Shown: positions 1 through 64,000 of the stretch, piece by piece
Numbering within the stretch: the stretch's first letter is position 1
Layout of the letters: each line of letters opens with the position of its first letter
NCBI GenBank assembly: GCA_016278265.1
Contig: JADQCE010000002.1
Coordinates: 434,001 to 498,000, forward strand
DNA from: Halothiobacillus sp.
GTDB taxonomy: Bacteria; Pseudomonadota; Gammaproteobacteria; Halothiobacillales; Halothiobacillaceae
DNA length: 64,000 nt
Direction: 5' to 3'
Made by a program: the position numbers and the translations under genes
Notes under the pieces: generated by a model
Told to the model about the DNA's origin: nothing
Databases searched by the model: none
What the model saw: the letters and a program-made list of their open reading frames with translations, nothing else

Positions 1-2
1 AG

Positions 3-587
3 GTTGATCGCACGTTCTGGCGTGCTGCGTTCAACGTCACCGGCTTCCTCGACGTGATGGATGCGACCGAGAAGGATGAGTTCTTCAAGTCGATGCAGGG
101 CGACAACGTCCCGCCGTTCGGCGAGGAGGCAATCCGCTCGACGTTCGTCGACCTGATGGGGCGCAAGGACGAGATGTTTCGCCGCGGGGTGGTCCGCGTG
201 TTCCAGCGCCTGTCGGGCAAGTACCACAGCCACAGCGCGTTCCGGGTGCAGCGCAAGATGATCCTCGGGATGTTCTGCCGGCCGAACTTCGTCAACGGCG
301 CCCAGGAGGTGAATGCCTACGCCTTCGGGGCCATGAGCCCGTCCGAGATGACCAACGACATCGACCGCGTGCTGTGCGCCCTCGAGGACAAGCCGCACAA
401 GCCACGGGCGCTCGAGTCGGCGATGAACGCGGCATGGAAGGAGGGCGAGGTGTTCGACGATGGCCGGCTCAAGGCCCGGGCGTTCAAGAACCAGAACGTG
501 CACCTGGAGCTGCGGGCGGATCTGGTCGACGGGATCAACCGGATCATCGCCGAGCACTACGGGGCGCAGATCGGGGCGGAGTCGTGA
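3..587 (+). CDS. DUF4942-type phage protein, 5' truncated by window edge
   Basis: The frame is already open at the first bases, so this is the 3' part (194 codons) of a gene that begins upstream. A GTG at 54 is an internal codon, because the open frame with family-like sequence (VDRTFWRAAFNV) runs before it. The order FLDVMDA, then EEAIRSTF, then FRRGVVRVFQRLS, fits what I remember of DUF4942, a family in phages and plasmids with no established biochemical role. The stop overlaps the GTG start of the next gene (584), so it is translationally coupled to the pre-terminase cluster. Family assignment is by memory only. Confidence 0.7.
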   Translation, partial: VDRTFWRAAFNVTGFLDVMDATEKDEFFKSMQGDNVPPFGEEAIRSTFVDLMGRKDEMFRRGVVRVFQRLSGKYHSHSAFRVQRKMILGMFCRPNFVNGAQEVNAYAFGAMSPSEMTNDIDRVLCALEDKPHKPRALESAMNAAWKEGEVFDDGRLKARAFKNQNVHLELRADLVDGINRIIAEHYGAQIGAES

Positions 588-769
588 CCGATGCCTGGTA
601 CCCCGGCCAACCAAACGCAATCGACAACCGCCGAAGGCAAGACGCCGAGCGAATCGCACGGATGTACGGTCGAGAGGCACGACGGGATGCGTTGCGGGAT
701 GTGCCACGACACGACCGGCCGCACGTGGAACGGATGGTGATCGAGATTTTCGAGAGGAGAACGACGTGA
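584..769 (+). CDS. Small basic phage protein, unknown function
   Basis: This 61-residue frame starts with GTG overlapping the previous stop (GTGA) and ends overlapping the next GTG, a tight chain typical of phage early/late junction genes. The product is rich in arginine and aspartate (NRRRQDAERIARMYGREARR), with no signal peptide or membrane segment and no fold I recognise. The overlaps on both sides are the main evidence that it is real. Confidence 0.5.
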   Translation: MTDAWYPGQPNAIDNRRRQDAERIARMYGREARRDALRDVPRHDRPHVERMVIEIFERRTT

Positions 770-1152
770 TCAAGAAACTGATTATCGATGCCGCGATGTG
801 GGCCCTGCTGGTGGCCGGATTCTTCATGCAGGTTCCGTATCTGGAAGCCCTCGCGCCGTTCGTATTCTGGTGCCTTTCCCTTCTGCTTTTGTTCGTTGGG
901 TTCTCGTTTTCGTTCATGCCGGAGCACGCGTTGCGTCTAATGACGCTGAAATCTCCGCCTGGTCGGTCCGTCATCCTCTGGCGGATTTCGACGGCGGCCA
1001 AGATCGGCGCGATTGCCTCGATCGGACATTACTGGCTCGCCGGGGTGATGTTGTTCGGCTGGGTGATGGTGATGGCCGGCGCGGACCGTGTGACTGAAGT
1101 TCGCGCTGCCGGTGGCTCAGGTGCCGGTGAGCGGGAGGAGGGGAACGTATGA
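766..1152 (+). CDS. Small membrane protein, unknown function
   Basis: The 128-residue product starts at GTG 766 (GTGA overlap, with GAGGAG upstream at about 752). It has three hydrophobic stretches: residues about 6-20 (AAMWALLVAGFFMQV), about 27-48, and about 82-108, separated by a basic loop. The C-terminal tail is polar and glycine/glutamate rich. It is probably an inner-membrane protein. I do not recognise the family. Its place before the terminase genes in a chain of overlapping genes suggests an accessory phage function. Confidence 0.55.
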   Translation: MIKKLIIDAAMWALLVAGFFMQVPYLEALAPFVFWCLSLLLLFVGFSFSFMPEHALRLMTLKSPPGRSVILWRISTAAKIGAIASIGHYWLAGVMLFGWVMVMAGADRVTEVRAAGGSGAGEREEGNV

Positions 1153-1298
1153 CCATCCGACAACGACAGATCGTCGTCACGACCTACGCGCTCACCATAG
1201 CCGCCAACCTGGTCGGGATTGTGACGCTGGGCAGTTATCGCCCCGACTGGGATTGGGGCTATGCGTTCCGTTCGATGATGCGGGAGATGAAGCGATGA
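1149..1298 (+). CDS. 49-residue phage peptide with one hydrophobic segment
   Basis: The ATG at 1149 overlaps the previous stop (ATGA), and the stop overlaps the ATG of the terminase small subunit at 1295. The upstream GGAGGAGGGG is a strong ribosome-binding site. The product starts MTIRQRQIVVTTYALTIAA and has one possible membrane helix (residues about 8-27), then a tryptophan/tyrosine-rich segment and a basic end. No function is assigned. Confidence 0.5.
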   Translation: MTIRQRQIVVTTYALTIAANLVGIVTLGSYRPDWDWGYAFRSMMREMKR

Positions 1299-1693
1299 CA
1301 GAGCTGACCACGCAGCAAGAGGCATTCGCCCGGAGTGTGGCCGAGGGCAAGAGCCAGGCGGAGGCCTATCGGGATGCCTACCCGAAGGCGCGAAAGTGGA
1401 AGGCGAGCAGCGTCTACAGCCAGGCAAGCCGGATGCTGGACCGGCCCAAGATTGCCGCAAGGGTTGAATCGATCAAGGGGGAACTCGCCAAACGCAGCCT
1501 GTGGAGCCGAGAGCAGTCCGTGGACGCGCTCAAGGGAATCATCGCGGCCACTGACAAGGGAAGCGACGTTGTAGCCGCTGTGCGCGAGCTGAACGCGATG
1601 CACGGATTCAACGCGCCGAGCAAGCATGAGATCGCTGGCGCTGGCGGCGGCCCGGTGCGCGTCATCTGGGAGGAAGACGGTAAGGATGGCTGA
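1295..1693 (+). CDS. Phage terminase small subunit
   Basis: 132 residues. The N-terminus (LTTQQEAFARSVAEGKSQAEAYRDAYP) is the helix-turn-helix of the Terminase_2 family, which recognises pac/cos DNA and feeds it to the large subunit. A second helical segment follows (RPKIAARVESIKGEL). The C-terminus overlaps the start of the large-subunit gene at 1686 by 8 nt, the expected partner arrangement. The start was chosen at the ATG overlapping the preceding stop, with GGAG upstream. Confidence 0.85.
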   Translation: MTELTTQQEAFARSVAEGKSQAEAYRDAYPKARKWKASSVYSQASRMLDRPKIAARVESIKGELAKRSLWSREQSVDALKGIIAATDKGSDVVAAVRELNAMHGFNAPSKHEIAGAGGGPVRVIWEEDGKDG

Positions 1694-2891
1694 TGTCCGC
1701 CTGCCAGGATGGGCCAAGCCCTACGCCAAGCCGTCGCGCTACAAGGTGGCGCACGGCGGGCGCGGCTCGGGCAAGTCGTGGGCGTTCGCTCGGCTGATCC
1801 TGCTCAAGGTGGCGGCGTCGAACAGGCCAATCCGGGTGCTTTGCGCTCGTGAACTGCAGGTGTCGATCCGTGATTCGGTCCACCGGCTGCTGGCCGACCA
1901 GATCGAGACGATGGGCCTGTCCGGCCAGTTCGAGGTGGGCGAGAGCTTCATCCGCTGCGCGAACGGCTCGGAGTTCCTGTTCAAGGGGCTTCGGCACAAC
2001 GCCGGCGAGATCAAGTCGATGGAGAACATCGGCGTGTGCTGGGTCGAGGAAGCACAGGCGGTGTCCGAGTCATCGTGGAAGCTGCTTATCCCGACCATAC
2101 GCGCGCCGGGCTCGGAGATCTGGGTGACGTTCAACCCGGAGAACGAGACGGACCCCACCTATCAGCGGTTCGTGGTCGAGCCACCACCGGCCGCGATCGT
2201 TCGCCAGATCAACTGGCGAGACAACCCGTGGTTCCCGCCTGAACTGGACGAGGAGCGCCGGCACATGCAGGCAACCGACCCGGACGCCTACGCGTGGATA
2301 TGGGAAGGCGAGTGCCGGCAGATCAGCGATGCCCAGGTGCTGCACGGCAAATGGGTGGTCGACGCGTTCACCCCGGCCGATTCGTGGGACGGGCCGTACT
2401 ACGGGGCCGACTGGGGTTTCGCCAAAGACCCGACCGTACTCGAGCGGGTGTGGATTCACGGCCGCAAGCTGTGGATCGATCACGAGGCCTACGGCGTCGG
2501 GGTGGAGATCGACCAGACGCCTGAGCTGTTCGACCGCATACCCGGCGCACGGGATCACGTCATTCGCGCGGACGGCGCCCGGCCCGAGACCATCAGTTAC
2601 ATGCAGCGCCAGGGCTTCAAGATTCAGCCGGCCAAGAAGTGGCCCGGCAGCGTCGAGGACGGCGTTGCCCACCTGCGCGGCTATGACCAGATCGTGATTC
2701 ACCCGCGGTGCAAGCACACAGCGCAGGAGGCGAGGCTGTGGAGCCACAAGGTCGACCGGCTCACCGGCGACGTGATGCCGCAGCTTGTCGACGCGCACAA
2801 CCACTGCTGGGACTCAACGCGTTACGCCCTCGCTCCGCTGATCCGACAGCGGCAGCAGCAACACACAGGGATGCAGGTGCCGATGCTATGA
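1686..2891 (+). CDS. Phage terminase large subunit (PBSX type)
   Basis: 401 residues, the usual length for a PBSX-type large terminase. The N-terminal ATPase has a Walker A loop GGRGSGKS near residue 22, a Walker B-like VCWVEEAQ near residue 118, and a coupling segment WVTFNPENETDPTYQRF. The C-terminal nuclease half carries YGADWGFAKDPTVL near residue 240, with an RNase H-like acidic residue, and ends with VDAHNHCWDSTRYAL. It packages genome DNA into proheads through the portal. The start overlaps the small-subunit gene. Confidence 0.93.
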   Translation: MADVRLPGWAKPYAKPSRYKVAHGGRGSGKSWAFARLILLKVAASNRPIRVLCARELQVSIRDSVHRLLADQIETMGLSGQFEVGESFIRCANGSEFLFKGLRHNAGEIKSMENIGVCWVEEAQAVSESSWKLLIPTIRAPGSEIWVTFNPENETDPTYQRFVVEPPPAAIVRQINWRDNPWFPPELDEERRHMQATDPDAYAWIWEGECRQISDAQVLHGKWVVDAFTPADSWDGPYYGADWGFAKDPTVLERVWIHGRKLWIDHEAYGVGVEIDQTPELFDRIPGARDHVIRADGARPETISYMQRQGFKIQPAKKWPGSVEDGVAHLRGYDQIVIHPRCKHTAQEARLWSHKVDRLTGDVMPQLVDAHNHCWDSTRYALAPLIRQRQQQHTGMQVPML

Positions 2892-3214
2892 CCATGCCGA
2901 CCGACGAGCCTGAGTTTGCCCGGATCCTCCACGAGATCGACCGCGTTGATGGGTGCCCGAGAACCAAGCAGCGCATCAAGTCGATTCTGAGAACGCGCAC
3001 CGGGCAACGCATCAGGTTCTCGGTTCGGGCGTTCGTCCACCCTGAGCGCGTGCATGCGGCGGTGTTGATGCTGGAGGCGGGAAAGACACGGGCCGAGGCA
3101 AAGGGCGCGCTGTGCGCACGCTACGGGGTGAGCGATGCCACGGCCTACCGCATTCTCGACGCGGCGATTGCCAAGCGTCGGCCGAAGCTGCAAGGAGGGC
3201 TGTTCGATGGGTGA
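2888..3214 (+). CDS. Mor/HTH-like phage protein after terminase
   Basis: 108 residues. Starts at ATG 2888, overlapping the terminase stop. The C-terminal half has a helix-turn-helix-like pattern (AEAKGALCARYGVSDATAYRI) resembling Mor-type activators or resolvase-like HTH motifs. Its place between terminase and head genes is unusual for a regulator. It could control late genes or assist packaging. Only the HTH-like pattern is visible; the role is open. Confidence 0.55.
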   Translation: MTMPTDEPEFARILHEIDRVDGCPRTKQRIKSILRTRTGQRIRFSVRAFVHPERVHAAVLMLEAGKTRAEAKGALCARYGVSDATAYRILDAAIAKRRPKLQGGLFDG

Positions 3215-3407
3215 TGTGGTCGAACTCGACTCTCGCCGGCCGCACGTCAAGATGCTGGCCACCGACGGGACAATTCACGTGATCCCGCTCGTGACGCTGG
3301 AGAAGATCGCCAAGGGCGAGCTTTGCATCACGCAGCTGGACGACTGGCAAAAGCTGGTGCCGTCCATCGTCGAGGATTGGATCGACTGCCTGCCCATCGA
3401 GGGCTAA
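3207..3407 (+). CDS. Small phage protein, unknown function
   Basis: 66 residues. The ATG at 3207 overlaps the previous gene and is preceded by AAGGAGGGCTG, a good ribosome-binding site. The sequence is acidic and mixed alpha/beta, with no recognisable motif (GTIHVIPLVTLEKIAKGE in the middle). It ends PIEG. The coupled position and ribosome-binding site support a real gene. Confidence 0.55.
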   Translation: MGDVVELDSRRPHVKMLATDGTIHVIPLVTLEKIAKGELCITQLDDWQKLVPSIVEDWIDCLPIEG

Positions 3408-3428
3408 TAGCGAAAATAGGAGCAAGTT

Positions 3429-3569
3429 ATGCCTTGGATTTCATTTGGTCGCTGGAGTAACGCCGGCGGAATATTTTTCAAAGCCAAAAGGCTTTACATC
3501 GATGGTAGGTGGACCCCGATCGTCGTTCTGAGGAAGCGTTACGAGACATGGCTCGGTTTCTTCGGGTGA
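3429..3569 (+). CDS. 46-residue aromatic, basic peptide
   Basis: The ATG at 3429 is preceded by AGGAGCAAGTT (good spacing). The product begins MPWISFGRWSNAGGIFF and is rich in W, F, R and K. The local DNA is richer in A+T than the flanking genes. No function is recognised. It lies between the post-terminase genes and the head-morphogenesis gene. Confidence 0.45.
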   Translation: MPWISFGRWSNAGGIFFKAKRLYIDGRWTPIVVLRKRYETWLGFFG

Positions 3570-3579
3570 ATGGTGACTC

Positions 3580-4647
3580 ATGACCGACGACGAGATCGAT
3601 GGATTCCTGAGCCGGCAGGCCGGGGAGATTGAACGACGCGCCGAGGCGGCCTACCAGCGCCTGCTCGAGTCGATCCGGGCCGGCACGGCGGCACGGTCTG
3701 CGGTGCAGGATGCCTATGACTCGTTCGAGGGCGAGTTCTACGGGCTGCTGGCGTCTGCCTTTACCGACCTGCTGACCAAGCGGATCAGCGCGGATCGGGT
3801 GCGGTCGATGCCACTGGCCGGGATCACGCTGTCGGATCGGCTTTACCAGAACCGGCAGCTCGTCGAGTCCACGGTGCTGGCCGCGATCAATCGGCACAAC
3901 CAGGCGATGCGCTCGGCCCGTGAGTTGGCGCTAGAGCTCTACGACGGCTACGGCAACGACGTGGATCTGCTCGATGTGAGAAAGCGCCTGCCCCGCTACC
4001 TGCGCGACGGCGTGACCGGTGACGAGTACGCCCGGACGATCAGCCGGTACGCGGCCAAGCGGCTCAAGACTCCGGCCCTGCGAGCGGCCTACCTCGAGGC
4101 GCTGGATGCCGCCGAGGCCGGGCGACCACAGGACAAGCTCAACCGGATGCTTCGCACTGCCTTCGCCGAGCGCAACCGGTACTTCGCCAACCGGATCGCC
4201 CAGACCGAATTGCACCGGGCCTACATGGACACGCGCGGCGGTGAGTTGATGGCCGATCAGTCGCTGGAGTTCGTGCAATACCGGCTGTCGCCGACGCATC
4301 CGCAGGTGGACATCTGCGACGTGCATGCCAAGGCGGACCTGTACGGGCTCGGACCCGGCATCTACCCGAAGGGCCGCGCGCCACAGCCCCCGGTTCACCC
4401 GCACTGCCGCTGTAAGGCAACGCCACGCTACGACATACGCGGCACGCCCAACGAACGCCCAGACGCAATCCGAGAGCTGGTGCAGGGCCGCGGCGATGGC
4501 GCGAGGCTGATGGGGTCTGAGGCGAGGATGGAGCGGCTACTCAATGGCGAGCCGCTTGACTCGATCGTGAATGACGGCGTGCCGGAGGATTACCGCCTGC
4601 GCCGCCTGGGGGATGGGCCGCGCAGTCCGCTGGTGCGGGACGACTAG
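3580..4647 (+). CDS. Phage head morphogenesis protein, SPP1 gp7/Mu F-like
   Basis: 355 residues. The C-terminal third has the SPP1-gp7 signature: an ARNRYFANRIAQTELHRAY-like segment (residues about 200-215), then HPQVDICDVHAKADLYG and PPVHPHCRCKATPRYD, where Cys and His residues are likely structural or metal ligands. Such proteins are minor capsid components made next to the portal gene and ejected or retained in the head. Here the portal gene is instead 2.6 kb away on the other strand. The stop TAG overlaps the stop of the convergent gene at 4644. Confidence 0.85.
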   Translation: MTDDEIDGFLSRQAGEIERRAEAAYQRLLESIRAGTAARSAVQDAYDSFEGEFYGLLASAFTDLLTKRISADRVRSMPLAGITLSDRLYQNRQLVESTVLAAINRHNQAMRSARELALELYDGYGNDVDLLDVRKRLPRYLRDGVTGDEYARTISRYAAKRLKTPALRAAYLEALDAAEAGRPQDKLNRMLRTAFAERNRYFANRIAQTELHRAYMDTRGGELMADQSLEFVQYRLSPTHPQVDICDVHAKADLYGLGPGIYPKGRAPQPPVHPHCRCKATPRYDIRGTPNERPDAIRELVQGRGDGARLMGSEARMERLLNGEPLDSIVNDGVPEDYRLRRLGDGPRSPLVRDD

Positions 4648-5027
4648 GCGATGGTGACTTCGAACCGGGACATGAACAGCTTGTAGGTCTGCAGCCGGTC
4701 CTCGTCGGTGATGGTGTCGAGGTGCTTGATGCGGTAGCCGTCGCCCTGTTGCATACGCCCGACGATCTCGTCCTCGAGGCGTAGCAGTTCCTCGTACAGC
4801 GCATCCATGCCGTCGAACTGCTGCACCGGCGATCCGTAGTAGACCATCAGGTCGACCACGCGCCGATGACCCGGGTCGCCACGCTTGATGCGCGACGGCA
4901 CCAGCCGGATGATCGGGTAGTCGTCCGGGGTCATGTTCGGCTCGAGGCCTATCTTGCAGGTGTTGATGCCCGGCACGTCCGCAAGACGAGTTCGAAGGGT
5001 GCCGAGAATGTCGTTGATGGTCGCCAT
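4644..5027 (-). CDS. Probable tail terminator/minor structural protein
   Basis: 127 residues starting MATINDILGTLRTRL. Predicted mixed alpha/beta with repeated beta-like stretches (YPIIRLVPSRIKRG, VVDLMVYYGSP) and a C-terminal strand (LFMSRFEVTIA). Size, composition and position after the HK97-gp10-like and connector-like genes (in its own direction) fit a tail-terminator or tail-completion protein, but I see no diagnostic motif. It is the last gene of the minus-strand block, and its stop overlaps that of the plus-strand head gene. Confidence 0.55.
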   Translation of the reverse strand: MATINDILGTLRTRLADVPGINTCKIGLEPNMTPDDYPIIRLVPSRIKRGDPGHRRVVDLMVYYGSPVQQFDGMDALYEELLRLEDEIVGRMQQGDGYRIKHLDTITDEDRLQTYKLFMSRFEVTIA

Positions 5028-5030
5028 GGA

Positions 5031-5342
5031 TTACCCCCGCAGGATCGGAATCGAGATCAGGCCAGGCGCGGTGTCTGCCACCTCGGCCTGTGCGTTGCGC
5101 GCTCCGGCCAGTTGCCGGTCGAACTCGGCGCGGTAGCTCTTTAGCTTGGCCGTGAACAGATCCTCGGGCTGCGCCTGCTTGTCCAGGCAGGTGATGATGT
5201 AGGCCCGCAACACCGTGAGCTTGTCGCGCCAGTCGGTCGGGAAGGTGCCGAGGTCGTCCACGTCCACGCGGGCTCGATCCTCGACCGACTGGTCGATGTA
5301 GCCGGTCAGGTACGCGTCGGTGTAGGTCAGGGTCGTGGCCAT
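5031..5342 (-). CDS. Probable head-tail connector protein
   Basis: 103 residues. Starts at the ATG read from 5342 and ends 3 nt before the next gene. The helical sequence (WRDKLTVLRAYIITCLDKQ, then LFTAKLKSYRAEFDRQL) resembles small adaptor/connector proteins coded between capsid and tail genes. No enzymatic motif. Function is inferred from position and helix content. Confidence 0.5.
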   Translation of the reverse strand: MATTLTYTDAYLTGYIDQSVEDRARVDVDDLGTFPTDWRDKLTVLRAYIITCLDKQAQPEDLFTAKLKSYRAEFDRQLAGARNAQAEVADTAPGLISIPILRG

Positions 5343-5346
5343 GTCG

Positions 5347-5778
5347 TTACTCCTCGAGGATTGCGGCCAGTCGCCGCTGGAATATGCGTGGGGCGGCGTC
5401 GGCGGCGTCCACCAGGTACGGGTCGCCCTCGTAGCCCGGGTGCTGAACGACCTTGGCGAACTGGAACGCGCCACCGGACGGCCAGCGCAGCGCCTTTTTC
5501 TTGCTCGGCCTGATCTCGTGCGGCCGGGTGCCCCAATGCACGAACACCGCATGGGGTGCCATCGATTCGTTGTGGCCGATGCGATAGTCGCCAGGGCCAT
5601 CGCGGTTGAGTTCGAGTGAGCGTTCGAGGTCGCCGGTCTGGCGATGGTCGGCCACGCGCGCCTCGATCATCTCGAACACTTCCTGCGCGGTTTCCGCCAG
5701 TGCCTGTTCGGCCTGGTCGGTCGTGCCGAGTAGCCGCTTGCCGAGTGCGTCGAGGTTGTCGGGGGTGAGGGTGAGCAT
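5347..5778 (-). CDS. HK97 gp10-like phage protein (virion morphogenesis)
   Basis: 143 residues. The central part HAVFVHWGTRPHEIRPSKKK, followed by ALRWPSGGAF, is the pattern of HK97-gp10/phage virion morphogenesis proteins, small head-tail joining or neck proteins. The start at 5778 overlaps the end of the holin gene by one base, so it is coupled to the lysis cassette. This places connector genes and lysis genes in one minus-strand transcript. Confidence 0.7.
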   Translation of the reverse strand: MLTLTPDNLDALGKRLLGTTDQAEQALAETAQEVFEMIEARVADHRQTGDLERSLELNRDGPGDYRIGHNESMAPHAVFVHWGTRPHEIRPSKKKALRWPSGGAFQFAKVVQHPGYEGDPYLVDAADAAPRIFQRRLAAILEE

Positions 5779-6146
5779 CAGTCGTCCCCGTTTCGCTTGC
5801 GGTCGTCGATGCCAAGGCGCTTGGCCGCCCACGACTCGGCGAACTTCTCGGCGGCGTAGATGCCGCGCGCGCCCATGTGGCCGGATATGCCAACCAGAAC
5901 AGCGGTCACGAGTTCCTCGAACCCGGCCGCCTGGCAGATCATGAAGGTGAGCAGGCCGGCAAAGCCGCTCGTCACCAGTTCGCCGATCAGTTCCGTCACC
6001 GAGAACCGGCTGACTTCGCCGGCTCGAACCTTGCGGATGTAGTTCACGATCCCGCCCCACCCCGCGAGGACCAGAACCCACCAGTACGCGATCCATGGGT
6101 ATTGGCCCAGGAGCCCGGTCGCTGCTTGCTTGAGTTCATCGCTCAT
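5778..6146 (-). CDS. Phage holin, LydA-like
   Basis: 122 residues. A hydrophobic segment at about 15-37 (YPWIAYWWVLVLAGWGGIV) and two more at about 55-95 (GFAGLLTFMICQAAGF, ELVTAVLVGISGHMGARGI) give a three-helix holin pattern. The GISGHMGAR segment is what I know from LydA/P2-family holins. The charged C-terminus (DDRKRNGDD) is also holin-like. The gene lies directly downstream of the spanin pair. The start at 6146 was chosen because upstream frame sequence overlaps the spanin genes and is not holin-like. Confidence 0.8.
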   Translation of the reverse strand: MSDELKQAATGLLGQYPWIAYWWVLVLAGWGGIVNYIRKVRAGEVSRFSVTELIGELVTSGFAGLLTFMICQAAGFEELVTAVLVGISGHMGARGIYAAEKFAESWAAKRLGIDDRKRNGDD

Positions 6147-6417
6147 CCCTGAATCGGCCTTTCGTGTCGGTGTTGTTGTCCATCGGCTCGCCTCTCCGCG
6201 TCTGCACGGCCGCCTCGTGCCGTTTCTGGCAGTCTCGGTACATGCCGGATGCCGTGACGATCCAGCGCGCTGTGGCGCGTTGCGTCGGTTCATCGATCAC
6301 CGGAAGATCCGGGCAGGGCGCGGCCAGATTCGCCGGCAGGCTCGGCCCCGGTGATGGCGTCGTTGAGCACGCGGAAAGCGTCAGGGCTCCAATCGCAACT
6401 GCGGTCGCTCGGAACAT
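6136..6417 (-). CDS. Rz1-like outer-membrane spanin lipoprotein
   Basis: 93 residues with a lipoprotein signal peptide ending in the lipobox LSAC at residues about 14-17, followed by STTPSPGPSLP, a proline-rich segment typical of Rz1. The gene starts inside the Rz-like gene in another frame, the classic embedded spanin arrangement. The partner is the i-spanin at 6290-6658. Together they fuse inner and outer membranes at the end of lysis. Confidence 0.8.
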   Translation of the reverse strand: MFRATAVAIGALTLSACSTTPSPGPSLPANLAAPCPDLPVIDEPTQRATARWIVTASGMYRDCQKRHEAAVQTRRGEPMDNNTDTKGRFRDER

Positions 6418-6658
6418 GGCGGATCACCTCGCGGGTGCGGTAACGGATTTCGGTCTGGCGCTCGGCCCGGCCGGTCTCGTATTCGATAGCGCGCTGGTCG
6501 GCTATGGCCTGCTGTAGTTCGATGGCCTGCTGCACTTCGTCCTGGCAAATGGCCTTGCCCATGCCGATCAGGCCTGACCGGTACTGCCACCACGCCGTTG
6601 CCAGTGAGGCGATGACGATCGCGCCAACGGCAATTCGCCCCCATGACAGCCAGCGCAT
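6290..6658 (-). CDS. Rz-like inner-membrane spanin
   Basis: 122 residues. An N-terminal membrane anchor (residues about 7-25, WGRIAVGAIVIASLATAWW) is followed by a long periplasmic helical region rich in Q, E and R (EVQQAIELQQAIADQRAIEY, then RTREVIRHVPS), as in Rz/LysB proteins. The 3' half encodes the Rz1-like protein in another frame. The start at 6658 touches the stop of the upstream membrane protein gene. Confidence 0.78.
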   Translation of the reverse strand: MRWLSWGRIAVGAIVIASLATAWWQYRSGLIGMGKAICQDEVQQAIELQQAIADQRAIEYETGRAERQTEIRYRTREVIRHVPSDRSCDWSPDAFRVLNDAITGAEPAGESGRALPGSSGDR

Positions 6659-6876
6659 CACGGCCACTTCCGCCCGGTGCCGGTGTAGAGGCCGAAAACG
6701 GCCGCCGCAGCGCCAAACACGGTCGATGCGAACGCGGCCTGCGATCCGGTTGGGTCGGCCAGCGCCATGAACCACACGGACACGTGGTAGAGCATCACGC
6801 CGTAACCGAACACCAGCACACGCGGCACCACGCGGTAGGCGTCGACCACCTCGGCCCATCGGGTCAGTACGTCCAC
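6658..6876 (-). CDS. Small membrane protein of lysis cassette (holin-like)
   Basis: 72 residues with two hydrophobic helices (PRVLVFGYGVMLYHVSVWFM and AFASTVFGAAAAVFGLYTG) and short polar ends. The position between the endolysin and spanin genes suggests a second holin or antiholin. A similar small two-helix protein occurs in this place in other phages to my memory. The start overlaps the end of the endolysin gene (6864-6876), so it is translationally coupled. Confidence 0.65.
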   Translation of the reverse strand: MDVLTRWAEVVDAYRVVPRVLVFGYGVMLYHVSVWFMALADPTGSQAAFASTVFGAAAAVFGLYTGTGRKWP

Positions 6877-7238
6877 AACACGTCCTCCGCCTTGTCCGGG
6901 TCCATGTCCGCGTGAATAAAGTCGTGCGCCACGCCCAGGCGGGTGAAGCCAGCGCCGATCAGCGCCTCGATGATCTGGAAGCGGGCGCGGGAGTTCGGCG
7001 CGTCGATGTCGACGGCGTACCCGCGCAAGTGAGAGCTGTCCTCGGTGCCGCCGATTGCCTTGTTGTGGGCCGGGCAGCGCATCGGCGAGGTGAGAGCGAA
7101 CGGGATGCCGGCAATGCCGCGGGCGTTATCCAGCGCGAGCATCACGTGCTTGTCCATGTCGTGGTAGCCCTTGCCGCACTTGCCGCACTTGCAGGCGAAC
7201 TCGGCGGGCTTGAAGTGGCGCAGGATCGGCTGCATCAC
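6864..7238 (-). CDS. Peptidase M15-type endolysin
   Basis: 124 residues. The zinc-site pattern SSHLRGYAVDID (His and Asp ligands) and the downstream FIHADMD (third ligand) are those of Peptidase_M15_3, D-Ala-D-Ala-type peptidases used by phages as endolysins. An N-terminal CKCGKCGKGYHDMD segment carries three Cys and a His, a small extra metal-binding knuckle seen in this subfamily. There is no signal peptide, so release needs the holin at 5778-6146. Confidence 0.87.
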   Translation of the reverse strand: MMQPILRHFKPAEFACKCGKCGKGYHDMDKHVMLALDNARGIAGIPFALTSPMRCPAHNKAIGGTEDSSHLRGYAVDIDAPNSRARFQIIEALIGAGFTRLGVAHDFIHADMDPDKAEDVLWTY

Positions 7239-8548
7239 TCGCCCCCCACGGCCGGCGGCTCACCTGGTCGCTCGTGGCTCATGGTGTCGAGGTCGCCCAG
7301 GATGCTGTCGCGCAGGTCTCGATCGGTGGCGGCCAGGTCGGTGGCGATGATCTGCCGCATCTTCTCGCGCAGGTAGGACTCCGGCGCACCCATCATCTGC
7401 ATCTGCTGGTACAGCTCGATCTCTGAGCCCAGGTCGGCCAGGCCGTAGTCGGTCGGCCATTCGATTTGCGTGCGGTCGGTGATGTCGAGCCAGCGGGCCA
7501 CGATTTCCCAGACGCGCCGCTCTAGGTCTTCCATGGACCGGGCGAACGAGGCGAGCGAGGCGTTGAGCGACTGGAACCGCAGCGTCATGGCAAGGCCCGA
7601 CTCGGCCTGATCGGGTGGCTCGACGTTGAGTGCCACCTCGTCGATGGTCTGCTGCAGGCGCTCTATCGCCTTGAAATATGCCTCGGTCGGGATGGATGTC
7701 GGGCTGATGAATGCCGGCATGGTGCCGGAGTGAACCAGCATGTTGTGGGTGCCGAGCGTCTCGGCCATGGAGTTGGCGTCGAACGTCTGCGACTGCTCGG
7801 GCGGCACCTGGTAGGTCAGGATCGAGAACGTCTGGGAGCGCAGCAGCTCGTCGAGTTCCGAGTGCAGGTTGTAGAGGCGCTTGCCCAGATCGGCCAACTG
7901 GCTGAACGAACCCTCGGCGCCGAACTCGCCGGTCTCGGAGAACGCCAGCACCGGGCAAAGGCCGAGGCCATGCTCGCCGCTTTCCAATACCTCGTCGCCT
8001 TTCAGCACGCGCCAGCCTTCCGTGTCCCACACCCTCGATACATCCACGCGCTCGCCGTCGAGATCCATCGTGTCGGCATAGCGGACGCTCGTGATCAGGC
8101 CGCGATGGTCGAGTTCGTATTCCTCGACGTGCTCGGGAAGGATCGGCACCAGGTACGGGGCGGCGCGCATGTCTTCCTGCTCGGCGCGGTTCGCTGGCAG
8201 CTCCGCCGGCGCGTCGATCAGCAGGAGCATGGTGCCGCGTGCCTTGGCTTCCATCATGAAGCGGTGCCAGAACACGCCGATCGAATTACCCCGCCAATCG
8301 CAGTCGTCCGAGATCACGTCCATCAGCGGGTTTTCCAGCACCCGGATAGGCGGGCGCTTGTCGATGTGGCCGACGAATCGGGACACCGCACGGCGAACCG
8401 GGTTGGCGTACCACGCCAGTTCCTTGCGCGCCGTGTACTTTCTGTCGCCTTCCCGTGGGTATCGCTTGAGATAGCTGCCGTCAGCGAATCCGCCCGTGCC
8501 GTGCAGGGCGTCCGCCAGGAATTGGAATCGTTCGGTGGTGAGCTGCAT
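7235..8548 (-). CDS. Phage portal-like protein, DUF4055
   Basis: 437 residues from ATG 8548, which has GAGG at a spacing of 8. An in-frame ATG at 8578 has its purine run too close. The order WYANPVRRAVSRFVGHIDKRPP near the N-terminus, DCDWRGNSIGVFWHRFMMEA near residue 75, and YQVPPEQSQTFDANSMAETLG fits DUF4055, a family of portal-like phage proteins. It would form the dodecameric channel at the head vertex. It is the first gene of the minus-strand block, unlike most phages where portal follows terminase on the same strand. Confidence 0.82.
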   Translation of the reverse strand: MQLTTERFQFLADALHGTGGFADGSYLKRYPREGDRKYTARKELAWYANPVRRAVSRFVGHIDKRPPIRVLENPLMDVISDDCDWRGNSIGVFWHRFMMEAKARGTMLLLIDAPAELPANRAEQEDMRAAPYLVPILPEHVEEYELDHRGLITSVRYADTMDLDGERVDVSRVWDTEGWRVLKGDEVLESGEHGLGLCPVLAFSETGEFGAEGSFSQLADLGKRLYNLHSELDELLRSQTFSILTYQVPPEQSQTFDANSMAETLGTHNMLVHSGTMPAFISPTSIPTEAYFKAIERLQQTIDEVALNVEPPDQAESGLAMTLRFQSLNASLASFARSMEDLERRVWEIVARWLDITDRTQIEWPTDYGLADLGSEIELYQQMQMMGAPESYLREKMRQIIATDLAATDRDLRDSILGDLDTMSHERPGEPPAVGGE

Positions 8549-8665
8549 CGGGCGAGCCTCGTCTGATCTTGCTCGCATCCTCGCCCGCTGTTGCCTCATT
8601 TCCGGGCCGCGCATGACACGCCTGCGCGCGAGGATGGCAACACCAATCAAAGGCGAGAGGCCGCA
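8549..8665. promoter_or_regulatory. Divergent intergenic region between portal and scaffold genes
   Basis: This 117-bp gap separates the minus-strand portal block from the plus-strand scaffold-capsid genes, so it should hold at least the promoter for the minus-strand block. It contains an inverted repeat CATCCTCGC (8576-8584) and GCGAGGATG (8628-8636), with matching GTTGCC/GGCAAC nearby, a possible operator or hairpin. No convincing -10/-35 pair is obvious. AGGCGAGAGG at 8651-8660 is the scaffold gene's ribosome-binding site. Confidence 0.4.
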
Positions 8666-9352
8666 ATGGACCTGGAACAACTCAGAGAGAAGCTGGAAGC
8701 CGAGGAATTCGACGCGCTCAAGAAGTACGTCGACGACCTCGTGGGCCAGCGCGATCAGGCTCGCGACGAGTCGATCAACAAGCGCAAGAAGCTCAAGGAG
8801 CAGGTCGAGACCCTGCAAACCACGCAGTCCGACCTGATGGAGCGCCTGGGGCTGGAGTCGATCGACGACCTCGAGCAGTTGCCCGACCTCAAGGGCGCGG
8901 CCGAGAGCGAAAAGCAGTATCAGGCACGGATCAAGCGCATGGAGCGCGACATGGCCGAGCGTGACGAAAAGATCAAGGATCTGGACAGCCGTTATCGCGG
9001 CCAGATGCTCGACGCGCAGCTTTCCCGCGCGCTGGGCAAGCACGAGTTTCTCGACACCGATCTGGTGGGTGACTACCTCAAGGCCCGCGTGGTCTGGGAA
9101 GAGGACTCACCGATGGTGGAAGCGGACGGCAAGACCGTTCCGCTCGAGGAAGGCGCGGCATGGCTGGCACAGACCAAGCCGCACCTGTTGAAAGCCGCCG
9201 GGGCGGGAGGCTCCGGGCATGTACCGAATGGCGGCAAGCCAAACGGTAAGAACCCGTTCGCGAGAGAGTCGCGGAACCTCACCGAGCAAGCGCGAATCAT
9301 GCGCGACAACCCCGAATTGGCCGAACGGCTCAAAGCCGAGGCCGGCAAGTAA
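8666..9352 (+). CDS. Phage scaffold protein
   Basis: 228 residues, mostly charged coiled coil (residues about 1-110: EEFDALKKYVDDLV, KRKKLKEQVETLQ, MERDMAERDEKIKDLDSRY), then a short globular region and a basic, flexible C-terminal tail. Position directly before the capsid gene and this composition are typical of internal scaffolds that guide prohead assembly. The start at 8666 follows GAGAGG at good spacing; upstream in-frame ATGs lack one. Confidence 0.75.
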   Translation: MDLEQLREKLEAEEFDALKKYVDDLVGQRDQARDESINKRKKLKEQVETLQTTQSDLMERLGLESIDDLEQLPDLKGAAESEKQYQARIKRMERDMAERDEKIKDLDSRYRGQMLDAQLSRALGKHEFLDTDLVGDYLKARVVWEEDSPMVEADGKTVPLEEGAAWLAQTKPHLLKAAGAGGSGHVPNGGKPNGKNPFARESRNLTEQARIMRDNPELAERLKAEAGK

Positions 9353-9366
9353 CAGGAGCCTGAACC

Positions 9367-10371
9367 ATGGCAGCCACGAAGATCTCCGACATCATCGTTC
9401 CCGATGTCTTCAACCCCTACGTGCAGCAGCGCACGGCGGAACTCGCCAACTTCTACTTGGGCGGCATCGTCTCCAACGACGAGCAGCTCAACACGCTGGC
9501 TCAGTCCGGCGGCAAGACCCTGAACATGCCGTTCTGGAATGACCTGACCGGCGATGACGAGGTGCTGAGCGACACCGGCGCACTCACCCCGGCGGCTATC
9601 ACCTCCGGCCAGGACATCGGCGTTCTGCACATGCGCGGCAAGGCCTGGGGCGTCAACGACCTCGCCAAGGCGCTGGCCGGCGACGACCCGATGATGGACA
9701 TCGCCGACCGCGTGTCCCGCTACTGGCAGCGCGCCATGCAGGCGGTCGCACTGGCCTCGGTCAAGGGCGTGATTGCCGACAACGTCGCCAACGACTCGGC
9801 CGACATGCGGATCGACATCTCCGGCGCGACGAACGCCGACATCACCGCTGACACCAAGTTCAGCGCGGACGCCTTCATCGACGCCCAGGCGACCTTCGGT
9901 GACGCGGTTGGTGGCCTGACCGGCATCGCCATGCACTCCACGGTCTACCACAACCTCAAGAAGATCGACTCGATCAGCTTCGAGAAGGAGTCCGAGGGCG
10001 ATCTCGAGATCGAGACCTACCGTGGCCTGCGCGTGATCGTCGACGACGGCATGCCGTACACCCCGGCTGGTGGCGCGCTCGCCGGCGACACCGCGCCGTT
10101 CTACACCAGCTACCTGTTCGGCGCTGGCGCGATCGGCATGGGCCAGGGCGGCGCACCGGTGCCCACCGAGACCGACCGCGATTCGCTGGCCGGCGAGGAG
10201 TACCTCATCACCCGCTCGCACTTCCTGATGCACCCGCGCGGTATCGCCTTCCAGTCCGCATCGGTAGCCGGGGCCGCCCCGACCAACACCGAGCTGGAGA
10301 ACGCGCTCAACTGGGATCGCGCCTACACGCGCAAGAACGTCCGCATCGCCGCCATCGTCACCAACGGGTAA
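9367..10371 (+). CDS. Phage major capsid protein
   Basis: 334 residues. The first part (DIIVPDVFNPYVQQRTAELA, then SGGKTLNMPFWNDL) and the later DTKFSADAFIDAQATFGD with the TGIAMHSTVYHNLKK segment match the HK97-fold coat proteins annotated as major capsid in many siphoviruses. It lies 15 nt after the scaffold gene, with AGGAGCC before the ATG. It assembles the icosahedral head. Confidence 0.88.
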   Translation: MAATKISDIIVPDVFNPYVQQRTAELANFYLGGIVSNDEQLNTLAQSGGKTLNMPFWNDLTGDDEVLSDTGALTPAAITSGQDIGVLHMRGKAWGVNDLAKALAGDDPMMDIADRVSRYWQRAMQAVALASVKGVIADNVANDSADMRIDISGATNADITADTKFSADAFIDAQATFGDAVGGLTGIAMHSTVYHNLKKIDSISFEKESEGDLEIETYRGLRVIVDDGMPYTPAGGALAGDTAPFYTSYLFGAGAIGMGQGGAPVPTETDRDSLAGEEYLITRSHFLMHPRGIAFQSASVAGAAPTNTELENALNWDRAYTRKNVRIAAIVTNG

Positions 10372-10375
10372 GGCC

Positions 10376-10561
10376 ATGGGACTTGCAGCGTTCAACCGGG
10401 CGCGGCGTGAAGCCGCCGCCCGCGACCAGAAAGCCCAGCGCGAGGCGCCGCAACCGACCCCGGCGGAAACGTCGGCCGAGGTGAAGCCAAAGCGCACGGC
10501 CACCAAATCCAGCGGTGGGCGCAAGCGCGGCCCCGCGACCAAGACGACCAGAGAGGACTAA
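10376..10561 (+). CDS. Small basic protein after capsid gene
   Basis: 61 residues, lysine/arginine rich (KPKRTATKSSGGRKRGPATK at the C-terminus), beginning 5 nt after the capsid stop. The preceding ATGG is preceded by GGTAAGG. Low complexity and probably disordered. It could be a capsid-associated or DNA-binding accessory protein. No family recognised. Confidence 0.5.
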   Translation: MGLAAFNRARREAAARDQKAQREAPQPTPAETSAEVKPKRTATKSSGGRKRGPATKTTRED

Positions 10562-10564
10562 CCC

Positions 10565-11305
10565 ATGGCAGTCACCACACGCCCCTACATCGGCAAAGGC
10601 CGGGTGTACATGCGGGAGGCAGGCGCGGCCGAGGCCCTGGCCGAAGTCGGCAACGTCTCCGCGCTGTCCATCAGCGCAGAAGACAACGAGATCAACCTGC
10701 CGGACTACACACAGGGCGGCGGCGGCAACTACTCGAGCATCCGGCGCATCGACAGCGTCACCTGCTCGATCACGCTGCACGACCTGATCCTCAACAACCT
10801 GGCCGCCATCACCCGAGGCACCGGCTCCGAGGAGGCCGCACAGACGGCGAACCTCATCACGGAGACGGCCTACATCGGCGGCTTTATCCCGGTTGGCCCG
10901 AGCCCGACCAACGTCACCGTCGAGGACGCCGGCGGCGCTGGCACCACCTACGTCGAGGGAACGGACTACGAGATCCGCACCGGCGGCATCTTCATCCTTT
11001 CCGGCGGCACGATCACCGATGCCACCAGCGTCGACATCACCTCCGACACCAGCGCCCGCGAAGTGATCGAGGCGATGACCCAGAGCGGCAAGCAGTACGA
11101 GCTGTACTTCGACGGCCTCAACGAGGCGGACAGCGGTAGCTCGGTCGTGCTCCACGCCTACAAGTTCGCCCCGGGCATCGGCAACGAGCTGCCCATGATC
11201 GGCGACGAGTTCGCGGAGATCACGCTTGAAGGCGAGCTGCTGATCGATACCACCAAGACCGGCACCGGCGTGAGCCAGTATTACAAGGTCGAGGCCGCGG
11301 CGTAA
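10565..11305 (+). CDS. Major tail tube protein
   Basis: 246 residues, rich in beta-type sequence, G, T and D. It contains a central segment with VTVEDAGGAGTTYVEGTDYE, common in major tail tube proteins with an added Ig-like or beta insert. It precedes the frameshifted tail chaperone genes and the tape measure gene, the canonical tube position. It would polymerise around the tape measure to form the tail tube. Confidence 0.78.
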   Translation: MAVTTRPYIGKGRVYMREAGAAEALAEVGNVSALSISAEDNEINLPDYTQGGGGNYSSIRRIDSVTCSITLHDLILNNLAAITRGTGSEEAAQTANLITETAYIGGFIPVGPSPTNVTVEDAGGAGTTYVEGTDYEIRTGGIFILSGGTITDATSVDITSDTSAREVIEAMTQSGKQYELYFDGLNEADSGSSVVLHAYKFAPGIGNELPMIGDEFAEITLEGELLIDTTKTGTGVSQYYKVEAAA

Positions 11306-11316
11306 GGAGCTGACAC

Positions 11317-11661
11317 ATGAGTGAACTGGCCGTCACCAAGAAGGTGAAGATCAGCGAGGACCGCGCCGTCGAGGTGCGGGAGCTGACCGTTGGCGAGATC
11401 CGGCAATGGCTGGCCGACCTCGAGAGTGAGGCGACCGCGGAGGCCGACATCGTTGGCGAGTTCCTGCGGGCCGACCTTTCGCTGCGAGACCTGGCACGCC
11501 TGACCGATCTCACCATCGACGACATGGACGATCTCACGCAATCGCAGATCGGGAAGGTCAGCGAGGCGGCCAAGAAGCTGAATCCCGATTTTTTCGGGAT
11601 GCGCGACCGGCTGAACAAGGCGGGCCAGCGGATGGCCTCAGCCGGCGCGTCCGGCAGCTAA
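11317..11661 (+). CDS. Tail assembly chaperone (gpG-like), zero-frame product
   Basis: 114 residues, acidic and helical (VRELTVGEIRQWLADLESEA), lying between the tail tube and tape measure genes. In lambda-like phages such a protein (G) and its -1 frameshifted longer form (GT) coat the tape measure protein during tail assembly and are not in the virion. A slippery heptamer T TTT TTC at 11589-11595 sits in the correct phase near the 3' end. See the next entry for the fusion. Confidence 0.75.
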   Translation: MSELAVTKKVKISEDRAVEVRELTVGEIRQWLADLESEATAEADIVGEFLRADLSLRDLARLTDLTIDDMDDLTQSQIGKVSEAAKKLNPDFFGMRDRLNKAGQRMASAGASGS

Positions 11662-11777
11662 GCAAGAACGTCAGCACGCTCGTCCGTAGCGGACACGGCG
11701 CGGGCGTCTGGCACTACCCCTGGCGGGTCTACCTCGAGGCGATCGAGGAGGCCAACGAGGCCGCAAAGGCCAAGTGA
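11317..11777 (+). CDS. Tail assembly chaperone GT-type, -1 frameshift product
   Basis: Reading 93 codons of the gpG-like frame to TTC (11593-11595), slipping back one base and continuing from C11595 gives an uninterrupted -1 frame to TGA 11775-11777, a product of 153 residues. The extension is highly helical near its end (VWHYPWRVYLEAIEEANEAA) and has no start codon of its own, so frameshifting is the natural explanation. It ends 36 nt before the tape measure start. Confidence 0.7.
11589..11595 (+). promoter_or_regulatory. Programmed -1 ribosomal frameshift site TTTTTTC
   Basis: Six T plus C form a canonical X XXY YYZ slippery heptamer (T TTT TTC) in the zero frame of the gpG-like gene. It is the only such heptamer I noticed in this gene. 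It places the -1 extension in frame with no stop for 60 codons. GC-rich sequence immediately downstream could form a stimulatory structure, which I have not folded. Confidence 0.65.
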
Positions 11778-11812
11778 CCGCCGGGCCTTATTCCTGAATG
11801 GCGGAGCCACCC

Positions 11813-14602
11813 ATGGCTGATTTCGATCTGGCACTAAAGCTGCGACTCGACCAGGGCAACGCCCAGGCCGGGCTGCGGCAATTCGCCGGACAGGCCAAGG
11901 GTTCGCTCCGCGACGTGTCGAAGACGGCCAAGAGCACCAGCAACTCGCTCGACGACGTTTTCGACTCCCTCGGCATCCGCTCCAGCCGCCAGATCAAGGC
12001 GGACATAGACCGGGTGCGCGACTCCCTTCGCAAGCTGGGCAAGGACGGCCGCGTCTCCGGCCGTGAGCTCGCCCGTGGGCAGAAGGCCGGCGCCGCACAG
12101 ATCAAGGCACTCAAGGCCGAGATGCGCGGCGCGACAGGCGTCATCGGGAGCCACCGGGCGGCGATTGGCTCGCTGATCGCCCGCGTGGGCGCGCTGGCTG
12201 GTGCCTACCTCTCGGTGCAGACCGCGATCAACCAGATCGGCGGGATCATCAGCACCGGCGCGCAGTTCGAGAAGATGGGAAAGCAGCTCGAGGCGCTTAC
12301 GGGCAGCAGCGAGAATGCCGAGCGGGCCATGCAGTGGATCGAGGATTTCGTCCAGACCACCCCGTTCCAGCTCGACGGCGTGACCAAGGGATTCACCCGC
12401 CTCAAGGCGTTCGGCCTCGACCCGATGGACGGCACCTATCAGGCCATTGCCGACCAGACAGCAGCCCTCGGCGGCAGCCAGGAAGAGATGGAGGGCATCG
12501 TCCTCGCGCTCGGTCAGGCGTTCGCCAAGCAGAAGCTCCAGGGCGAGGAAATCCTGCAACTGATCGAGCGCGGCGTGCCTGTGTGGGAACTGCTGGCCGA
12601 GTCGACCGGCAAGACCAACGCCGAGCTTCAAGACATGTCGTCGAACGGCGAGCTTGGCCGCGAGGCAATCCGTGGCCTGATCGCCGAGATGGGCCGGGTG
12701 AACTCGGGCGCCGCCGCCGCGCAGATGGACACCTTCAACGGCCAGCTTTCCAACCTGCAAGACCAATGGATGCAGGTGCAGCGCACCATCGCCGAGGCCG
12801 GGTTCCTCGACTACCTCACCGACGAGATCGGCGACCTCAACGAAACCCTGTCCGAGATGGCCGAGTCCGGCGAACTGGCCGAGCGCGCCGAGGCAATCAG
12901 TGACGCCCTGATCGATGCGGCCGACGCGACCAAGGACTTTGTTCTTGTGCTCTACGACCTGCGCCAAGAGATCGGCTACACCGTGGCCGCCCTGTTGGCC
13001 CTCAAGGCGTTTTCCATCCTGCGCGGGGCGGCCACATCGGTCGCCGCTCTTGCTGGCTCGATCGGCCGCCTCAAGGGCGCGCCTGCAACGCTTGCTGCGA
13101 CCGGCAAGTCAGCCAGCCGGGCAGCGACCGCCCTCCGAGCGCTATCGTCCATCCGGATGGTCGCCCTGACCGGTGGCATCGGCGCGGTGGCCTTGGGCGC
13201 GGTGGCGCTTATTAACCACCTGAACGAAGTCCGCCGGCAGCAGAACGAAATCATGCGCGCCGAGAACGAGCGCCGGCAGCGCCTCGAGGGCGATACGTCG
13301 ATCAACGCGATCGACCGCGACACGGTGGTCAAGAACAAGCAGGCGCTCGACGACCTGAACGCCTACGAGCGGAAGATTTACGCCGAACGAATGGAGCGAT
13401 CCAAGAAGTATTGGGACGCGAGGTCCAAGCAGCTTGCGCATGAATACGCTCAGGAGGCATTCCTTGGAAACGAGGCGGCCAAAGAGCGCCTGCTTGCAGA
13501 ACTCAAGGCATCATCTCGTGAGTACGAGTTGCGCCGCGAGGCCCTGCGCGACCTCGAGGACTACGCCGACGAGCGCGAGGAACTAGAGCAGGAACTGTCC
13601 GACAAGGTCACGGACGTGAAGGCCGACATGAGGGCCGATCTGGAAAAGCAGCTTGACGCGGAGGTGAAGGCCTACCAGGACGCGAACAAGCGCATCGAGA
13701 CCCTGCGCAAACAGCGCCTCGAGATCGAGAAGAACTACAAGACCGAGCTCGCCAAGTTCGACGAGACTGGCCAGCAGCTAGACGGCGGGCAGGAAGCGCC
13801 CGAGTATCTCGACATCTACAGCAAGGTGGCGCAGGGCCAGCGATCGATGGAGGCTGGCGACACGGAGGCGGCCGTCGATTCCGCCCAGCAGGCCCGCGAG
13901 CTGATCGAAGCGGCGAATCAGGCCGGCAGCGTTGGCGAGACGTGGCTGCAAACCCTGCTCAACAACGCCAGCAGCATCGTCGAGCAGGCCAAGCAGGCGG
14001 ACGTGGCCGCAAACGAGCAGGCGCAGGAGAAGGCCCAGACCGAACTTCAGAAAGCCAAGACGACGATCCAGCAGCTCAAGGAGGAGACCGCCTGGCTCGA
14101 GCAGATCAGCGTCGGGTTCGACCAGGAGGCGGCCAACGCCAGCGCCGACCAACTTCGAGCCCAACTGCAGAAGCGCCTAGACAACAATCCGCTTGTCATG
14201 CCGGTGACCACGTCGGACCTTGGCGGCAGCGAGGACGACGACACCCCAGGCTTCGCCAGCGGCGGCTACTTGCGCGGCCCTGGCACCGGCACTAGCGATT
14301 CCATGCTGGCCCGCCTGTCCAACGGCGAATACATCATCAAGGCGGCCGCCGTGCGCCGGTTCGGCAAGGGCTTTTTCGACCAACTCAACGGCATGCGCCT
14401 GCCGAAGTTCGCCAGCGGCGGGATCGTCAACAACCTGCGCATGCCCGCGCTCAAGATGCCGTCCACTTCCACCGGTGGCGGTTCGAGCGGCGACACCCTG
14501 TATCTCACCCTAGGCGGCCAGCAGTACGGCCCGGTTTCCGCCTCGCCGGACGTGAGCCGTGATCTCAAGCGAGCGGCCGCCATGTACGGAGGTGCCCGAT
14601 GA
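11813..14602 (+). CDS. Tape measure protein of the prophage
   Basis: 929 residues from ATG 11813 (GGAG at 6-nt spacing; an ATG at 11798 lacks a site). The N-terminal 400 residues contain the phage tape measure domain (QFEKMGKQLEALTGSSENAE, VTKGFTRLKAFGLDP, LGQAFAKQKLQGEEILQL). Hydrophobic stretches follow at about 385-430 and a long coiled coil at about 480-720. The C-terminal part has FASGGYLRGPGTGTSDSMLA. It sets tail length and is ejected with DNA. It is unlike the tape measure protein of the island at 33197. Confidence 0.92.
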   Translation: MADFDLALKLRLDQGNAQAGLRQFAGQAKGSLRDVSKTAKSTSNSLDDVFDSLGIRSSRQIKADIDRVRDSLRKLGKDGRVSGRELARGQKAGAAQIKALKAEMRGATGVIGSHRAAIGSLIARVGALAGAYLSVQTAINQIGGIISTGAQFEKMGKQLEALTGSSENAERAMQWIEDFVQTTPFQLDGVTKGFTRLKAFGLDPMDGTYQAIADQTAALGGSQEEMEGIVLALGQAFAKQKLQGEEILQLIERGVPVWELLAESTGKTNAELQDMSSNGELGREAIRGLIAEMGRVNSGAAAAQMDTFNGQLSNLQDQWMQVQRTIAEAGFLDYLTDEIGDLNETLSEMAESGELAERAEAISDALIDAADATKDFVLVLYDLRQEIGYTVAALLALKAFSILRGAATSVAALAGSIGRLKGAPATLAATGKSASRAATALRALSSIRMVALTGGIGAVALGAVALINHLNEVRRQQNEIMRAENERRQRLEGDTSINAIDRDTVVKNKQALDDLNAYERKIYAERMERSKKYWDARSKQLAHEYAQEAFLGNEAAKERLLAELKASSREYELRREALRDLEDYADEREELEQELSDKVTDVKADMRADLEKQLDAEVKAYQDANKRIETLRKQRLEIEKNYKTELAKFDETGQQLDGGQEAPEYLDIYSKVAQGQRSMEAGDTEAAVDSAQQARELIEAANQAGSVGETWLQTLLNNASSIVEQAKQADVAANEQAQEKAQTELQKAKTTIQQLKEETAWLEQISVGFDQEAANASADQLRAQLQKRLDNNPLVMPVTTSDLGGSEDDDTPGFASGGYLRGPGTGTSDSMLARLSNGEYIIKAAAVRRFGKGFFDQLNGMRLPKFASGGIVNNLRMPALKMPSTSTGGGSSGDTLYLTLGGQQYGPVSASPDVSRDLKRAAAMYGGAR

Positions 14603-14982
14603 GCTACTGGAAAGACCCGGCCACCGTCACCCCGGACGCGACCAGCGCATGGATCGACCCGCTCAAGGTGAACGGCACCGCACTGGCCGATACCGAGCAG
14701 CTTGATCCGCAGGTGAGCGTCACGCCCATCGGCGGCGCGGCCATCCATCGGCTGTCTGACGGCAGCGCGGCCAAGCAGACCGTGTGGCGCAAGCGCCGCG
14801 TGCGTGTCTCCGGCAACGGATGGGTGCCGCCGACGCTCTCAGGCCTCGACTGGAGCGCGCCAGTTACCGTCGAGGGCCACATGCTCGCCGGGCCTGTCAC
14901 CGGCTACTCAGACGGCCCAGAAGAATCATTCGACCCGGCAAACGCGTCCTGGTCGTGGAGTTTCACCCTGGAGGAATCCTAA
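14599..14982 (+). CDS. Tail-tip associated protein, unknown
   Basis: 127 residues starting MSYWKDPATVTPDATSAWID. The ATG overlaps the tape measure stop (ATGA). Beta-type, tryptophan-rich sequence (WRKRRVRVSGNGWVPPTL) and place directly after the tape measure suggest a distal tail or minor tail protein. No motif decides it. Confidence 0.55.
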   Translation: MSYWKDPATVTPDATSAWIDPLKVNGTALADTEQLDPQVSVTPIGGAAIHRLSDGSAAKQTVWRKRRVRVSGNGWVPPTLSGLDWSAPVTVEGHMLAGPVTGYSDGPEESFDPANASWSWSFTLEES

Positions 14983-16482
14983 ATGGCGTTCCGCTACATC
15001 AATGCATGGCTTTCAACGCTGCAAGCCAACGTGCTCGCAGCCGACACAACGATCACCGCAGCGCCTGCCGACGCCGCACTTCTACCGTCGCTTGCAGCTG
15101 GCGAATCGTGGCGCATGGTGCTGCCACTATATGACGGCAACGGCGAAGAAACCGACCGTGAGATCGTCGATGTAACCGCCGTGGATGGCGTCACCGGAAA
15201 CATGACAGTCGCCAGAGGACAGGAAGGAACCACGGCGCGTGATTGGCCGTCAGGCAGTCGTATCGATGTTCGCTTGACAGCAGCACAGCTTGCCGCGCTA
15301 GAGTCAGCGGTTCCGGACCACGAAGCCGCCACCGACCCGCACCCGCAATACACCACGGAAGCCGAAGCATCTGCCGCCGCGCCGGTTCAAAGCGTGGACA
15401 GCAAGACCGGCGCCGTCGATCTGTCGCAGGACTACGAAACCCGCCGGCAGCACAACCTCACGGCCACGACCGATCCGACGGTAAACGACGACAGCGGCGC
15501 AGGCTATGAGCCGCTGTCCAAATGGGTGAACACCAGCACCGGCGAGGTGTTCGTGTGCCTGGACGCCACCGCCGGCGCGGCAAACTGGCAGCTTTCCACG
15601 CTCACGATCGACGACCTTGGAAGCGCGGCAACGCAGGAAACGTCAACGCTGCTTGCCCGCGCCAATCACACCGGCACCCAAACACTCGCCACGATCAGCG
15701 ATGCAGGCACGGCGGCGGCAGAGGACTCCAGTGCATTCGAGCCAGCGGGCCTAGCAGACTTCGCCCAAGACACAGGCACGACCACTGGCCTGACGTTCGG
15801 CTATCAAGCAGGCTCGATCCGCAACGACAACGCGGTAACGTCTGTGTCTGCTGGGACGGTCACGCTGACTGACGCAACAACCAACTATGTCGAGTGCAGC
15901 GGTGCTGGCACGGTATCAACGAACACTACCGGGTTCGCGTCTGGGTCTGTTCCGCTGTTCACTGTCGTTACATCAGGCGGGGCCATCTCTAGCGTTACTG
16001 ATGAGCGGGCGTGGATTTCAACGCAGCGCAGCTCGATTGTTGGCATTTCAGCATACGGGACATTTAAATCATATCAGTCGATTTCTCAGTCAGTGCCAGA
16101 TGCTACTCTGACGAAAATAACACTCGATTCAGAGGACTACGATACTGATTCAGCATTCGATACAGCGACATCACGCTTTCAGCCTAGCACTGCTGGTTAC
16201 TACATAATCAGTGCGGCATGTGTTATTAACCATCCAGGTGGTATTCCTGGAAAAAGGGTCATTGTAAGAATCGACAAGAATGGAAGCGCGTATGCAAACC
16301 TGTTCGTCGCTGGAATTAGCGACAGTTCTAGCTCAGGAGGCGGAGGGGCAACAACGGTACATATGAACGGCACGACTGACTACATCGAGATGTTTTTGTT
16401 GCAGGGCACTGGTTTATCCTTAAGCACCAGCGCAGTGTCGTTCGGAACATATATGTCTGGATCATTCTTGGGCAAAGGGTAA
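14983..16482 (+). CDS. Tail fibre / receptor-binding protein with C1q-like tip
   Basis: 499 residues. The N-terminal about 130 residues (YINAWLSTLQANVLAADTTI, then VTGNMTVARGQEGTTARDW) resemble phage tail-attachment modules. The middle is a fibrous Thr/Ala/Gly-rich region. The C-terminal about 135 residues (DSAFDTATSRFQPSTAGYYI, VIVRIDKNGSAYAN) have the pattern of C1q/TNF-like trimeric heads. The DNA from about 16030 to 16480 is visibly richer in A+T than the rest, so the tip may have been exchanged. It starts right after the previous stop. Confidence 0.7.
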   Translation: MAFRYINAWLSTLQANVLAADTTITAAPADAALLPSLAAGESWRMVLPLYDGNGEETDREIVDVTAVDGVTGNMTVARGQEGTTARDWPSGSRIDVRLTAAQLAALESAVPDHEAATDPHPQYTTEAEASAAAPVQSVDSKTGAVDLSQDYETRRQHNLTATTDPTVNDDSGAGYEPLSKWVNTSTGEVFVCLDATAGAANWQLSTLTIDDLGSAATQETSTLLARANHTGTQTLATISDAGTAAAEDSSAFEPAGLADFAQDTGTTTGLTFGYQAGSIRNDNAVTSVSAGTVTLTDATTNYVECSGAGTVSTNTTGFASGSVPLFTVVTSGGAISSVTDERAWISTQRSSIVGISAYGTFKSYQSISQSVPDATLTKITLDSEDYDTDSAFDTATSRFQPSTAGYYIISAACVINHPGGIPGKRVIVRIDKNGSAYANLFVAGISDSSSSGGGGATTVHMNGTTDYIEMFLLQGTGLSLSTSAVSFGTYMSGSFLGKG

Positions 16483-16486
16483 CAAG

Positions 16487-17020
16487 ATGGCATCGGTAAA
16501 ATGCAGCGCAGAATTCGACATTGCGGCTATCGCGGAGACTGCCGGCCAGAAGGACCAGTACAAGAGAAAATATATCGACGGCGTGCTTTTTGTTGAAGGA
16601 GTGACGCAATCAGACCTAGAAAGCGCCGTTGGCGATTATGACCATGACGCGGCGTTAATTGAAAATGCCGTCAAATCAGCAATCAACGCAATCGACCAAG
16701 CCGCCGACAGCAAGCGCGCCGAGTACATCACCGACATTCTCGGCCAGCCTGTCGTGTACCGGCAAAAGTATGAGGAAGTGCTTGATTACCGCTCATCAGG
16801 CACAGCCGGCCAGTACATGCAGGCGGAGGCAACGCGGCGTGGCATCACGGTCGACGCGCTTGCCACAGAGATCGAAAACACGCGAGCGCAATGGTTGTCA
16901 ATTGACGCGCAGATCGAGGCAGAGCGCGTTGGCGGCAAGCAGGACGTGCGCGATGCGACGGACGTTGCCAGCGTCGAGGCGGCGCGTGATGCCGCTGTTA
17001 GTGCGATTGAGGTTCTGTAA
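16487..17020 (+). CDS. Putative tail fibre assembly / fibre-associated protein
   Basis: 177 residues, helical, Ala/Glu rich (DAALIENAVKSAINAIDQAA; C-terminal VASVEAARDAAVSAIEVL). It follows the fibre gene by 4 nt. Such helical proteins next to fibres often are chaperones, but no signature confirms it. The 5' part shares the lower G+C of the end of the fibre gene, so the two may have moved together. Confidence 0.5.
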   Translation: MASVKCSAEFDIAAIAETAGQKDQYKRKYIDGVLFVEGVTQSDLESAVGDYDHDAALIENAVKSAINAIDQAADSKRAEYITDILGQPVVYRQKYEEVLDYRSSGTAGQYMQAEATRRGITVDALATEIENTRAQWLSIDAQIEAERVGGKQDVRDATDVASVEAARDAAVSAIEVL

Positions 17021-17023
17021 CGG

Positions 17024-19138
17024 GTGGCTAAGCGTCATTACATAGCAGGGAGGCCAATAGCCGGCGGGGTGATCGCTGGCGAATCGCAGACGATCCCTAT
17101 CGGGAAAGCTAGCGCTTTGCTAGAGACTCGGACTTATAGTGCCGGGCAGGCCATAGCCAGACTCGATCCCAGCCTGCGCGCCGTAGGCCGAGCCTCAACC
17201 CAACTTGACACAAGAGTTACCGCCGCCACCGGCCGCGCTGTCGCATGGATCGACGCCGCCACCTACACCCGCGGCCAGTCAGTCTGCGGATTCGACACAA
17301 GCGCCGGGGAGATCATCGCCAAGGCTGCAGCGTCTACTGGCATCACCGCGCGCACCTACACCACCGGCCAATCAACCGCCGACATGCTCACCCGTGTCAT
17401 CGGCGAGATCGACTGGTCGGACGTGGCCGCATCGCAGTCGTGGCAGACGGTCACGCGTCTGGATGGCGTCGAGGTGCTTACCACCGGCGCGATCGAGATC
17501 GAGGCCGAGGAATCCAGCGCGCGGGTGGCGACGATCTCCGTTGTTGGCCCGCCGACGGCCGAGGTCGATTCGACTCTCGACGTGGATCTGGTAGTCGGCG
17601 ATCACGTCGAGCCTCTGTTCCGTGGCCGCGTGACCGAGCCGCAGTTCGACCCGGCTAGAAGGGTGACGACCTACGAGGCCACCGACCAGATCCAGCGCCG
17701 CATCGACAGCCTCACGCGCGAGCAGATCGAAGGCCTGACGCCAGAGGCAACCACGGAGAACGGCAACGACGATCAAGGCTGGCGCTACCTCCGCCACCGG
17801 CTCGAGTCGTGGCCCGGATCTTTCGACACCACACGCGACGGCTTTTTCCGCGCCACGCGTTGGGACGGTGCTGATCTGATGCCAAACGCGATCACCGCGG
17901 CAATCGATCGCAGCGAGCGCCTGTCGCTTGTGCGTGCCGACCAGGTGCGAAACCGCGTGAAGCTCGAGGCGCGGCTGTCGTGGATTCGCCTGGCGATCCG
18001 TGAGCACACAAACACATGGGTTGCGCCGTACAGCCTCTGTGATTTTCTGACCGGCCGGAGACTCGGCTATCAGGTATCGCTCCCGATGACAGAGACGGTC
18101 ACCGATGCCATATCATCCGCAGGGTGGGATATTGAATCCATCAACTTGCAGCCATTGATGAATGGTGACGCCGAATTTGTCGACTGCAGGTTGCGCGATT
18201 CCAGCTCACAAAGGATCGTCATCGTGGGCGAGATCGATGCGATTCGACAAGCACGATGGACGCTTACCAAGCGGTACTCTCGCACCTTGCAAGCAGCGCT
18301 TGGGGTAACCCTGGACGTGGCAAGCAGCGTCTCTCGATTCGGCCTGCGTGACTCGACTCAGTCGGTCAGCTATCGAGACCCGGCAGACGATTCTTCATTC
18401 CTGCGCCCAGATGCCGGCGGGGAAACGCAGCCGCTTCTGGGAACCGGCGCGTCACCAACGGCAACGTCGGATGGTTTCGATTTGTCGGGGACCGATCCAA
18501 AGGGCGACCGCTTCGTTGACCAACTCGACGGCGGAGCGGCTGAGGACATCGTGACCGACGCGATCAACCGGGCCATGACGCAAATTGCCAGCGCCCACCG
18601 CGGCACGACCCTTTCCGTGCAAACGCTGGTCCGTCCTGACATCGAGCGACATCACCGCGTCGAGATGCAACTGCCGTTCGTAACATCGCAGGGCAAGGTA
18701 TCTCGCGTGCGCCACGTGCTCGATACCGAGGCAGGAAGCGCAACCACTGACGTGGAAATCCGCATTTTCCAAGGCGGCGACGGCCAGCCGGTGAGCGCCG
18801 ATTGGTCAGGCCTTGGCGACATGGGCCTGTCGAACGTGAAGACGCGCGCCGATGATCCGACACCGCTGCCCGACCCGGGCACATACGTCGGTGGTCTCGA
18901 TGATTCGCCCCCTGAGTCGGAAGACTGGCACGGGTGGATCTACAACGCGAACACAGATACCGGCTGGTGGGCCGACTCATCAACCTTCGATCCGAACCCG
19001 CCGTCCAATGAGACCTATTCGACTGGCTTTGCAGTCCGCACCCCGCCAATCGAAATGCCGGATCAGGAAACGGCAGACGTGGAAGACAACCGAACCATCG
19101 CCGTCCATCTGCCCGAAGACCCGCTCGTCTACGCCTAA
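17024..19138 (+). CDS. Tail hub / baseplate-like protein, large
   Basis: 704 residues, starting at GTG 17024, 3 nt after the previous stop. The N-terminal 110 residues are repetitive (AGRPIAGGVIAGES, then SAGQAIARLDPS, TRGQSVCGFD, TTGQSTADM), suggesting degenerate repeats. The middle resembles a hub with beta domains (VDLVVGDHVEPLFRGRVTEP, ATDQIQRRIDSL). Position downstream of the fibre and size fit a tail hub. No enzymatic motif seen. Confidence 0.6.
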   Translation: MAKRHYIAGRPIAGGVIAGESQTIPIGKASALLETRTYSAGQAIARLDPSLRAVGRASTQLDTRVTAATGRAVAWIDAATYTRGQSVCGFDTSAGEIIAKAAASTGITARTYTTGQSTADMLTRVIGEIDWSDVAASQSWQTVTRLDGVEVLTTGAIEIEAEESSARVATISVVGPPTAEVDSTLDVDLVVGDHVEPLFRGRVTEPQFDPARRVTTYEATDQIQRRIDSLTREQIEGLTPEATTENGNDDQGWRYLRHRLESWPGSFDTTRDGFFRATRWDGADLMPNAITAAIDRSERLSLVRADQVRNRVKLEARLSWIRLAIREHTNTWVAPYSLCDFLTGRRLGYQVSLPMTETVTDAISSAGWDIESINLQPLMNGDAEFVDCRLRDSSSQRIVIVGEIDAIRQARWTLTKRYSRTLQAALGVTLDVASSVSRFGLRDSTQSVSYRDPADDSSFLRPDAGGETQPLLGTGASPTATSDGFDLSGTDPKGDRFVDQLDGGAAEDIVTDAINRAMTQIASAHRGTTLSVQTLVRPDIERHHRVEMQLPFVTSQGKVSRVRHVLDTEAGSATTDVEIRIFQGGDGQPVSADWSGLGDMGLSNVKTRADDPTPLPDPGTYVGGLDDSPPESEDWHGWIYNANTDTGWWADSSTFDPNPPSNETYSTGFAVRTPPIEMPDQETADVEDNRTIAVHLPEDPLVYA

Positions 19139-19153
19139 CCAGGAGCCAACACC

Positions 19154-19567
19154 ATGGCCACGACCCTCAAGTTCTACGCCGATTCCAGCCTGACCCAGCC
19201 GCTCGACACCAACCCGCTGACGCTCGACCGTGAGATTGGGGCAGGGCCGGTGGAAAAACAGATTTTCCTCGGGTCGGTCGAGGCCTCTCGCTACTTCGTG
19301 CCGGACACCGATACCCAGATCACCGCGAGCATCACAGACAGCGACACCAATGCCGGCTTCGCCTCGACCGACATCACGCTCGCGCTCACCCAGTCCGCAC
19401 TGGACACAGCAACCGCCGGCGCCGCGCTCGACGTGGGAACGCAGATCGACAGCGGCACGGTCAACGCGGTGCCCGTCTGGGTTCGGTTCTCAGGCACATC
19501 AGGCACGCCGCTATCCACCAGCGACCTCGGCCTGACCACAAACGTAGTGCGCGAGTACGCCGCCTGA
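19154..19567 (+). CDS. Small tail-associated protein, unknown
   Basis: 137 residues with AGGAG before the ATG. Rich in T, D and S and beta-type throughout (DTQITASITDSDTNAGFAST). The 3' end shares one base with the next ATG. Likely a virion or tail-tip component by position. No family recognised. Confidence 0.5.
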   Translation: MATTLKFYADSSLTQPLDTNPLTLDREIGAGPVEKQIFLGSVEASRYFVPDTDTQITASITDSDTNAGFASTDITLALTQSALDTATAGAALDVGTQIDSGTVNAVPVWVRFSGTSGTPLSTSDLGLTTNVVREYAA

Positions 19568-19893
19568 TGAACCGCAAGGATCTACAGGAAGCGATCCAGC
19601 GCCTGGTCGACAACGGCCAGGCCAAGTCGCAGGACTACGTGCCGCACCAGCCGCGCGAGTCTCTCGCCAGCGGGCGGGCCAAGGCCGAGCCGTCATCTGG
19701 TGGCAGTGATACCGCCGGTATCGCCAGCCCGCTTACCGAGCCGGACATCAACGCACGCGAGTACCACGGCACACCCCTGACGAGCAGTGACGGCCTGTTC
19801 ACCATGCCGGCTGTCAAGAAGGTGGTGCTTGAGGACGCCAACGGCCGTGAGGTGGTGATGGAGTACGACGACCCGAGCAATCTGACGCCATGA
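19567..19893 (+). CDS. Small phage protein, unknown
   Basis: 108 residues. The start ATG at 19567 overlaps the previous stop and its own end overlaps the next start. The N-terminus is helical (NRKDLQEAIQRLVDNGQ), followed by a low-complexity middle and a beta-type end (VKKVVLEDANGREVVMEYDD). Nothing diagnostic. Confidence 0.5.
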   Translation: MNRKDLQEAIQRLVDNGQAKSQDYVPHQPRESLASGRAKAEPSSGGSDTAGIASPLTEPDINAREYHGTPLTSSDGLFTMPAVKKVVLEDANGREVVMEYDDPSNLTP

Positions 19894-21506
19894 CGTTCCC
19901 GCCGAAAGGTCAGCCATACGGATCTCCATTCCACGGGCTGGTCTACGTGGGCGAGCTGTATCTGCCCAACGGCGAGAAGATGCCGTACCCCCAGCCGACC
20001 ACGGACAGCTATCACCAGCCTATGGCCGGCCGCACGTTCCCGATCGGACCATCGTGGGCGCCTGGCGGCGCCAATACCCAGTCGGACATCGACGCTGGCC
20101 GTACGTGGCGCAACTATGCACAGATCGCCGGCCTAAAAGGGCAGATTCATGGGCAGGAGCTTGGGCGCGATTGCTGGCTGTGGGCCGAGGCCGAGGGCAA
20201 GGTCTGGAAGGTAGAGCCACAGGACACGCTCGACGCAAGAGACGCGCCTAAGGACGTGACATTCCGGCTTGCCAGGTTCGGGTGGTTTGGCGATCCTACG
20301 GACGGCGAGCTAGAGCGCAACATCACGATCACCATCCCGCAGAATGCCCCGGATGACACTCCCAGCTACGGCCGGTTCCAAGGGCTGACGCTGGACGGCA
20401 CAGACATTGAATGTCTGCTGGCAGAGGCCAACCCGAACGATGGCCATGCGGCTGTGTTTGTCTCGGTGATGAAGCGGGCCTCAAACGAGGATTATGGCTA
20501 CGCCATCGCCTGTGCCTTCGAGGTCGACCTGGTGGCAGAGACGGCCAACGTGATCGCCATGCATGACCCGGACAAGGGCGGCACCTCTGAGACCACCTAC
20601 GTCGACAAATCGTTCACCAAGAAATACGAGTACAACACCGATACGGTTGTCGCGACCCACAGTTGTAACGGCGGGACCATCGAGGAGCGGGCCGGGGTGT
20701 TTATCGAGGTGGCCTCGAGCTGCACGATCAACTACCGGGAGACCCATCGCGTACGCTATCACCATTACATCGTCGCGGCAGGCTACGACGGCGATGCCGC
20801 AAGCGCGCTATGGTTCCGCGCAGATGAGCGATACGACGCTTTCCACGACGAGAGCCACCAGACCAGCGGGCAGGATAAGGTTTACGTGTCCCAGACCACT
20901 GGCGTTCAGCCCGAGGATTGCGGGCACGTTGACCAGTACGGAAATGCCACGTGGGCCCATGACCAGACAAGCCGCGTCGAGTACCCGATTACGTGGAAGC
21001 TGGAGTCAACATCGAGAGGCGTCGTTCTCCAGAACACGCTGGATCTGTTCGAACAGACGAAGTGGCACGCTGCCGGCGACTTCAACACGTCAACCACAGG
21101 AAGCGCTCCTTTCGAGTCATCATGCGGTTGTGGCGATTCCTGCATCACCGAGGAAATCACCAACGACATCGATTACTCGGTCTATACCTACAACAGTGGC
21201 TCCTACAACAACCTAACCCTGATGGGTGTGATGGTGTGGGACTACTCGGTAGCCTACGGCGATCCTGGGTACTCGACCTTCCACACCTACCAAGGGTCCG
21301 CGCCGAACGCCATGATCGTAGCGAACGGCGTGGCCGAGTACGAGACTAACCAGATTGAGAAGGTAGTTACCGGCGGCGGACAAGAGATCACTGCCGCCAA
21401 CGAGGAGTACACCCCATCCAGTGGGGTTCCTGTCGTGTCGGTGGATTACAAGGCAGATGCCGCGGCTATCAGCTTTGGCCCGGAAGATCCTATCGCGCTG
21501 GTCTGA
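19890..21506 (+). CDS. Large phage structural protein, unknown
   Basis: 538 residues, last gene of the plus-strand structural run. Beta-rich, with a cysteine-bearing motif SSCGCGDSCITEE near residue 415 and many aromatic residues. It may be a tail-tip or host-recognition protein. No enzymatic motif found. The stop at 21506 abuts the stop of the convergent gene at 21507. Confidence 0.5.
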   Translation: MTFPPKGQPYGSPFHGLVYVGELYLPNGEKMPYPQPTTDSYHQPMAGRTFPIGPSWAPGGANTQSDIDAGRTWRNYAQIAGLKGQIHGQELGRDCWLWAEAEGKVWKVEPQDTLDARDAPKDVTFRLARFGWFGDPTDGELERNITITIPQNAPDDTPSYGRFQGLTLDGTDIECLLAEANPNDGHAAVFVSVMKRASNEDYGYAIACAFEVDLVAETANVIAMHDPDKGGTSETTYVDKSFTKKYEYNTDTVVATHSCNGGTIEERAGVFIEVASSCTINYRETHRVRYHHYIVAAGYDGDAASALWFRADERYDAFHDESHQTSGQDKVYVSQTTGVQPEDCGHVDQYGNATWAHDQTSRVEYPITWKLESTSRGVVLQNTLDLFEQTKWHAAGDFNTSTTGSAPFESSCGCGDSCITEEITNDIDYSVYTYNSGSYNNLTLMGVMVWDYSVAYGDPGYSTFHTYQGSAPNAMIVANGVAEYETNQIEKVVTGGGQEITAANEEYTPSSGVPVVSVDYKADAAAISFGPEDPIALV

Positions 21507-21698
21507 TCAATCACCGTCAGCCATGCGCTCGGTGGCGGCGCTCTTTGTGAGCATGCCATGTGTGAGCCCAATGCCGAACAGGGCGAGAATCAGATACCCC
21601 CACCAGAGCATGAAATCCCCGGCCAGGGCGTAGGCGAACAGAATCGCACCGCCCCCGCCGGCGAATATCGACACCATTTCTCTGCTTTTCTTGGTCAT
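21507..21698 (-). CDS. Small membrane protein at prophage right end
   Basis: 63 residues from ATG 21698, chosen because AGGAGG lies 8 nt upstream; a GTG at 21707 is too close to it. Two hydrophobic helices (VSIFAGGGGAILFAYALAG and WWGYLILALFGIGLTHGML). It converges on the structural operon and lies next to the probable attachment site, the usual place for a lysogenic-conversion or superinfection-exclusion gene. That role is inference. Confidence 0.55.
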   Translation of the reverse strand: MTKKSREMVSIFAGGGGAILFAYALAGDFMLWWGYLILALFGIGLTHGMLTKSAATERMADGD

Positions 21699-21824
21699 GT
21701 CGAGCACCTCCTGTGCTGATGGTAGTCGATGCCCGGCCGAGGCGCATCCATGCCAGCCATTGTAGAAGATGCCGTTTTTGTAGAAGATGACCCGCGCCGG
21801 AATCGCCGCAAGTCATTGTTTTAT

Positions 21825-21901
21825 TGGTCGGAGTGGAGGGATTCGAACCCCCGACCACCTGCCCCCCAGGCAGGTGCGCTACCAGGCTGCGCTACACTCC
21901 G
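21825..21901 (-). tRNA. tRNA-Pro (GGG anticodon), CCA encoded
   Basis: On the minus strand the gene starts at 21901 with CGGAGTG, pairing with CACTCCG at the 3' end, followed by discriminator A and encoded CCA (21827-21825). The anticodon stem is CCTGC/GCAGG with loop CTGGGGG, giving anticodon GGG. The T-loop GGTTCGAATCC is complete. The 3' end faces the prophage, which makes it a candidate integration target. Confidence 0.95.
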
Positions 21902-21963
21902 ATTCAGGGCGCGCAGGATAGCGCACTTTGCCGCGTCGAGGAAGGCCGCGGCGAGGGTTCGGA

Positions 21964-23592
21964 CTAGATGTCATGGATGGCGACCCGGTTTTCGATTTTC
22001 AGCGGGCGGATGATTTCCGGCCGGCCGAAATAAAAGCCCTGGCCCCAGTCGATCCCCATCTCGCGCAGCATGTCGGCGGTGCGTTGGTCGCCGATGAATT
22101 CGGCGACGGTAATCAGCCCCATGTCCTTGGCCATGGACTGGATGTGCTGGACGATTTTCTGTGCCCGAATGCTGTCGCTCATGTTCTGGACCAGTGCGCC
22201 TTCGATCTTGAGGAAGGTGAACGGCATGTCGAGCAGGTAGCGGTAGGAGGAGTAGCCGCTGCCGAAGTCGTCCAGGGCGAGTCGCAGGCCGAAATCGATC
22301 AGGGGCTTGAGTGCGCTCAATGCATCTGACGTGTCTTCGAGCACCTCGCGCTCGGTCATCTCCAGGACCAACGGCTTGACCTCGACTTTGTCGGAGCCGT
22401 CGATGCACTCGCAGGCGGCCTGGGCGTTGGTGATGACCTGCTCCATCAGTTCTGGGTGCTGCAGGAAATCGCCCGAGATGTTGACGAAATGCGCCATCGG
22501 TCGATGTCCGATCGAGGCGACGCAGTTGTTGATGGTCTGGTTGATGATCTCGAAGTCGATCCGGTGGGCCATCTGCAACCGCGAGGCGGCATCGATAAAC
22601 AGACCCGCCGGGATGACGTCGCCTTCGGGGGTGATCATGCGGGCCAGCGCCTCGTCAGCGACCACCTCGCCGCTCTGGAGGTCGACGATCGGCTGGCTGG
22701 CGGCGACGATACGCCCCTCGTGGATGGCGCGATCGAGCGCGCCGCCGGTCGTGTAGACGGAGGGCTGCACCAGCCGGTCGGCGTTGACGACGCGGTCGCG
22801 GCCGGTGCGCTTGGCCTCGTAGACGGCGGCATTGAGCGCACTGAGCTGGTCACGGGGCTGGGTGCGGGAGGTTTCGCCGGGGCCGAGCGCGCCGTGACCG
22901 ATGCTGACGGTCACGGAGCCCAGCGGCGGTGCGTCGTCTCCACCGTTGAAGCGAACGTTGGCGGCAGACGAGCGAATGCGTTCGGCGATCTGTTGGACGT
23001 GTTCGGCCTGGCGGGGCGGGATCAGAAGCATGAACTCATGACCGCTCCAGCGCGCGGGCATCACGTCGTCGGGCACGGCCGTCTGCATGGCGCCGGCCAG
23101 ATCGCGGATGACCCGGTCGCCAACGTGATAGCCCAGATAGTCGTTGACGGTCTTGAGCCGATCGATGTCGACCAGCATCAGGCGGTGGCCGCCGTCGCCA
23201 TCGGACTGGATCTCGCGGATGCGTTCGAGTATCGCGCTGCGGTCCGGCAGGCCGGTGAGCGAATCCAGACTGGTGGGCGGGTAGAGGCTTTCCAGCAGCA
23301 CGACCAGTCGCTGGTGCTCGTCGAGCGGGGTGATGCCGAGCGTGATCTCGCGGTTGTCCATCAGCCCAAGCAGGGAGGTTTCCTCGCCATCGATCAGGGC
23401 AGTGCCCAGTGACGGGCCGGGGCTCATCTGCAGACGGCTTTCCAGGCGTTCGCGAAGGGTCTGGTCGCCGTCGGTCGGGAACAACTCGTCCGCCCGGGGG
23501 CTGGCGCTGAGGACGCGCCCGGAGGCAGTGCATAGAAAGACGACCATGCCTGAGTCCGTCCCTCCGTCCGCCGTGGCGTTGTCGAGTAGCAT
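21964..23592 (-). CDS. Diguanylate cyclase/phosphodiesterase-like protein (degenerate GGDEF + EAL)
   Basis: 542 residues from ATG 23592 (AAGGAG at 8 nt). An N-terminal PAS-like segment is followed by a GGDEF domain (about 140-300) whose signature reads SGHEF, so cyclase activity is doubtful. The EAL domain (about 320-530) keeps DEALAR, NISGDFL, EMTERE, DDFGSGYSS and the late TVAEF glutamate and FYFGRP motifs, so c-di-GMP hydrolysis is likely. It would lower c-di-GMP in the cytoplasm. It is single-gene, beside the tRNA. Confidence 0.85.
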   Translation of the reverse strand: MLLDNATADGGTDSGMVVFLCTASGRVLSASPRADELFPTDGDQTLRERLESRLQMSPGPSLGTALIDGEETSLLGLMDNREITLGITPLDEHQRLVVLLESLYPPTSLDSLTGLPDRSAILERIREIQSDGDGGHRLMLVDIDRLKTVNDYLGYHVGDRVIRDLAGAMQTAVPDDVMPARWSGHEFMLLIPPRQAEHVQQIAERIRSSAANVRFNGGDDAPPLGSVTVSIGHGALGPGETSRTQPRDQLSALNAAVYEAKRTGRDRVVNADRLVQPSVYTTGGALDRAIHEGRIVAASQPIVDLQSGEVVADEALARMITPEGDVIPAGLFIDAASRLQMAHRIDFEIINQTINNCVASIGHRPMAHFVNISGDFLQHPELMEQVITNAQAACECIDGSDKVEVKPLVLEMTEREVLEDTSDALSALKPLIDFGLRLALDDFGSGYSSYRYLLDMPFTFLKIEGALVQNMSDSIRAQKIVQHIQSMAKDMGLITVAEFIGDQRTADMLREMGIDWGQGFYFGRPEIIRPLKIENRVAIHDI

Positions 23593-23723
23593 CGTCCCTG
23601 CTCCTTTCCTGTCGGTCGTTCCCGTCACCCAGCCCTGAGCGACGCCCTTGAAGGCATCCTAGCAGCGAATCGACGCGATCTGAATCAGCGCGATCTTATA
23701 TGGCCGACCACACCAGGCCGCGC

Positions 23724-26012
23724 TCAGGTGGCGCTTGTATTGCAGGCCGGGTTGGCGTTGATGCCGTCGATGCAGCGGATCAGGGCGTCGATGCGTGGCG
23801 CGATGCGCTCGGCCGATTCGTTGGCATCGAGGGCATCTTCGAGTTCACCGGCGAGTGCCTGCAACTCGGTTTCACGACAGCAGGCCGCCGCGCCCCGGAG
23901 CTTATGGGCGGCGTGGCGCAGCGTGTCGTGATCGTCGGCCTGTTCGGTCAGCAGACGCCGATAGCCCGGCAGTTCATCGCAGAGCAGTCGGGTGAGGAAC
24001 GGGTCGCGTTCGTCCTTGCGGCCGCTGGTGGTGGGCCGCTTGGTGTCCGGGGCGGTGCGGCCGTGTGTCTCGAGCGGGAAAAATTCGCCGATCGCGCTCA
24101 AGAGATCGCCGGCGGTGACCGGTTTGGTCAGCACCCGCTCGATGCCGCTGTGCAGCAGGTCCTGGTGCACGTTGCCCTGCCGGTTGGCCGTGATGGCGAT
24201 AATCGGGGTTTCCAGGTGGCGCGGACGCTTTTTCAGGATGCGGGCGACGCCGGCGCCGGTGATATCCGGCATGTGCATGTCCGTGAACACCACGTCGATG
24301 TCTTCGTGATCGGCCAGTGCCAGTGCCTGCTTGCCGTTGGGGGCCTCGAGCACATGGAATCCCAGTTCACGCAGCGTCTGTCCCAGGTGGGCGAGGTAGA
24401 CCGGGTCGTCGTCGATCACCAGCGCAGTCCGGCCGGCGAAGGAATATAGGGCGTGTCGCCCCGGCTTGCCGTGCCGTGGTTTGTTAGCGCCATTGCCGGC
24501 GGGTTGGTTGTCGGCCTGGCGAGGCGGGGCAAGACGGGTCGGGCTGCGACCTGGACCTGGTGTCGGGGCACCAAGTACCCGCTCGAGCGAGGCGGACAGC
24601 GCCCGGGCGCGAATGAACAGGGGCAGGGTGAAGTCCGCCCAGTGAAGCGGCGCGGCGGGTCGGCCTCGGATGGTGAGATGGCTGGACAGGCCAATGACGC
24701 GTCCAGCCAACGAGACCCACTGACCGAAGGCCGGGTCTTCGTGGTGGCGTTCGACGATGCGTTCGTCGAGGAACAGCAGGTCGACCGGCTGGCCGAAATC
24801 CGGCTCGACCTGGATGTTCGCGCCCAGGGCGGCGAGGTTGCCTTGCCAGGCACGGCGATGTTGCGCCGAGGCGCAGACCACGGCCGCCAGTTGCCCGGCC
24901 AGCCGATCGCTGCTGTCGGGTTCGCCGATCAGGATGGGGGCGCTGAAGGTCGCGGTCATGCCGAAGCGTTTCGCCCCGGTTTCGACGACCTCGAGTGCCG
25001 AGTCGAGATGATGGGAGATGCAGCGCAGGATCCAGAGGTCGATCAGGTCGTCGGCCAGCAGGCCCTCGAGCTGCTCCGGTAGCGGTTGTGCCAGGCGCTC
25101 GGCCAGCTGGGCCTGATCTAGAGAGCCGTCACGGGCCTGTCCATCGACGGTTAGGCGAAAGCGTCCCAATCGGTCGCCGCCGTCGTTCTCGTGGTCGTCC
25201 TCGAGTTCCAGCGTGATGGCCGGCTCACGCAGGTGGGCGATGCCGAGGATTTCGTTGAGCAATCGGTCGAGCAGACGACGCAGCATCTGCGGATCGAACA
25301 CGATCTCGCGCGGCAGATCCTGGTAGCCGATGAACTGCAACACCTCGCCGTCGCGCTGGGCGGTGGTCTGCCAGTCGGTGACCAGGTCCTCGCCCGTGGT
25401 GCGCAGGTTGACCCGCCCGTCGGTGCGCGTCATGCGACCGGCGGTAATCTCGTGGAAGTCGATGATGTTCTCGATCGAGATGCGCAGGCGGTGGCTGGCG
25501 TGGCGCATCAACTGGAGCGATCGGGCCGGTTCCTGTTGGCCGTCCTTGGCCGGCGGCGCGCAGCGGCTCAGGCGACGTTCCAGCGTGGCGAGGCTGTCGA
25601 CGGCCGAGCGGATGTGTCCCAGCGGCGTCACCCATTGCTGGTTGACCAGTTCGAGCACCGAGGCGGCGGAAAGCTGGCTTTCCGGTGCGTGGCGGTGGGT
25701 TGGTAGCGTCGACTGGGTCGGTGGCGCGACTTCGGGGAGGCGTGAGCGTCGCCGATGCCATGACGCGGCGGCCGACAAACCGACGAGTGTGAGCCAAGTG
25801 CCCGTCCAGCCGATGGCCATCGCCCAGAATCCGGGCGAGGGAAAGGCGCGTTGGGAAACGAGCGCCTCCACTGCCAGCAGCAACGGTGGGGCGGCAAGGG
25901 CGAGGAGCCATGGCAGAGCCGGCCCTGGCAGGGCTAAGCGGCCGGTGGAGCCCCGTCGTGTGGCGGTCTGTGTTCTGCGGATCGGAGCGTTCACCGAAGG
26001 CCTTTGTGGCAT
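23724..26012 (-). CDS. BarA/GacS-like hybrid protein with degenerate kinase, REC and Hpt
   Basis: 762 residues from ATG 26012 (GTG 25994 also possible). Two hydrophobic segments (about 32-50 and 63-83) anchor it. The histidine-kinase region aligns NQQWVTPL with the canonical SHEIRTPL H-box, so the phosphoacceptor His is replaced by Gln at residue 125. ATP-lid glycine motifs are also not apparent. The receiver domain (VIDDDPVYLAHLG, FTDMHMPDITG, LTKPV) and the C-terminal Hpt (HAAHKLRGAAACC) look intact. Divergent neighbours cysM and rlmD match the gacS/barA locus of other gammaproteobacteria. Confidence 0.75.
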   Translation of the reverse strand: MPQRPSVNAPIRRTQTATRRGSTGRLALPGPALPWLLALAAPPLLLAVEALVSQRAFPSPGFWAMAIGWTGTWLTLVGLSAAASWHRRRSRLPEVAPPTQSTLPTHRHAPESQLSAASVLELVNQQWVTPLGHIRSAVDSLATLERRLSRCAPPAKDGQQEPARSLQLMRHASHRLRISIENIIDFHEITAGRMTRTDGRVNLRTTGEDLVTDWQTTAQRDGEVLQFIGYQDLPREIVFDPQMLRRLLDRLLNEILGIAHLREPAITLELEDDHENDGGDRLGRFRLTVDGQARDGSLDQAQLAERLAQPLPEQLEGLLADDLIDLWILRCISHHLDSALEVVETGAKRFGMTATFSAPILIGEPDSSDRLAGQLAAVVCASAQHRRAWQGNLAALGANIQVEPDFGQPVDLLFLDERIVERHHEDPAFGQWVSLAGRVIGLSSHLTIRGRPAAPLHWADFTLPLFIRARALSASLERVLGAPTPGPGRSPTRLAPPRQADNQPAGNGANKPRHGKPGRHALYSFAGRTALVIDDDPVYLAHLGQTLRELGFHVLEAPNGKQALALADHEDIDVVFTDMHMPDITGAGVARILKKRPRHLETPIIAITANRQGNVHQDLLHSGIERVLTKPVTAGDLLSAIGEFFPLETHGRTAPDTKRPTTSGRKDERDPFLTRLLCDELPGYRRLLTEQADDHDTLRHAAHKLRGAAACCRETELQALAGELEDALDANESAERIAPRIDALIRCIDGINANPACNTSAT

Positions 26013-26080
26013 ACTCGGGGCGCGAGGCAAACCCGCCTTCCCCGTAAGAATGTGGTAACTGAAGCGAGCCGGCAAAGCGT

Positions 26081-26983
26081 ATGTTAGGTCACCGTCTTGA
26101 TCAATTGATCGGCAACACGCCGTTGGCGCGTATCCAGCGCCTCGACCCCACGGGGGCGGCGCGAGGCAACGTGATCCTCGGCAAGCTCGAGGGCAACAAT
26201 CCGGCTGGATCGGTGAAGGATCGTGCGGCCCATTCGATGATCGCACGGGCCATGGAGCGCGGCGAGATCAAGCCCGGCGATCGGCTGATCGAGGCGACTT
26301 CGGGTAATACCGGCATCGCACTGGCGATGGTGGCCGCCACCTTGGGCCTGCGCCTGACGTTGATTATGCCCGAGCACATGTCGATCGAACGGCGCCAGTC
26401 GATGGCCGCCTACGGGGCGGAGCTCAAGCTCGTTTCCCGGGAGGAGGGCATGGAAGGCGCGCGCGATCTCGCCGCCGCGATGGCCGCGCGCGGCGAGGGC
26501 ACCGTGCTGGACCAGTTTGCGAACCCGGACAACCCGCGGGCGCATTATCTGACCACCGGCCCGGAAATCTGGGCGGCGACTGAAGGTCGGGTGACGCACT
26601 TTGTTTCCGCAATGGGCACCACCGGCACGATCATGGGCACCTCGCATTATCTTAAGGAGCAGAACCCCGGTATGCAGATCGTCGGCGTTCAGCCTCGCGA
26701 GGGCGCACAGATTCCGGGGATACGGCGCTGGCCGGCCGAATACCTGCCGCGCATCTTCGATCCGGCCCGGGTGGATCGCACCCTGGATATCGGCCAGGAA
26801 GAAGCCGAGGAGATGACCCGGCGGCTGGCGCGCGAGGAGGGCATCATGGCGGGGATCTCCTCGGGCGGCGCGATGACCGCGGCCCTGAAGGTGTCCGCCG
26901 AGGTGGAGAACGCCGTGATCGTCACCATCGTCTGCGATCGCGGTGACCGCTACCTGTCCACCGGGGTCTTCCCGGCGGGCTGA
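26081..26983 (+). CDS. cysM: Cysteine synthase B (O-acetylserine sulfhydrylase)
   Basis: 300 residues. Makes cysteine from O-acetylserine and sulfide or thiosulfate with PLP. The PLP lysine is in NPAGSVKDRAA, the phosphate-binding loop is TSGNTGIALA, and GTTGTIMG is the second PLP-binding loop. Length is as in Pseudomonas CysM. It is divergent from the gacS/barA-like gene with a 68-bp gap, and upstream of rlmD with a terminator between them. Confidence 0.93.
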   Translation: MLGHRLDQLIGNTPLARIQRLDPTGAARGNVILGKLEGNNPAGSVKDRAAHSMIARAMERGEIKPGDRLIEATSGNTGIALAMVAATLGLRLTLIMPEHMSIERRQSMAAYGAELKLVSREEGMEGARDLAAAMAARGEGTVLDQFANPDNPRAHYLTTGPEIWAATEGRVTHFVSAMGTTGTIMGTSHYLKEQNPGMQIVGVQPREGAQIPGIRRWPAEYLPRIFDPARVDRTLDIGQEEAEEMTRRLAREEGIMAGISSGGAMTAALKVSAEVENAVIVTIVCDRGDRYLSTGVFPAG

Positions 26984-27005
26984 TTAGCCTGATCGTCCCT
27001 GAGCC

Positions 27006-27047
27006 GGCCCTGCCACGCCTCCCGTGCGGCAGGGCCTTTGTCTTTCC
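27006..27047 (+). terminator. Rho-independent terminator after cysM
   Basis: A stem GCCCTGCC (27007-27014) and GGCAGGGC (27028-27035), with a 13-nt loop, is followed by the T-rich CTTTGTCTTT. It lies 23 nt after the cysM stop and before rlmD, so rlmD probably has its own promoter or reads through weakly. Confidence 0.75.
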
Positions 27048-27063
27048 TCTGTTCGAGCAATCG

Positions 27064-28446
27064 ATGGCCCGCCACCCCAAAAGTAACAAACGCCACAAGC
27101 ACGCCAAGCCGCTGCCGCAGGGCGAGTTCGTCGCCCACGTCGAATCGCTGACCCTCGAGGGGCGCGGCGTGGCACACGTCGATGGCAAGGCGACCTTCAT
27201 CGGCCGGGCGCTGCCGGGCGAGGACGTGCGCTTTGTCTACCGTGACCGGCGCCGGCATTTCGATCTGGGCGATGCGGTGGCGGTGGAGCGGGCCAGTCCC
27301 GAACGGATCGAGCCGGGCTGTCCGCACTTCCATCACTGCGGCGGCTGCGCCATGCAGCATCTGGCCCCCGAGGCGCAGGTACGACACAAGCAGCAGGCCC
27401 TGCTGGATCAACTGTCGCGGATCGGGCGGGTGGCCCCGGAGCAGGTGCTCGAGCCGTTGGCGGGGCCGATCTGGGGCTATCGCCGCATGGCGAGGTTGGG
27501 CGTGCGCTTCGTGCGCAAGAAGGGGCGTGCGGTGGTGGGGTTTCGCGAACTCGGCTCGCCGCTGCTCGCCGATATCGACATCTGCCCGGTGCTCGACCCG
27601 CGGGTGGGCGAGCGATTGCCGGCGATCGCCGAACTGATCGGCGAGATGGATGCCCGGCGAGACATTCCCCAGATCGAGGTGGGCTGTGGCGATGCGCACT
27701 GCGCCTTGGCCTTTCGCCACATGGTGCCGATTGGGGAGGCGGATCGGGCGCGCCTGGATGCCTTTGCCGATGAGTATGGCTTCGCGATCTTCCTGCAGCC
27801 CGGCGGCCCGGACAGCCTCGAGCCGCTGGTGGAAGGGGCGCGCGATGTCTACCCGAGCTATCGGCTCGAGGAGTTCGACGTCGAGATCCGATTCTCGCCG
27901 CTGGACTTCGCCCAGGTGAATGCCGAGATCAATCGGCGGATGGTGCACCAGGCGTTGGAATATCTGGCGGTGCAGCCAGGCGATCGGGTGCTGGACCTGT
28001 TTGCTGGTTTGGGCAATTTCAGCCTGCCGCTGGCCCGCCAGACCGGTTCGACTGGGCTGGTTACCGCCGTGGAGGCAGATGAGATGATGGTCGAGCGCGG
28101 CGCAGCCTGTGCGGCGAGCAATGGCATTGGTAACACGCGCCACGTGGTCGGCAACCTGTTCGAGCCCGAAGCTGGTCACGGCTGGATGACCCAGTCGTTC
28201 GATCGTGTCCTGCTCGATCCACCGCGGGCGGGCGCCGAGGCCATGATGCCGGTGATTGCGCGCATGAAGCCGGCTCGGGTCGTCTATGTTTCTTGCCACC
28301 CGGGGTCACTGGCCCGGGATGTCGGCCGGTTGGTGAACGATTATGGCTGGCGATTGCTGGCCGCCGGCGTGATGGATATGTTCCCCCATACGGCGCATGT
28401 CGAGTCCATGGCCGTCCTGGAGCCCGGGGTCACCAAGCGAAAATGA
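27064..28446 (+). CDS. rlmD: 23S rRNA (uracil-1939-C5)-methyltransferase
   Basis: 460 residues. An N-terminal TRAM domain (about 18-75) is followed by the iron-sulfur cysteines CPHFHHCGGCAMQ (about 84-96), then the SAM methyltransferase domain with VLDLFAGLGNFSLPLA and DPPRAGAEAMM. The catalytic SCHPGSLARD comes late (about 410-420). The 4Fe-4S cluster enzyme methylates U1939. The 3' end overlaps the convergent prenyltransferase gene by 17 nt. It follows cysM as in Pseudomonas. Confidence 0.93.
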   Translation: MARHPKSNKRHKHAKPLPQGEFVAHVESLTLEGRGVAHVDGKATFIGRALPGEDVRFVYRDRRRHFDLGDAVAVERASPERIEPGCPHFHHCGGCAMQHLAPEAQVRHKQQALLDQLSRIGRVAPEQVLEPLAGPIWGYRRMARLGVRFVRKKGRAVVGFRELGSPLLADIDICPVLDPRVGERLPAIAELIGEMDARRDIPQIEVGCGDAHCALAFRHMVPIGEADRARLDAFADEYGFAIFLQPGGPDSLEPLVEGARDVYPSYRLEEFDVEIRFSPLDFAQVNAEINRRMVHQALEYLAVQPGDRVLDLFAGLGNFSLPLARQTGSTGLVTAVEADEMMVERGAACAASNGIGNTRHVVGNLFEPEAGHGWMTQSFDRVLLDPPRAGAEAMMPVIARMKPARVVYVSCHPGSLARDVGRLVNDYGWRLLAAGVMDMFPHTAHVESMAVLEPGVTKRK

Positions 28447-29377
28447 GTCCGGCATTCGTCAGGCTGCCGTACAGCAGCGTCGCGGTGACGGTTGCCGCCA
28501 GTGCTGGGCGTAGGCGGTTCGGGGTGGAATGATGCGCCCAGAGGTCCCGTCCGGCGATCAGGGAAAGCGGTAAGGCCATCAGGGTTGTTAGGACAGCAAC
28601 CGGCAAGCTGCCAATGGTAACGAACAGCACGGGCACGAGGTAGGCGGCTGCGGTCGTGGTCAAAAAGGCATAACGGGCCCGGCGCCTGCCCAGGCGAACC
28701 ACCCAATGGCGCTTGCCGACGAGGCGGTCGGCCTTGAAGTCCGGGAACTGGTTGATCAGCAGCAGGCTGGCGGTCATCAGGGCAAAGCCGGCCCCGGCGA
28801 GAACGGGCAGGCTGTGTAGCTCGCCGCGTTGGACCGTGTCCGCGCCCAGTGGCATGAATATGCCGAATCCGATGCCAACCGCAATCTCGCCAAGCCCTTT
28901 GGCATTGAGGGAGATGGTTGGTGCCGAATAGGCCCAGGCCATCAGCAGGCCGGCGGCACCGAGGGCGAGCAGCGGCCAACCGCCCGGGGTCAGCAGGATC
29001 AGTCCGATGCCGATGGTCAGGGCGTAGAGCCATCGGGCGAGCCATTGCGTCGCTTGGGGCGTCGTCACGCCACTCTGGATCATCCGGCTGCCACCAGTGA
29101 ACGGGAACTGGCGGTCCTGGTTGGCGGCGTCACTGCCGTTGAGGTCGTCCGCAAGATCGTTGTGCACATTCGCGGCGGCATGCAGGGTGACGGCCCCGGC
29201 CAGTGTGAGCGCGGCCCATAACGGGTCGAGCGTCAAACCTGTGGTATGGGCTGTTGCCAGCCCGATACCGACGGCGACCACCGCCAGCAGCAGAAAGGTC
29301 GGCCGGGTCGCGAGCAAAGTGCGTCGCAGGGGCTGGTGGCGGAGGCGAGTGACGTCGGGTTCACACGGCATGTTCAT
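28430..29377 (-). CDS. UbiA/MenA-family prenyltransferase
   Basis: 315 residues with eight to nine hydrophobic segments. The first aspartate-rich motif ANVHNDLADDLNGSD (about 66-80) binds prenyl-diphosphate Mg2+, and the second, INQFPDFKADRLVGKRHWV (about 203-221), completes the site. This pattern is that of MenA, which joins a polyprenyl chain to 1,4-dihydroxy-2-naphthoate, but a UbiA-type role in another quinone cannot be excluded because no other men genes are visible. The start at 29377 has CGGATACG upstream, a weak site. It overlaps the end of rlmD. Confidence 0.75.
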   Translation of the reverse strand: MNMPCEPDVTRLRHQPLRRTLLATRPTFLLLAVVAVGIGLATAHTTGLTLDPLWAALTLAGAVTLHAAANVHNDLADDLNGSDAANQDRQFPFTGGSRMIQSGVTTPQATQWLARWLYALTIGIGLILLTPGGWPLLALGAAGLLMAWAYSAPTISLNAKGLGEIAVGIGFGIFMPLGADTVQRGELHSLPVLAGAGFALMTASLLLINQFPDFKADRLVGKRHWVVRLGRRRARYAFLTTTAAAYLVPVLFVTIGSLPVAVLTTLMALPLSLIAGRDLWAHHSTPNRLRPALAATVTATLLYGSLTNAGLIFAW

Positions 29378-29517
29378 CGTATCCGGGATGGGAGCGGCGG
29401 ATCGGTATCGTACCGTCTGGCCCGAATGGCATTGTCACGGGCGATCGGTTTGGTTAGAATCTGCGCCCTTCGCGAGCCACGGCGTAGTCGTCAGGCAGTC
29501 CTGGGCGTGAAGGAAAC

Positions 29518-29608
29518 GGAGAGGTGTCCGAGCGGTCGAAGGAGCACGCCTGGAAAGCGTGTGTACGGTAACCCCGTACCGAGGGTTCGAATCCCTCTCT
29601 CTCCGCCA
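29518..29608 (+). tRNA. tRNA-Ser (GGA anticodon)
   Basis: 91 nt including encoded CCA. Acceptor GGAGAGG at 29518-29524 pairs with CCTCTCC before discriminator G. Anticodon loop CTGGAAA gives anticodon GGA. A long variable arm (GTACGGTAACCCCGTAC) and T-loop GGTTCGAATCC are as expected for tRNA-Ser. Lies 64 bp before a second tRNA-Ser. Confidence 0.95.
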
Positions 29609-29672
29609 GTTTTTGTGTAGCCCGGTTCGATAGCCGGGCGCGGACGCGACCGAGGTCGCGTCCTTCCCGTTT

Positions 29673-29763
29673 GGAGAGGTGCCGGAGCGGTCGAACGGGG
29701 CGGTCTCGAAAACCGTTGACCCCCTCGCGGGGTCCCAGGGTTCGAATCCCTGCCTCTCCGCCA
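29673..29763 (+). tRNA. tRNA-Ser (CGA anticodon); island attachment target
   Basis: 91 nt including CCA. Acceptor GGAGAGG (29673-29679) pairs with CCTCTCC. Anticodon loop CTCGAAA gives CGA. The variable arm is long (ACCCCCTCGCGGGGT), and the T-loop is GGTTCGAATCC. The last 15 nt (29749-29763) recur at 45052-45066, which marks this gene as the integration site of the 15-kb island. The gene itself is intact. Confidence 0.95.
29749..29763. repeat. attL: 15-bp direct repeat, tRNA-Ser side
   Basis: CCTGCCTCTCCGCCA is the 3' end of tRNA-Ser(CGA). The same 15 bases occur at 45052-45066, next to the promoter side of a P4-type integrase gene. This is the geometry of tRNA-targeted tyrosine integrases. 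Confidence 0.88.
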
Positions 29764-29775
29764 ATAGCCGATTTA

Positions 29776-29801
29776 AGCCGTTGTTATGCAACGGCTTTTT
29801 T
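29776..29801 (+). terminator. Terminator after tRNA-Ser(CGA), island-borne
   Basis: Stem AGCCGTTG (29776-29783) and CAACGGCT (29789-29796), loop TTATG, then TTTTTT. It lies 12 nt after the tRNA and inside the island, so the element brought a terminator that restores 3' end formation for the tRNA. Confidence 0.85.
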
Positions 29802-30235
29802 CATGCTCGGATTTGGCTACCTACCTCCCTACATACACTCCGCGCGGCGGCGTTCGCTCCGTTCTCGACCTGTGAACCATCGGCAGTGATAGCCGGAATC
29901 CCGGCTTTCCACGCACCGGATCGACGGCGGGGTTTCCCGCCTCAGGTGGATGACGCGGATCTGTGTCATGGAGTGCACGGAAAGTGCGGATCGCGCTGGC
30001 TGGTTGGAGTTCGGATCGGACCCCTTCCGGTCCATCCTTCACCGGTGGTTGAGCCCCTCAACCTAGGGGGGCGGCGTGCTTGGTGACGAGCTTGGGATCA
30101 ATCAAGTTTGCGGGCCGGTTTTCAGCCCTCAGATGCGCTCTGCGCTCCCCGCGCTGGTGAATGCGGCCGCAGGGTCCCCGTGACTCGTTATGCCTGCCAC
30201 GGATGCGACTGCGCCCTTATTCGAGAAGCAATGGC
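29802..30235. other. 434-bp stretch with no supported gene
   Basis: This stretch between the tRNA terminator and the DUF4124-type gene holds an AGCCGG/CCGGCT hairpin near 29892-29910, the palindromic CCTAGG at 30061-30066 and no frame with a credible start, ribosome-binding site and composition. Possible open frames (for example 29821-30042 and 29679-30086) look like chance frames. It may be decayed island DNA. Confidence 0.4.
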
Positions 30236-30748
30236 CTAACGGTTGTACCGAGACCAGTTGCTCACCTCGCCATTCCTGAGATGCACATAATCTGTGCCGC
30301 TTGATTCGTAGTACACCCACTGTTCCCGGCCGCCGCTGGATGGATTGATCTTGTCGGGCGTTCCGAGAACGTCGCGCACATCGCCGGCCGACATGCCACG
30401 GACGATGCGGTCGCTGATCTTCGCGTCACGGATACGTTTGGCCTCGGCATCTCGCGCCTTTTTGTCGGCCACTTCCCCGGCGCGACGATTCAGATTTGCC
30501 CTGGTCTCCGCGTCGCGCTTCCGGTCCCACTCCTCGGCCATGCGCTTCTGTGCCTTGAGCGGATCGTAGCCAGGGAGAGGCGCAGATCCTGACCCGGAGT
30601 CGCGAACTTCGACTTCTTCGGTTGCCTGCCCTGGGCACGGCTTATCCGAAAACGTCAGCGCCCCATCAGGACCAGTGCATTTGTAGACTTCGGCGCTGCC
30701 AGATGTGGCGGCCAAGAGCAGGGCGACGGTGAATGCGGATCGAATCAC
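30236..30748 (-). CDS. Secreted DUF4124-type protein with SmpA/OmlA-like C-terminus
   Basis: 170 residues. Signal peptide MIRSAFTVALLLAATSGSA, then VYKCTGPDGALTFSDKPCPG, the DUF4124 pattern with two cysteines. A charged helical linker (about 60-110) leads to a segment RGMSAGDVRDVLGTPDKIN like the SmpA/OmlA small-lipoprotein fold. Probably periplasmic. It is the leftmost island gene, 55 nt from its neighbour, and its function on a mobile element is unclear. Confidence 0.65.
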   Translation of the reverse strand: MIRSAFTVALLLAATSGSAEVYKCTGPDGALTFSDKPCPGQATEEVEVRDSGSGSAPLPGYDPLKAQKRMAEEWDRKRDAETRANLNRRAGEVADKKARDAEAKRIRDAKISDRIVRGMSAGDVRDVLGTPDKINPSSGGREQWVYYESSGTDYVHLRNGEVSNWSRYNR

Positions 30749-30803
30749 GGGTCAGTCCTCCCGGTCAGCCAGCTTCTCGTGCGGGTCGATTCTTAACAGA
30801 TGG

Positions 30804-31421
30804 CTATGAGCCATAGCGCTCTTTGAGCCATTTCTCGCTGATGAACGCTCCTGTGGTGGCTAGCAGGGCGCCGACGATCATCACGGCCCATCCCCATTCC
30901 ATCGAAGCTGATTCCGAAACCGACATCGCCAGTCCGGCGAATGGATTGCCTTCAAGTTCCTTCGCCATCTCTGCCTTGCCCTCGTTGAGCTTGCTGGATA
31001 GGTGGTAGATCCCGAATATGATCAGAGCAATGCTCGCGATGCCGGCATAGCCAACGATGCGCCGTTGCTTAGCGAGAGCGCCTATCAGGATGACGGCGGC
31101 CGCTATGACGATGAAAACTCCATCACCGTCACCGCCTTTGAAGTAAGTAATGCTCATCGGACCGAAGCTGAATACAGGCAGGAATGCGCCGAGCGCGAGT
31201 AGCGCGGCGCCAGCGACAGAAAGGCCGAGATTGAGCATGGTGAAAGGCGCGAGACCACTGGCAGTTCTGTTAGTAAGACGTGCCTTGGGCCGACCAACCG
31301 ACGGGTGTGCAAATTTCTCGTAGATCACCCCGCAGCTAGGACACTGTTCAGGCGGAGTGGTCTCGTCGTCTTCAGTGGTGCGTTCGTAGCCGCACTTGGG
31401 GCATTTCGTTCTGGTAGTCAT
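30804..31421 (-). CDS. Zinc-ribbon membrane protein
   Basis: 205 residues. The N-terminus has a four-cysteine ribbon (CPKCGYER at residues 8-15 and CPSCGVIYEKF near 28). Four hydrophobic segments follow (about 64-85, 98-115, 121-140, 174-195), giving a small integral membrane protein with a cytoplasmic zinc knuckle. I do not know its function. It sits between the SecB-like chaperone gene and the DUF4124-type gene as cargo. Confidence 0.65.
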   Translation of the reverse strand: MTTRTKCPKCGYERTTEDDETTPPEQCPSCGVIYEKFAHPSVGRPKARLTNRTASGLAPFTMLNLGLSVAGAALLALGAFLPVFSFGPMSITYFKGGDGDGVFIVIAAAVILIGALAKQRRIVGYAGIASIALIIFGIYHLSSKLNEGKAEMAKELEGNPFAGLAMSVSESASMEWGWAVMIVGALLATTGAFISEKWLKERYGS

Positions 31422-31449
31422 TGGCGCCTCCTTGGCCTCTTCTCCAGCT

Positions 31450-31884
31450 TTACGATTCGTCCGCTTTCCGTAGATCGTCCTCGTTGATGTCTGTGATGCC
31501 GACGAAAAAGACGCTCCAAGGCGCTCTGGAAGTCATCGAAGCGATATGTTCGCGTATTGAGCCAATGGCGGCCCGATAGCCTATGACGCCGGCGCGCTTC
31601 ACATCGGCCTCTTCAAGGGGTGACTCTTCGTCGCTGTCTGGGTAGCCGACCATAGTGAAAGCACGTACGTCGTATTCGTACGGTGGATTCTCGCTGGACT
31701 CTTCGTCGCTAGAGACCGTCACTTCGACCGTTACGATTCGAGGATCGGTAGCAGACTTGTCCACCTCGAATTCGACATGCGTTCCGCTGCTGTGCGGTTG
31801 CTCAGGATCATGTTCGCGGTTGGCGATTACCAGCTGGTGCGTAAACACCATCCCGAGAAGTCGTGGCTCAGAACCCTTAGGCAT
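31450..31884 (-). CDS. SecB-like chaperone of a toxin-antitoxin-chaperone cassette
   Basis: 144 residues from ATG 31884, which overlaps the antitoxin stop by 8 nt. The C-terminal half IGYRAAIGSIREHIASMTSR followed by APWSVFFVGITDINEDDL parallels the SecB end (…[20 protein letters not shown]… then a DxF/L tail), and the N-terminal half has SecB-like alternating strands (THVEFEVDKSATDPRIVTVE). Known toxin-antitoxin-chaperone systems (HigB-HigA-SecB-like, as Mycobacterium Rv1955-1957) have this gene order. The chaperone protects the antitoxin and so gates the toxin. Confidence 0.75.
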   Translation of the reverse strand: MPKGSEPRLLGMVFTHQLVIANREHDPEQPHSSGTHVEFEVDKSATDPRIVTVEVTVSSDEESSENPPYEYDVRAFTMVGYPDSDEESPLEEADVKRAGVIGYRAAIGSIREHIASMTSRAPWSVFFVGITDINEDDLRKADES

Positions 31885-32314
31885 GAACTGCTCCCACGGT
31901 CTTTGCGCTCTTGGCAAATGGGATGCGATTTTTCTGCTGGTGCGCCCATTGCGACTGCACCGGCTGTCCCTCCTGAGAAGTCATGGCAGACTTCGCTCTA
32001 AGTTCCATCTTTGCCATTGCTTCGCGCCAACTGCTTGGCTTTCTCTTGGCAGTGAAGTCGATTCGCGGGCGCATGCCCATTGCGGTAGCGATTTTGACGA
32101 TCGTCTTGATGGTCAGGTTTCGCTCGCCGCTCAGAATTTGGGTGACGCGGGCAGGGGACACGCCGATCTTGCCGGCGAGCTCCTTCTGGGTGACGCCCTC
32201 GGATTCCATGAGTCGTTCCACCTCGAGTGCGACATCCATTTGCACGTCGATCGCGATCATCTCCGGGTCGTTTTCGATGTCGAACGCCCGGTAGCGTTGA
32301 AGTGCATCGGACAT
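31877..32314 (-). CDS. HigA-type antitoxin with C-terminal chaperone-addiction-like tail
   Basis: 145 residues. An HTH_XRE domain covers about residues 33-90 (GVTQKELAGKIGVSPARVTQ, ILSGERNLTIKTIVKIATAM). The HigA fold ends at about residue 95, and a roughly 50-residue tail follows (KPSSWREAMAKMELRAKS and on). Antitoxins of chaperone-dependent systems have such an aggregation-prone tail that the SecB-like partner binds; here this is inference. Lies 14 nt after the toxin stop and overlaps the chaperone gene. Confidence 0.8.
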   Translation of the reverse strand: MSDALQRYRAFDIENDPEMIAIDVQMDVALEVERLMESEGVTQKELAGKIGVSPARVTQILSGERNLTIKTIVKIATAMGMRPRIDFTAKRKPSSWREAMAKMELRAKSAMTSQEGQPVQSQWAHQQKNRIPFAKSAKTVGAVHA

Positions 32315-32328
32315 GGTTCCCCTCCTGA

Positions 32329-32709
32329 TCAGTCGATTATGAGCTGGCCGCTTTCCTTGGCCTCAAAGTAGGCGTCCCGCGTACGGCATGCGTGCCTGAT
32401 GACCTTTCTGTCCGGGGCCTGGTTCTTCTTCATCACCACGCTGGTGACGACGATGAGTGACGGTCCGTCATAGAAGCAGTAGGCCCGATGCCTGCCGTGT
32501 ATGAACGCCCAAATGCCCTCACGCTTGTTTGCCTCATGAAAGCCGGCGCTGGTGATCTTCTGCGTGCCGGCTTCAGCGAACTTGGTGAATTTGACCTTTA
32601 GGCCCTTGTAATCGGCAAGCCTATCTCGAGGGATCTCGTCCATTTCCTCGAGGGCAGTTGGCAGAGCCAGCACGTCAAAGATGCAGCGCTCCAGCGTTAC
32701 GAGCTGCAT
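32329..32709 (-). CDS. HigB/RelE-family toxin
   Basis: 126 residues. The core (GIWAFIHGRHRAYCFYDGPS, then VVTSVVMKKNQAPDRKVIRHA) fits the Gp49/HigB branch of the RelE superfamily, mRNA interferases that act on the ribosome. The Arg/Lys/His-rich end KVIRHACRTRDAYFEAK is where catalytic basic residues usually sit. Toxin-first order is typical for HigBA. The start at 32709 lies next to an 18-bp palindrome. Confidence 0.8.
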   Translation of the reverse strand: MQLVTLERCIFDVLALPTALEEMDEIPRDRLADYKGLKVKFTKFAEAGTQKITSAGFHEANKREGIWAFIHGRHRAYCFYDGPSLIVVTSVVMKKNQAPDRKVIRHACRTRDAYFEAKESGQLIID

Positions 32710-32712
32710 GAT

Positions 32713-32730
32713 ATTAACTTATACGTTAAT
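32713..32730. promoter_or_regulatory. Operator/promoter of the TAC cassette
   Basis: ATTAACTTATACGTTAAT is an 18-bp palindrome with two mismatched central base pairs, lying 3 bp before the toxin ATG. On the minus strand it contains TATAAG, a -10-like box, with ATGACA 15 bp upstream as a weak -35. An XRE antitoxin binding here would repress its own operon. The AT-rich site stands out from its surroundings. Confidence 0.6.
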
Positions 32731-33022
32731 TTCTGCAATGTCATTTTTCAGCGTCCTCATTGCCTCTGGGTCACCACTCAGGAACCCATGTGCTTGCCTC
32801 TCAGTTAAGTTGAAGGCTGGGTTCCGAACCTATGTGTGGAAAACCTTATATCTTTTTGGGTGTGTGGTGCTAGGTAGCGCCAGTTGTGTGCTCTGGAGGG
32901 TGCGGCAAACCGTGGTCGCTGATTTGAACAGGGGGCAGGGAGGTGATGGAGTTGGGTGGTGCGCTTTGGGGCGAGGTTAGGGGTGGGCTCTCGACTCCGG
33001 TGACGCACCGTGGCGGGCTCAC
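32731..33022. other. 292-bp region without a supported gene
   Basis: Between the toxin operator and the 25-residue frame I see no open frame with a ribosome-binding site. The T-rich TATATCTTTTTGGG near 32848 is not preceded by a clear stem. This part is likely the upstream region of the TAC cassette. Confidence 0.3.
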
Positions 33023-33100
33023 TCAATCCGCGCCCACGATCAGCAATGCGAACGGCCCGTAAACCAGAATGCGGATGGTGTTTTCTATCCAGCGTGGCAT
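33023..33100 (-). CDS. Candidate 25-residue membrane peptide
   Basis: The frame begins MPRWIENTIRILVYGPFA and has one hydrophobic segment of about 15 residues. AAGGAGG lies 4 nt before the ATG, a near-ideal ribosome-binding site. It is downstream of the tape measure gene on the same strand, 96 nt after its stop. Short membrane peptides of this kind can be small toxins, holin-like or accessory subunits. Nothing beyond the frame and site is known. Confidence 0.45.
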   Translation of the reverse strand: MPRWIENTIRILVYGPFALLIVGAD

Positions 33101-33196
33101 GTGGCCTCCTTGCCGAGTGATCGAACCCCCTTACAGTCTAGCGGCACCATGGCGGGCCAGCTTCGCTGCCGTCAAGGATCGAGGGTACGTTGCCGG

Positions 33197-35851
33197 TCAG
33201 GTGCCCATCAGCATTTCGAGGCCGTCTTCGTTCACGCGGGTCTGGATGGTTCGCAGGATCTCCCACATGAACGCCTCGAGGTGTGGCTGCAGGCCGGCGC
33301 CGTCCACCTGGATCAGCGGGTTCGATGAGTTGAGGCGGTTGGCGCGAGCATTCATTGCCCGAATCTCGGCCTCGGTCATCCGTTCTTGCAGCTTCAGCAG
33401 CTTTTCCCGGCGCTCGTTTTCCAACTGCACCTGCTCCATGGTTCGGAAACCGAAGCGATCCCAGTCCGGCGCATCGTTTCCGAACAGGGTGCCCAGCAGG
33501 TCGCCGGTGCTCTGAATGCCGGTGTTGATCGACTCGAAGGCCGCCTCTACCCGCTGGGTCTGTGCCTCCAGCTCGGCCACGTTGAGCTGCACGTTTGCCT
33601 CGATATTGGCGATGCGCTCGTTCGAGGCCAGCTCTTCCATCTTCATGCGGAAATCTTCGGACTGCCGCTCGGCTTCGTCCATGACTTCCCCGACCTTGCT
33701 CACGCTCGAGGCGGTGTCATCCATCACCCCATTCAGTCCGGTGAAGGTTGGCACTCCGTCTTCCATCGTCTTGACGAACCCTTGTGCGCGCTGCTCAGCG
33801 GTGTACAGGGCATCGGGCAGGTTCTCGGTGAGATTGACGATGCCGGTGCCCCACGGGTCGGCATTCAGGAAGGCCCCCAGCGTTTCCAGCTCCTGCCGGA
33901 CCTTGCGGGCGGCTTCCTCTTCCTTTTTCCGTGCCTCTGCGATTGCAATGGCGCGCTGGGTGCTGCCCTCGATTCCTTCCTCGCGAGTCTGGTTTAGGAC
34001 GCGCTCAGCCTCCGCCAGCTTGGCGGCCTGCTCCTGCATGATTTGGGCATTCGTCTCAGCCGCGTGGGTCGCCTCATAAATCTGGGTGCCCAGGGTCGCG
34101 AACTCGTCGCCGGTGGCAGCCTGAATTGCTTTGTTGATCCCCGCATTGAGGACCGTGCCCATTGCATAGCCGGCCGCGCCGGCAGCCCCAACCAGGCCGG
34201 CTTTGCCGGCAAGGGCTGCTGTCAAACCTCGGGCCTTGGCGGACGTGTTGCCGAACCCTGTCACCAGGTTCTTGCCCGTGTTTGCGATCATCAGACCCAG
34301 CAGGATGTTGAGCAACGGCAGGGCCATATCGACCTGCGAGGTGATGCCGGCCAGGTTGCCCGCCAGCTTCGCGACGTTGGAATCCAGCTCGCTGGCTCCG
34401 CTGCCCAGCTCGATCAGGAGATTAACCAGCGGCTCGAATGACTCGATCACCCCGGCGGTGAATTGAGACAGGCCGCCGAATGCCTGCCCGATCTTCGTCA
34501 TGGCTTGGGCCAGCCCCTCGGCCGTGGAAAGGTCGATGTTTCCGAGTAGGCCAGACACGGCCTCGACCACGGCGTCGATACCCTCGATCACGGCGTCGAA
34601 GTCGGCCAGATCCAGTGCCTCCGGCAGGTTCTGCGCCGCGGTCAGCAGTACCGACTCGATCGCCTGCATCTGGCTCTCGATGTAATCGACAACCTCCCCA
34701 AGCTCGCCGGTGCTGACGTTCGATCCCAGCGCCTTGAACATGGCCCCGATCGCTTCGGTGATGCCGCCGTATTCGTCCAACAGCGGGCGGCCGATCCTCT
34801 CGGCAGCCGCTCTAAGGTTGTTGGCCAGGTTCTGGTTGAGGTTGCCGATTTCCTCGACCATCTTCTCGTAGGCGGTAGCGGTCGAGCCGGCGCGCTCTTC
34901 CATCGCCCGCATTGAATCCTCGAAGGACTCCGCGCCCTTGCCGGTCAGGACCATGACGCCACCCAGGGCCTCCATGCTGCCGAACAGCTTGGCCATCTGC
35001 TCGTTATTGCCGCCGGTGGCTTCCTCGACTTCCTTCAATACGCCGGAAAGCCCTTTCGACTCCAGGGCGGCGGCGTTGAAGTCGATACCCAGCTCGGCCG
35101 CCAGCGTCTGTGCCTCGCTGGTCGGCTTGATAATCCCCGAGATTGCTCCGCGAATCTGGGTGATCGCTTGCGACGTGGGGGCGCCGGCGGCGGTCAGTGC
35201 AGCGACGGCCGAAAGCAGCTCGTCAAAGTCCACCCCGGCCGATGCGGCCAGCGTCGTGACTTGCGACAGGGACGCGCCCAGCTCGGGGAGCGTGGTTTGG
35301 CCTTGCTTGACCGTGGTGAACAGCGCATCACTGAAACGCTCGGCCTCGTTGGCGCTTGCGCCGTACGCCTCCATGGAAGCGGCCAGAACCTTGGTTGTAT
35401 CCACCAGGTCGGCCCGGCCGGCAACCGCCAGCTTCTCGGCCTGGCTCACGAAAGCGATTGAATCGGCGTAATCCGTGCCGTTCGAGATCGCCGCATAGAT
35501 CGCGGTCGTGATGTCCTCCAGCGGCTGGGTGCTCTGGGTGGAATACTCGATGATCGCGTCCTTGAACTCGCCCAGGTCATCGATGGGCTGGTCGATCAGG
35601 GTGGCAATCTCCCGGAATGCACTATCGAAGTCCCCGGCAGCCTTGATGGAAAAGGCGGTGATCGCCGCGCCGGTCGCCAACAGACCGGCCTCCAGCTTCA
35701 CGGCTGACGTGGTGATGTCCCGGATGGGCGAGGTGACGTTTTGCAGCGAGCTCGAGAAACGCTCGGCATTGCGCAGTGCCGACTGGGTGGCCGCGCCGGT
35801 CTTGTCGACGCCCTGGAAGATCAGTTCAACGGTGGATTTCTTATCAGCCAT
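33197..35851 (-). CDS. Orphan phage tail tape measure protein (TP901 core type)
   Basis: 884 residues from ATG 35851 (GGAG at 6 nt; ATG 35866 lacks one). The first 330 residues carry the TP901-type tape measure core: AGDFDSAFREIATLIDQP, LEDITTAIYAAISNGTDY, GVDFDELLSAVAALTAAG, then AQTLAAELGIDFNAAALESK and LFGSMEALGGVMVLTGKGAE. Hydrophobic stretches lie at about 525-545 and 565-590, and a coiled-coil region at about 615-690 and 750-840. There is no tail tube, tail tip or capsid gene in the island. It is 889-class in size, close to the resident prophage's 929-residue protein but of a different family. In a satellite it would act with a helper phage's tail. Confidence 0.85.
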   Translation of the reverse strand: MADKKSTVELIFQGVDKTGAATQSALRNAERFSSSLQNVTSPIRDITTSAVKLEAGLLATGAAITAFSIKAAGDFDSAFREIATLIDQPIDDLGEFKDAIIEYSTQSTQPLEDITTAIYAAISNGTDYADSIAFVSQAEKLAVAGRADLVDTTKVLAASMEAYGASANEAERFSDALFTTVKQGQTTLPELGASLSQVTTLAASAGVDFDELLSAVAALTAAGAPTSQAITQIRGAISGIIKPTSEAQTLAAELGIDFNAAALESKGLSGVLKEVEEATGGNNEQMAKLFGSMEALGGVMVLTGKGAESFEDSMRAMEERAGSTATAYEKMVEEIGNLNQNLANNLRAAAERIGRPLLDEYGGITEAIGAMFKALGSNVSTGELGEVVDYIESQMQAIESVLLTAAQNLPEALDLADFDAVIEGIDAVVEAVSGLLGNIDLSTAEGLAQAMTKIGQAFGGLSQFTAGVIESFEPLVNLLIELGSGASELDSNVAKLAGNLAGITSQVDMALPLLNILLGLMIANTGKNLVTGFGNTSAKARGLTAALAGKAGLVGAAGAAGYAMGTVLNAGINKAIQAATGDEFATLGTQIYEATHAAETNAQIMQEQAAKLAEAERVLNQTREEGIEGSTQRAIAIAEARKKEEEAARKVRQELETLGAFLNADPWGTGIVNLTENLPDALYTAEQRAQGFVKTMEDGVPTFTGLNGVMDDTASSVSKVGEVMDEAERQSEDFRMKMEELASNERIANIEANVQLNVAELEAQTQRVEAAFESINTGIQSTGDLLGTLFGNDAPDWDRFGFRTMEQVQLENERREKLLKLQERMTEAEIRAMNARANRLNSSNPLIQVDGAGLQPHLEAFMWEILRTIQTRVNEDGLEMLMGT

Positions 35852-36470
35852 GGTCGTCTCCGGCATTCTGGCGGTTGGTCTGTTTCTCCTCGCCTGCGTC
35901 TCCCCAATCCGACAAATCAGCCAGGATTGCGACGGCTGCGAAATCCTCAGCGAGGCCTTCGGGCATGCTGTGGTGTGCGGGGCCGCTGCTATCTGTCGTC
36001 AGAAGTTTGCTCAGCCGGTCTCGAACCTCTCGGTTTTCTGCCTTGCGCTCGGTTTTGAGTTGGCGGATGTAGTTCGGTCGGAGCGTTTGGCCTGCGTCGA
36101 ACACCTGCGCCACATCCATCTCGAGTGCGGCCGCTATCGACTTGCCCAAATCCAGTTCGATGCGGCCATACTTGTTGGTGAAGTGCTCGACCAGGCGGGC
36201 AGCCGCCGCCGGGTTTCTCCTCAGCCAGTAGCGAAGGCCGGTGGTTTCCCCGTAGTGGGCGAGCACAAATTCCAGCCTTGCGAACAGCAGCGAGCCGAGG
36301 GCGAAGGCGACGAGCTCGGGACGTAGTTGCCGGGCCTTCACGTTCTCGGCACCGGTGGCGCCTTTGAATGTCACCACCGGTCCTGATGGGCCGGTGACTG
36401 CTTGGACGCGCTCAGCACCAACGCTCAGCAGTAGATCCTCGGTTTTTTGTTGGTTGGTCACTTCCATCAT
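35844..36470 (-). CDS. Protein upstream of orphan tape measure, possible tail chaperone
   Basis: 208 residues from the first of two adjacent ATGs at 36470. The stop overlaps the tape measure start by 8 nt. Mostly helical (LRPELVAFALGSLLFARLEF, TLRPNYIRQLKTERKAENRE), with an acidic C-terminus. Position directly before a tape measure gene is where tail assembly chaperones lie, so that role is worth testing. I do not recognise the sequence family. Confidence 0.5.
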   Translation of the reverse strand: MMEVTNQQKTEDLLLSVGAERVQAVTGPSGPVVTFKGATGAENVKARQLRPELVAFALGSLLFARLEFVLAHYGETTGLRYWLRRNPAAAARLVEHFTNKYGRIELDLGKSIAAALEMDVAQVFDAGQTLRPNYIRQLKTERKAENREVRDRLSKLLTTDSSGPAHHSMPEGLAEDFAAVAILADLSDWGDAGEEKQTNRQNAGDDHG

Positions 36471-36889
36471 CGCGAGCCCCCTTCGACGAAATGGCAAAGC
36501 CAACGCCCAATGCTGGTGAGGCGAACACAGACATTTTTGCCATGCCGCTCGAACGTGATGACGGGGGCGACCCCTTGGCCGGGAGCCGGTTGCAGGCGCC
36601 CGATGGCTTTGGAAATTTGTGCTTCGGTTGCGCCCTGGCGAGATGCCTCGATGATCACGTCGAGCAGGGGGGAGGCCTTCGTGGGATGAAGCGTGCAAGC
36701 GATTGTTTCGGCCAACGCCATATCCAGTGAGCGCGCCGGTTGATTGGCTTGGATGCCAAAACAGTAAGCCGCCGTATTTTTCAGCAACTGGAGGTGGTCG
36801 GTGGCTTGGTCAGCAAAGGTCTTGGCGCGGCGGCTGGAACCATTCTCGTCAGGCCGCGGTTCGCTTTGAGAAGTCGTCTCTTCACTCAT
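36467..36889 (-). CDS. Unknown island protein, possible winged-helix
   Basis: 140 residues. A polar N-terminal 30 residues, a helical middle (DQATDHLQLLKNTAAYCFGI), and a C-terminal segment (ITFERHGKNVCVRLTSIGRW) with helix-strand alternation that could be a winged helix. Overlaps both neighbours by 4 nt, so it belongs to the same operon as the AlpA-like gene and the tape measure gene. Confidence 0.5.
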   Translation of the reverse strand: MSEETTSQSEPRPDENGSSRRAKTFADQATDHLQLLKNTAAYCFGIQANQPARSLDMALAETIACTLHPTKASPLLDVIIEASRQGATEAQISKAIGRLQPAPGQGVAPVITFERHGKNVCVRLTSIGRWLCHFVEGGSR

Positions 36890-37107
36890 GACGACACCTC
36901 GGCTTCATGCTTGGCGATGAATGATTCGAGGGTGGAAAGTCGCCAACCGGTTATCTGACTGGCGAAGCGGATCGGGCGGGGGAGGTCGCCATCGTCGACG
37001 AACCGATACAAGGTGGACCGGCACACACCAAGATAAGCAGCGGCTTCACGCGGCCTGATTATGGGATTGTTTGGGCGTGTTATGGCGGACTGGGAATTCG
37101 CTGTCAT
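36886..37107 (-). CDS. AlpA-family DNA-binding protein
   Basis: 73 residues. IIRPREAAAYLGVCRSTLYR, then FVDDGDLPRPIRFASQITGW, then RLSTLESFIAKHEAE is the AlpA/phage excisionase-like MerR-type HTH. Such proteins regulate excision and transcription in P4-like satellites. It heads the operon that ends with the tape measure gene. A second copy of the fold is at 42784-43008. Confidence 0.85.
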   Translation of the reverse strand: MTANSQSAITRPNNPIIRPREAAAYLGVCRSTLYRFVDDGDLPRPIRFASQITGWRLSTLESFIAKHEAEVSS

Positions 37108-37184
37108 CGTCGCAACTCATTGGGATTGATTGGTATCCCGACCATATCCCCGCGCCTGTCCCATTTTTACCCACAGGATGGGAA

Positions 37185-37490
37185 TTATTTGCCGCTCGCG
37201 ATGCGGTAGATCGATGACCTGGAAAGGCCGTGCAGCCGACCAAGTTCTCGGGCATTCCGCCCATTGAAATCACGTCGAATCTGCGCATTCCGGACAGACC
37301 GATCGTGGAGAGTCATCGTCGGAATGTAGATTTGCTCCCCGCCGAGTTCGTGTCGAACATGGAGTGCAAGACGATCGGCCAATACGGATGCTGCCGTCTC
37401 ATCCAATGACAGTGCGCGGGTGATCGATACGGACAGTATTCGATGAAGCTCGATGGCGGTGTCGCAGTCGTGGTTGAGGATGGAAATCAC
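37185..37490 (-). CDS. Mor-like transcription activator
   Basis: 101 residues. The C-terminal half (QIRRDFNGRNARELGRLHGL, then SRSSIYRIASGK) is the Mor/C-type HTH that activates middle or late genes in Mu-like phages. The N-terminal half is helical as in Mor dimerisation domains. It lies just upstream (in transcription) of the AlpA-tape measure operon, so it may switch that operon on, perhaps in response to a helper. Inference. Confidence 0.75.
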   Translation of the reverse strand: MISILNHDCDTAIELHRILSVSITRALSLDETAASVLADRLALHVRHELGGEQIYIPTMTLHDRSVRNAQIRRDFNGRNARELGRLHGLSRSSIYRIASGK

Positions 37491-37553
37491 GGTGGACGGT
37501 TGTCCTGCGCTGATGGCGCCCTTGCCCGCGGGGGCAGGGCAGGGAAAATCCGT

Positions 37554-38135
37554 TCAGGCGGTCGCTTTCGAGTCACGGGCGATCTTCTCCGCTTGCTGCT
37601 CCACTTCATCCCAGTTGGCGGCCAGTAATTCGCGGGCTCGCGCCTGGCACCATCCCAGCGCGGCGTTCTCGCCCACTCGATTAAGAATGGCGATCGCAAC
37701 CAGATGATCGTGGTCCCACAGGGGGAACGCGCAGGGCTTCGCGATTTCCACTCCGGCGTTGATCAGCTCGGCTTGCCGGCCGGCGACCACGACCGTGCAG
37801 TAGTCAAAAGCCGCTTGCTGATAGGACCGGCCGCCCCAAGACCCCGGCCACGTCTGGTCGAAGACCTCGGCGTATATCTCGGGCGGCGGCATCGGTCGAT
37901 CGAGCTCATCCGTTGTGATTGGATCCGGCGCGTTCCCATCGATCCCGATCATTGCCCGGCCGCCTTTTCCCTGACTGGCAACAGCGTTGCCCGGAGTGAA
38001 TCCGACCAGCCGTGCTGTGACCAGGTGGCCCGCTTCGTGGTGAGCGGTAGACCCCTGGCGGCCGTCCAAGGGCCAGGGGGCGGACGGCATGCGTTGCCGC
38101 CAGGGCGGTGGGGCCGGCGGGCTCTGCCGGCTCAT
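37554..38135 (-). CDS. Stand-alone HExxH metallopeptidase, M41/FtsH-protease-like
   Basis: 193 residues. AHHEAGHLVTARLVG has the zinc motif HEAGH near residue 33. A GGRSYQQAAFDYCTVVVAGR segment follows, and DHDHLVAIAIL further on could carry the third ligand, as in the FtsH protease domain (M41). There is no AAA ATPase domain, so it would be a lone peptidase that may need a partner. The stop of the upstream gene overlaps its start by 4 nt. Confidence 0.7.
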   Translation of the reverse strand: MSRQSPPAPPPWRQRMPSAPWPLDGRQGSTAHHEAGHLVTARLVGFTPGNAVASQGKGGRAMIGIDGNAPDPITTDELDRPMPPPEIYAEVFDQTWPGSWGGRSYQQAAFDYCTVVVAGRQAELINAGVEIAKPCAFPLWDHDHLVAIAILNRVGENAALGWCQARARELLAANWDEVEQQAEKIARDSKATA

Positions 38136-38665
38136 GAAATCGCCTCGTCAAGCTCGGCCCGTTTCTGCTCGATCAAGGCCTCGATCTCGTGCGGCTTGGG
38201 TTCGGGGAATGCTTGCGGAAGAATCTCGGTCCATTCCGGCTGCGCATGATCGGAAACCGCTGCGAAGGCCGCGAACACCTCGAGTAGGTCGTTGCGAATG
38301 CCGCTCTTACCCAGCTTGTTGAATACGCGATTCGCGGCCTTTGTCGCCGCGTCATAACGGGCCTGTTCCTGTTTGCGCTTGGCTTCCTCGATGTCACCAG
38401 TAATGCGCGACTTTTCCTGTCGGGCGAGGTGATGCCGGCGGTCGAGGTCGAGGACCTTCTGTTGTGCCTCGTTGGCTGCTGTGCGCTCTGCATCCGTGCC
38501 GGAATCGTCGCCCGTGCGCATGGCGGCAAGTTCGGCCTCGTCGAGGCGGCGCTGTGCCTCTTGCAGTTCCGCCAGCAGGTGTGACCGGCGTTCCGGATAT
38601 TTGGCGGTGAACGCGTCCAGGTTGTCGCGCTCTTTTTTCATCTGGTCGATCGTCGTCTTAGACAT
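38132..38665 (-). CDS. Coiled-coil island protein, unknown
   Basis: 177 residues. Long helices with heptads from residue about 20 to 110 (ELQEAQRRLDEAELAAMRTG; RRHHLARQEKSRITGDIEEA) and a globular C-terminal part. Overlaps the metallopeptidase gene by 4 nt. GGAGCAATCCCC precedes the start at 38665. Possible scaffold- or adaptor-like. No family recognised. Confidence 0.5.
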   Translation of the reverse strand: MSKTTIDQMKKERDNLDAFTAKYPERRSHLLAELQEAQRRLDEAELAAMRTGDDSGTDAERTAANEAQQKVLDLDRRHHLARQEKSRITGDIEEAKRKQEQARYDAATKAANRVFNKLGKSGIRNDLLEVFAAFAAVSDHAQPEWTEILPQAFPEPKPHEIEALIEQKRAELDEAIS

Positions 38666-38797
38666 GGGGATTGCTCCTGTCGTTGTTGGTCAAAATTGGT
38701 GCTCGGTTGGATTTCGAGCGGGTGGCAGGTGAGCCGGTCGGCTGCGTTCGTGGTTTGCGCCTCGGGCGTGGCCTGCCAGGGGTTGCCGGTTAAGCAG

Positions 38798-39340
38798 TCA
38801 CTCGCCACGAATCTCGGCCAACCCGGCCCGGGCCGCCTCCATCTCAAGGGCTTGGATGTGGGCGGCGTGGGCGGCGGCGCGCTTTTCGCGGTCAAGCTCG
38901 AGACGGCGAAGCTCGGCCCGGTGGCGGCGTTCCTCGTCGTCGATAACCTCGCCTTGGCCTGATGCCGATGCGAGGATTTCCGGGCGCTCGGCGGCGATCC
39001 GATCCAGGCCCTCGTTTATGCGCCGGTCTCGCTCGGATACGGCCCGGCTTAGCTGCCGTTCCAGCTCGGTGGCTTTCGCGCCAGCTCCATTGGCTCGGAA
39101 ATACTCGATCCGCCGTTCCTGCTCGGAAACTCTGGCGTTGAATTCGGCGGTTATTTCATCTGCCTTGGCCTTCATCTCTTGGGCCTTTTTGCCGGCGCAG
39201 TCGGCTTCCTCGCGGAGTGCCGCCATTCGGTTTTCGCTCTCGCGGGCCTCGTCTTCGCGCTGTCGCTGGTCGGCCTCAATGCGCGCCGCTACCCGACGCG
39301 TCTTGCCCAGGTGGGCTTCGATTCGCTGTTTCCAGTTCAT
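38798..39340 (-). CDS. Coiled-coil island protein, unknown
   Basis: 180 residues from ATG 39340, chosen because AAGGAG lies 5 nt upstream; upstream in-frame ATGs lack one. Nearly all helical and charged (RVAARIEADQRQREDEARES; ELERQLSRAVSERDRRINEG; RRHRAELRRLELDREKRAAA). Could be a structural or replication accessory protein. No family recognised. Confidence 0.5.
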   Translation of the reverse strand: MNWKQRIEAHLGKTRRVAARIEADQRQREDEARESENRMAALREEADCAGKKAQEMKAKADEITAEFNARVSEQERRIEYFRANGAGAKATELERQLSRAVSERDRRINEGLDRIAAERPEILASASGQGEVIDDEERRHRAELRRLELDREKRAAAHAAHIQALEMEAARAGLAEIRGE

Positions 39341-39402
39341 GCGTACTCCTTGCCGGGATTCGGTGGTCTGGTCGTGGTTGGTCGGTTCCATGTCATTGGT
39401 CC

Positions 39403-40110
39403 TCAAAATGCGGGGCGGTCATCGCCGCCGGTGTCGGTGGGTGCTGCGCTGGCAGCGGGGCGTGGGTGGAACTCAGGTTGGTCGGTGTGAGAGTGCTCAA
39501 GGGTTTTTGCGCCTGGTCCATCTGGCTCGATTCCAAGCGCGCGGGCTGTTGCCTCCGATTCAACCTGGAGGGATGCGCTGAGCAGGGCATCGTCGAGTAC
39601 GCCGGCAATGGCCCGGGCGCGTTCGTCGTGGCGCATCTCCGCGAAGTCATCCCATCGGATCGCGAGCATCTCGGGAGTGATCTCCATCTGCCGATCCGCT
39701 TCTGCCTGGTCGCGCTCAAGCCGGGCGATTACCTCGCGTAGTCGCCGAATGTTTGCCTCGCTGTCGTCGACCGTTTCGCGAAGCTGGTCGACCTCTGCCC
39801 GGAGAGATGCGGCGTCTTCGGCCGCGTCCTTGAGAATCCGGGCTCGAATCTTCTTCGGGTCGGTCGAGGCCAGTACCGTGCGGGCGGCGCGTTTCGGGCA
39901 GAACCGGCCGTCGAGGTCGGGCCGGACCTTGCCTGCTGCAACCCACTTGGAAACGGATTGCCGGGAAACACCCATGATTCGAGCGAACTCGGCTTGGGTG
40001 ACCCGAAGGCCCATCTCCGGTTCAGGGATCAGGCTTCCCTGTGCCGGGGCGGCGGGAATCGAAGTTGACGCCCGGTTGTTTTCGGGCTGGTTTTTGGTGG
40101 ATTCGGTCAT
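39403..40110 (-). CDS. HTH plus coiled-coil protein, Nu1 terminase-small-like
   Basis: 235 residues. After a disordered N-terminus, RVTQAEFARIMGVSRQSVSK then WVAAGKVRPDLDGRFCPKRA is a winged HTH like that of the lambda Nu1 small terminase and AlpA-like proteins, followed by a coiled coil (about 97-145: AEVDQLRETVDDSEANIRRL). Nu1 has this HTH-coiled-coil order. In satellites such proteins can redirect packaging. Equally it may be only a regulator. The call rests on the HTH pattern. Confidence 0.5.
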   Translation of the reverse strand: MTESTKNQPENNRASTSIPAAPAQGSLIPEPEMGLRVTQAEFARIMGVSRQSVSKWVAAGKVRPDLDGRFCPKRAARTVLASTDPKKIRARILKDAAEDAASLRAEVDQLRETVDDSEANIRRLREVIARLERDQAEADRQMEITPEMLAIRWDDFAEMRHDERARAIAGVLDDALLSASLQVESEATARALGIEPDGPGAKTLEHSHTDQPEFHPRPAASAAPTDTGGDDRPAF

Positions 40111-40347
40111 CAGGTCACCATGTAAATCAACAAGTTGCCTATGTTTGGGCGGCGCAACCTAGCGAAAACCCGCGACTCTGCGCACCCGTACTAGCCGCAC
40201 CTCCAGAAGGACCCGTTACCTTTTCCATCTGGGGGTGATGGGGTGATTCGGGGGAATGTTTCTTACTGCCCGCTGTGTTTTGCACTCTGCATTTCTCACG
40301 CGTCAGTAGAGAGGATCTCCCCGATCTCCCCATCTCCCCCCCTTGGG
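40111..40347. other. 237-bp gap between ATPase and HTH genes
   Basis: The gap holds T- and C-rich runs (TCTCCCCATCTCCCCCCC) at about 40330-40345 and pyrimidine-rich strings, but no open frame that I trust. On the minus strand an ORF from 40369 to 40139 has low-complexity content and no clear ribosome-binding site. The spot could hold an origin or a regulatory region, which I cannot show. Confidence 0.3.
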
Positions 40348-41913
40348 TCAGCACTCCACGACCCTCCACCCTGTCGACTTGCTGGGGCCGAAACGCTCAT
40401 GGGCTTGCAGGGTCAGTCCGTCCGCATGGCGGCCTCGGAACCGGCGCAAGATGTAGCCAATCTGTCGAGCGTTGAATCGGTCCCCGGCCACGGTCTCCAG
40501 GGCGGCATGGAGGTTGGGGTGCTCACGCTCCCGGGCCTGGTCGTACCGAGGAGTGATGGAATCGGCATCGGCCACGATCTCCGCCGATGTTGCGATGCGG
40601 TCGGCGTAGGTGGCTCGCAGGGCGTGGAAGAGTGCGGTCATGGCCTGGCGTTCCGGGTCATCCTCACGGAGCGATACCGAGGGGGCGAGGGGATCAGGAA
40701 GCCCCAGCCAGGTCAGTGGCCGACGGACCATGCGGTCCCAGGGCTCGAAGCCTCCCAGGGGGGCGTGGCCGTTTGGCTCCGGTGCGCCGGCGGCTAGATA
40801 AGCGCGGGTGATGGTCAGGGCGTCACGGATGATCCGGGCCCGGTCAGCGTGGAAGTCGGCCACGACGTCGCGTTCGAACCGGCGTTGCTCTGGGTTCTCC
40901 ATGCCGGCATCGAGTCGAATCAGCATCACGCGGCGGACGGCATCCCCGCGCACGACGAGATTGTTCCCCGTGGCGAGTAATGCGGTGCGGGCATGGATAT
41001 GATGTTGCTTCGATGCCCCAAGGGCGCGAATCGCGACGACGCCTTGGCTGATGGCTTGGTTCATCAGTTCGCCCTCGAGGGGGCGCTCGAGATTGTCTAG
41101 GCAGGCGACATGCGGCCCGTCGAGAAGCAGTCCGCCGAGGCGCTTCTCGATCTCGTTTGGGTCCCGTCCCAGACTCATCACAGGGGCCGGTCGCCCCATC
41201 GCGGCGATAGCGATGCACTCGGCCAGCTTGGTCTTTCCGGTGCCGGCGGCTGTAGCCGTGATGGCGGCCAGTGGCACGGCTGACAGCACAGGGGCCGCAA
41301 GCACCCCCATGATCGCGGCGATGGCGGCGCACTGGTCGGCCTCGTCGGCGAACGGAAATGACCCGAGGTCATCCCACAAACGGGCGGCGGCTTCGCTGGC
41401 CTCGTGCGGCGCGGGCGGCGTGTCGGGTATGTCGAAGCCGAATAGCGCGGCGGCGTGGGTGAGATAGACGCCAGTGTCCTGATCGAGACCGGGGCCTCGG
41501 ATCAGTCGGCCATCGCCGGTGATGATGGGGGCCTCGGCAAAGCCGATCAGTTCCGGCAAAGGCCAGCGGCCTCGGTCGACGATCGTCTGAGCCAGGGCGA
41601 GCGGCGGGTCGGTCGGTTTGTTTGCCTTGGCGCGTCCATCCCACTTGACGAATGTGGCCGCCGTGCCCATCAGCTCACGCAGTGCCGAGGCCGTGAGACG
41701 GATCACTAAAGGCGTCCCGTTCATCGCGGTTTCGGCCACCGTGACCAGCACCCCGCCACGGGCGAAAAGCTCCACGCGATCGGACGTGGACAGGGCCTCG
41801 AGGGCATCGGCCACGCTTTCGGCATAACGGCCGGGCTCAACGACGATTTGGGTCTCGGACGATCCCCCGGATGCCGACATGCGCCGCTCGGCCATGTCGA
41901 TGATTTCGCTCAT
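40348..41913 (-). CDS. Putative replication ATPase/helicase of the island
   Basis: 521 residues. Walker A ATAAGTGKTKLAECIAI near residue 222 and a Walker B-like VACLDNLERPLEGELMNQAI near 269, then an arginine-rich region (GDAVRRVMLIRLD). The arrangement of an N-terminal domain, a AAA-type ATPase and a C-terminal HTH-like tail resembles DUF3987/D5-type satellite helicases that pair with a zinc-finger primase. The start overlaps the end of the primase-like gene by 4 nt. Confidence 0.7.
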   Translation of the reverse strand: MSEIIDMAERRMSASGGSSETQIVVEPGRYAESVADALEALSTSDRVELFARGGVLVTVAETAMNGTPLVIRLTASALRELMGTAATFVKWDGRAKANKPTDPPLALAQTIVDRGRWPLPELIGFAEAPIITGDGRLIRGPGLDQDTGVYLTHAAALFGFDIPDTPPAPHEASEAAARLWDDLGSFPFADEADQCAAIAAIMGVLAAPVLSAVPLAAITATAAGTGKTKLAECIAIAAMGRPAPVMSLGRDPNEIEKRLGGLLLDGPHVACLDNLERPLEGELMNQAISQGVVAIRALGASKQHHIHARTALLATGNNLVVRGDAVRRVMLIRLDAGMENPEQRRFERDVVADFHADRARIIRDALTITRAYLAAGAPEPNGHAPLGGFEPWDRMVRRPLTWLGLPDPLAPSVSLREDDPERQAMTALFHALRATYADRIATSAEIVADADSITPRYDQAREREHPNLHAALETVAGDRFNARQIGYILRRFRGRHADGLTLQAHERFGPSKSTGWRVVEC

Positions 41914-42425
41914 CGTGTGAACCCTCCCGCGGCGAGCAGGCGCTGGATCTCGGATTCGGCGTTAAGCACGGCGCGAACATCAGCATCCGAAAGCGGCAGG
42001 CGGTGGCCTATCCGACCGGCGGCGATGGCCACGACGGTGGCCTCGAACGCCAGCACTCGCAAGGCGGCCCAAGCGGAAAACCGGGGGCCTTGGTGTGGGC
42101 TTCGGTTCCCCTCCTGCCGGTTGTGGCGCAGGTGATCTGGCACCAGGTCGAGCCATTCCATTCCTAGTGCGGCGAGCACGTCATCTGTGGCGCAGGCTGC
42201 CCGGCAGTGTATGAGGACGCGGCCGTCTTCCTTCTCGCTGATTAGCAGGCTTGGGCGCTTATCTTTGTGAGCCGGGCAGCGGCAAAGCATGGCCCTGGCA
42301 AGGCCCGCGGCCGGCTTGGTCTCTTTCGGCGCATCAAGACGCGATGCGATCTCGTCGAAGGGTGAGCTATACTGGCCGCGTGTGCTGTCGAGGCCCTGCT
42401 CTGCTTGGAGTGGGGCTTTCGTCAT
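41910..42425 (-). CDS. CHC2-like zinc-finger primase domain protein
   Basis: 171 residues. CRCPAHKDKRPSLLISEK (Cys, Cys, His) then VLIHCRAACATDDVLAALGM (His, Cys, Cys) is the DnaG/phage CHC2-type zinc-finger pattern used by primases to recognise template. There is no toprim catalytic domain in the 171 residues, so it may supply priming recognition with the ATPase gene it overlaps. Typical of satellite replication modules. Confidence 0.75.
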   Translation of the reverse strand: MTKAPLQAEQGLDSTRGQYSSPFDEIASRLDAPKETKPAAGLARAMLCRCPAHKDKRPSLLISEKEDGRVLIHCRAACATDDVLAALGMEWLDLVPDHLRHNRQEGNRSPHQGPRFSAWAALRVLAFEATVVAIAAGRIGHRLPLSDADVRAVLNAESEIQRLLAAGGFTR

Positions 42426-42787
42426 TTCTGCCCCTTCTTTTCGTGGTCATCCAAGGCGGCAATGCCATCGCCCAGGGCGCGTGACAGCCCGGACAAAAGC
42501 AGCCATAGGCTCGGCAGCCCAATGAACTCTTGCGGGCTTTCTTTGCGGGTGGTCGTGTCGGCGATTGTCTCGAGTACAGCCAACGACTCCATGGCCACGG
42601 AAACCTCGCTTTCGGCATCCATGAGGTAGCTTTTCAGCTTCCGTGCGTCGTGGGTGTCTACTGCCGGCGGCCCTCCGTCGACCGGGCAAGCAATCGCCAG
42701 TATTTCCGGTAGTCGGCTGAGGGACGAAAAGCGGTCAAGGCTCCAGGCGCGGCGAGCTTGGCGGGTTTCGATGGCGATGGGGTTCAT
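42422..42787 (-). CDS. Unknown island protein
   Basis: 121 residues from ATG 42787. Helical (RKLKSYLMDAESEVSVAMES, VAMESLAVLETIADTTTRKE), acidic. Overlaps both neighbours by 4 nt. Belongs to the replication/regulation operon. No family recognised. Confidence 0.45.
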   Translation of the reverse strand: MNPIAIETRQARRAWSLDRFSSLSRLPEILAIACPVDGGPPAVDTHDARKLKSYLMDAESEVSVAMESLAVLETIADTTTRKESPQEFIGLPSLWLLLSGLSRALGDGIAALDDHEKKGQK

Positions 42788-43008
42788 GCGTGCACCTCGC
42801 TTTTTGAGGTGCGACCGGCATGTTCGGCGAGCCACTGGTCGATCACGCTGGCCGGCCAGATTTTCAGGCCGGGGCTGATCTCGATCCGCGGGGGAAGATC
42901 GCCTCGCAATTCCATGCTGCGGATCGTCTGGCGGGTGGTGTCGAGGGCAGCAGCGAGGGTGCTCTGCCGGTATCCCAGGCGGGCCACTTCTGATTTCTGC
43001 TTTGCCAT
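42784..43008 (-). CDS. AlpA-like HTH regulator
   Basis: 74 residues. YRQSTLAAALDTTRQTIRSM then ELRGDLPPRIEISPGLKIWP and IDQWLAEHAGR is the small AlpA/Xis-type winged HTH. It follows the integrase and a 202-residue protein and starts the replication operon, as in P4-like elements where AlpA controls excision. Confidence 0.75.
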   Translation of the reverse strand: MAKQKSEVARLGYRQSTLAAALDTTRQTIRSMELRGDLPPRIEISPGLKIWPASVIDQWLAEHAGRTSKSEVHA

Positions 43009-43102
43009 GTCTGGCCTCCGGTTGCTCTATGTGTCGAGTACGGGGCAAGAATGGCGATTGGGCGGGTTGTTTAAGAGGACAAAGAGAGGCGCAGTTTGTC
43101 CT

Positions 43103-43711
43103 TTACTTGATCGGGAAAATCTCGGCGTTGATGCTGACTTCGATACCTTTCCGTCGCCAGGCTCGCCGGAGCGAATCCCACCCGATCTTGTGGGCGGTTT
43201 CGACGATGGTCACGGCGTCGTCGTGCGAGTGCGGCTCGAGGCGTTGGTCGCCTTCAGCGGCCGGCCACATCCCGCGGGTCCGCAGCGTGTAGTAGTGATC
43301 CGCGATCATTTTGTGATCCACGCGAGAAGATCCCTCGCCGGCGTTTTCGCCGACCAGCCCCAGCTCGAAAGCCGCCTTGCTCAGCCGCTTGTCGTGGCTG
43401 ATGGATCTCGACCGCATGATTCTGGCGGCGCTGTCTACCCGTTCCCAACATGAATCGGCGGATGCTTTCGCGTGCTCGAGTGCCTGCCGGGTGATCCTGG
43501 CCTCTTCGTGCTCTGCCACTAGCTCGGCGATCTCTGTAACAGTCAGGCCGCTATCGGTCTCTGCCTCAGCGGAGTGCCACCCTTGGCTCAAGTGCATGCG
43601 GATGACAAACCATCCATGGGGCCTTACCTCTTCGGGCTCAGCTCTTGGCGTGCTCGTCTCCTGGTAGAGGCGTCCGGCGGATTCGATCAGTTTTACCATT
43701 CCGTTGGTCAT
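43103..43711 (-). CDS. Island protein, unknown, overlapping integrase gene
   Basis: 202 residues. The start (43711) lies inside the integrase 3' end, which overlaps by 74 nt; an in-frame ATG at 43699 is an alternative. The order HEEARITRQALEHAKASADS then RSISHDKRLSKAAFELGLVG is helical with basic patches. No fold recognised. It lies between integrase and the AlpA-like gene. Confidence 0.45.
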   Translation of the reverse strand: MTNGMVKLIESAGRLYQETSTPRAEPEEVRPHGWFVIRMHLSQGWHSAEAETDSGLTVTEIAELVAEHEEARITRQALEHAKASADSCWERVDSAARIMRSRSISHDKRLSKAAFELGLVGENAGEGSSRVDHKMIADHYYTLRTRGMWPAAEGDQRLEPHSHDDAVTIVETAHKIGWDSLRRAWRRKGIEVSINAEIFPIK

Positions 43712-44924
43712 GCTTCTCCCTTTTCGTTCGCTGGCAGTGCTCGGCCCAGTCCTGCATCAGTGCTCGGCGCTTTTCCAGTAGGTCGCCGCGTCGGTAGGCG
43801 GCTTCAGATTTGTTCTTGATGGTGTGGGCAAGCGCCATCTCGACCACCTCGTGGGGATAATTGGTCGTCTCGGCGGCCCAATCGCGGAAGGTTGAGCGGA
43901 AGCCGTGAATCGTCACGTCGCGCCGCTCCATGCGCTTGAGGAGTGCCAGCATGGCGTTCTCGCTCATGCCGCGGCCGGTCGTCGAGGGAAAGACGATCTC
44001 GTCATGGTCACCCTTCACGCTCTCGAGGATTTCGACGGCGCGGCGGGACAATGGAATCTTGTGCTCGCGCCGCTGGTTCTTGCGGCCCTTCATGCGCTCG
44101 GCCGGGATTGTCCAGACGCGGGCATCGAGGTCGATCTCGCTCCACGTCGCACCTCTAACCATCGTGGTGCGGGCAGCGGTAAGGATCGTGAACTCGGCGG
44201 CCTTGGCAGACATGCCGGCGCGGCCGTGCAGCTCGGCCACGAAGTCGGCCACCTGGTCATAGGGCAGGGCGGCGAAGTGCTGCTCGTTCTTGGCGGTAGT
44301 CGGATCAGCCAATAGCTCTTTGAGGTTGCCCCGCCAGCGGGCCGGGTTGTCGCCTTCCCGGTGCTTGGCGGCGGCTGCCCAGTCGAGAATCTTCTCGATC
44401 CGGCCCCGGACGCGGTTCATCGTCTCGGTTTTCTCGAGCCACTGATCCTCGAGCACTCGGAGCACGTCGTCGGTGGTGATCTCGGACACGGGCATCTTGC
44501 CCAGCTTCGGCAAAGCGTACTGAGTCAGCGTCGAGCGCCATTGCTTTGCGTGCTTGTCGTTTGACCACTGCGCCGACTTGGCCTCAAGGAAACGATCCAT
44601 GGCGTTCTCGAAGGTCATCGCCCGGCTGGTGCGTGAGACGGTGGCGACGTAGTTTTCGCGCCGCTTGCTCATGGGGTTGGTGCCGCGCTTCACCTCGGCG
44701 CGGAACTGTGCGGCCTGTTCCCGGGCTTCAGCCAGGGTGATTTCCTCGATAGATCCGAGGCCCATCCAATGACGCTTGCCGTCATGGGTGAAGCGAAAGA
44801 GCCACGAGCGGTGGCCGTGCTCACGATTCTGTAGGTAGAGCCCTCCGCCGTCGTGGTGAACGCCAGGTGATAGGCTCTTGGCTGTCACCTGGCGAACGGT
44901 GAGCCGATGAAGTGTCTTTGCCAT
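43638..44924 (-). CDS. P4-type tyrosine integrase
   Basis: 428 residues. The N-terminal DUF4102-like arm-binding domain (LSPGVHHDGGGLYLQ, LFRFTHDGKRHWMGLGS) is followed by the SAM-like core-binding domain and the catalytic domain with AARTTMVRGATWSEID (first Arg), HGFRSTFRDWA (His-x-x-Arg), ALAHTIKN and the Tyr in EAAYRRGDLL. It recombines the tRNA-Ser 3' end. Its 5' end faces attR at 45052-45066, with 127 bp between. Confidence 0.93.
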   Translation of the reverse strand: MAKTLHRLTVRQVTAKSLSPGVHHDGGGLYLQNREHGHRSWLFRFTHDGKRHWMGLGSIEEITLAEAREQAAQFRAEVKRGTNPMSKRRENYVATVSRTSRAMTFENAMDRFLEAKSAQWSNDKHAKQWRSTLTQYALPKLGKMPVSEITTDDVLRVLEDQWLEKTETMNRVRGRIEKILDWAAAAKHREGDNPARWRGNLKELLADPTTAKNEQHFAALPYDQVADFVAELHGRAGMSAKAAEFTILTAARTTMVRGATWSEIDLDARVWTIPAERMKGRKNQRREHKIPLSRRAVEILESVKGDHDEIVFPSTTGRGMSENAMLALLKRMERRDVTIHGFRSTFRDWAAETTNYPHEVVEMALAHTIKNKSEAAYRRGDLLEKRRALMQDWAEHCQRTKREKHDQRNGKTDRIRRTPLPGDEHAKS

Positions 44925-45051
44925 GCCGTTTTTCCTGCATACCGTCTACATACCTATGAGTTTACGGTTACATAAGGTGAATGCAAGGAAAATAAGTATA
45001 AGAGACTGTTTTTGTTGACCTGATTTGGCATGATTTTTCGGGGTTCTTCGG

Positions 45052-45066
45052 CCTGCCTCTCCGCCA
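45052..45066. repeat. attR: 15-bp direct repeat, integrase side
   Basis: CCTGCCTCTCCGCCA repeats the 3' end of tRNA-Ser(CGA) at 29749-29763. It lies between the integrase start and the tRNA-type terminator at 45089. Flanks diverge on both sides of the 15 bases. Confidence 0.88.
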
Positions 45067-45088
45067 TATAAGTGATTGTTCTGCTTGC

Positions 45089-45123
45089 AAAAAAACCCGC
45101 CTTGGTTGAGGCGGGTTTTTTTT
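45089..45123. terminator. Probable original tRNA-Ser terminator, right of attR
   Basis: AAAAAAA CCCGCC (45096-45101), an 8-nt loop TTGGTTGA and GGCGGG (45110-45115) then TTTTTTTT. It lies 23 nt after attR. Before the island arrived this would have terminated tRNA-Ser(CGA). It can work in both directions. Confidence 0.75.
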
Positions 45124-45134
45124 GGGAAAGATTT

Positions 45135-46455
45135 GGTTCATCGCACTTTGGCGTGAAAGGCGTCTCGGATCTTCAGGAAGAAATACTCGGTATCCCGGTA
45201 GCCATAGGCCACTCGCTTGATCACCTTGATGCGGTTGTTCACGCCCTCGAGCACGCTGGTGCTCAGGCGGTAAGTCGCACTGGCGATGATGCTGTGCAGG
45301 TATCGGCCAAGAACGCCGGCAAAGTGCTTGAGCGGCTTGATGCCGCTCTGATCAGCCATCGCCTTCCATGCGTCCCATCGGGACCGCGCCTCGGCTTCCG
45401 ACGGGGCGTACCAGATCTCCTTCAACTGCTCCTTGAGGACGTAGACCGTCATCAACGGGGCGTTGGCCTCCAGCAGCGTGTCGAGTCGCTCTTGCTGCCT
45501 ATCGTCGAGCTTGCCTCGATTGCGAAGCAGCAGCCATCGGCTGCGCTTGACCGCCCGGTAGGCCGGGCGATCCTCCCGGATCGATCTGGCCTGATCGAGA
45601 CGGACCCGATCGACCACCTCCCGACCGAACTTGGCCACCACGTGGAACAGGTCGTAGACGACCCGGGCATTGGGACAGTGAGCCTGCACTTCGAGGTCAA
45701 AGGCCGTGTTCATGTCCATGCCGACCGCCTCGATGCGTTGGCAAGCCGCCGGCCCCAACCATTCGAAGAAGGGGCGGATGGCCGCCCGGGTCTTGCCTTC
45801 ACATACCCACAGCACCTGGCGGCTGTCGGCATCCAGCACGACCGTGGCGTAGCGATGGCCCTTGTGCAGGGCGAACTCGTCCATCAGGAGCCGTCGGATA
45901 TCATTTCGATCCGGCTCCGGCACGTCACGCCGCAGCCGGTCGTAGTCGACCGCTCGGACCGTGTGCCAGTGCAGGCCGAGCAGCTGGCCGACCTGTTTCA
46001 GGGGGGCGATCCTGGACAGGGCCTCGACCCACTCGACCATTGCCTGGGTCAAGTGACGCCGTCCGGCCAGCCAGTCGACCCGCTCCCGCCGAGGCCCGCA
46101 TTTCGGGCACCGCAGCCGCCGTACCGGCACGTCGAGCCAGACGCGGTAGTGACCGAAGTTGCGTTCCCGAACCCGTCGCCGGTGCACGTCGTGAACCAGG
46201 TGCGTGCCGTGATCACAACCACTGCAGAAGGGGATGACATCGGGATCCGGGGCGAGCCGGATGTGGAGCTGGTCCGAGGCCTTCACCTCGTAGGAGTCGA
46301 TACGAAAGCCTTCCCAGAACAGGGCAGACAGATTAGCCTCGGACATGGCGGCAGCCTCCTTGCGGCTTTTGATTTGATTGCTTGGTACCAACCAAATCTA
46401 GCCTGAGGAGCTGCCGTCATTTTTGTGCGTGTTTCACGCGGAAGTGCGAAGAACC
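45135..46455. mobile_element. ISL3-family insertion sequence
   Basis: A 1321-bp element with terminal inverted repeats that match at 21 of 24 positions (45135-45158 and 46432-46455, reading GGTTC...GTGAAA inward). It contains a single ISL3-type transposase gene. No 8-bp target duplication is obvious in the immediate flanks. It inserted 11 bp after the terminator beyond attR, so it is outside the satellite. Confidence 0.85.
45138..46346 (-). CDS. ISL3-family transposase
   Basis: 402 residues from ATG 46346 (AGGAGG at 8 nt). N-terminal zinc cluster CSGCDHGTHLVHD and CPKCGPRRERVDW, then an HTH, then a DDE domain: DEFALHKGHRYATVVLDADS, GMDMNTAFDLEVQAHCPNA with VVYDLFHVVAKFGREVVD, and a late STSVLEGVNNRIKVIKRVAY (E). 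The frame is intact. The stop codon (45138-45140) lies inside the left terminal inverted repeat. Confidence 0.92.
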   Translation of the reverse strand: MSEANLSALFWEGFRIDSYEVKASDQLHIRLAPDPDVIPFCSGCDHGTHLVHDVHRRRVRERNFGHYRVWLDVPVRRLRCPKCGPRRERVDWLAGRRHLTQAMVEWVEALSRIAPLKQVGQLLGLHWHTVRAVDYDRLRRDVPEPDRNDIRRLLMDEFALHKGHRYATVVLDADSRQVLWVCEGKTRAAIRPFFEWLGPAACQRIEAVGMDMNTAFDLEVQAHCPNARVVYDLFHVVAKFGREVVDRVRLDQARSIREDRPAYRAVKRSRWLLLRNRGKLDDRQQERLDTLLEANAPLMTVYVLKEQLKEIWYAPSEAEARSRWDAWKAMADQSGIKPLKHFAGVLGRYLHSIIASATYRLSTSVLEGVNNRIKVIKRVAYGYRDTEYFFLKIRDAFHAKVR

Positions 46456-46486
46456 TTTTTTTCGTCCCTACTTGGGGGGCGAGGGG

Positions 46487-47320
46487 TCAGGAGTCGCCCG
46501 TCGTTGCTTTCTCGTCGGCGTTGTTGCTCGAGCTGATCACCATCTGCGGGAACGGGATGGTGACGCCGTTGGCATCGAAGGCTTCCTTGATCTGCTGCTG
46601 CAGATCGGACTTGATCGTCGGCATGTCGGCCGCGCGAATCCATGGCCGCGCCAGCAGGTCGACGCTGGAGGCGCCGAACTGGTCGACCAGCACGGCCGGG
46701 GCCGGTTCCTTGAGGACGCGTTCCTCCTTCTCGAACACTTGCAGGATCAACTCCTTGGCCTTGGCGAGGTCGTCGGCATAGTCGATGCCGATCGCCAGGT
46801 CCAGGCGACGGGTGTCGCGCACGCTGTAGTTGGTGATCGCCGAGGCGTAGAGCTGGCCGTTGGGGACGATCAACTCGACGTTGTCAGGCGTGTTCATGCG
46901 GGTGTGGAAGATGCCGATCTCGTTGACGGTGCCCATCACTCCCTCGGCGATAATGAAGTCGCCGGCCTTGAACGGACGGAAGAGCAGCACCATCACGCCG
47001 GCGGCAAAGTTGCCCAGCGAGTCCTTCAGTGCCAGGCCCACGGCGATGCCGGCGCCGGCGACCAGGGCGACCAGCGAGGTTGTATCCAGGCCCAGTTGCG
47101 ACAGGGACGCGATTGCCACAAACAGCAGGAACGCGGTGCGTGTGAGGGCGACGACAAAGCCCACCAGCATCTGGTCCAGACCACTGCGGCCCATGAGTCT
47201 GGCCAGCCAAGGGCTGCCGACCTTGGCGAGAAAGTAGCCGCCCACGGCGATTGCGACGGCAATCAAGATCTTGAGGATCCAGGGCAAAACATACAGGGAG
47301 AAAAAGCCTGCTCCTTCCAT
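46487..47320 (-). CDS. Small-conductance mechanosensitive channel (MscS family)
   Basis: 277 residues. Three N-terminal membrane segments (about 8-30, 52-70, 77-105), with the pore helix ALVAGAGIAVGLALKDSLGN in TM3, then a beta domain (VNEIGIFHTRMNTPDNVELI) and the C-terminal cytoplasmic part. Protects cells from hypo-osmotic shock. The gene runs toward the insertion sequence, and its stop is 31 nt beyond the IS end. Upstream is the ompA-type gene's terminator. Confidence 0.88.
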   Translation of the reverse strand: MEGAGFFSLYVLPWILKILIAVAIAVGGYFLAKVGSPWLARLMGRSGLDQMLVGFVVALTRTAFLLFVAIASLSQLGLDTTSLVALVAGAGIAVGLALKDSLGNFAAGVMVLLFRPFKAGDFIIAEGVMGTVNEIGIFHTRMNTPDNVELIVPNGQLYASAITNYSVRDTRRLDLAIGIDYADDLAKAKELILQVFEKEERVLKEPAPAVLVDQFGASSVDLLARPWIRAADMPTIKSDLQQQIKEAFDANGVTIPFPQMVISSSNNADEKATTGDS

Positions 47321-47431
47321 GACGGTCCTCGTTAATTGGGATTATCGTGCGTTAAGTTACGGAACGGATTGGATGTCCAGTATAGGTACTATCTCGCTCG
47401 CTTCGAGTGGGATTGTGAATGAGCCGCAAAC

Positions 47432-47460
47432 AAAAACACCGCCCGAAGGCGGTGTTTTTT
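47432..47460 (-). terminator. Terminator of the ompA-type gene
   Basis: AAAAACACCGCC CGAA GGCGGTGTTTTT at 47432-47460 forms a strong hairpin with T runs on both strands. It is 22 nt after the stop of the OmpA-type gene on the minus strand. Confidence 0.85.
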
Positions 47461-47482
47461 AACGTCGGGCGTTGGAAACGCT

Positions 47483-48094
47483 TTACTGGGCTGTGCCCTG
47501 TACGGTGATTTCAACGCGACGGTTCTGGGCACGACCTTCACGGGTCTGATTCGTGGCGATCGGGTTGGATTCGCCCATGCCCTGGGTCTCGATCTTGTCG
47601 CTCGGAACGCCTTGGTCAACCAGGTAGTTCTTGACGGTCGCGGCGCGACGCTCGGACAAGCCTTGGTTGTACTCGTCGGTACCGATGCTGTCGGTGTGAC
47701 CGACGGCTTCGATGTTCGCGACGGCGTTCAGGTCACCCATGTCGCGGACCAGCGCATTCAGGGTGTCCTTGCCTTCCGGCTTCAGGTTCGACTTGTCGAA
47801 GTCGAAGTAGGTGTCAGCCTCGAGCGTGATGGTCTTGGCTTCCGGTGCCGGGGGCGGCTCGACGATCGGCTTCGGCGCGGGCTCGGCCTGGACGATCAGT
47901 TCCGGGTTGCAAGCTTCAATCGCGGTCTCGCTGTTCAGCGTCCCGTGATTGTTGTACAGGCAAGTGCCATGGCCGGTCATTACCGGGTCGCCGCTGCTGT
48001 TAAACACGTACGGGGAATTTCCCCCGGCGATGGCTTGGCCAGAGAAGGCAAACGTGGCTGCAACCGAGGCAGCGATCACGGTCATTTTCTTCAT
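47483..48094 (-). CDS. OmpA-family outer membrane protein
   Basis: 203 residues from ATG 48094 (AAGGAG at 8 nt). A signal peptide (KKMTVIAASVAATFAFSGQA) is followed by a short linker rich in Pro (PKPIVEPPPAPEAK) and a C-terminal OmpA domain: FDFDKSNLKPEGKDTLNALV, EAVGHTDSIGTDEYNQGLSE and RAQNRRVEIT, which bind peptidoglycan. It lacks a long N-terminal barrel, so it is a peptidoglycan-anchoring protein, and a linker cysteine pair (CLY, CNPE) could form a disulfide. Confidence 0.85.
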   Translation of the reverse strand: MKKMTVIAASVAATFAFSGQAIAGGNSPYVFNSSGDPVMTGHGTCLYNNHGTLNSETAIEACNPELIVQAEPAPKPIVEPPPAPEAKTITLEADTYFDFDKSNLKPEGKDTLNALVRDMGDLNAVANIEAVGHTDSIGTDEYNQGLSERRAATVKNYLVDQGVPSDKIETQGMGESNPIATNQTREGRAQNRRVEITVQGTAQ

Positions 48095-48336
48095 CTGTGA
48101 AATCTCCTTGTTTCTTTTGAGGTCAGAGATGACTTTGGTGTCGCTAGGAATAGCGCGATTCAAGTCCGACATTGGTTGAATCTCACCCGGATAGTAGCCG
48201 CCCCTTCCGGCAAAGTGCAAAAATAGCGCCGATTGATTGTGTAAATCGGTATCCAAATCGAGCAAGGGCAGGTAAACCCTTGGGTGGAAGGCGTATCGGT
48301 TCGTGATTTCAACCTATCTCTGAGTGGGAGTTGGCT

Positions 48337-49380
48337 TTGCTTAAGGCGATGAAATACAAGGACAAACGGCTGCATGTCCTCGATCAGCGGCTTTTGCCTC
48401 ACCGGGTCGAATGGCTATGTTGTTCAGACGCAACGTGCGTGGCAAAAGTGATACGCGACATGGCGGTGCGCGGGGCGCCTGCCATCGGGGTCGCGGCGGC
48501 TTATGGCTATTTGCTTGCCGCGCACGCGGCGATCGCCCAGGGTGACGAGCTAACCGTCACGACGCTTGAACCGGCCTATCGCGAACTGGCCGCGGCGCGT
48601 CCGACGGCCGTCAACCTGGTTTGGGCATTGGATTGTATGGCTGCCTGTCTGCGTACGGTCGAATCGCTGGAGGGTGACGAGCGGCTGCGTCGCTTGTCTG
48701 CCGAAGCGCAAATGATCGAGTCCCGTGACGTCGAGGCGAATCTTGCCATGAGCCAGTTGGGAGCGGGGCTGATCGATCCCGACTCGGAACGGGGCTGGGT
48801 GCTTACTCATTGCAACACCGGTGCGTTGGCCACCGCGGGACAGGGTACGGCGCTGGGTGTCGTCCGTGATGCCTGGGCCGCCGGGCGCCTGAGGGGGGTG
48901 TTTGTGGACGAAACCCGCCCCTGGTTGCAGGGCTCTCGGCTGACGGCGTGGGAGTTGCAGCAGGAATCGATTCCCTACCGGCTTATTTGTGACAGTGCCG
49001 CGGCGAGCGTGTTGGCCACCGGTCAGGTGAGTTGGGTGATCGTGGGCGCCGACCGGGTCGCGGCGAATGGCGACGTCGCGAACAAGATTGGCACTTACGC
49101 GCTGGCCGTGCTGGCACGACATCACGGCGTGAAGTTCATGGTGGTTGCGCCACGTTCGACGATCGATCGCGACTGCGCCCATGGTGGGGCAATCGAGATC
49201 GAGGAGCGTCCCGCATTTGAGGTGAGTGAAATCGCTGGACGGCCGGTGGCCCCCGAGGGGGTCGTTGTTTACAACCCGGCCTTCGATGTCACGCCGGCCG
49301 GGTTGATCGATGCCCTGGTTACCGAGGTCGGGGTGGTGCGGCGTCCGGATCGTGCCGGGGTTGCGCGGCTATTCGATTGA
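48337..49380 (+). CDS. mtnA: Methylthioribose-1-phosphate isomerase
   Basis: 347 residues from TTG 48337, chosen because GGGAG lies 6 nt upstream; TTG 48331 and ATG 48349 are alternatives. The enzyme isomerises MTR-1-P to methylthioribulose-1-P in methionine salvage. Motifs: VRGAPAIGVAAAYGY, the catalytic Cys in THCNTGALATAG near residue 160, and the catalytic Asp in GADRVAANGDVANKIGTYAL. It lies upstream of gyrA as in Pseudomonas. Confidence 0.92.
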   Translation: MLKAMKYKDKRLHVLDQRLLPHRVEWLCCSDATCVAKVIRDMAVRGAPAIGVAAAYGYLLAAHAAIAQGDELTVTTLEPAYRELAAARPTAVNLVWALDCMAACLRTVESLEGDERLRRLSAEAQMIESRDVEANLAMSQLGAGLIDPDSERGWVLTHCNTGALATAGQGTALGVVRDAWAAGRLRGVFVDETRPWLQGSRLTAWELQQESIPYRLICDSAAASVLATGQVSWVIVGADRVAANGDVANKIGTYALAVLARHHGVKFMVVAPRSTIDRDCAHGGAIEIEERPAFEVSEIAGRPVAPEGVVVYNPAFDVTPAGLIDALVTEVGVVRRPDRAGVARLFD

Positions 49381-49569
49381 CAGGCCGGCTGGGGCGGCCC
49401 TGCAAGGGGCGCTCTGTGGTAGGATAGCCCGGTTTGCCGCCGCCCCCGTCCGATCGCAGCCACAAGGGCTCTCTGGCGGTCTCGCGGAGTCGCGGTGATC
49501 CGGCGGGGCGTGTTCGAAGGTGATTGCCTTCCTGTCTCGCTGCAGCGGTTGGAAAGACCGCGCCGTTGA

Positions 49570-49600
49570 ATCAGGACACTCGTGGGTATCAGGACACTCG
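49570..49600 (+). repeat. 13-bp tandem direct repeat before gyrA
   Basis: ATCAGGACACTCG occurs at 49570-49582 and again at 49588-49600, just before the gyrA start. Each copy has AGGA, the second serving as the gyrA ribosome-binding site at 8 nt. Duplication could have come from slippage and gives two possible sites. Confidence 0.7.
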
Positions 49601-49601
49601 A

Positions 49602-52181
49602 ATGACTCAGTTCGCTCAAGAAATCTTCCCGGTCAATCTCGAAGACGAGATGCGGCAGTCCTATCTCGATTACGCCATGAGCGTGATCGTGGGGCGTGCG
49701 CTGCCGGATGCCCGTGACGGTCTCAAGCCGGTGCATCGCCGCGTCCTCTACGCCATGCGCGAGCTGGGCAACGAATGGAACAAGCCCTACAAGAAATCCG
49801 CGCGTGTCGTGGGTGACGTCATCGGTAAGTATCACCCGCACGGGGATTCGGCGGTCTACGACGCGCTGGTGCGCATGGCGCAGGATTTCTCCATGCGCAA
49901 GATGCTCATCGACGGGCAGGGTAACTTCGGCTCGGTGGACGGTGATGCTCCGGCCGCGATGCGTTACACCGAAGTGCGCATGGCGAAGATCGCCCATGAG
50001 CTCCTCGCCGACATCGACAAGGAAACCGTCGACTTTATCGACAACTACGACGGTTCCGAGTCCGAGCCGCAGGTCCTGCCCGCCCAGTTCCCGAACCTGC
50101 TGGTCAACGGCTCGTCGGGTATTGCCGTGGGCATGGCCACCAACATCCCTCCCCACAACCTCGGCGAGGTGCTCGACGCCACCGTCGCGATGATCGACGA
50201 CCCGGCGATCAATGATGACGACCTGCTCGCGTACGTGCCGGCCCCCGACTTCCCGACCGCCGGCATCATCAATGGCGCGGCCGGCCTGCGTGATGCCTAC
50301 CTCACGGGTCGTGGCCGCTGCGTGATGCGTGCCCGCGCCGGATTCGAGGACAGCGAGAAGACCGATCGCACCTCGATCGTGATCACCGAGCTGCCCTACC
50401 AGGTCAACAAGGCGCGCTTGATCGAACGCATCGCCGAGCTGGTGCGCGAGAAAAAGATCGACGGCATCGCCGAACTGCGTGATGAATCCGACAAGGACGG
50501 CATGCGCGTCGTGATCGAGTGCAAGCGTGGCGAGATGCCCGACGTGCTCCTGAACAACCTCTACCAGCAGACCCAGTTGCAGAGTGTGTTCGGCATCAAC
50601 ATGGTCGCGCTGATCGATGGCCAGCCACGCACTGTCGGGCTGCGCGAGATCCTCAACGTCTTCCTGCGTCATCGCCGCGAAGTCGTCACTCGCCGCACCA
50701 TCTACGATCTGCGCAAGGCGCGCGATCGCGCCCACATCCTCGAGGGTCTGGCGGTGGCCCTGGCGAACATCGACCCGATGATCGCCGTGATCAAGGCCGC
50801 ACCCACTCCGGCCGAAGCGAAGGTCAAGCTGCTCGAAGGCACGTGGGAGTCCGGTGTGGTCCGCACCATGCTCGAGAAGGCCGATGCCGCCGCCTCGCGT
50901 CCCGAGGCGCTGGGCGACGCGTTTGGCCTGCAGGAAGACGGCAGCTATCGGCTGTCGACCGAGCAGGCCCAGGCCATCCTCGAGATGCGCCTCAACCGCC
51001 TGACCGGCCTCGAGCAGGACAAGATCGTCGAGGAATACGCCAACCTCCTCGAGCGGATCATCGACCTGCTCGACATCCTGCGCTCGGAAGAGCGGCTAAT
51101 GCAGGTCATCCGTGACGAGTTGATGCGGATCCGCGACGAGTACGCCGATCCGCGTCGCACCGAGATCATCGTCGATTACGAGGATCTCTCGATGGAGGAC
51201 CTGATCGCCGAGGAAGATCGGGTGGTCACCCTTTCTCGCGAGGGCTACATCAAGACCCAGTCGCTGACCGACTACCGCAGTCAGCGCCGTGGCGGACGCG
51301 GCAAGTCCTCGACGCGAATGAAGGACGAGGACGTCATCGAGCAGTTGCTGGTGGCCAGTACCCACGCCTGGGTGCTGATGTTCACCAACTACGGTCGGGT
51401 CTACTGGCGCAAGGTCTACCAGTTGCCGCAGGGTGCCCGCGGCGCGCGCGGCCGACCGGTGGTCAATGTGCTGCCGCTGCAGGATGGCGAGCACATCAAC
51501 ACTATGTTGCCGGTGCGCGAGTTCGTCGACGATCACTACATCTTCTTCGCCACGCGCAATGGCCAGGTGAAGAAGACCCCGCTGGTCGACTTCTCCCGGC
51601 CGCGCCAGGCCGGCATCATCGCCATCGACCTGCGTGAAGGCGACCGGTTGATCGGTGCGGCGCTGACCGACGGCTCCCGTGAGATCATGCTGTTCTCCAA
51701 TGCCGGCAAGGCGACGCGTTTCGCCGAGGAAGATGTGCGGTCGATGGGTCGTACGGCGGCGGGCGTGCGAGGGATTCGCCTGCAGGACAAGCAGTTCGTG
51801 GTCTCGTTGATCGTGGTCGATGAAGGCGAGGTGCTCACCGCCACTGAGAACGGCTATGGCAAGCGCACACCCACCGACGACTTCCCCGTCTACAACCGGG
51901 GCGGGCAGGGCGTGATCGCGATCAACACCAGTGAGCGCAACGGCGAGCTGGTCGGCGCGGTGCTGGTGCGCGAGTCCGACGAGGTGATTCTCATCTCGAA
52001 CCGCGGTACACTCGTGCGCACCGAGGTGGCCCAGATTTCCTCGCTGTCGCGCAATACCCAGGGCGTGACCCTTATCCGCCTGGGCAAGGACGAGCGCCTG
52101 GTCCAGGTCGAGCCGGTCGCGGCCATGGATGACGATGGCGACGAAGAGGGAGAAGCCGAAGGACCCGACGCGGAGGAGTGA
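49602..52181 (+). CDS. gyrA: DNA gyrase subunit A
   Basis: 859 residues from ATG 49602. The catalytic tyrosine lies in [18 protein letters not shown] near residue 122. The quinolone region reads [20 protein letters not shown], so the usual Ser and Asp are wild type and no classic resistance change is seen. The C-terminal domain has the GyrA-box (QRRGGRGKS) and beta-propeller blades. The long acidic tail ([17 protein letters not shown]) is common in gammaproteobacterial GyrA. Partner is GyrB, not in the window. Confidence 0.96.
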
Positions 52182-52210
52182 TCCCCGCCGTGGCGAAGGA
52201 CGCCGCCCCC

Positions 52211-52235
52211 GACAGCCCGCCCAAGCGGGCTGTTT
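52211..52235 (+). terminator. Hairpin terminator after gyrA
   Basis: ACAGCCCGC CCAA GCGGGCTGT (52212-52233), followed by TTTACG. It lies 30 nt after gyrA. The T run is short, so termination may be partial. Confidence 0.7.
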
Positions 52236-52246
52236 ACGATTGAATA

Positions 52247-52513
52247 GGGAAGGCCTGCACGAAAACGATACCGCTCTGCGCGCCTTGAGCCGGGCAGATG
52301 CAAGGCGACCGTCCGCCGCGGAAGAGTGATTCTCTTTCCAAGGACGGCAACGCCGCAGGTGGCCGGCTCAAGGCACGCCCTTCGGGGCCAGGCGAGCCGT
52401 CCATGCTCGGCGTTGCGCCGTCTTGGCGTGGCCGCCGACACGCCGGCGACGACGCGCCTTGATCACGAACGGCTCGCCTGGCCAGAGTGGCATCGTTTTC
52501 GTGCAGGCCTTCC
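52247..52513. repeat. MITE-like multi-hairpin element between gyrA and serC
   Basis: A 267-bp segment closed by a 32-bp inverted repeat with two mismatches (52247-52278 and 52482-52513, GGGAAGGCCTGCACGAAAAC at the outer end). Inside lie two separate large hairpins: one with a 12-bp stem GCCTTGAGCCGG/CCGGCTCAAGGC (52282-52293 and 52363-52374), the other with a 15-bp stem GGCCAGGCGAGCCGT (52386-52400 and 52469-52483). Smaller stems sit in both. TA flanks the left end directly (52245-52246) and the right end after one extra C (52515-52516). No transposase gene is inside. Non-autonomous element or a structured RNA are both possible. Confidence 0.75.
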
Positions 52514-52572
52514 CCTAGACCGGGCGAGACATCGCCCGGTCGCTTGTTTTCCGTTTCTGTTCAGGAGTAGTC

Positions 52573-53655
52573 ATGGCTCGCGTTTACAACTTCAGCGCCG
52601 GTCCGGCGATGTTGCCCACCGAAGTCCTCACCCGCGCACGGGACGAGATGGTCGATTACCAGGGGACCGGCATGTCGGTCATGGAGATGAGCCATCGGGG
52701 CAAGCATTTCGTCGGCATCGCCGAGCAGGCGGAAGCGAACCTGCGCAAGCTGATGAATATCCCGGATAACTACAAGGTGCTGTTCCTGCAGGGCGGCGCC
52801 TCGACCCAGTTCGGCGCCATCCCGTTGAACCTGGGCAACGGCTCGGGCAAGGCCGACTACCTGAACACCGGCCACTGGTCGGTCAAGGCGATCAAGGAAG
52901 CCAAGCGCTTCGTCGATGTCAACGTCGTCGCCGACACCAAGCCGGAAAACTTCACCACGCTGCCGGCCGAGGGCGAGATCAACTTCTCCGCTGACGCCGA
53001 CTACGTCCACTACACGCCGAACGAGACCATCGCCGGCGTCGAGTTCCCCTACATCCCCGACACCGGCGACGTGCCGCTGGTCGCGGACATGTCTTCGACC
53101 ATCCTGTCGCGCCCGATCGACGTCTCGAAGTTTGGCGTCATCTACGCCGGGGCGCAGAAGAACATCGGCCCGGCCGGCTTGACCATCGTCATCGTCCGCG
53201 AGGACCTGATGGGCAAGTCGCGCGACAACACCCCGGCAATGCTCGACTGGGCCACCCAGGCTGAAGCCGACTCCATGTTCAACACCCCGCCGACCTACGC
53301 CTGGTACATGGCAGGCCTGGTGTTTGAGCACCTGCTCGCCAAGGGCGGCCTCGAGGAGATGGGCAAGATCAACCAGCGCAAGGCCGAAAAGCTTTACGCC
53401 GCCATCGACGACAACCCGTTCTACAGCAACCCGGTTCAGCCCGAGTATCGCTCCTGGATGAACGTGCCGTTCATGCTGGCCGACGATTCGCTCGACAAGA
53501 CCTTCCTCGAAGAGGCCGGTCGTCAGGGCCTGGTCACGCTCAACGGTCACCGCTCTGTCGGCGGCATGCGCGCAAGCATCTACAACGCCATGCCCGAGGC
53601 CGGCGTCGATGCGCTGATCCATTTCATGAACGACTTCGCCAAGCGCCACGGCTGA
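52573..53655 (+). CDS. serC: Phosphoserine aminotransferase
   Basis: 360 residues. Converts 3-phosphohydroxypyruvate and glutamate to phosphoserine; also acts in pyridoxine synthesis. N-terminal YNFSAGPAMLPTEVL, QGGASTQFGAIPLNL and the PLP lysine in YAGAQKNIGPAGLTI. RBS AGGAG at 9 nt. It lies downstream of the palindromic element and 46 nt before serA. Confidence 0.95.
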   Translation: MARVYNFSAGPAMLPTEVLTRARDEMVDYQGTGMSVMEMSHRGKHFVGIAEQAEANLRKLMNIPDNYKVLFLQGGASTQFGAIPLNLGNGSGKADYLNTGHWSVKAIKEAKRFVDVNVVADTKPENFTTLPAEGEINFSADADYVHYTPNETIAGVEFPYIPDTGDVPLVADMSSTILSRPIDVSKFGVIYAGAQKNIGPAGLTIVIVREDLMGKSRDNTPAMLDWATQAEADSMFNTPPTYAWYMAGLVFEHLLAKGGLEEMGKINQRKAEKLYAAIDDNPFYSNPVQPEYRSWMNVPFMLADDSLDKTFLEEAGRQGLVTLNGHRSVGGMRASIYNAMPEAGVDALIHFMNDFAKRHG

Positions 53656-53701
53656 GCCCTCGCTCGCCTCGCTGCCAGCAACTGTTTTCAAGGAATCCGT
53701 C

Positions 53702-54865
53702 ATGTACAAGATCCACACCCTCAACGCCATCTCCAACAAGGGCCTCGAGCGCCTGCCGACCGACAAGTACGACATCGGCGCCGAGCTGAACGACGCGGAC
53801 GGCATCCTGGTCCGGTCGGCCAAGATGCACGACATGGACCTGCCGGAGTCGCTGCTGGCCATCGGTCGTGCCGGCGCCGGCGTCAACAACGTCCCGGTCG
53901 ACCGCATGACCGATAAGGGCGTGGTGGTCTTCAACGCCCCGGGCGCGAACGCCAACGCGGTCAAGGAGCTGGTCATCGCCGGCATGCTGATGTCGATCCG
54001 CAACATCGGTCCGGCCTGGGACTTCGCGCGCAAGCTTGAGGGGTCAGACGAGGAGATCAACAAGGCGACCGAGGCCGGCAAGAAGAACTTCAAGGGCTTC
54101 GAGTTGCCGGGTCGCACCCTGGGCATCATCGGCCTGGGCGCGATCGGCGTGCGCGTGGCCAACTCGGCCAAGGCGCTGGGTATGCGGGTGATCGGCTTCG
54201 ATCCGGGCATCAGCGTTGAGCGTGCCTGGGAACTGTCGCCGGACGTCCACCAGGCGGGCAGCGTCGACGAGGTGCTGGCCAAGGCTGATTTCGTCTCCCT
54301 GCACGTACCGTTGGTCGACGCCACCCGTGACCTGATCAACGCCGAACGCCTGGCGTTCATGAAGGACAACGTCGTGGTCCTGAACTTTGCCCGTGCCGGC
54401 ATCGTCAACGAGCAGGCCATGGTCGACGCGCTGGACAACGGCAAGGCCTTGTCCTACGTCTGCGACTTCCCGACCAACCTGACCAAGAACCACCCGAAGT
54501 GTCTGGCCCTGCCGCACCTGGGTGCGTCTACCGACGAGGCCGAAGACAACTGCGCGATCATGGTCGCCGACCAGATCCGCGACTACATCGAGAACGGCAA
54601 TATCAAGAACGCGGTCAACATGCCGCACGTTCAGATGGCCCGTTCCGGTGCGCAACGCATCGCGATCGCCAACCTCAACCGCCCGGACATGGTCGGTCAG
54701 ATCTCGCACATCCTCGGCAAGGCCGGCGTGAACATCGAGCACCTGGTCAACGAATCGCGTGACAAGGTGGCTTACACCCTGCTGGACGTGGACCGTGAGG
54801 TGCCGGCCGCGACCCGCGACGAGTTGGCGGCCATCGACGGCGTTCTGCGCCTCCGCCTGCTCTGA
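53702..54865 (+). CDS. serA: D-3-phosphoglycerate dehydrogenase with ACT domain
   Basis: 387 residues. First step of serine synthesis. NAD-binding GIIGLGAIGVRVANSAKALG, substrate-binding AGAGVNNVPVDRMTDKG, catalytic His in LPHLGASTDEAE. The C-terminal ACT domain (ANLNRPDMVGQISHILGKAG) may bind serine for feedback control. Unlike the Pseudomonas order serC-pheA, here serA is inserted between them, 15 nt before pheA. Confidence 0.92.
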   Translation: MYKIHTLNAISNKGLERLPTDKYDIGAELNDADGILVRSAKMHDMDLPESLLAIGRAGAGVNNVPVDRMTDKGVVVFNAPGANANAVKELVIAGMLMSIRNIGPAWDFARKLEGSDEEINKATEAGKKNFKGFELPGRTLGIIGLGAIGVRVANSAKALGMRVIGFDPGISVERAWELSPDVHQAGSVDEVLAKADFVSLHVPLVDATRDLINAERLAFMKDNVVVLNFARAGIVNEQAMVDALDNGKALSYVCDFPTNLTKNHPKCLALPHLGASTDEAEDNCAIMVADQIRDYIENGNIKNAVNMPHVQMARSGAQRIAIANLNRPDMVGQISHILGKAGVNIEHLVNESRDKVAYTLLDVDREVPAATRDELAAIDGVLRLRLL

Positions 54866-54880
54866 TCCCCGTTCAGGCCC

Positions 54881-56026
54881 ATGGGCGGCATGAAAGCCAA
54901 GTCCGCGGCTGACGCGGCACTGCCCGAGAGCCTGGACGAGGTGCGGGTGCTGATCGATTCGATCGATCGGCAGATTCTCGACCTGCTCAGCCAGCGTGCG
55001 CGCTTGGCCGAGCAGGTCGCGTTCATCAAGGAGCGCGATCCCGCGCATCATTCGGGACAATCGTTCTATCGCCCGGAGCGCGAGGCGCAGGTGCTTTCGC
55101 GCATCCGCGACCTCAATCCCGGTCCGCTGGACGATGAGACCGTCGCCTGGCTGTTTCGCGAGATCATGTCGGCGTGCCTGGCCCACGAGCGGCCGCTGGC
55201 GATCGCGACCCTCGGGCCGTCGGGCACGTTCTCCGAGCTGGCGGCGGTAGCGGCCTTCGGTCACGGTGGCCGGCTGCAGTTCGAGCCTGGCATCCCCGAG
55301 GTGTTCCGTGCGGTCGCCGCGGGCAGTGTCGATTACGGCGTGGTGCCGCTGGAGAATTCCACCGAGGGCAGTGTCTCGGTCACGCTCGATTCGCTGGCCG
55401 GTAGCGACCTGCTGCTGTGCGGCGAGGTGGCCCTGCGCATCAATCAGCAATTGATGGCGCATCCCGATGCCGGCCTTACGCCGCGCGTGATCGTCTCGCA
55501 TGCCCAGTCGCTGGCCCAGTGCCGCGAATGGCTCGATGCCCATTTCCCCGGCATCGAGCGCATGGCCGTGTCCAGCAACAGCGCGGCCGCCCAGCAGGCG
55601 GCGTCCGACCACGAGGTGTTCGCCATCGGTCCGACGTTCGCCGCCGAGCGTCATGGGCTGGTGGTGCGTGCCTCGAATATCCAGGACAACGTCCAGAACA
55701 CCACCCGTTTTGCGGTGCTCGGCCGCGAGCCGGTCGCGCCCTCGGGCAGCGACAAGACCGCCTTGCTGCTATCGGTGACCAACGAGCCCGGCGCCCTGAC
55801 ACGGCTGTTGCTGCCCCTGTCCGAGGCCGGCATCGACGTGCTGCGCATCGAGTCACGCCCGGCGCGGGACCGTGTCTGGGATTACGTGTTCTTCATCGAC
55901 ATCGCTGGTCATCGCGACGAGCCGTCGGTGACGGCGGCGCTCGAGCAGTTGCGCCCCCATTGCGGTCAACTGCGGGTGCTGGGGTCCTACCCGGTGCCGG
56001 TGATCAGCCAGCCGGGAGGCGAATGA
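54881..56026 (+). CDS. pheA: Bifunctional chorismate mutase/prephenate dehydratase (P-protein)
   Basis: 381 residues. N-terminal AroQ-type mutase (VRVLIDSIDRQILDLLSQRA) to about residue 100, then the dehydratase (TLGPSGTFSELAAVAAFGHG; ENSTEGSV; catalytic Thr in NTTRFAVLG), then an ACT domain (NEPGALTRLLLPLSEAGIDV). Makes phenylpyruvate for phenylalanine. ATG 54881 is 15 nt after serA; the second ATG at 54890 is an alternative. Its stop overlaps hisC's start. Confidence 0.95.
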   Translation: MGGMKAKSAADAALPESLDEVRVLIDSIDRQILDLLSQRARLAEQVAFIKERDPAHHSGQSFYRPEREAQVLSRIRDLNPGPLDDETVAWLFREIMSACLAHERPLAIATLGPSGTFSELAAVAAFGHGGRLQFEPGIPEVFRAVAAGSVDYGVVPLENSTEGSVSVTLDSLAGSDLLLCGEVALRINQQLMAHPDAGLTPRVIVSHAQSLAQCREWLDAHFPGIERMAVSSNSAAAQQAASDHEVFAIGPTFAAERHGLVVRASNIQDNVQNTTRFAVLGREPVAPSGSDKTALLLSVTNEPGALTRLLLPLSEAGIDVLRIESRPARDRVWDYVFFIDIAGHRDEPSVTAALEQLRPHCGQLRVLGSYPVPVISQPGGE

Positions 56027-57198
56027 TGGGCGTGGACGAGACCGAGTTGTCGTTCGGACGGGTACGCGACTGTGTCGCGGCCATCCGGCCCTACGTTCCG
56101 GGCAAGCCCGCCGAGGAGGTCGCGCGCGAGTACGGCATCGAGGAGGTGCTCAAGCTCGCCTCCAACGAGAACCCGCTCGGTCCCTCGCCGCGGGCGGTCG
56201 AGGCGATCCAGGCGGGGCTGGCCGACCTGCATGTCTACCCGGACGGCAGCGGTTTCCACCTCAAGCGCGCGATCGGCGCCCATTTCGGTGTCCTCCCGGA
56301 GCAGGTCACGCTGGGCAACGGCTCGAACGACGTGCTCGAACTGGTCGCGCGCGCCTACCTCGAGCCGGGTGTCAATGCCGTGTTCTCCCAGCACGCCTTC
56401 GCCGTCTACGCCCTGGCCACACAGGCCGCCGGTGCCGAGGCGAAGGTCGTGCCGGCGCGCCCGGCGGACGACCCGAAGATGCCCTTTGGGGCCGATCTCG
56501 AGGCGATGGCCGCGGCGGTCGACGAGCGCACCCGCGTGCTGTTCCTCGCCAATCCCAACAACCCGACCGGCACCTGGGTCGAGGCTGCCGAGCTGCGCAC
56601 GCTGCTGGATGCCGTGCCATCGCACGTGATCGTGGTCCTCGACGAGGCATATACCGAGTACGTCGACGACCCAGCCTTTCCGAACGGTATCGAGCTGCTC
56701 GCGCACTACCCGAACCTGGTGGTGACGCGCACCTTCTCTAAGATCTTCGGTCTGGCGGCGTTGCGCGTGGGCTTTGCGGTCAGTGACCCGGCGATCGCCA
56801 GCCTGCTCGATCGCGTGCGTCACCCCTTCAACGTCAACGCGCTGGCCCTGCGGGCCGCCGAAGCGGCTCTCGACGATGGCGAGTTCATCGCCCAGAGCCG
56901 AGAGGTCAACCGGGCCGGCCTGGTGCAGTGGGCGGCCGCCGCCGAGACGAACGGCTGGCAGACCGTGCCCAGCCGGGCAAACTTCATCACCGTGATCACG
57001 CCGTTTGCGGCCGGGCGGGTGTTCGAGGCCCTGCTGCGCGAGGGCGTGATCATTCGTCCGCTCGGCGGCACGGCGGCCCTGGGCGGGCTGTCGCAGGCGT
57101 TGCGGGTCACCATCGGTACCGAGAAGCAGAACGCCCGTGCCATCGACGCGCTAGAGCGGGTGTTGGCAAGGCTTGGCGACGAGGACGCCTCGGCATGA
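56023..57198 (+). CDS. hisC: Histidinol-phosphate/aromatic aminotransferase
   Basis: 391 residues from ATG 56023, overlapping the pheA stop. LASNENPLGPSPRAVEAIQA, the PLP lysine in TRTFSKIFGLAALRVG, and VLDEAYTEYVDD identify the HisC family of class I PLP enzymes. In this operon the copy (HisC2 type) probably transaminates phenylpyruvate and 4-hydroxyphenylpyruvate for phenylalanine and tyrosine. GGAGG upstream. Confidence 0.92.
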   Translation: MMGVDETELSFGRVRDCVAAIRPYVPGKPAEEVAREYGIEEVLKLASNENPLGPSPRAVEAIQAGLADLHVYPDGSGFHLKRAIGAHFGVLPEQVTLGNGSNDVLELVARAYLEPGVNAVFSQHAFAVYALATQAAGAEAKVVPARPADDPKMPFGADLEAMAAAVDERTRVLFLANPNNPTGTWVEAAELRTLLDAVPSHVIVVLDEAYTEYVDDPAFPNGIELLAHYPNLVVTRTFSKIFGLAALRVGFAVSDPAIASLLDRVRHPFNVNALALRAAEAALDDGEFIAQSREVNRAGLVQWAAAAETNGWQTVPSRANFITVITPFAAGRVFEALLREGVIIRPLGGTAALGGLSQALRVTIGTEKQNARAIDALERVLARLGDEDASA

Positions 57199-58112
57199 TG
57201 TTTCGCCGGTTGGCACTGATCGGCACGGGCCTGATCGGCGGTTCGCTGGCCCTGGCCCTGCGCGCGCGTGGGGAAGTGGGTGAGGTGGTCGGCTACTCGC
57301 GTCGGCTCGACACCCGCCTGGCCGCCGAGCGGCTGGGCCTGATCGACCGACCGGCGGATTCGATTGCCGAGGCGGTCGAGGGGGCAGACCTGGTATTCCT
57401 GGCCACGCCGGTCAAGGCGATGGATGCGGTGCTCGGCGAGTTGGCGACCTGCCTGCCGGACGACGCGCTGGTTACCGATGGTGGCAGTGTCAAGGGCGCG
57501 GTGGTTGAGCGGGCGCGGGCGCATCTGTCGGCCGGGCAGCTGGCCCGATTCGTCCCGGGGCACCCGATTGCCGGGCGTGAGCGCAGCGGGCCGGAAGCGG
57601 CGACCGCGGATCTCTACCGCGGCCATCGCGTGATCCTCACGCCGATCGAGGAAAACCGCGCCGAGGACGTCGCCCGCATCGAGGCGATGTGGCAGGCGAC
57701 CGGGGCGCGTATCGAGCGGCTCGAGGTGGCCCACCACGATCACGTGCTGGCCGCCACGTCCCACCTGCCGCATGCGGCCGCCTACGCGATGGTCTCGGCA
57801 CTGGCCCGGTTGGCCGAGCGCTACGAGGTGTTTCGCTACGCCGCGGGCGGCTTTCGTGACTTCACTCGCATTGCCAGCTCCGATCCGGTCATGTGGCGGG
57901 ATATCTGCCTCGACAACCGCGACGAGATTCTGGTGATGCTCGATCATTATCGAGCCGAGCTCGACTGCCTGCGGGGCATGCTGGAATCCGCCGATGGCGA
58001 GCAGATCGAGCATTACTTCCACGAGGCGAAGGCCGTGCGTGATGCCCTGTATCCCGTGGCCCAGGCTAACGGGGCCAACGGAGTTAGCCAGACGGGCAAG
58101 TGCAGCCGCTGA
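57195..58112 (+). CDS. tyrA: Prephenate dehydrogenase
   Basis: 305 residues from ATG 57195 (ATGATG, overlapping the hisC stop). NAD-binding LALIGTGLIGGSLALALRAR, catalytic His region GHPIAGRERSGPE and ATSHLPHAAAYAM. It converts prephenate to 4-hydroxyphenylpyruvate. The stop TGA (58110-58112) lies in the same frame as aroA, with no other stop up to the aroA ATG at 58170, so the two genes differ from a Pseudomonas-like fusion by one stop codon. Confidence 0.92.
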   Translation: MMFRRLALIGTGLIGGSLALALRARGEVGEVVGYSRRLDTRLAAERLGLIDRPADSIAEAVEGADLVFLATPVKAMDAVLGELATCLPDDALVTDGGSVKGAVVERARAHLSAGQLARFVPGHPIAGRERSGPEAATADLYRGHRVILTPIEENRAEDVARIEAMWQATGARIERLEVAHHDHVLAATSHLPHAAAYAMVSALARLAERYEVFRYAAGGFRDFTRIASSDPVMWRDICLDNRDEILVMLDHYRAELDCLRGMLESADGEQIEHYFHEAKAVRDALYPVAQANGANGVSQTGKCSR

Positions 58113-58169
58113 TTCGTCGGCTTGTCCGAACCAATCTTCTTTCAGCCCAACCCCCCGGATGACCGCGCC

Positions 58170-59525
58170 ATGACCACCGTTCATGATTCCGCTTCCCTGA
58201 TCTATCGCAGCACCGCCGCCCAAGCGCTCGAGGGCGAGGCGCGCGTGCCGGGAGACAAATCGATCTCGCATCGCTCGATCATGTTCGGCTCGCTGGCCGA
58301 GGGCACCACCGAGATCAGCGGTTTCCTCGAGGGCGAGGACAGCCTCAATACCTTGCGCTGTTTCCGGGCCATGGGTGTTTCCATCACCGACCCGGAAGCG
58401 GGACGGGTGACCATCAAGGGCGTGGGCCTGAATGGCTTGAAGCAGCCGGAAAAGCCGCTTTATGTCGGCAATTCGGGCACATCGATGCGCCTGATGTCCG
58501 GCATCCTCGCCGGGCAGGCCTTCGATACGGTGCTCGAGGGCGATGCCTCGTTGTCGCGCCGGCCGATGAAGCGGGTGATCGACCCGCTCACCACCATGGG
58601 AGCACGGATCGACTCCGGCCCCGAGGGGCGTTCTCCGCTCAAGATCCACGGCGGTCAGTCGCTCAAGGCGATCGACTACGCCATGCCGATGGCCAGCGCC
58701 CAGGTGAAATCCTGCGTGTTGCTCGCCGGCCTGTACGCCGAGGGCCGCACCTGCGTGACCGAACCGGCACCGACCCGCGACCACACCGAGCGCATGCTCT
58801 CGGGTCTGGGTGTCGGCATGCAGCGTGACGGGGCGCGGGTCTGCATCGGGCAGGCTGACCCCGCGGCCCGTCGGTTGGAAGGGCGTCGACTGGAAGTGCC
58901 CGCGGATATCTCTTCGGCGGCGTTTTTCCTGGTCGCGGCCAGCATCGTCCCCAATTCGGAAATCCTGCTCACCCACGTGGGCCTGAACCCGACCCGCACC
59001 GGGGTGATCGATATCCTCCAGGCAATGGGGGCGGATATTCGTATCGAGAACCGTCGCGAGGTGGGTGGCGAGCCGGTCGGTGATCTGCGCGTGAAGAGCG
59101 CCGAGCTCCACGGCATCGAGATCGACGAGGCGTTGGTGCCGCTGGCGATCGACGAGTTCCCCGTCATCTTCGTCGCCGCGGCCTGCGCGACGGGGCGCAC
59201 CGTGCTCACCGGGGCCGAGGAGTTGCGGGTCAAGGAATCCGATCGCATCGCGGTGATGGCCGATGGGCTGGCCAAGCTCGGTATCGATGCGACCCCGACC
59301 GCCGATGGCATGATCATCGAGGGGCGCGGCGAGCCGACGCCGTTCGGGTCGGCGACCATCTACGCGCAGGGCGACCACCGCATCGCGATGGCATTCGCCG
59401 TCGCCGGGCTCAAGGCCCGCGGCGAAGTCACCATCCACGATTGCCAGTTCGTAGAGACCTCGTTTCCGGGGTTTGCCGAGCTGTTCAATCGACTCGGCGG
59501 ATGTCTGGAGCTTTCGCGGCACTGA
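58170..59525 (+). CDS. aroA: 3-phosphoshikimate 1-carboxyvinyltransferase (EPSP synthase)
   Basis: 451 residues from ATG 58170; a TTG at 58122 would add 16 residues. VPGDKSISHRSIMFGSLAEG and LYVGNSGTSMRLMSGILAGQ are the EPSP-synthase hallmark motifs; KESDRIAVMADGLAKLGID is near the C-terminus. It joins PEP to shikimate-3-phosphate. It is in frame with tyrA across its stop. Confidence 0.95.
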   Translation: MTTVHDSASLIYRSTAAQALEGEARVPGDKSISHRSIMFGSLAEGTTEISGFLEGEDSLNTLRCFRAMGVSITDPEAGRVTIKGVGLNGLKQPEKPLYVGNSGTSMRLMSGILAGQAFDTVLEGDASLSRRPMKRVIDPLTTMGARIDSGPEGRSPLKIHGGQSLKAIDYAMPMASAQVKSCVLLAGLYAEGRTCVTEPAPTRDHTERMLSGLGVGMQRDGARVCIGQADPAARRLEGRRLEVPADISSAAFFLVAASIVPNSEILLTHVGLNPTRTGVIDILQAMGADIRIENRREVGGEPVGDLRVKSAELHGIEIDEALVPLAIDEFPVIFVAAACATGRTVLTGAEELRVKESDRIAVMADGLAKLGIDATPTADGMIIEGRGEPTPFGSATIYAQGDHRIAMAFAVAGLKARGEVTIHDCQFVETSFPGFAELFNRLGGCLELSRH

Positions 59526-59861
59526 GGCTGGAGCGCCAGCGGGTTTATTTGCGAATGGCCTGCGGCTGATTGAAGCTGCGTCCCTGTTGTTCCTTGCCTC
59601 GTTCCTCGTCGAGAGGTTCGCGGGTCCGAAGGGCCAAGGCATGGGGGGCTTCTATTCGCCCCTTTTCTTGAGCAAACAAGAAAGGGGGGCTCGCGCGCCC
59701 GGCGCCGCGGTCGGAACAACATGACGACGTTTGGCTGGCGTGCGAAATCCCACCCGCCGGCTTGAGGAGCGTTCCTTGCCGAGGGGCTGGGTTGCGCAAC
59801 GGATCGTGGATAGCCGACCGTCACGCCACGTCGGTTAACGCAGCAATATCAGGAGAATTCA
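59526..59861. other. 336-bp gap with a strong hairpin between aroA and cmk
   Basis: A stem GCCCCTTTTCTTG (59658-59670) and CAAGAAAGGGGGGC (59677-59690) with a loop AGCAAA forms a long hairpin with one bulge. It lacks a T run, so it may be an RNA processing or protein-binding site, or an interspersed repeat. An open frame from 59473 to 59724 has no family-like sequence. AGGAGAA at 59851 serves cmk. Confidence 0.5.
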
Positions 59862-60530
59862 ATGGTACCGGTCATCACCATCGACGGCCCCAGCGGCTCG
59901 GGCAAGGGCACGATCGCCCGGCGGCTGGCCGCCCGGTTGGGCTTTGGCATGCTCGATTCCGGCGCGCTCTATCGGCTGACCGCCCTGGCCAGTCAGAATG
60001 CGGGCCTGGCGCCGCAGGCGCCCGAGATCGTCGACATTGCACGCTACCTTGCCTGCCGTTTCGATGAAGAGGGCAACGTGTTTCTCAATGACGAAAACGT
60101 CAGCCGGGAACTGCGTACCGAAACCACCGGTGCGATCGCCTCACAGATTGCCGCTCGACCCGAGGTGCGCGAGGCGTTGCTGCAGCGGCAACGTGATTTC
60201 GCCAAGTCGCCGGGACTGGTCGCCGATGGCCGTGACATGGGCACGGTGGTCTTCCCCGAGGCCGCCGCCAAGATCTTTCTCGATGCTAGCGCCGAGGTGC
60301 GCGCCGACCGGCGGTATAAGCAGTTGATCGAGAATGGATTCGATGCTAGTTTTACCGCCCTTGTCGAGGAGATTCGCCAACGGGATGAGCGGGACCGGAA
60401 TCGTTCGGTCGCGCCGCTTAAACCGGCGGAAGGTGCGTTAGTCGTTGATTCCAGCGATCTTTCCATCGACGAGGTGGAGGCCACGCTGTGGCGCTACATC
60501 CAGGATCGGCTCGCCGATCAGGATGCGTAG
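59862..60530 (+). CDS. cmk: Cytidylate kinase
   Basis: 222 residues. P-loop DGPSGSGKGTIARRLAARLG, then MLDSGALYRLTAL and VADGRDMGTVVFPEAAAKIF, the CMP-binding and catalytic Arg/Asp motifs. Phosphorylates CMP and dCMP. Upstream AGGAGAATTCA is a good ribosome-binding site. Precedes rpsA, a conserved pair. Confidence 0.96.
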   Translation: MVPVITIDGPSGSGKGTIARRLAARLGFGMLDSGALYRLTALASQNAGLAPQAPEIVDIARYLACRFDEEGNVFLNDENVSRELRTETTGAIASQIAARPEVREALLQRQRDFAKSPGLVADGRDMGTVVFPEAAAKIFLDASAEVRADRRYKQLIENGFDASFTALVEEIRQRDERDRNRSVAPLKPAEGALVVDSSDLSIDEVEATLWRYIQDRLADQDA

Positions 60531-60695
60531 CGACACGGCGGGGCCGTTGACTCGTGTTTTTGTACGGGCAATGCCGCCCGCTCATCAACAAACAGTTGGT
60601 TCTGGCAAACCCAGGGAAGGATAGGCCAGCATTTTTTAACCACGACGGACAGCTACAGGAACGTCCAGTCGTCAACCCTTTGGAAATGCGGATTA

Positions 60696-62369
<1,674 letters not shown>

Positions 62370-62388
62370 CTCGGAACCGTCGTGTCCG

Positions 62389-62419
62389 AAAAACGCCATC
62401 CTTCGTGATGGCGTTTTTT
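62389..62419 (+). terminator. Terminator after rpsA
   Basis: AAAAACGCCATC (62389-62400), loop CTTCGT and GATGGCGTTTTT (62407-62418), a stem of 12 bp with a T run. It ends the supra-operon transcript 20 nt after rpsA. Confidence 0.9.
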
Positions 62420-62573
62420 ATGGTTATCCCGCAAGCGCCGGCATCAGTGGTCGAACCACGACCCTAGAGGCGAGCGGATACCCACGAATTGCCATGGAAT
62501 CCCCTGACTTTCTGGGGCTTCCGCCCAACATTAGCTGTGCGCCCTTTTGGGCGCGGCAACGGGAGTTTGACCG

Positions 62574-62870
62574 ATGACCAAGTCGGAGCTGATCGAACGG
62601 CTGGCCGATCGCCAGCAGTACCTGCCCATGCGCGATATCGAGACCTCGGTTCGCCTGATGCTCGACGAGATGATGGATGCGTTGAGTACCGGTGACCGGA
62701 TCGAGATCCGCGGTTTTGGCAGCTTCTCGCTTAATTACCGCCGTCCGCGCTTGGGTCGCAACCCCAAGACCGGCGAGACCGTATCGCTGGGGGCAAAGTA
62801 CGTGCCGCACTTCAAGCCGGGCAAGGAATTGCGTGAGCGTGTCAACGCGGCCGTGAAGCAGGGGGACTGA
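62574..62870 (+). CDS. ihfB: Integration host factor beta subunit
   Basis: 98 residues. N-terminal [18 protein letters not shown], and the beta-arm region [20 protein letters not shown] then [15 protein letters not shown], are IHF-beta. It bends DNA as an alpha/beta dimer, also at attachment sites, and might assist the island integrase. ACGGGAG lies 5 nt before the start. Confidence 0.95.
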
Positions 62871-62872
62871 GT

Positions 62873-63577
62873 GTGGCTCGGCACCGCTCCCAGCCATGTA
62901 TCTACGTGGCGCTGGATGCCGCGAACGAGAGTCGGGTGCGGGAATTGCTCGCCGCTCTCGACCCGTCACTCTGCGGGATCAAGATCGGCAAGGAAGCCTT
63001 CACGGTACTCGGGCCGAGGGCAGTCGAATGGGCTCGTCAGCTCGGCTTTCCGGTCTTTCTTGACCTGAAGTTTCACGATATCCCCAACACGGTGGCCCAG
63101 GCTTGTCGGGCGGCGTCTGATCTGGACGTCGCCTTGGTGAACGTCCATGCCAGTGGGGGACGGCGGATGCTCGAGGCCGCCCGAGAGGCGATCGGTGCGT
63201 CTGAAAACGCGCCTGCCCTGATTGCCGTGACGGTGCTGACCTCGATGGAGGATGCCGACTTGGCCGAGGTCGGCGTGACCGACGGTGCGGAAATTCAGGT
63301 TGGTCGGCTTGCCCGACTGACTGCCGAGGCCGGGCTCGACGGGGTGGTGTGCTCGGCCCGAGAAGCGGCGTCCATGCGAGCGATCTTTCCGGGCGAGGAC
63401 GGGCTGGTGGTCACGCCGGGGGTGCGCCCAGCGGGTAGCGCCCGCGACGACCAGCGCCGCGTCGTTACGCCCACCGAGGCGCTTGCAAACGGCGCGACTA
63501 GCCTCGTTATCGGTCGGCCGATTACGGCAGCGGCAGATCCGGGTCGGGCGCTGGAGACGATTGTCGCCGGGCTCTGA
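62873..63577 (+). CDS. pyrF: Orotidine-5'-phosphate decarboxylase
   Basis: 234 residues from GTG 62873, 2 nt after the ihfB stop. [12 protein letters not shown], the catalytic [14 protein letters not shown] (Lys/Asp pair), then [11 protein letters not shown] and the late [20 protein letters not shown] fit OMP decarboxylase, the last step to UMP. A terminator follows at 63614. Confidence 0.95.
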
Positions 63578-63613
63578 CCCGAGTATCGCTCGCATGATGC
63601 CAATACCAGGAAC

Positions 63614-63644
63614 GCCCGTGTCGATTTGCGACACGGGCGTTTTC
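63614..63644 (+). terminator. Terminator after pyrF
   Basis: CGCCCGTGTCG (63614-63624), loop ATTTG and CGACACGGGCG (63630-63640), then TTTT. An 11-bp perfect stem 36 nt after pyrF. Confidence 0.9.
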
Positions 63645-63688
63645 CATGGTGGAGTTTTTTTCATCGCCATCCCTGGCGAAGGCGGGGC

Positions 63689-64000
63689 TTACTGCCGTTC
63701 GGTGAGCAGATTCTTGCGGGTGGCCACCCAGATCATCAGGTCGTGGAAGGCGCGAATGTTCTCGACGTAGTTGACGGTCTCGTCGCCGTGGGCGTAGCCA
63801 TATCGCATGTCCCGGTAGATTGCCGGATCGGAGAGCTGGGGAAGGCGTTCGCGGACATCTGCCCACTGAGTGGGGTCACCGCCTTGTTGGCTCGTCAGTT
63901 CGAGCGCATCGCGCAGATGGCCGATGCCGACGTTGTAGGCGGCCAGCGCCAGATAGGTTCGATCGGGTTCGGTCGCCTGTTCGGGGACGAGCTCACGCAG
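63689..64000 (-). CDS. C-terminal part of MltF-type lytic transglycosylase (5' end outside window)
   Basis: 104 codons from the window end to the stop TAA (63691-63689). The translated sequence contains YLALAAYNVGIGHLRDALEL, DPTQWADVRERLPQL and MRYGYAHGDETVNYVENIRA, the C-terminal end of the membrane-bound lytic transglycosylase MltF family (SLT fold; Glu and Tyr/Asn positions lie upstream or in the YNVG segment). It cleaves peptidoglycan. The gene converges on pyrF. Confidence 0.8.
   Translation of the reverse strand: MRELVPEQATEPDRTYLALAAYNVGIGHLRDALELTSQQGGDPTQWADVRERLPQLSDPAIYRDMRYGYAHGDETVNYVENIRAFHDLMIWVATRKNLLTERQ

Follow-up and report, generated by a model that had tools for sequence, protein, structure and literature searches.

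Several families of short, palindromic, intergenic repeats that occur in many copies within a narrow range of hosts are known, among them ERIC/IRU, NEMIS/Correia, and RUP; these duplicate TA and have ends other than those discussed below. REP/BIME elements, which are moved by RAYT transposases, are composite palindromic repeats that likewise occupy intergenic regions. Target duplication in combination with long terminal inverted repeats is typical of DDE transposases, not of RAYTs. IS5 is an autonomous element of ~1.2 kb with a transposase, and IS5 ends begin with GGAA; the element described here encodes no transposase. The IS5 target duplication is given as YTAR in a passage of one report (PMC10359306) and as CTAG in a passage of another, though the latter paper itself reports 8-bp repeats (PMC10379815). 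Parts of a further report describe MITEPsy1 of Pseudomonas syringae pv. phaseolicola, which its authors link to ISPsy2 of the IS5 family; its ends are GGAAGGTCTGAAAAAGCC and GTATCCTCTGAAAAAGCC, and it duplicates CTAG or YTAA (PMC3189936). MITEs are the subject of a review (PMC10969869).

The window analyzed here is a 64,000-nucleotide stretch of a Halothiobacillus sp. contig (JADQCE010000002.1, positions 434,001 to 498,000). It carries a composite inverted-repeat element between an 885-codon ORF at 49524–52181 (putative gyrA) and a gene at 52573–53655, for which the earlier name serC is supported by a class-V aminotransferase domain match. We consider it probable, at roughly 0.75, that this element is a copy of a 266-bp non-autonomous MITE, probably of IS5 type, in which the pairing of the inner hairpins is kept at the DNA level without strand preference. 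The kind of element is already known, and its fold is unusually well kept. The features are collected in Table 1.

Table 1. Features of the element in the gyrA–serC gap (window coordinates)
Feature	Position	Strand	Remarks
Whole element	52248..52513	.	266 bp, GGAA...TTCC; probable IS5-type MITE copy; three-way-junction layout
Left terminal inverted repeat	52248..52278	+	Outer-part family consensus GGAAnnTCTGCACGAAT; GGAAGGCCTGCACGAAAACG in window copy
Right terminal inverted repeat	52483..52513	-	
Inner hairpin 1	52278..52378	+	Blocks AGATGCAAGGCG and CAACGC-GCAG-TG, common to G172 family
Inner hairpin 2	52386..52483	+	Block GCGCCTTGATCACGAAC, partly common to G172 family
Left 4-bp target site copy	52244..52247	+	ATAG
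Right 4-bp target site copy	52515..52518	+	CTAG; one extra C (52514) before it
Direct repeat CGCGCCTTGA, first	52279..52288	+	174 bp from second CGCGCCTTGA
Direct repeat CGCGCCTTGA, second	52453..52462	+	

The layout had been described in a sequence-only reading of the window as 32-bp terminal inverted repeats that enclose two perfect stems. Both parts of that description hold: the arms at 52247–52278 and 52483–52514 are 32 nt long and 94% complementary, and the inner stems of 12 bp (GCCTTGAGCCGG/CCGGCTCAAGGC) and 15 bp (GGCCAGGCGAGCCGT/ACGGCTCGCCTGGCC) are seen by eye. The borders first given, 52247–52513, needed adjustment, in that the right arm ends at 52514 and the best element borders are those in Table 1. 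A scan of the window for the 20-nt end, allowing three mismatches, gives two occurrences where 0 are expected, and the GGAAGGCCTGCACGAAAACG end variant of the window copy is carried by 1 of 54 aligned copies. By eye, the inner hairpins (52279–52378 and 52386–52483) look like diverged inverted copies of each other. Stretches of hairpin 1 (query 49–116 or 49–134) also stand alone in the same genome, at ~70–77% identity. Separately, GACCGGGCGAGACATCGCCCGGTC GCTTGTTTTC, directly before serC at 52518–52541, forms a hairpin followed by a T-rich tail and, with small changes, is seen by eye in the leaders of G000–G002 and G004–G010. It may act by itself as an attenuator or terminator, unconnected with the element.

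The sequence-only reading had named a mobile element as one possibility and proposed a search for further copies of its end, and many dispersed copies exist. In the 2.73-Mb genome to which the window belongs, at least 12 places cover at least 250 of the 268 element positions at 74–100% identity, in addition to many partial matches; 40 of 87 candidates were scored, and the copy count is a lower bound. When 57 genomes were searched for the family, this genome included and with up to 13 candidates scored per genome, matches were found in 10 of the 11 genomes of the same genus (taken to be Guyparkeria) and in 0 of the 46 other relatives. The one miss within the genus, G003, is 64% complete. The end pattern at up to two mismatches occurs 2–112 times per genus genome, compared with 0–2 times for a reversed control (G002, 112; G010, 107; G001, 60; G009, 54; G000, 39; G006, 38; G004, 23; G008, 22; G005, 10; G007, 10; G003, 2). 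Since the reversed pattern also reaches two per genome, the two end copies of G003 represent background. Among the stretches with the same ends, 60 of 61 are named Guyparkeria or are Halothiobacillaceae/Halothiobacillus MAGs. A match in Jonesia (L097) is a lone unpaired end and was taken as chance. The plasmid and phage collections gave no match to the window element; among viral contigs, no stretch carries the long end pattern, and none of the nine with the 18-mer is element-like in the bases adjoining the end.

At the loci examined, full-length copies occupy 93 independent sites. Removal of orthologous duplicates and of elements with short flanks reduced 92 elements with paired ends to 81 independent ones, of which 57 measure 266–271 bp; the other sizes are 53–98, 142–201, 232, 281, and 334–361 bp. 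Five loci (L101, L125, L126, L137, and L143) appear by eye to hold Guyparkeria subfamilies with the same outer 18 bases and other subterminal stems, of the types CGATAGTG, TCGATGAC, and AGCCAATG, some of them near the type found in genome G172 (see below).

Comparison of orthologous sites, a further check suggested in the sequence-only reading, gives the family a history of insertion. All six of the other copies tested from the same genome have an empty orthologous site, with the flanks joined, in at least one relative. In the two comparisons with gap-free flank alignment at the junction, the empty site retains one stretch of target length, TTCG in G006 for locus L003 and CTAG in G009 for locus L007; in the latter comparison, G009 has another insertion ~130 bp away. 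At gyrA–serC itself, the element is missing in five relatives (G001, G002, G004, G005, and G006). None is seen in G007 and G008, in which the spacer has diverged, or in the G003 fragment. G010 has a degenerate short form, and G009 a 94-bp form with the same AAAACG end variant as the window copy, a variant that among the 54 aligned copies is the window's own. As 94 equals 268 minus the 174-bp spacing of the CGCGCCTTGA repeats, the G009 form is most simply an internal deletion derivative of the same insertion. A phylogeny built from parts of gyrA and serC places G009 next to a sister group that contains G000 (occupied) as well as G001 and G006 (empty); given this scattered presence, losses or recombination must be assumed. 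Collectively, the many sites, the empty sites, and the target duplication show that the family has moved, and the earlier MITE reading is borne out on all three grounds. A single conserved copy at one locus, which would have spoken for an RNA role, was looked for; the copies are dispersed instead, so the mobile reading stands.

What is duplicated at the target bears on the type of element. Of the 81 independent elements, 19 have identical 4-bp flanks, compared with a mean of 4.87 and never more than 13 in 5000 shuffles; the other 62 are without a perfect 4-bp duplication. The perfect duplications are CTAG (8), TTAG (3), CTTG (3), CAAG (2), TTAT (1), CTAA (1), and CCAG (1). The excess persists when all elements with CTAG at either flank are removed: 11 of the remaining 56 are identical (mean 1.72, maximum 10 in 20000 shuffles). 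A plain 2-bp duplication is also in excess, with identical 2-mers in 34 of 81 elements compared with a shuffle mean of 19.4. However, the 4-bp duplication fits better than a 2-bp TA, which is the less likely reading: among the 34 elements whose inner 2-mers are identical, the outer bases also match in 19, more often than chance predicts (mean 11.8, p 0.0006). Even among the 21 elements with an unusual terminal base, five still have a perfect 4-mer. The 4-bp reading takes one former element base from each side, and the element then begins with GGAA. The TA duplication suspected earlier was rightly called not clean; the TA most likely marks the center of a 4-bp duplication that is imperfect at this copy (ATAG/CTAG). 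YTAR fits 12 of the 19 perfect duplications and 60 of the 162 flank 4-mers, the misfits among the perfect duplications being CTTG, CAAG, CCAG, and TTAT.

These properties recall IS5 of E. coli, for which the passages cited above give a YTAR or CTAG target duplication, CTAG being the commonest here. They also recall MITEPsy1 as far as the cited parts describe it: one of its ends starts with GGAAGGTCTG, as do many copies here (the window copy agrees at 9 of 10 bases), and both elements are multi-copy, have no coding capacity, and show a 4-bp duplication of the CTAG/YTAA type. Many Guyparkeria copies begin with GGAAGGTCTGCACGAAT. The differences are that MITEPsy1 is 100 nt long and its end continues with AAAAAGCC, whereas the element here is 266 bp and continues with CACGAAT; moreover, MITEPsy1 was shown to transpose and has ISPsy2 in the same genome, whereas here there are two inner hairpins and no partner IS was found. 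The target duplication and the MITEPsy1-like ends are the reason for filing the Guyparkeria element as a MITE, probably of IS5 type, a likeness drawn from published descriptions. The earlier remark on IS5-like ends gains support from the 4-bp duplication of CTAG type and from the ten bases with which MITEPsy1 starts, but no IS5-type transposase was found in the genus by way of DDE_Tnp_1. The Guyparkeria element shares with ERIC/IRU, NEMIS/Correia, and RUP the short, palindromic, intergenic nature, the many copies, and the narrow host range; it differs from them in fitting a 4-bp duplication better and in its three-armed layout. Within the library searched, no title or abstract beginning among the papers listed describes this element family, and two Guyparkeria genome papers contain no word beginning with "transpos" (PMC9032823 and PMC6504805).

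A divergent relative of the family extends the comparison. In a scan of 274 genomes of the class, G172, which belongs to another family, stands out, apart from three Guyparkeria genomes, as the only one rich in end copies (19 + 16 with no more than one mismatch); 26 genomes have one or two, and the others none. The G172 elements measure 267–268 or 340–341 bp and are 92–99% alike over the aligned pieces (six compared), and CTA or TTA precedes 8 of 15 ends. Aligned to the Guyparkeria profile, they match from one end to the other at up to 85 bits (the E-values refer to a six-sequence file). Blocks common to both are CTCTGCG, CAGATGCAAGGCG, CAACRCAGCAGATG, GCGCCTYGATNNCGAAC, and CCAGAG; the stem letters differ, and the predicted three-armed fold is the same. 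The 340-bp form has extra hairpins nested inside hairpin 2. Hairpins within hairpins were seen at L258, L261, L264, and L296 of this genome, with 267, 340–341, and up to 622 bp between ends. The plasmid collection gave no match to a G172 element.

The sequence-only reading also asked whether copies lie beside transposase genes; a search for three Pfam families (PF13358, PF01609, and PF01797) brought up no transposase gene bounded by such ends. DDE_3 is found in 0 of the 11 genus genomes, and IS630-type mobilization, which the TA had suggested, was rejected on this ground. DDE_Tnp_1 is present in 1 of the 11, the window's own genome, and absent from the one G172 genome. The IS that carries it has unrelated 34-bp ends (AAAGAGGTCAGAACC...) and was rejected as the partner. 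Solo ends in L088 and L144 resemble IS ends, and no transposase was recognized by eye in the adjoining ORF lists. In the genomes searched, the partner transposase is lost, absent, or unrecognized. An ISL3-family transposase gene lies in the window at 45138–46391, ~6 kb from the element; the ISL3 family has other ends and an 8-bp duplication.

A rival reading is a REP/BIME-like repeat moved by a RAYT (Y1) transposase. Of the 11 genus genomes, 6 contain Y1_Tnp, including the five with the most end copies, and the layout is a palindromic composite like that of REP/BIME. Several Y1 (RAYT-like) genes were seen in these six genomes (L150–L166). None of the 17 Y1_Tnp loci, each with ~1–1.5 kb of flank, adjoins an element, however. 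In G007, three Y1 matches go with only 10 end copies, whereas G006, with 38 end copies, has no Y1 match. The target duplication and long inverted repeats, which separate the Guyparkeria element from REP/BIME, count further against a RAYT, and we consider this origin very improbable. The other suggestion made from the sequence was that serC has a structured leader, a regulatory RNA or attenuator kept for its transcript fold, and the fold itself is in keeping with it. Folding of the transcript, as had been proposed, gives -188.5 kcal/mol compared with -120.9 +/- 5.3 for shuffles (z -12.75; 0 of 200 shuffles as good). The opposite strand is also very stable (z -14.16), and a fold with DNA parameters gives z -11.24. 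The position in the gyrA–serC intergenic region and the strong covariation described below are also what such an RNA would lead one to expect. Yet the site is empty in five relatives that keep the hairpins on both sides, full-length copies are spread over the 93 sites, and the flanking genes, in crude ORF calls, are tandem at 44, divergent at 22, and convergent at 8 of the 74 sites with callable flanks. Rfam gave no match at the gathering score, only matches below it. Moreover, a fold kept on one transcribed strand should favor G-U over A-C. Across 93 independent sites and 65 pairs, we counted 5571 Watson–Crick pairs, 115 G-U, 124 A-C, 193 other combinations, and 42 gaps. As G-U and A-C are about equal, no single transcript strand is favored, and whatever keeps the fold therefore acts on the DNA or on the two strands equally; an RNA fold on both strands would escape this argument. 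With copies at many loci and no strand preference in the covariation, an RNA or attenuator role at serC is hardly tenable.

How the fold is kept in the MITE is a separate matter. The analysis used 65 pairs, predicted from both strands alike, in an alignment of 54 full-length copies from which 3 divergent copies among the 57 had been excluded. Standard pairs fill 96.8% of the cells compared with 90.7 +/- 0.3 in shuffles, and in 30 pairs both partners have changed, compared with 13.3 +/- 1.8. Sliding the partners by one to three columns lowers pairing to 29–41%. Relatedness among copies is not removed by these controls. Inheritance might account for this if a few master copies with differing, already paired stems spread and each then decayed. 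Several pairs indeed have just two frequent types (e.g., columns 83/92 and 159/235), one-sided changes make up most of the ortholog differences, and element identity between orthologs is merely similar to or somewhat above that of the flanks, a difference too weak to claim constraint through slower evolution. There are, however, three Watson–Crick types at columns 6/274 and four at 20/261, and the G172 family has the same predicted fold with other stem letters. Among orthologous copies compared under a fixed rule (first versus last member of each group), all 10 groups together have 38 pairs changed on both sides, more than in permutations (16.3, maximum 28), with 19 of the 38 contributed by one very divergent group (L235/L091). 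The six cleanest groups, in which both flanks match and differences are rare, contain just 4 paired changes (1.17 in permutations, maximum 6, p 0.026). An earlier, hand-picked version gave 16 versus 3.68, and 8 versus 1.98 without the most divergent comparison; its eight comparisons, from 7 of the 10 groups with two from one group, were picked after the ortholog differences were known, and L235/L091 was among the three groups omitted. With these results on both sides, inheritance alone is a quite possible explanation, which we put somewhat below even odds.

The paired changes between orthologs hint at correction of the DNA palindrome or at selection for a DNA structure. They fit, weakly, with quasipalindrome template switching, a process that makes a palindrome more perfect by using one arm as the template for the other, as set out in part of PMC7202029 and treated also in a part of PMC8604942. 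On the other hand, two mismatches between the left and right outer stem persist, A25-C255 in 46 and G28-T252 in 40 of the 54 copies, which argues against free arm-to-arm correction, as such correction should erase them. Selection may therefore be at work as well, directed at the ends or at the folded form; alternatively, most of the covariation may stem from a few master copies. A stronger form of the same idea, which we regard as unlikely, is that the folded interior is functional, that is, a required DNA structure with hairpin blocks bound by a transposase or a host factor, in which the stems are selected to pair and the letters drift.

Returning to the MITE with pairing kept at the DNA level, the family would behave as follows. 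An element with GGAAnnTCTGCACGAAT ends would insert with a 4-bp target duplication, most often CTAG, and would be mobilized in trans by an IS5-family transposase, as the ends and the target suggest. Its interior is no arbitrary filler: the two hairpins stay paired throughout the subfamilies, with neither strand preferred, and at the level of predicted folds they do so in two bacterial families. The likeliest cause would be template switching at the quasipalindrome that repairs one arm from the other, to which selection for the folded DNA form possibly adds. Some of the shorter forms may arise by deletion between direct repeats. The gyrA–serC copy lies between a hairpin after gyrA and the one before serC, and it need not regulate either gene.

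These results raise the question of how a family that reaches 112 recognizable ends per genome is mobilized, or once was, with no fitting transposase in sight. Should the folded interior be functional, the family would represent a structured-DNA transposable element in two gammaproteobacterial families, without a transposase of its own and moved by an as yet unrecognized enzyme. The strand-symmetry count of G-U against A-C can help to separate conservation of a fold at the RNA level from that at the DNA level, and the ~100 natural copies allow palindrome correction to be measured in genomes.
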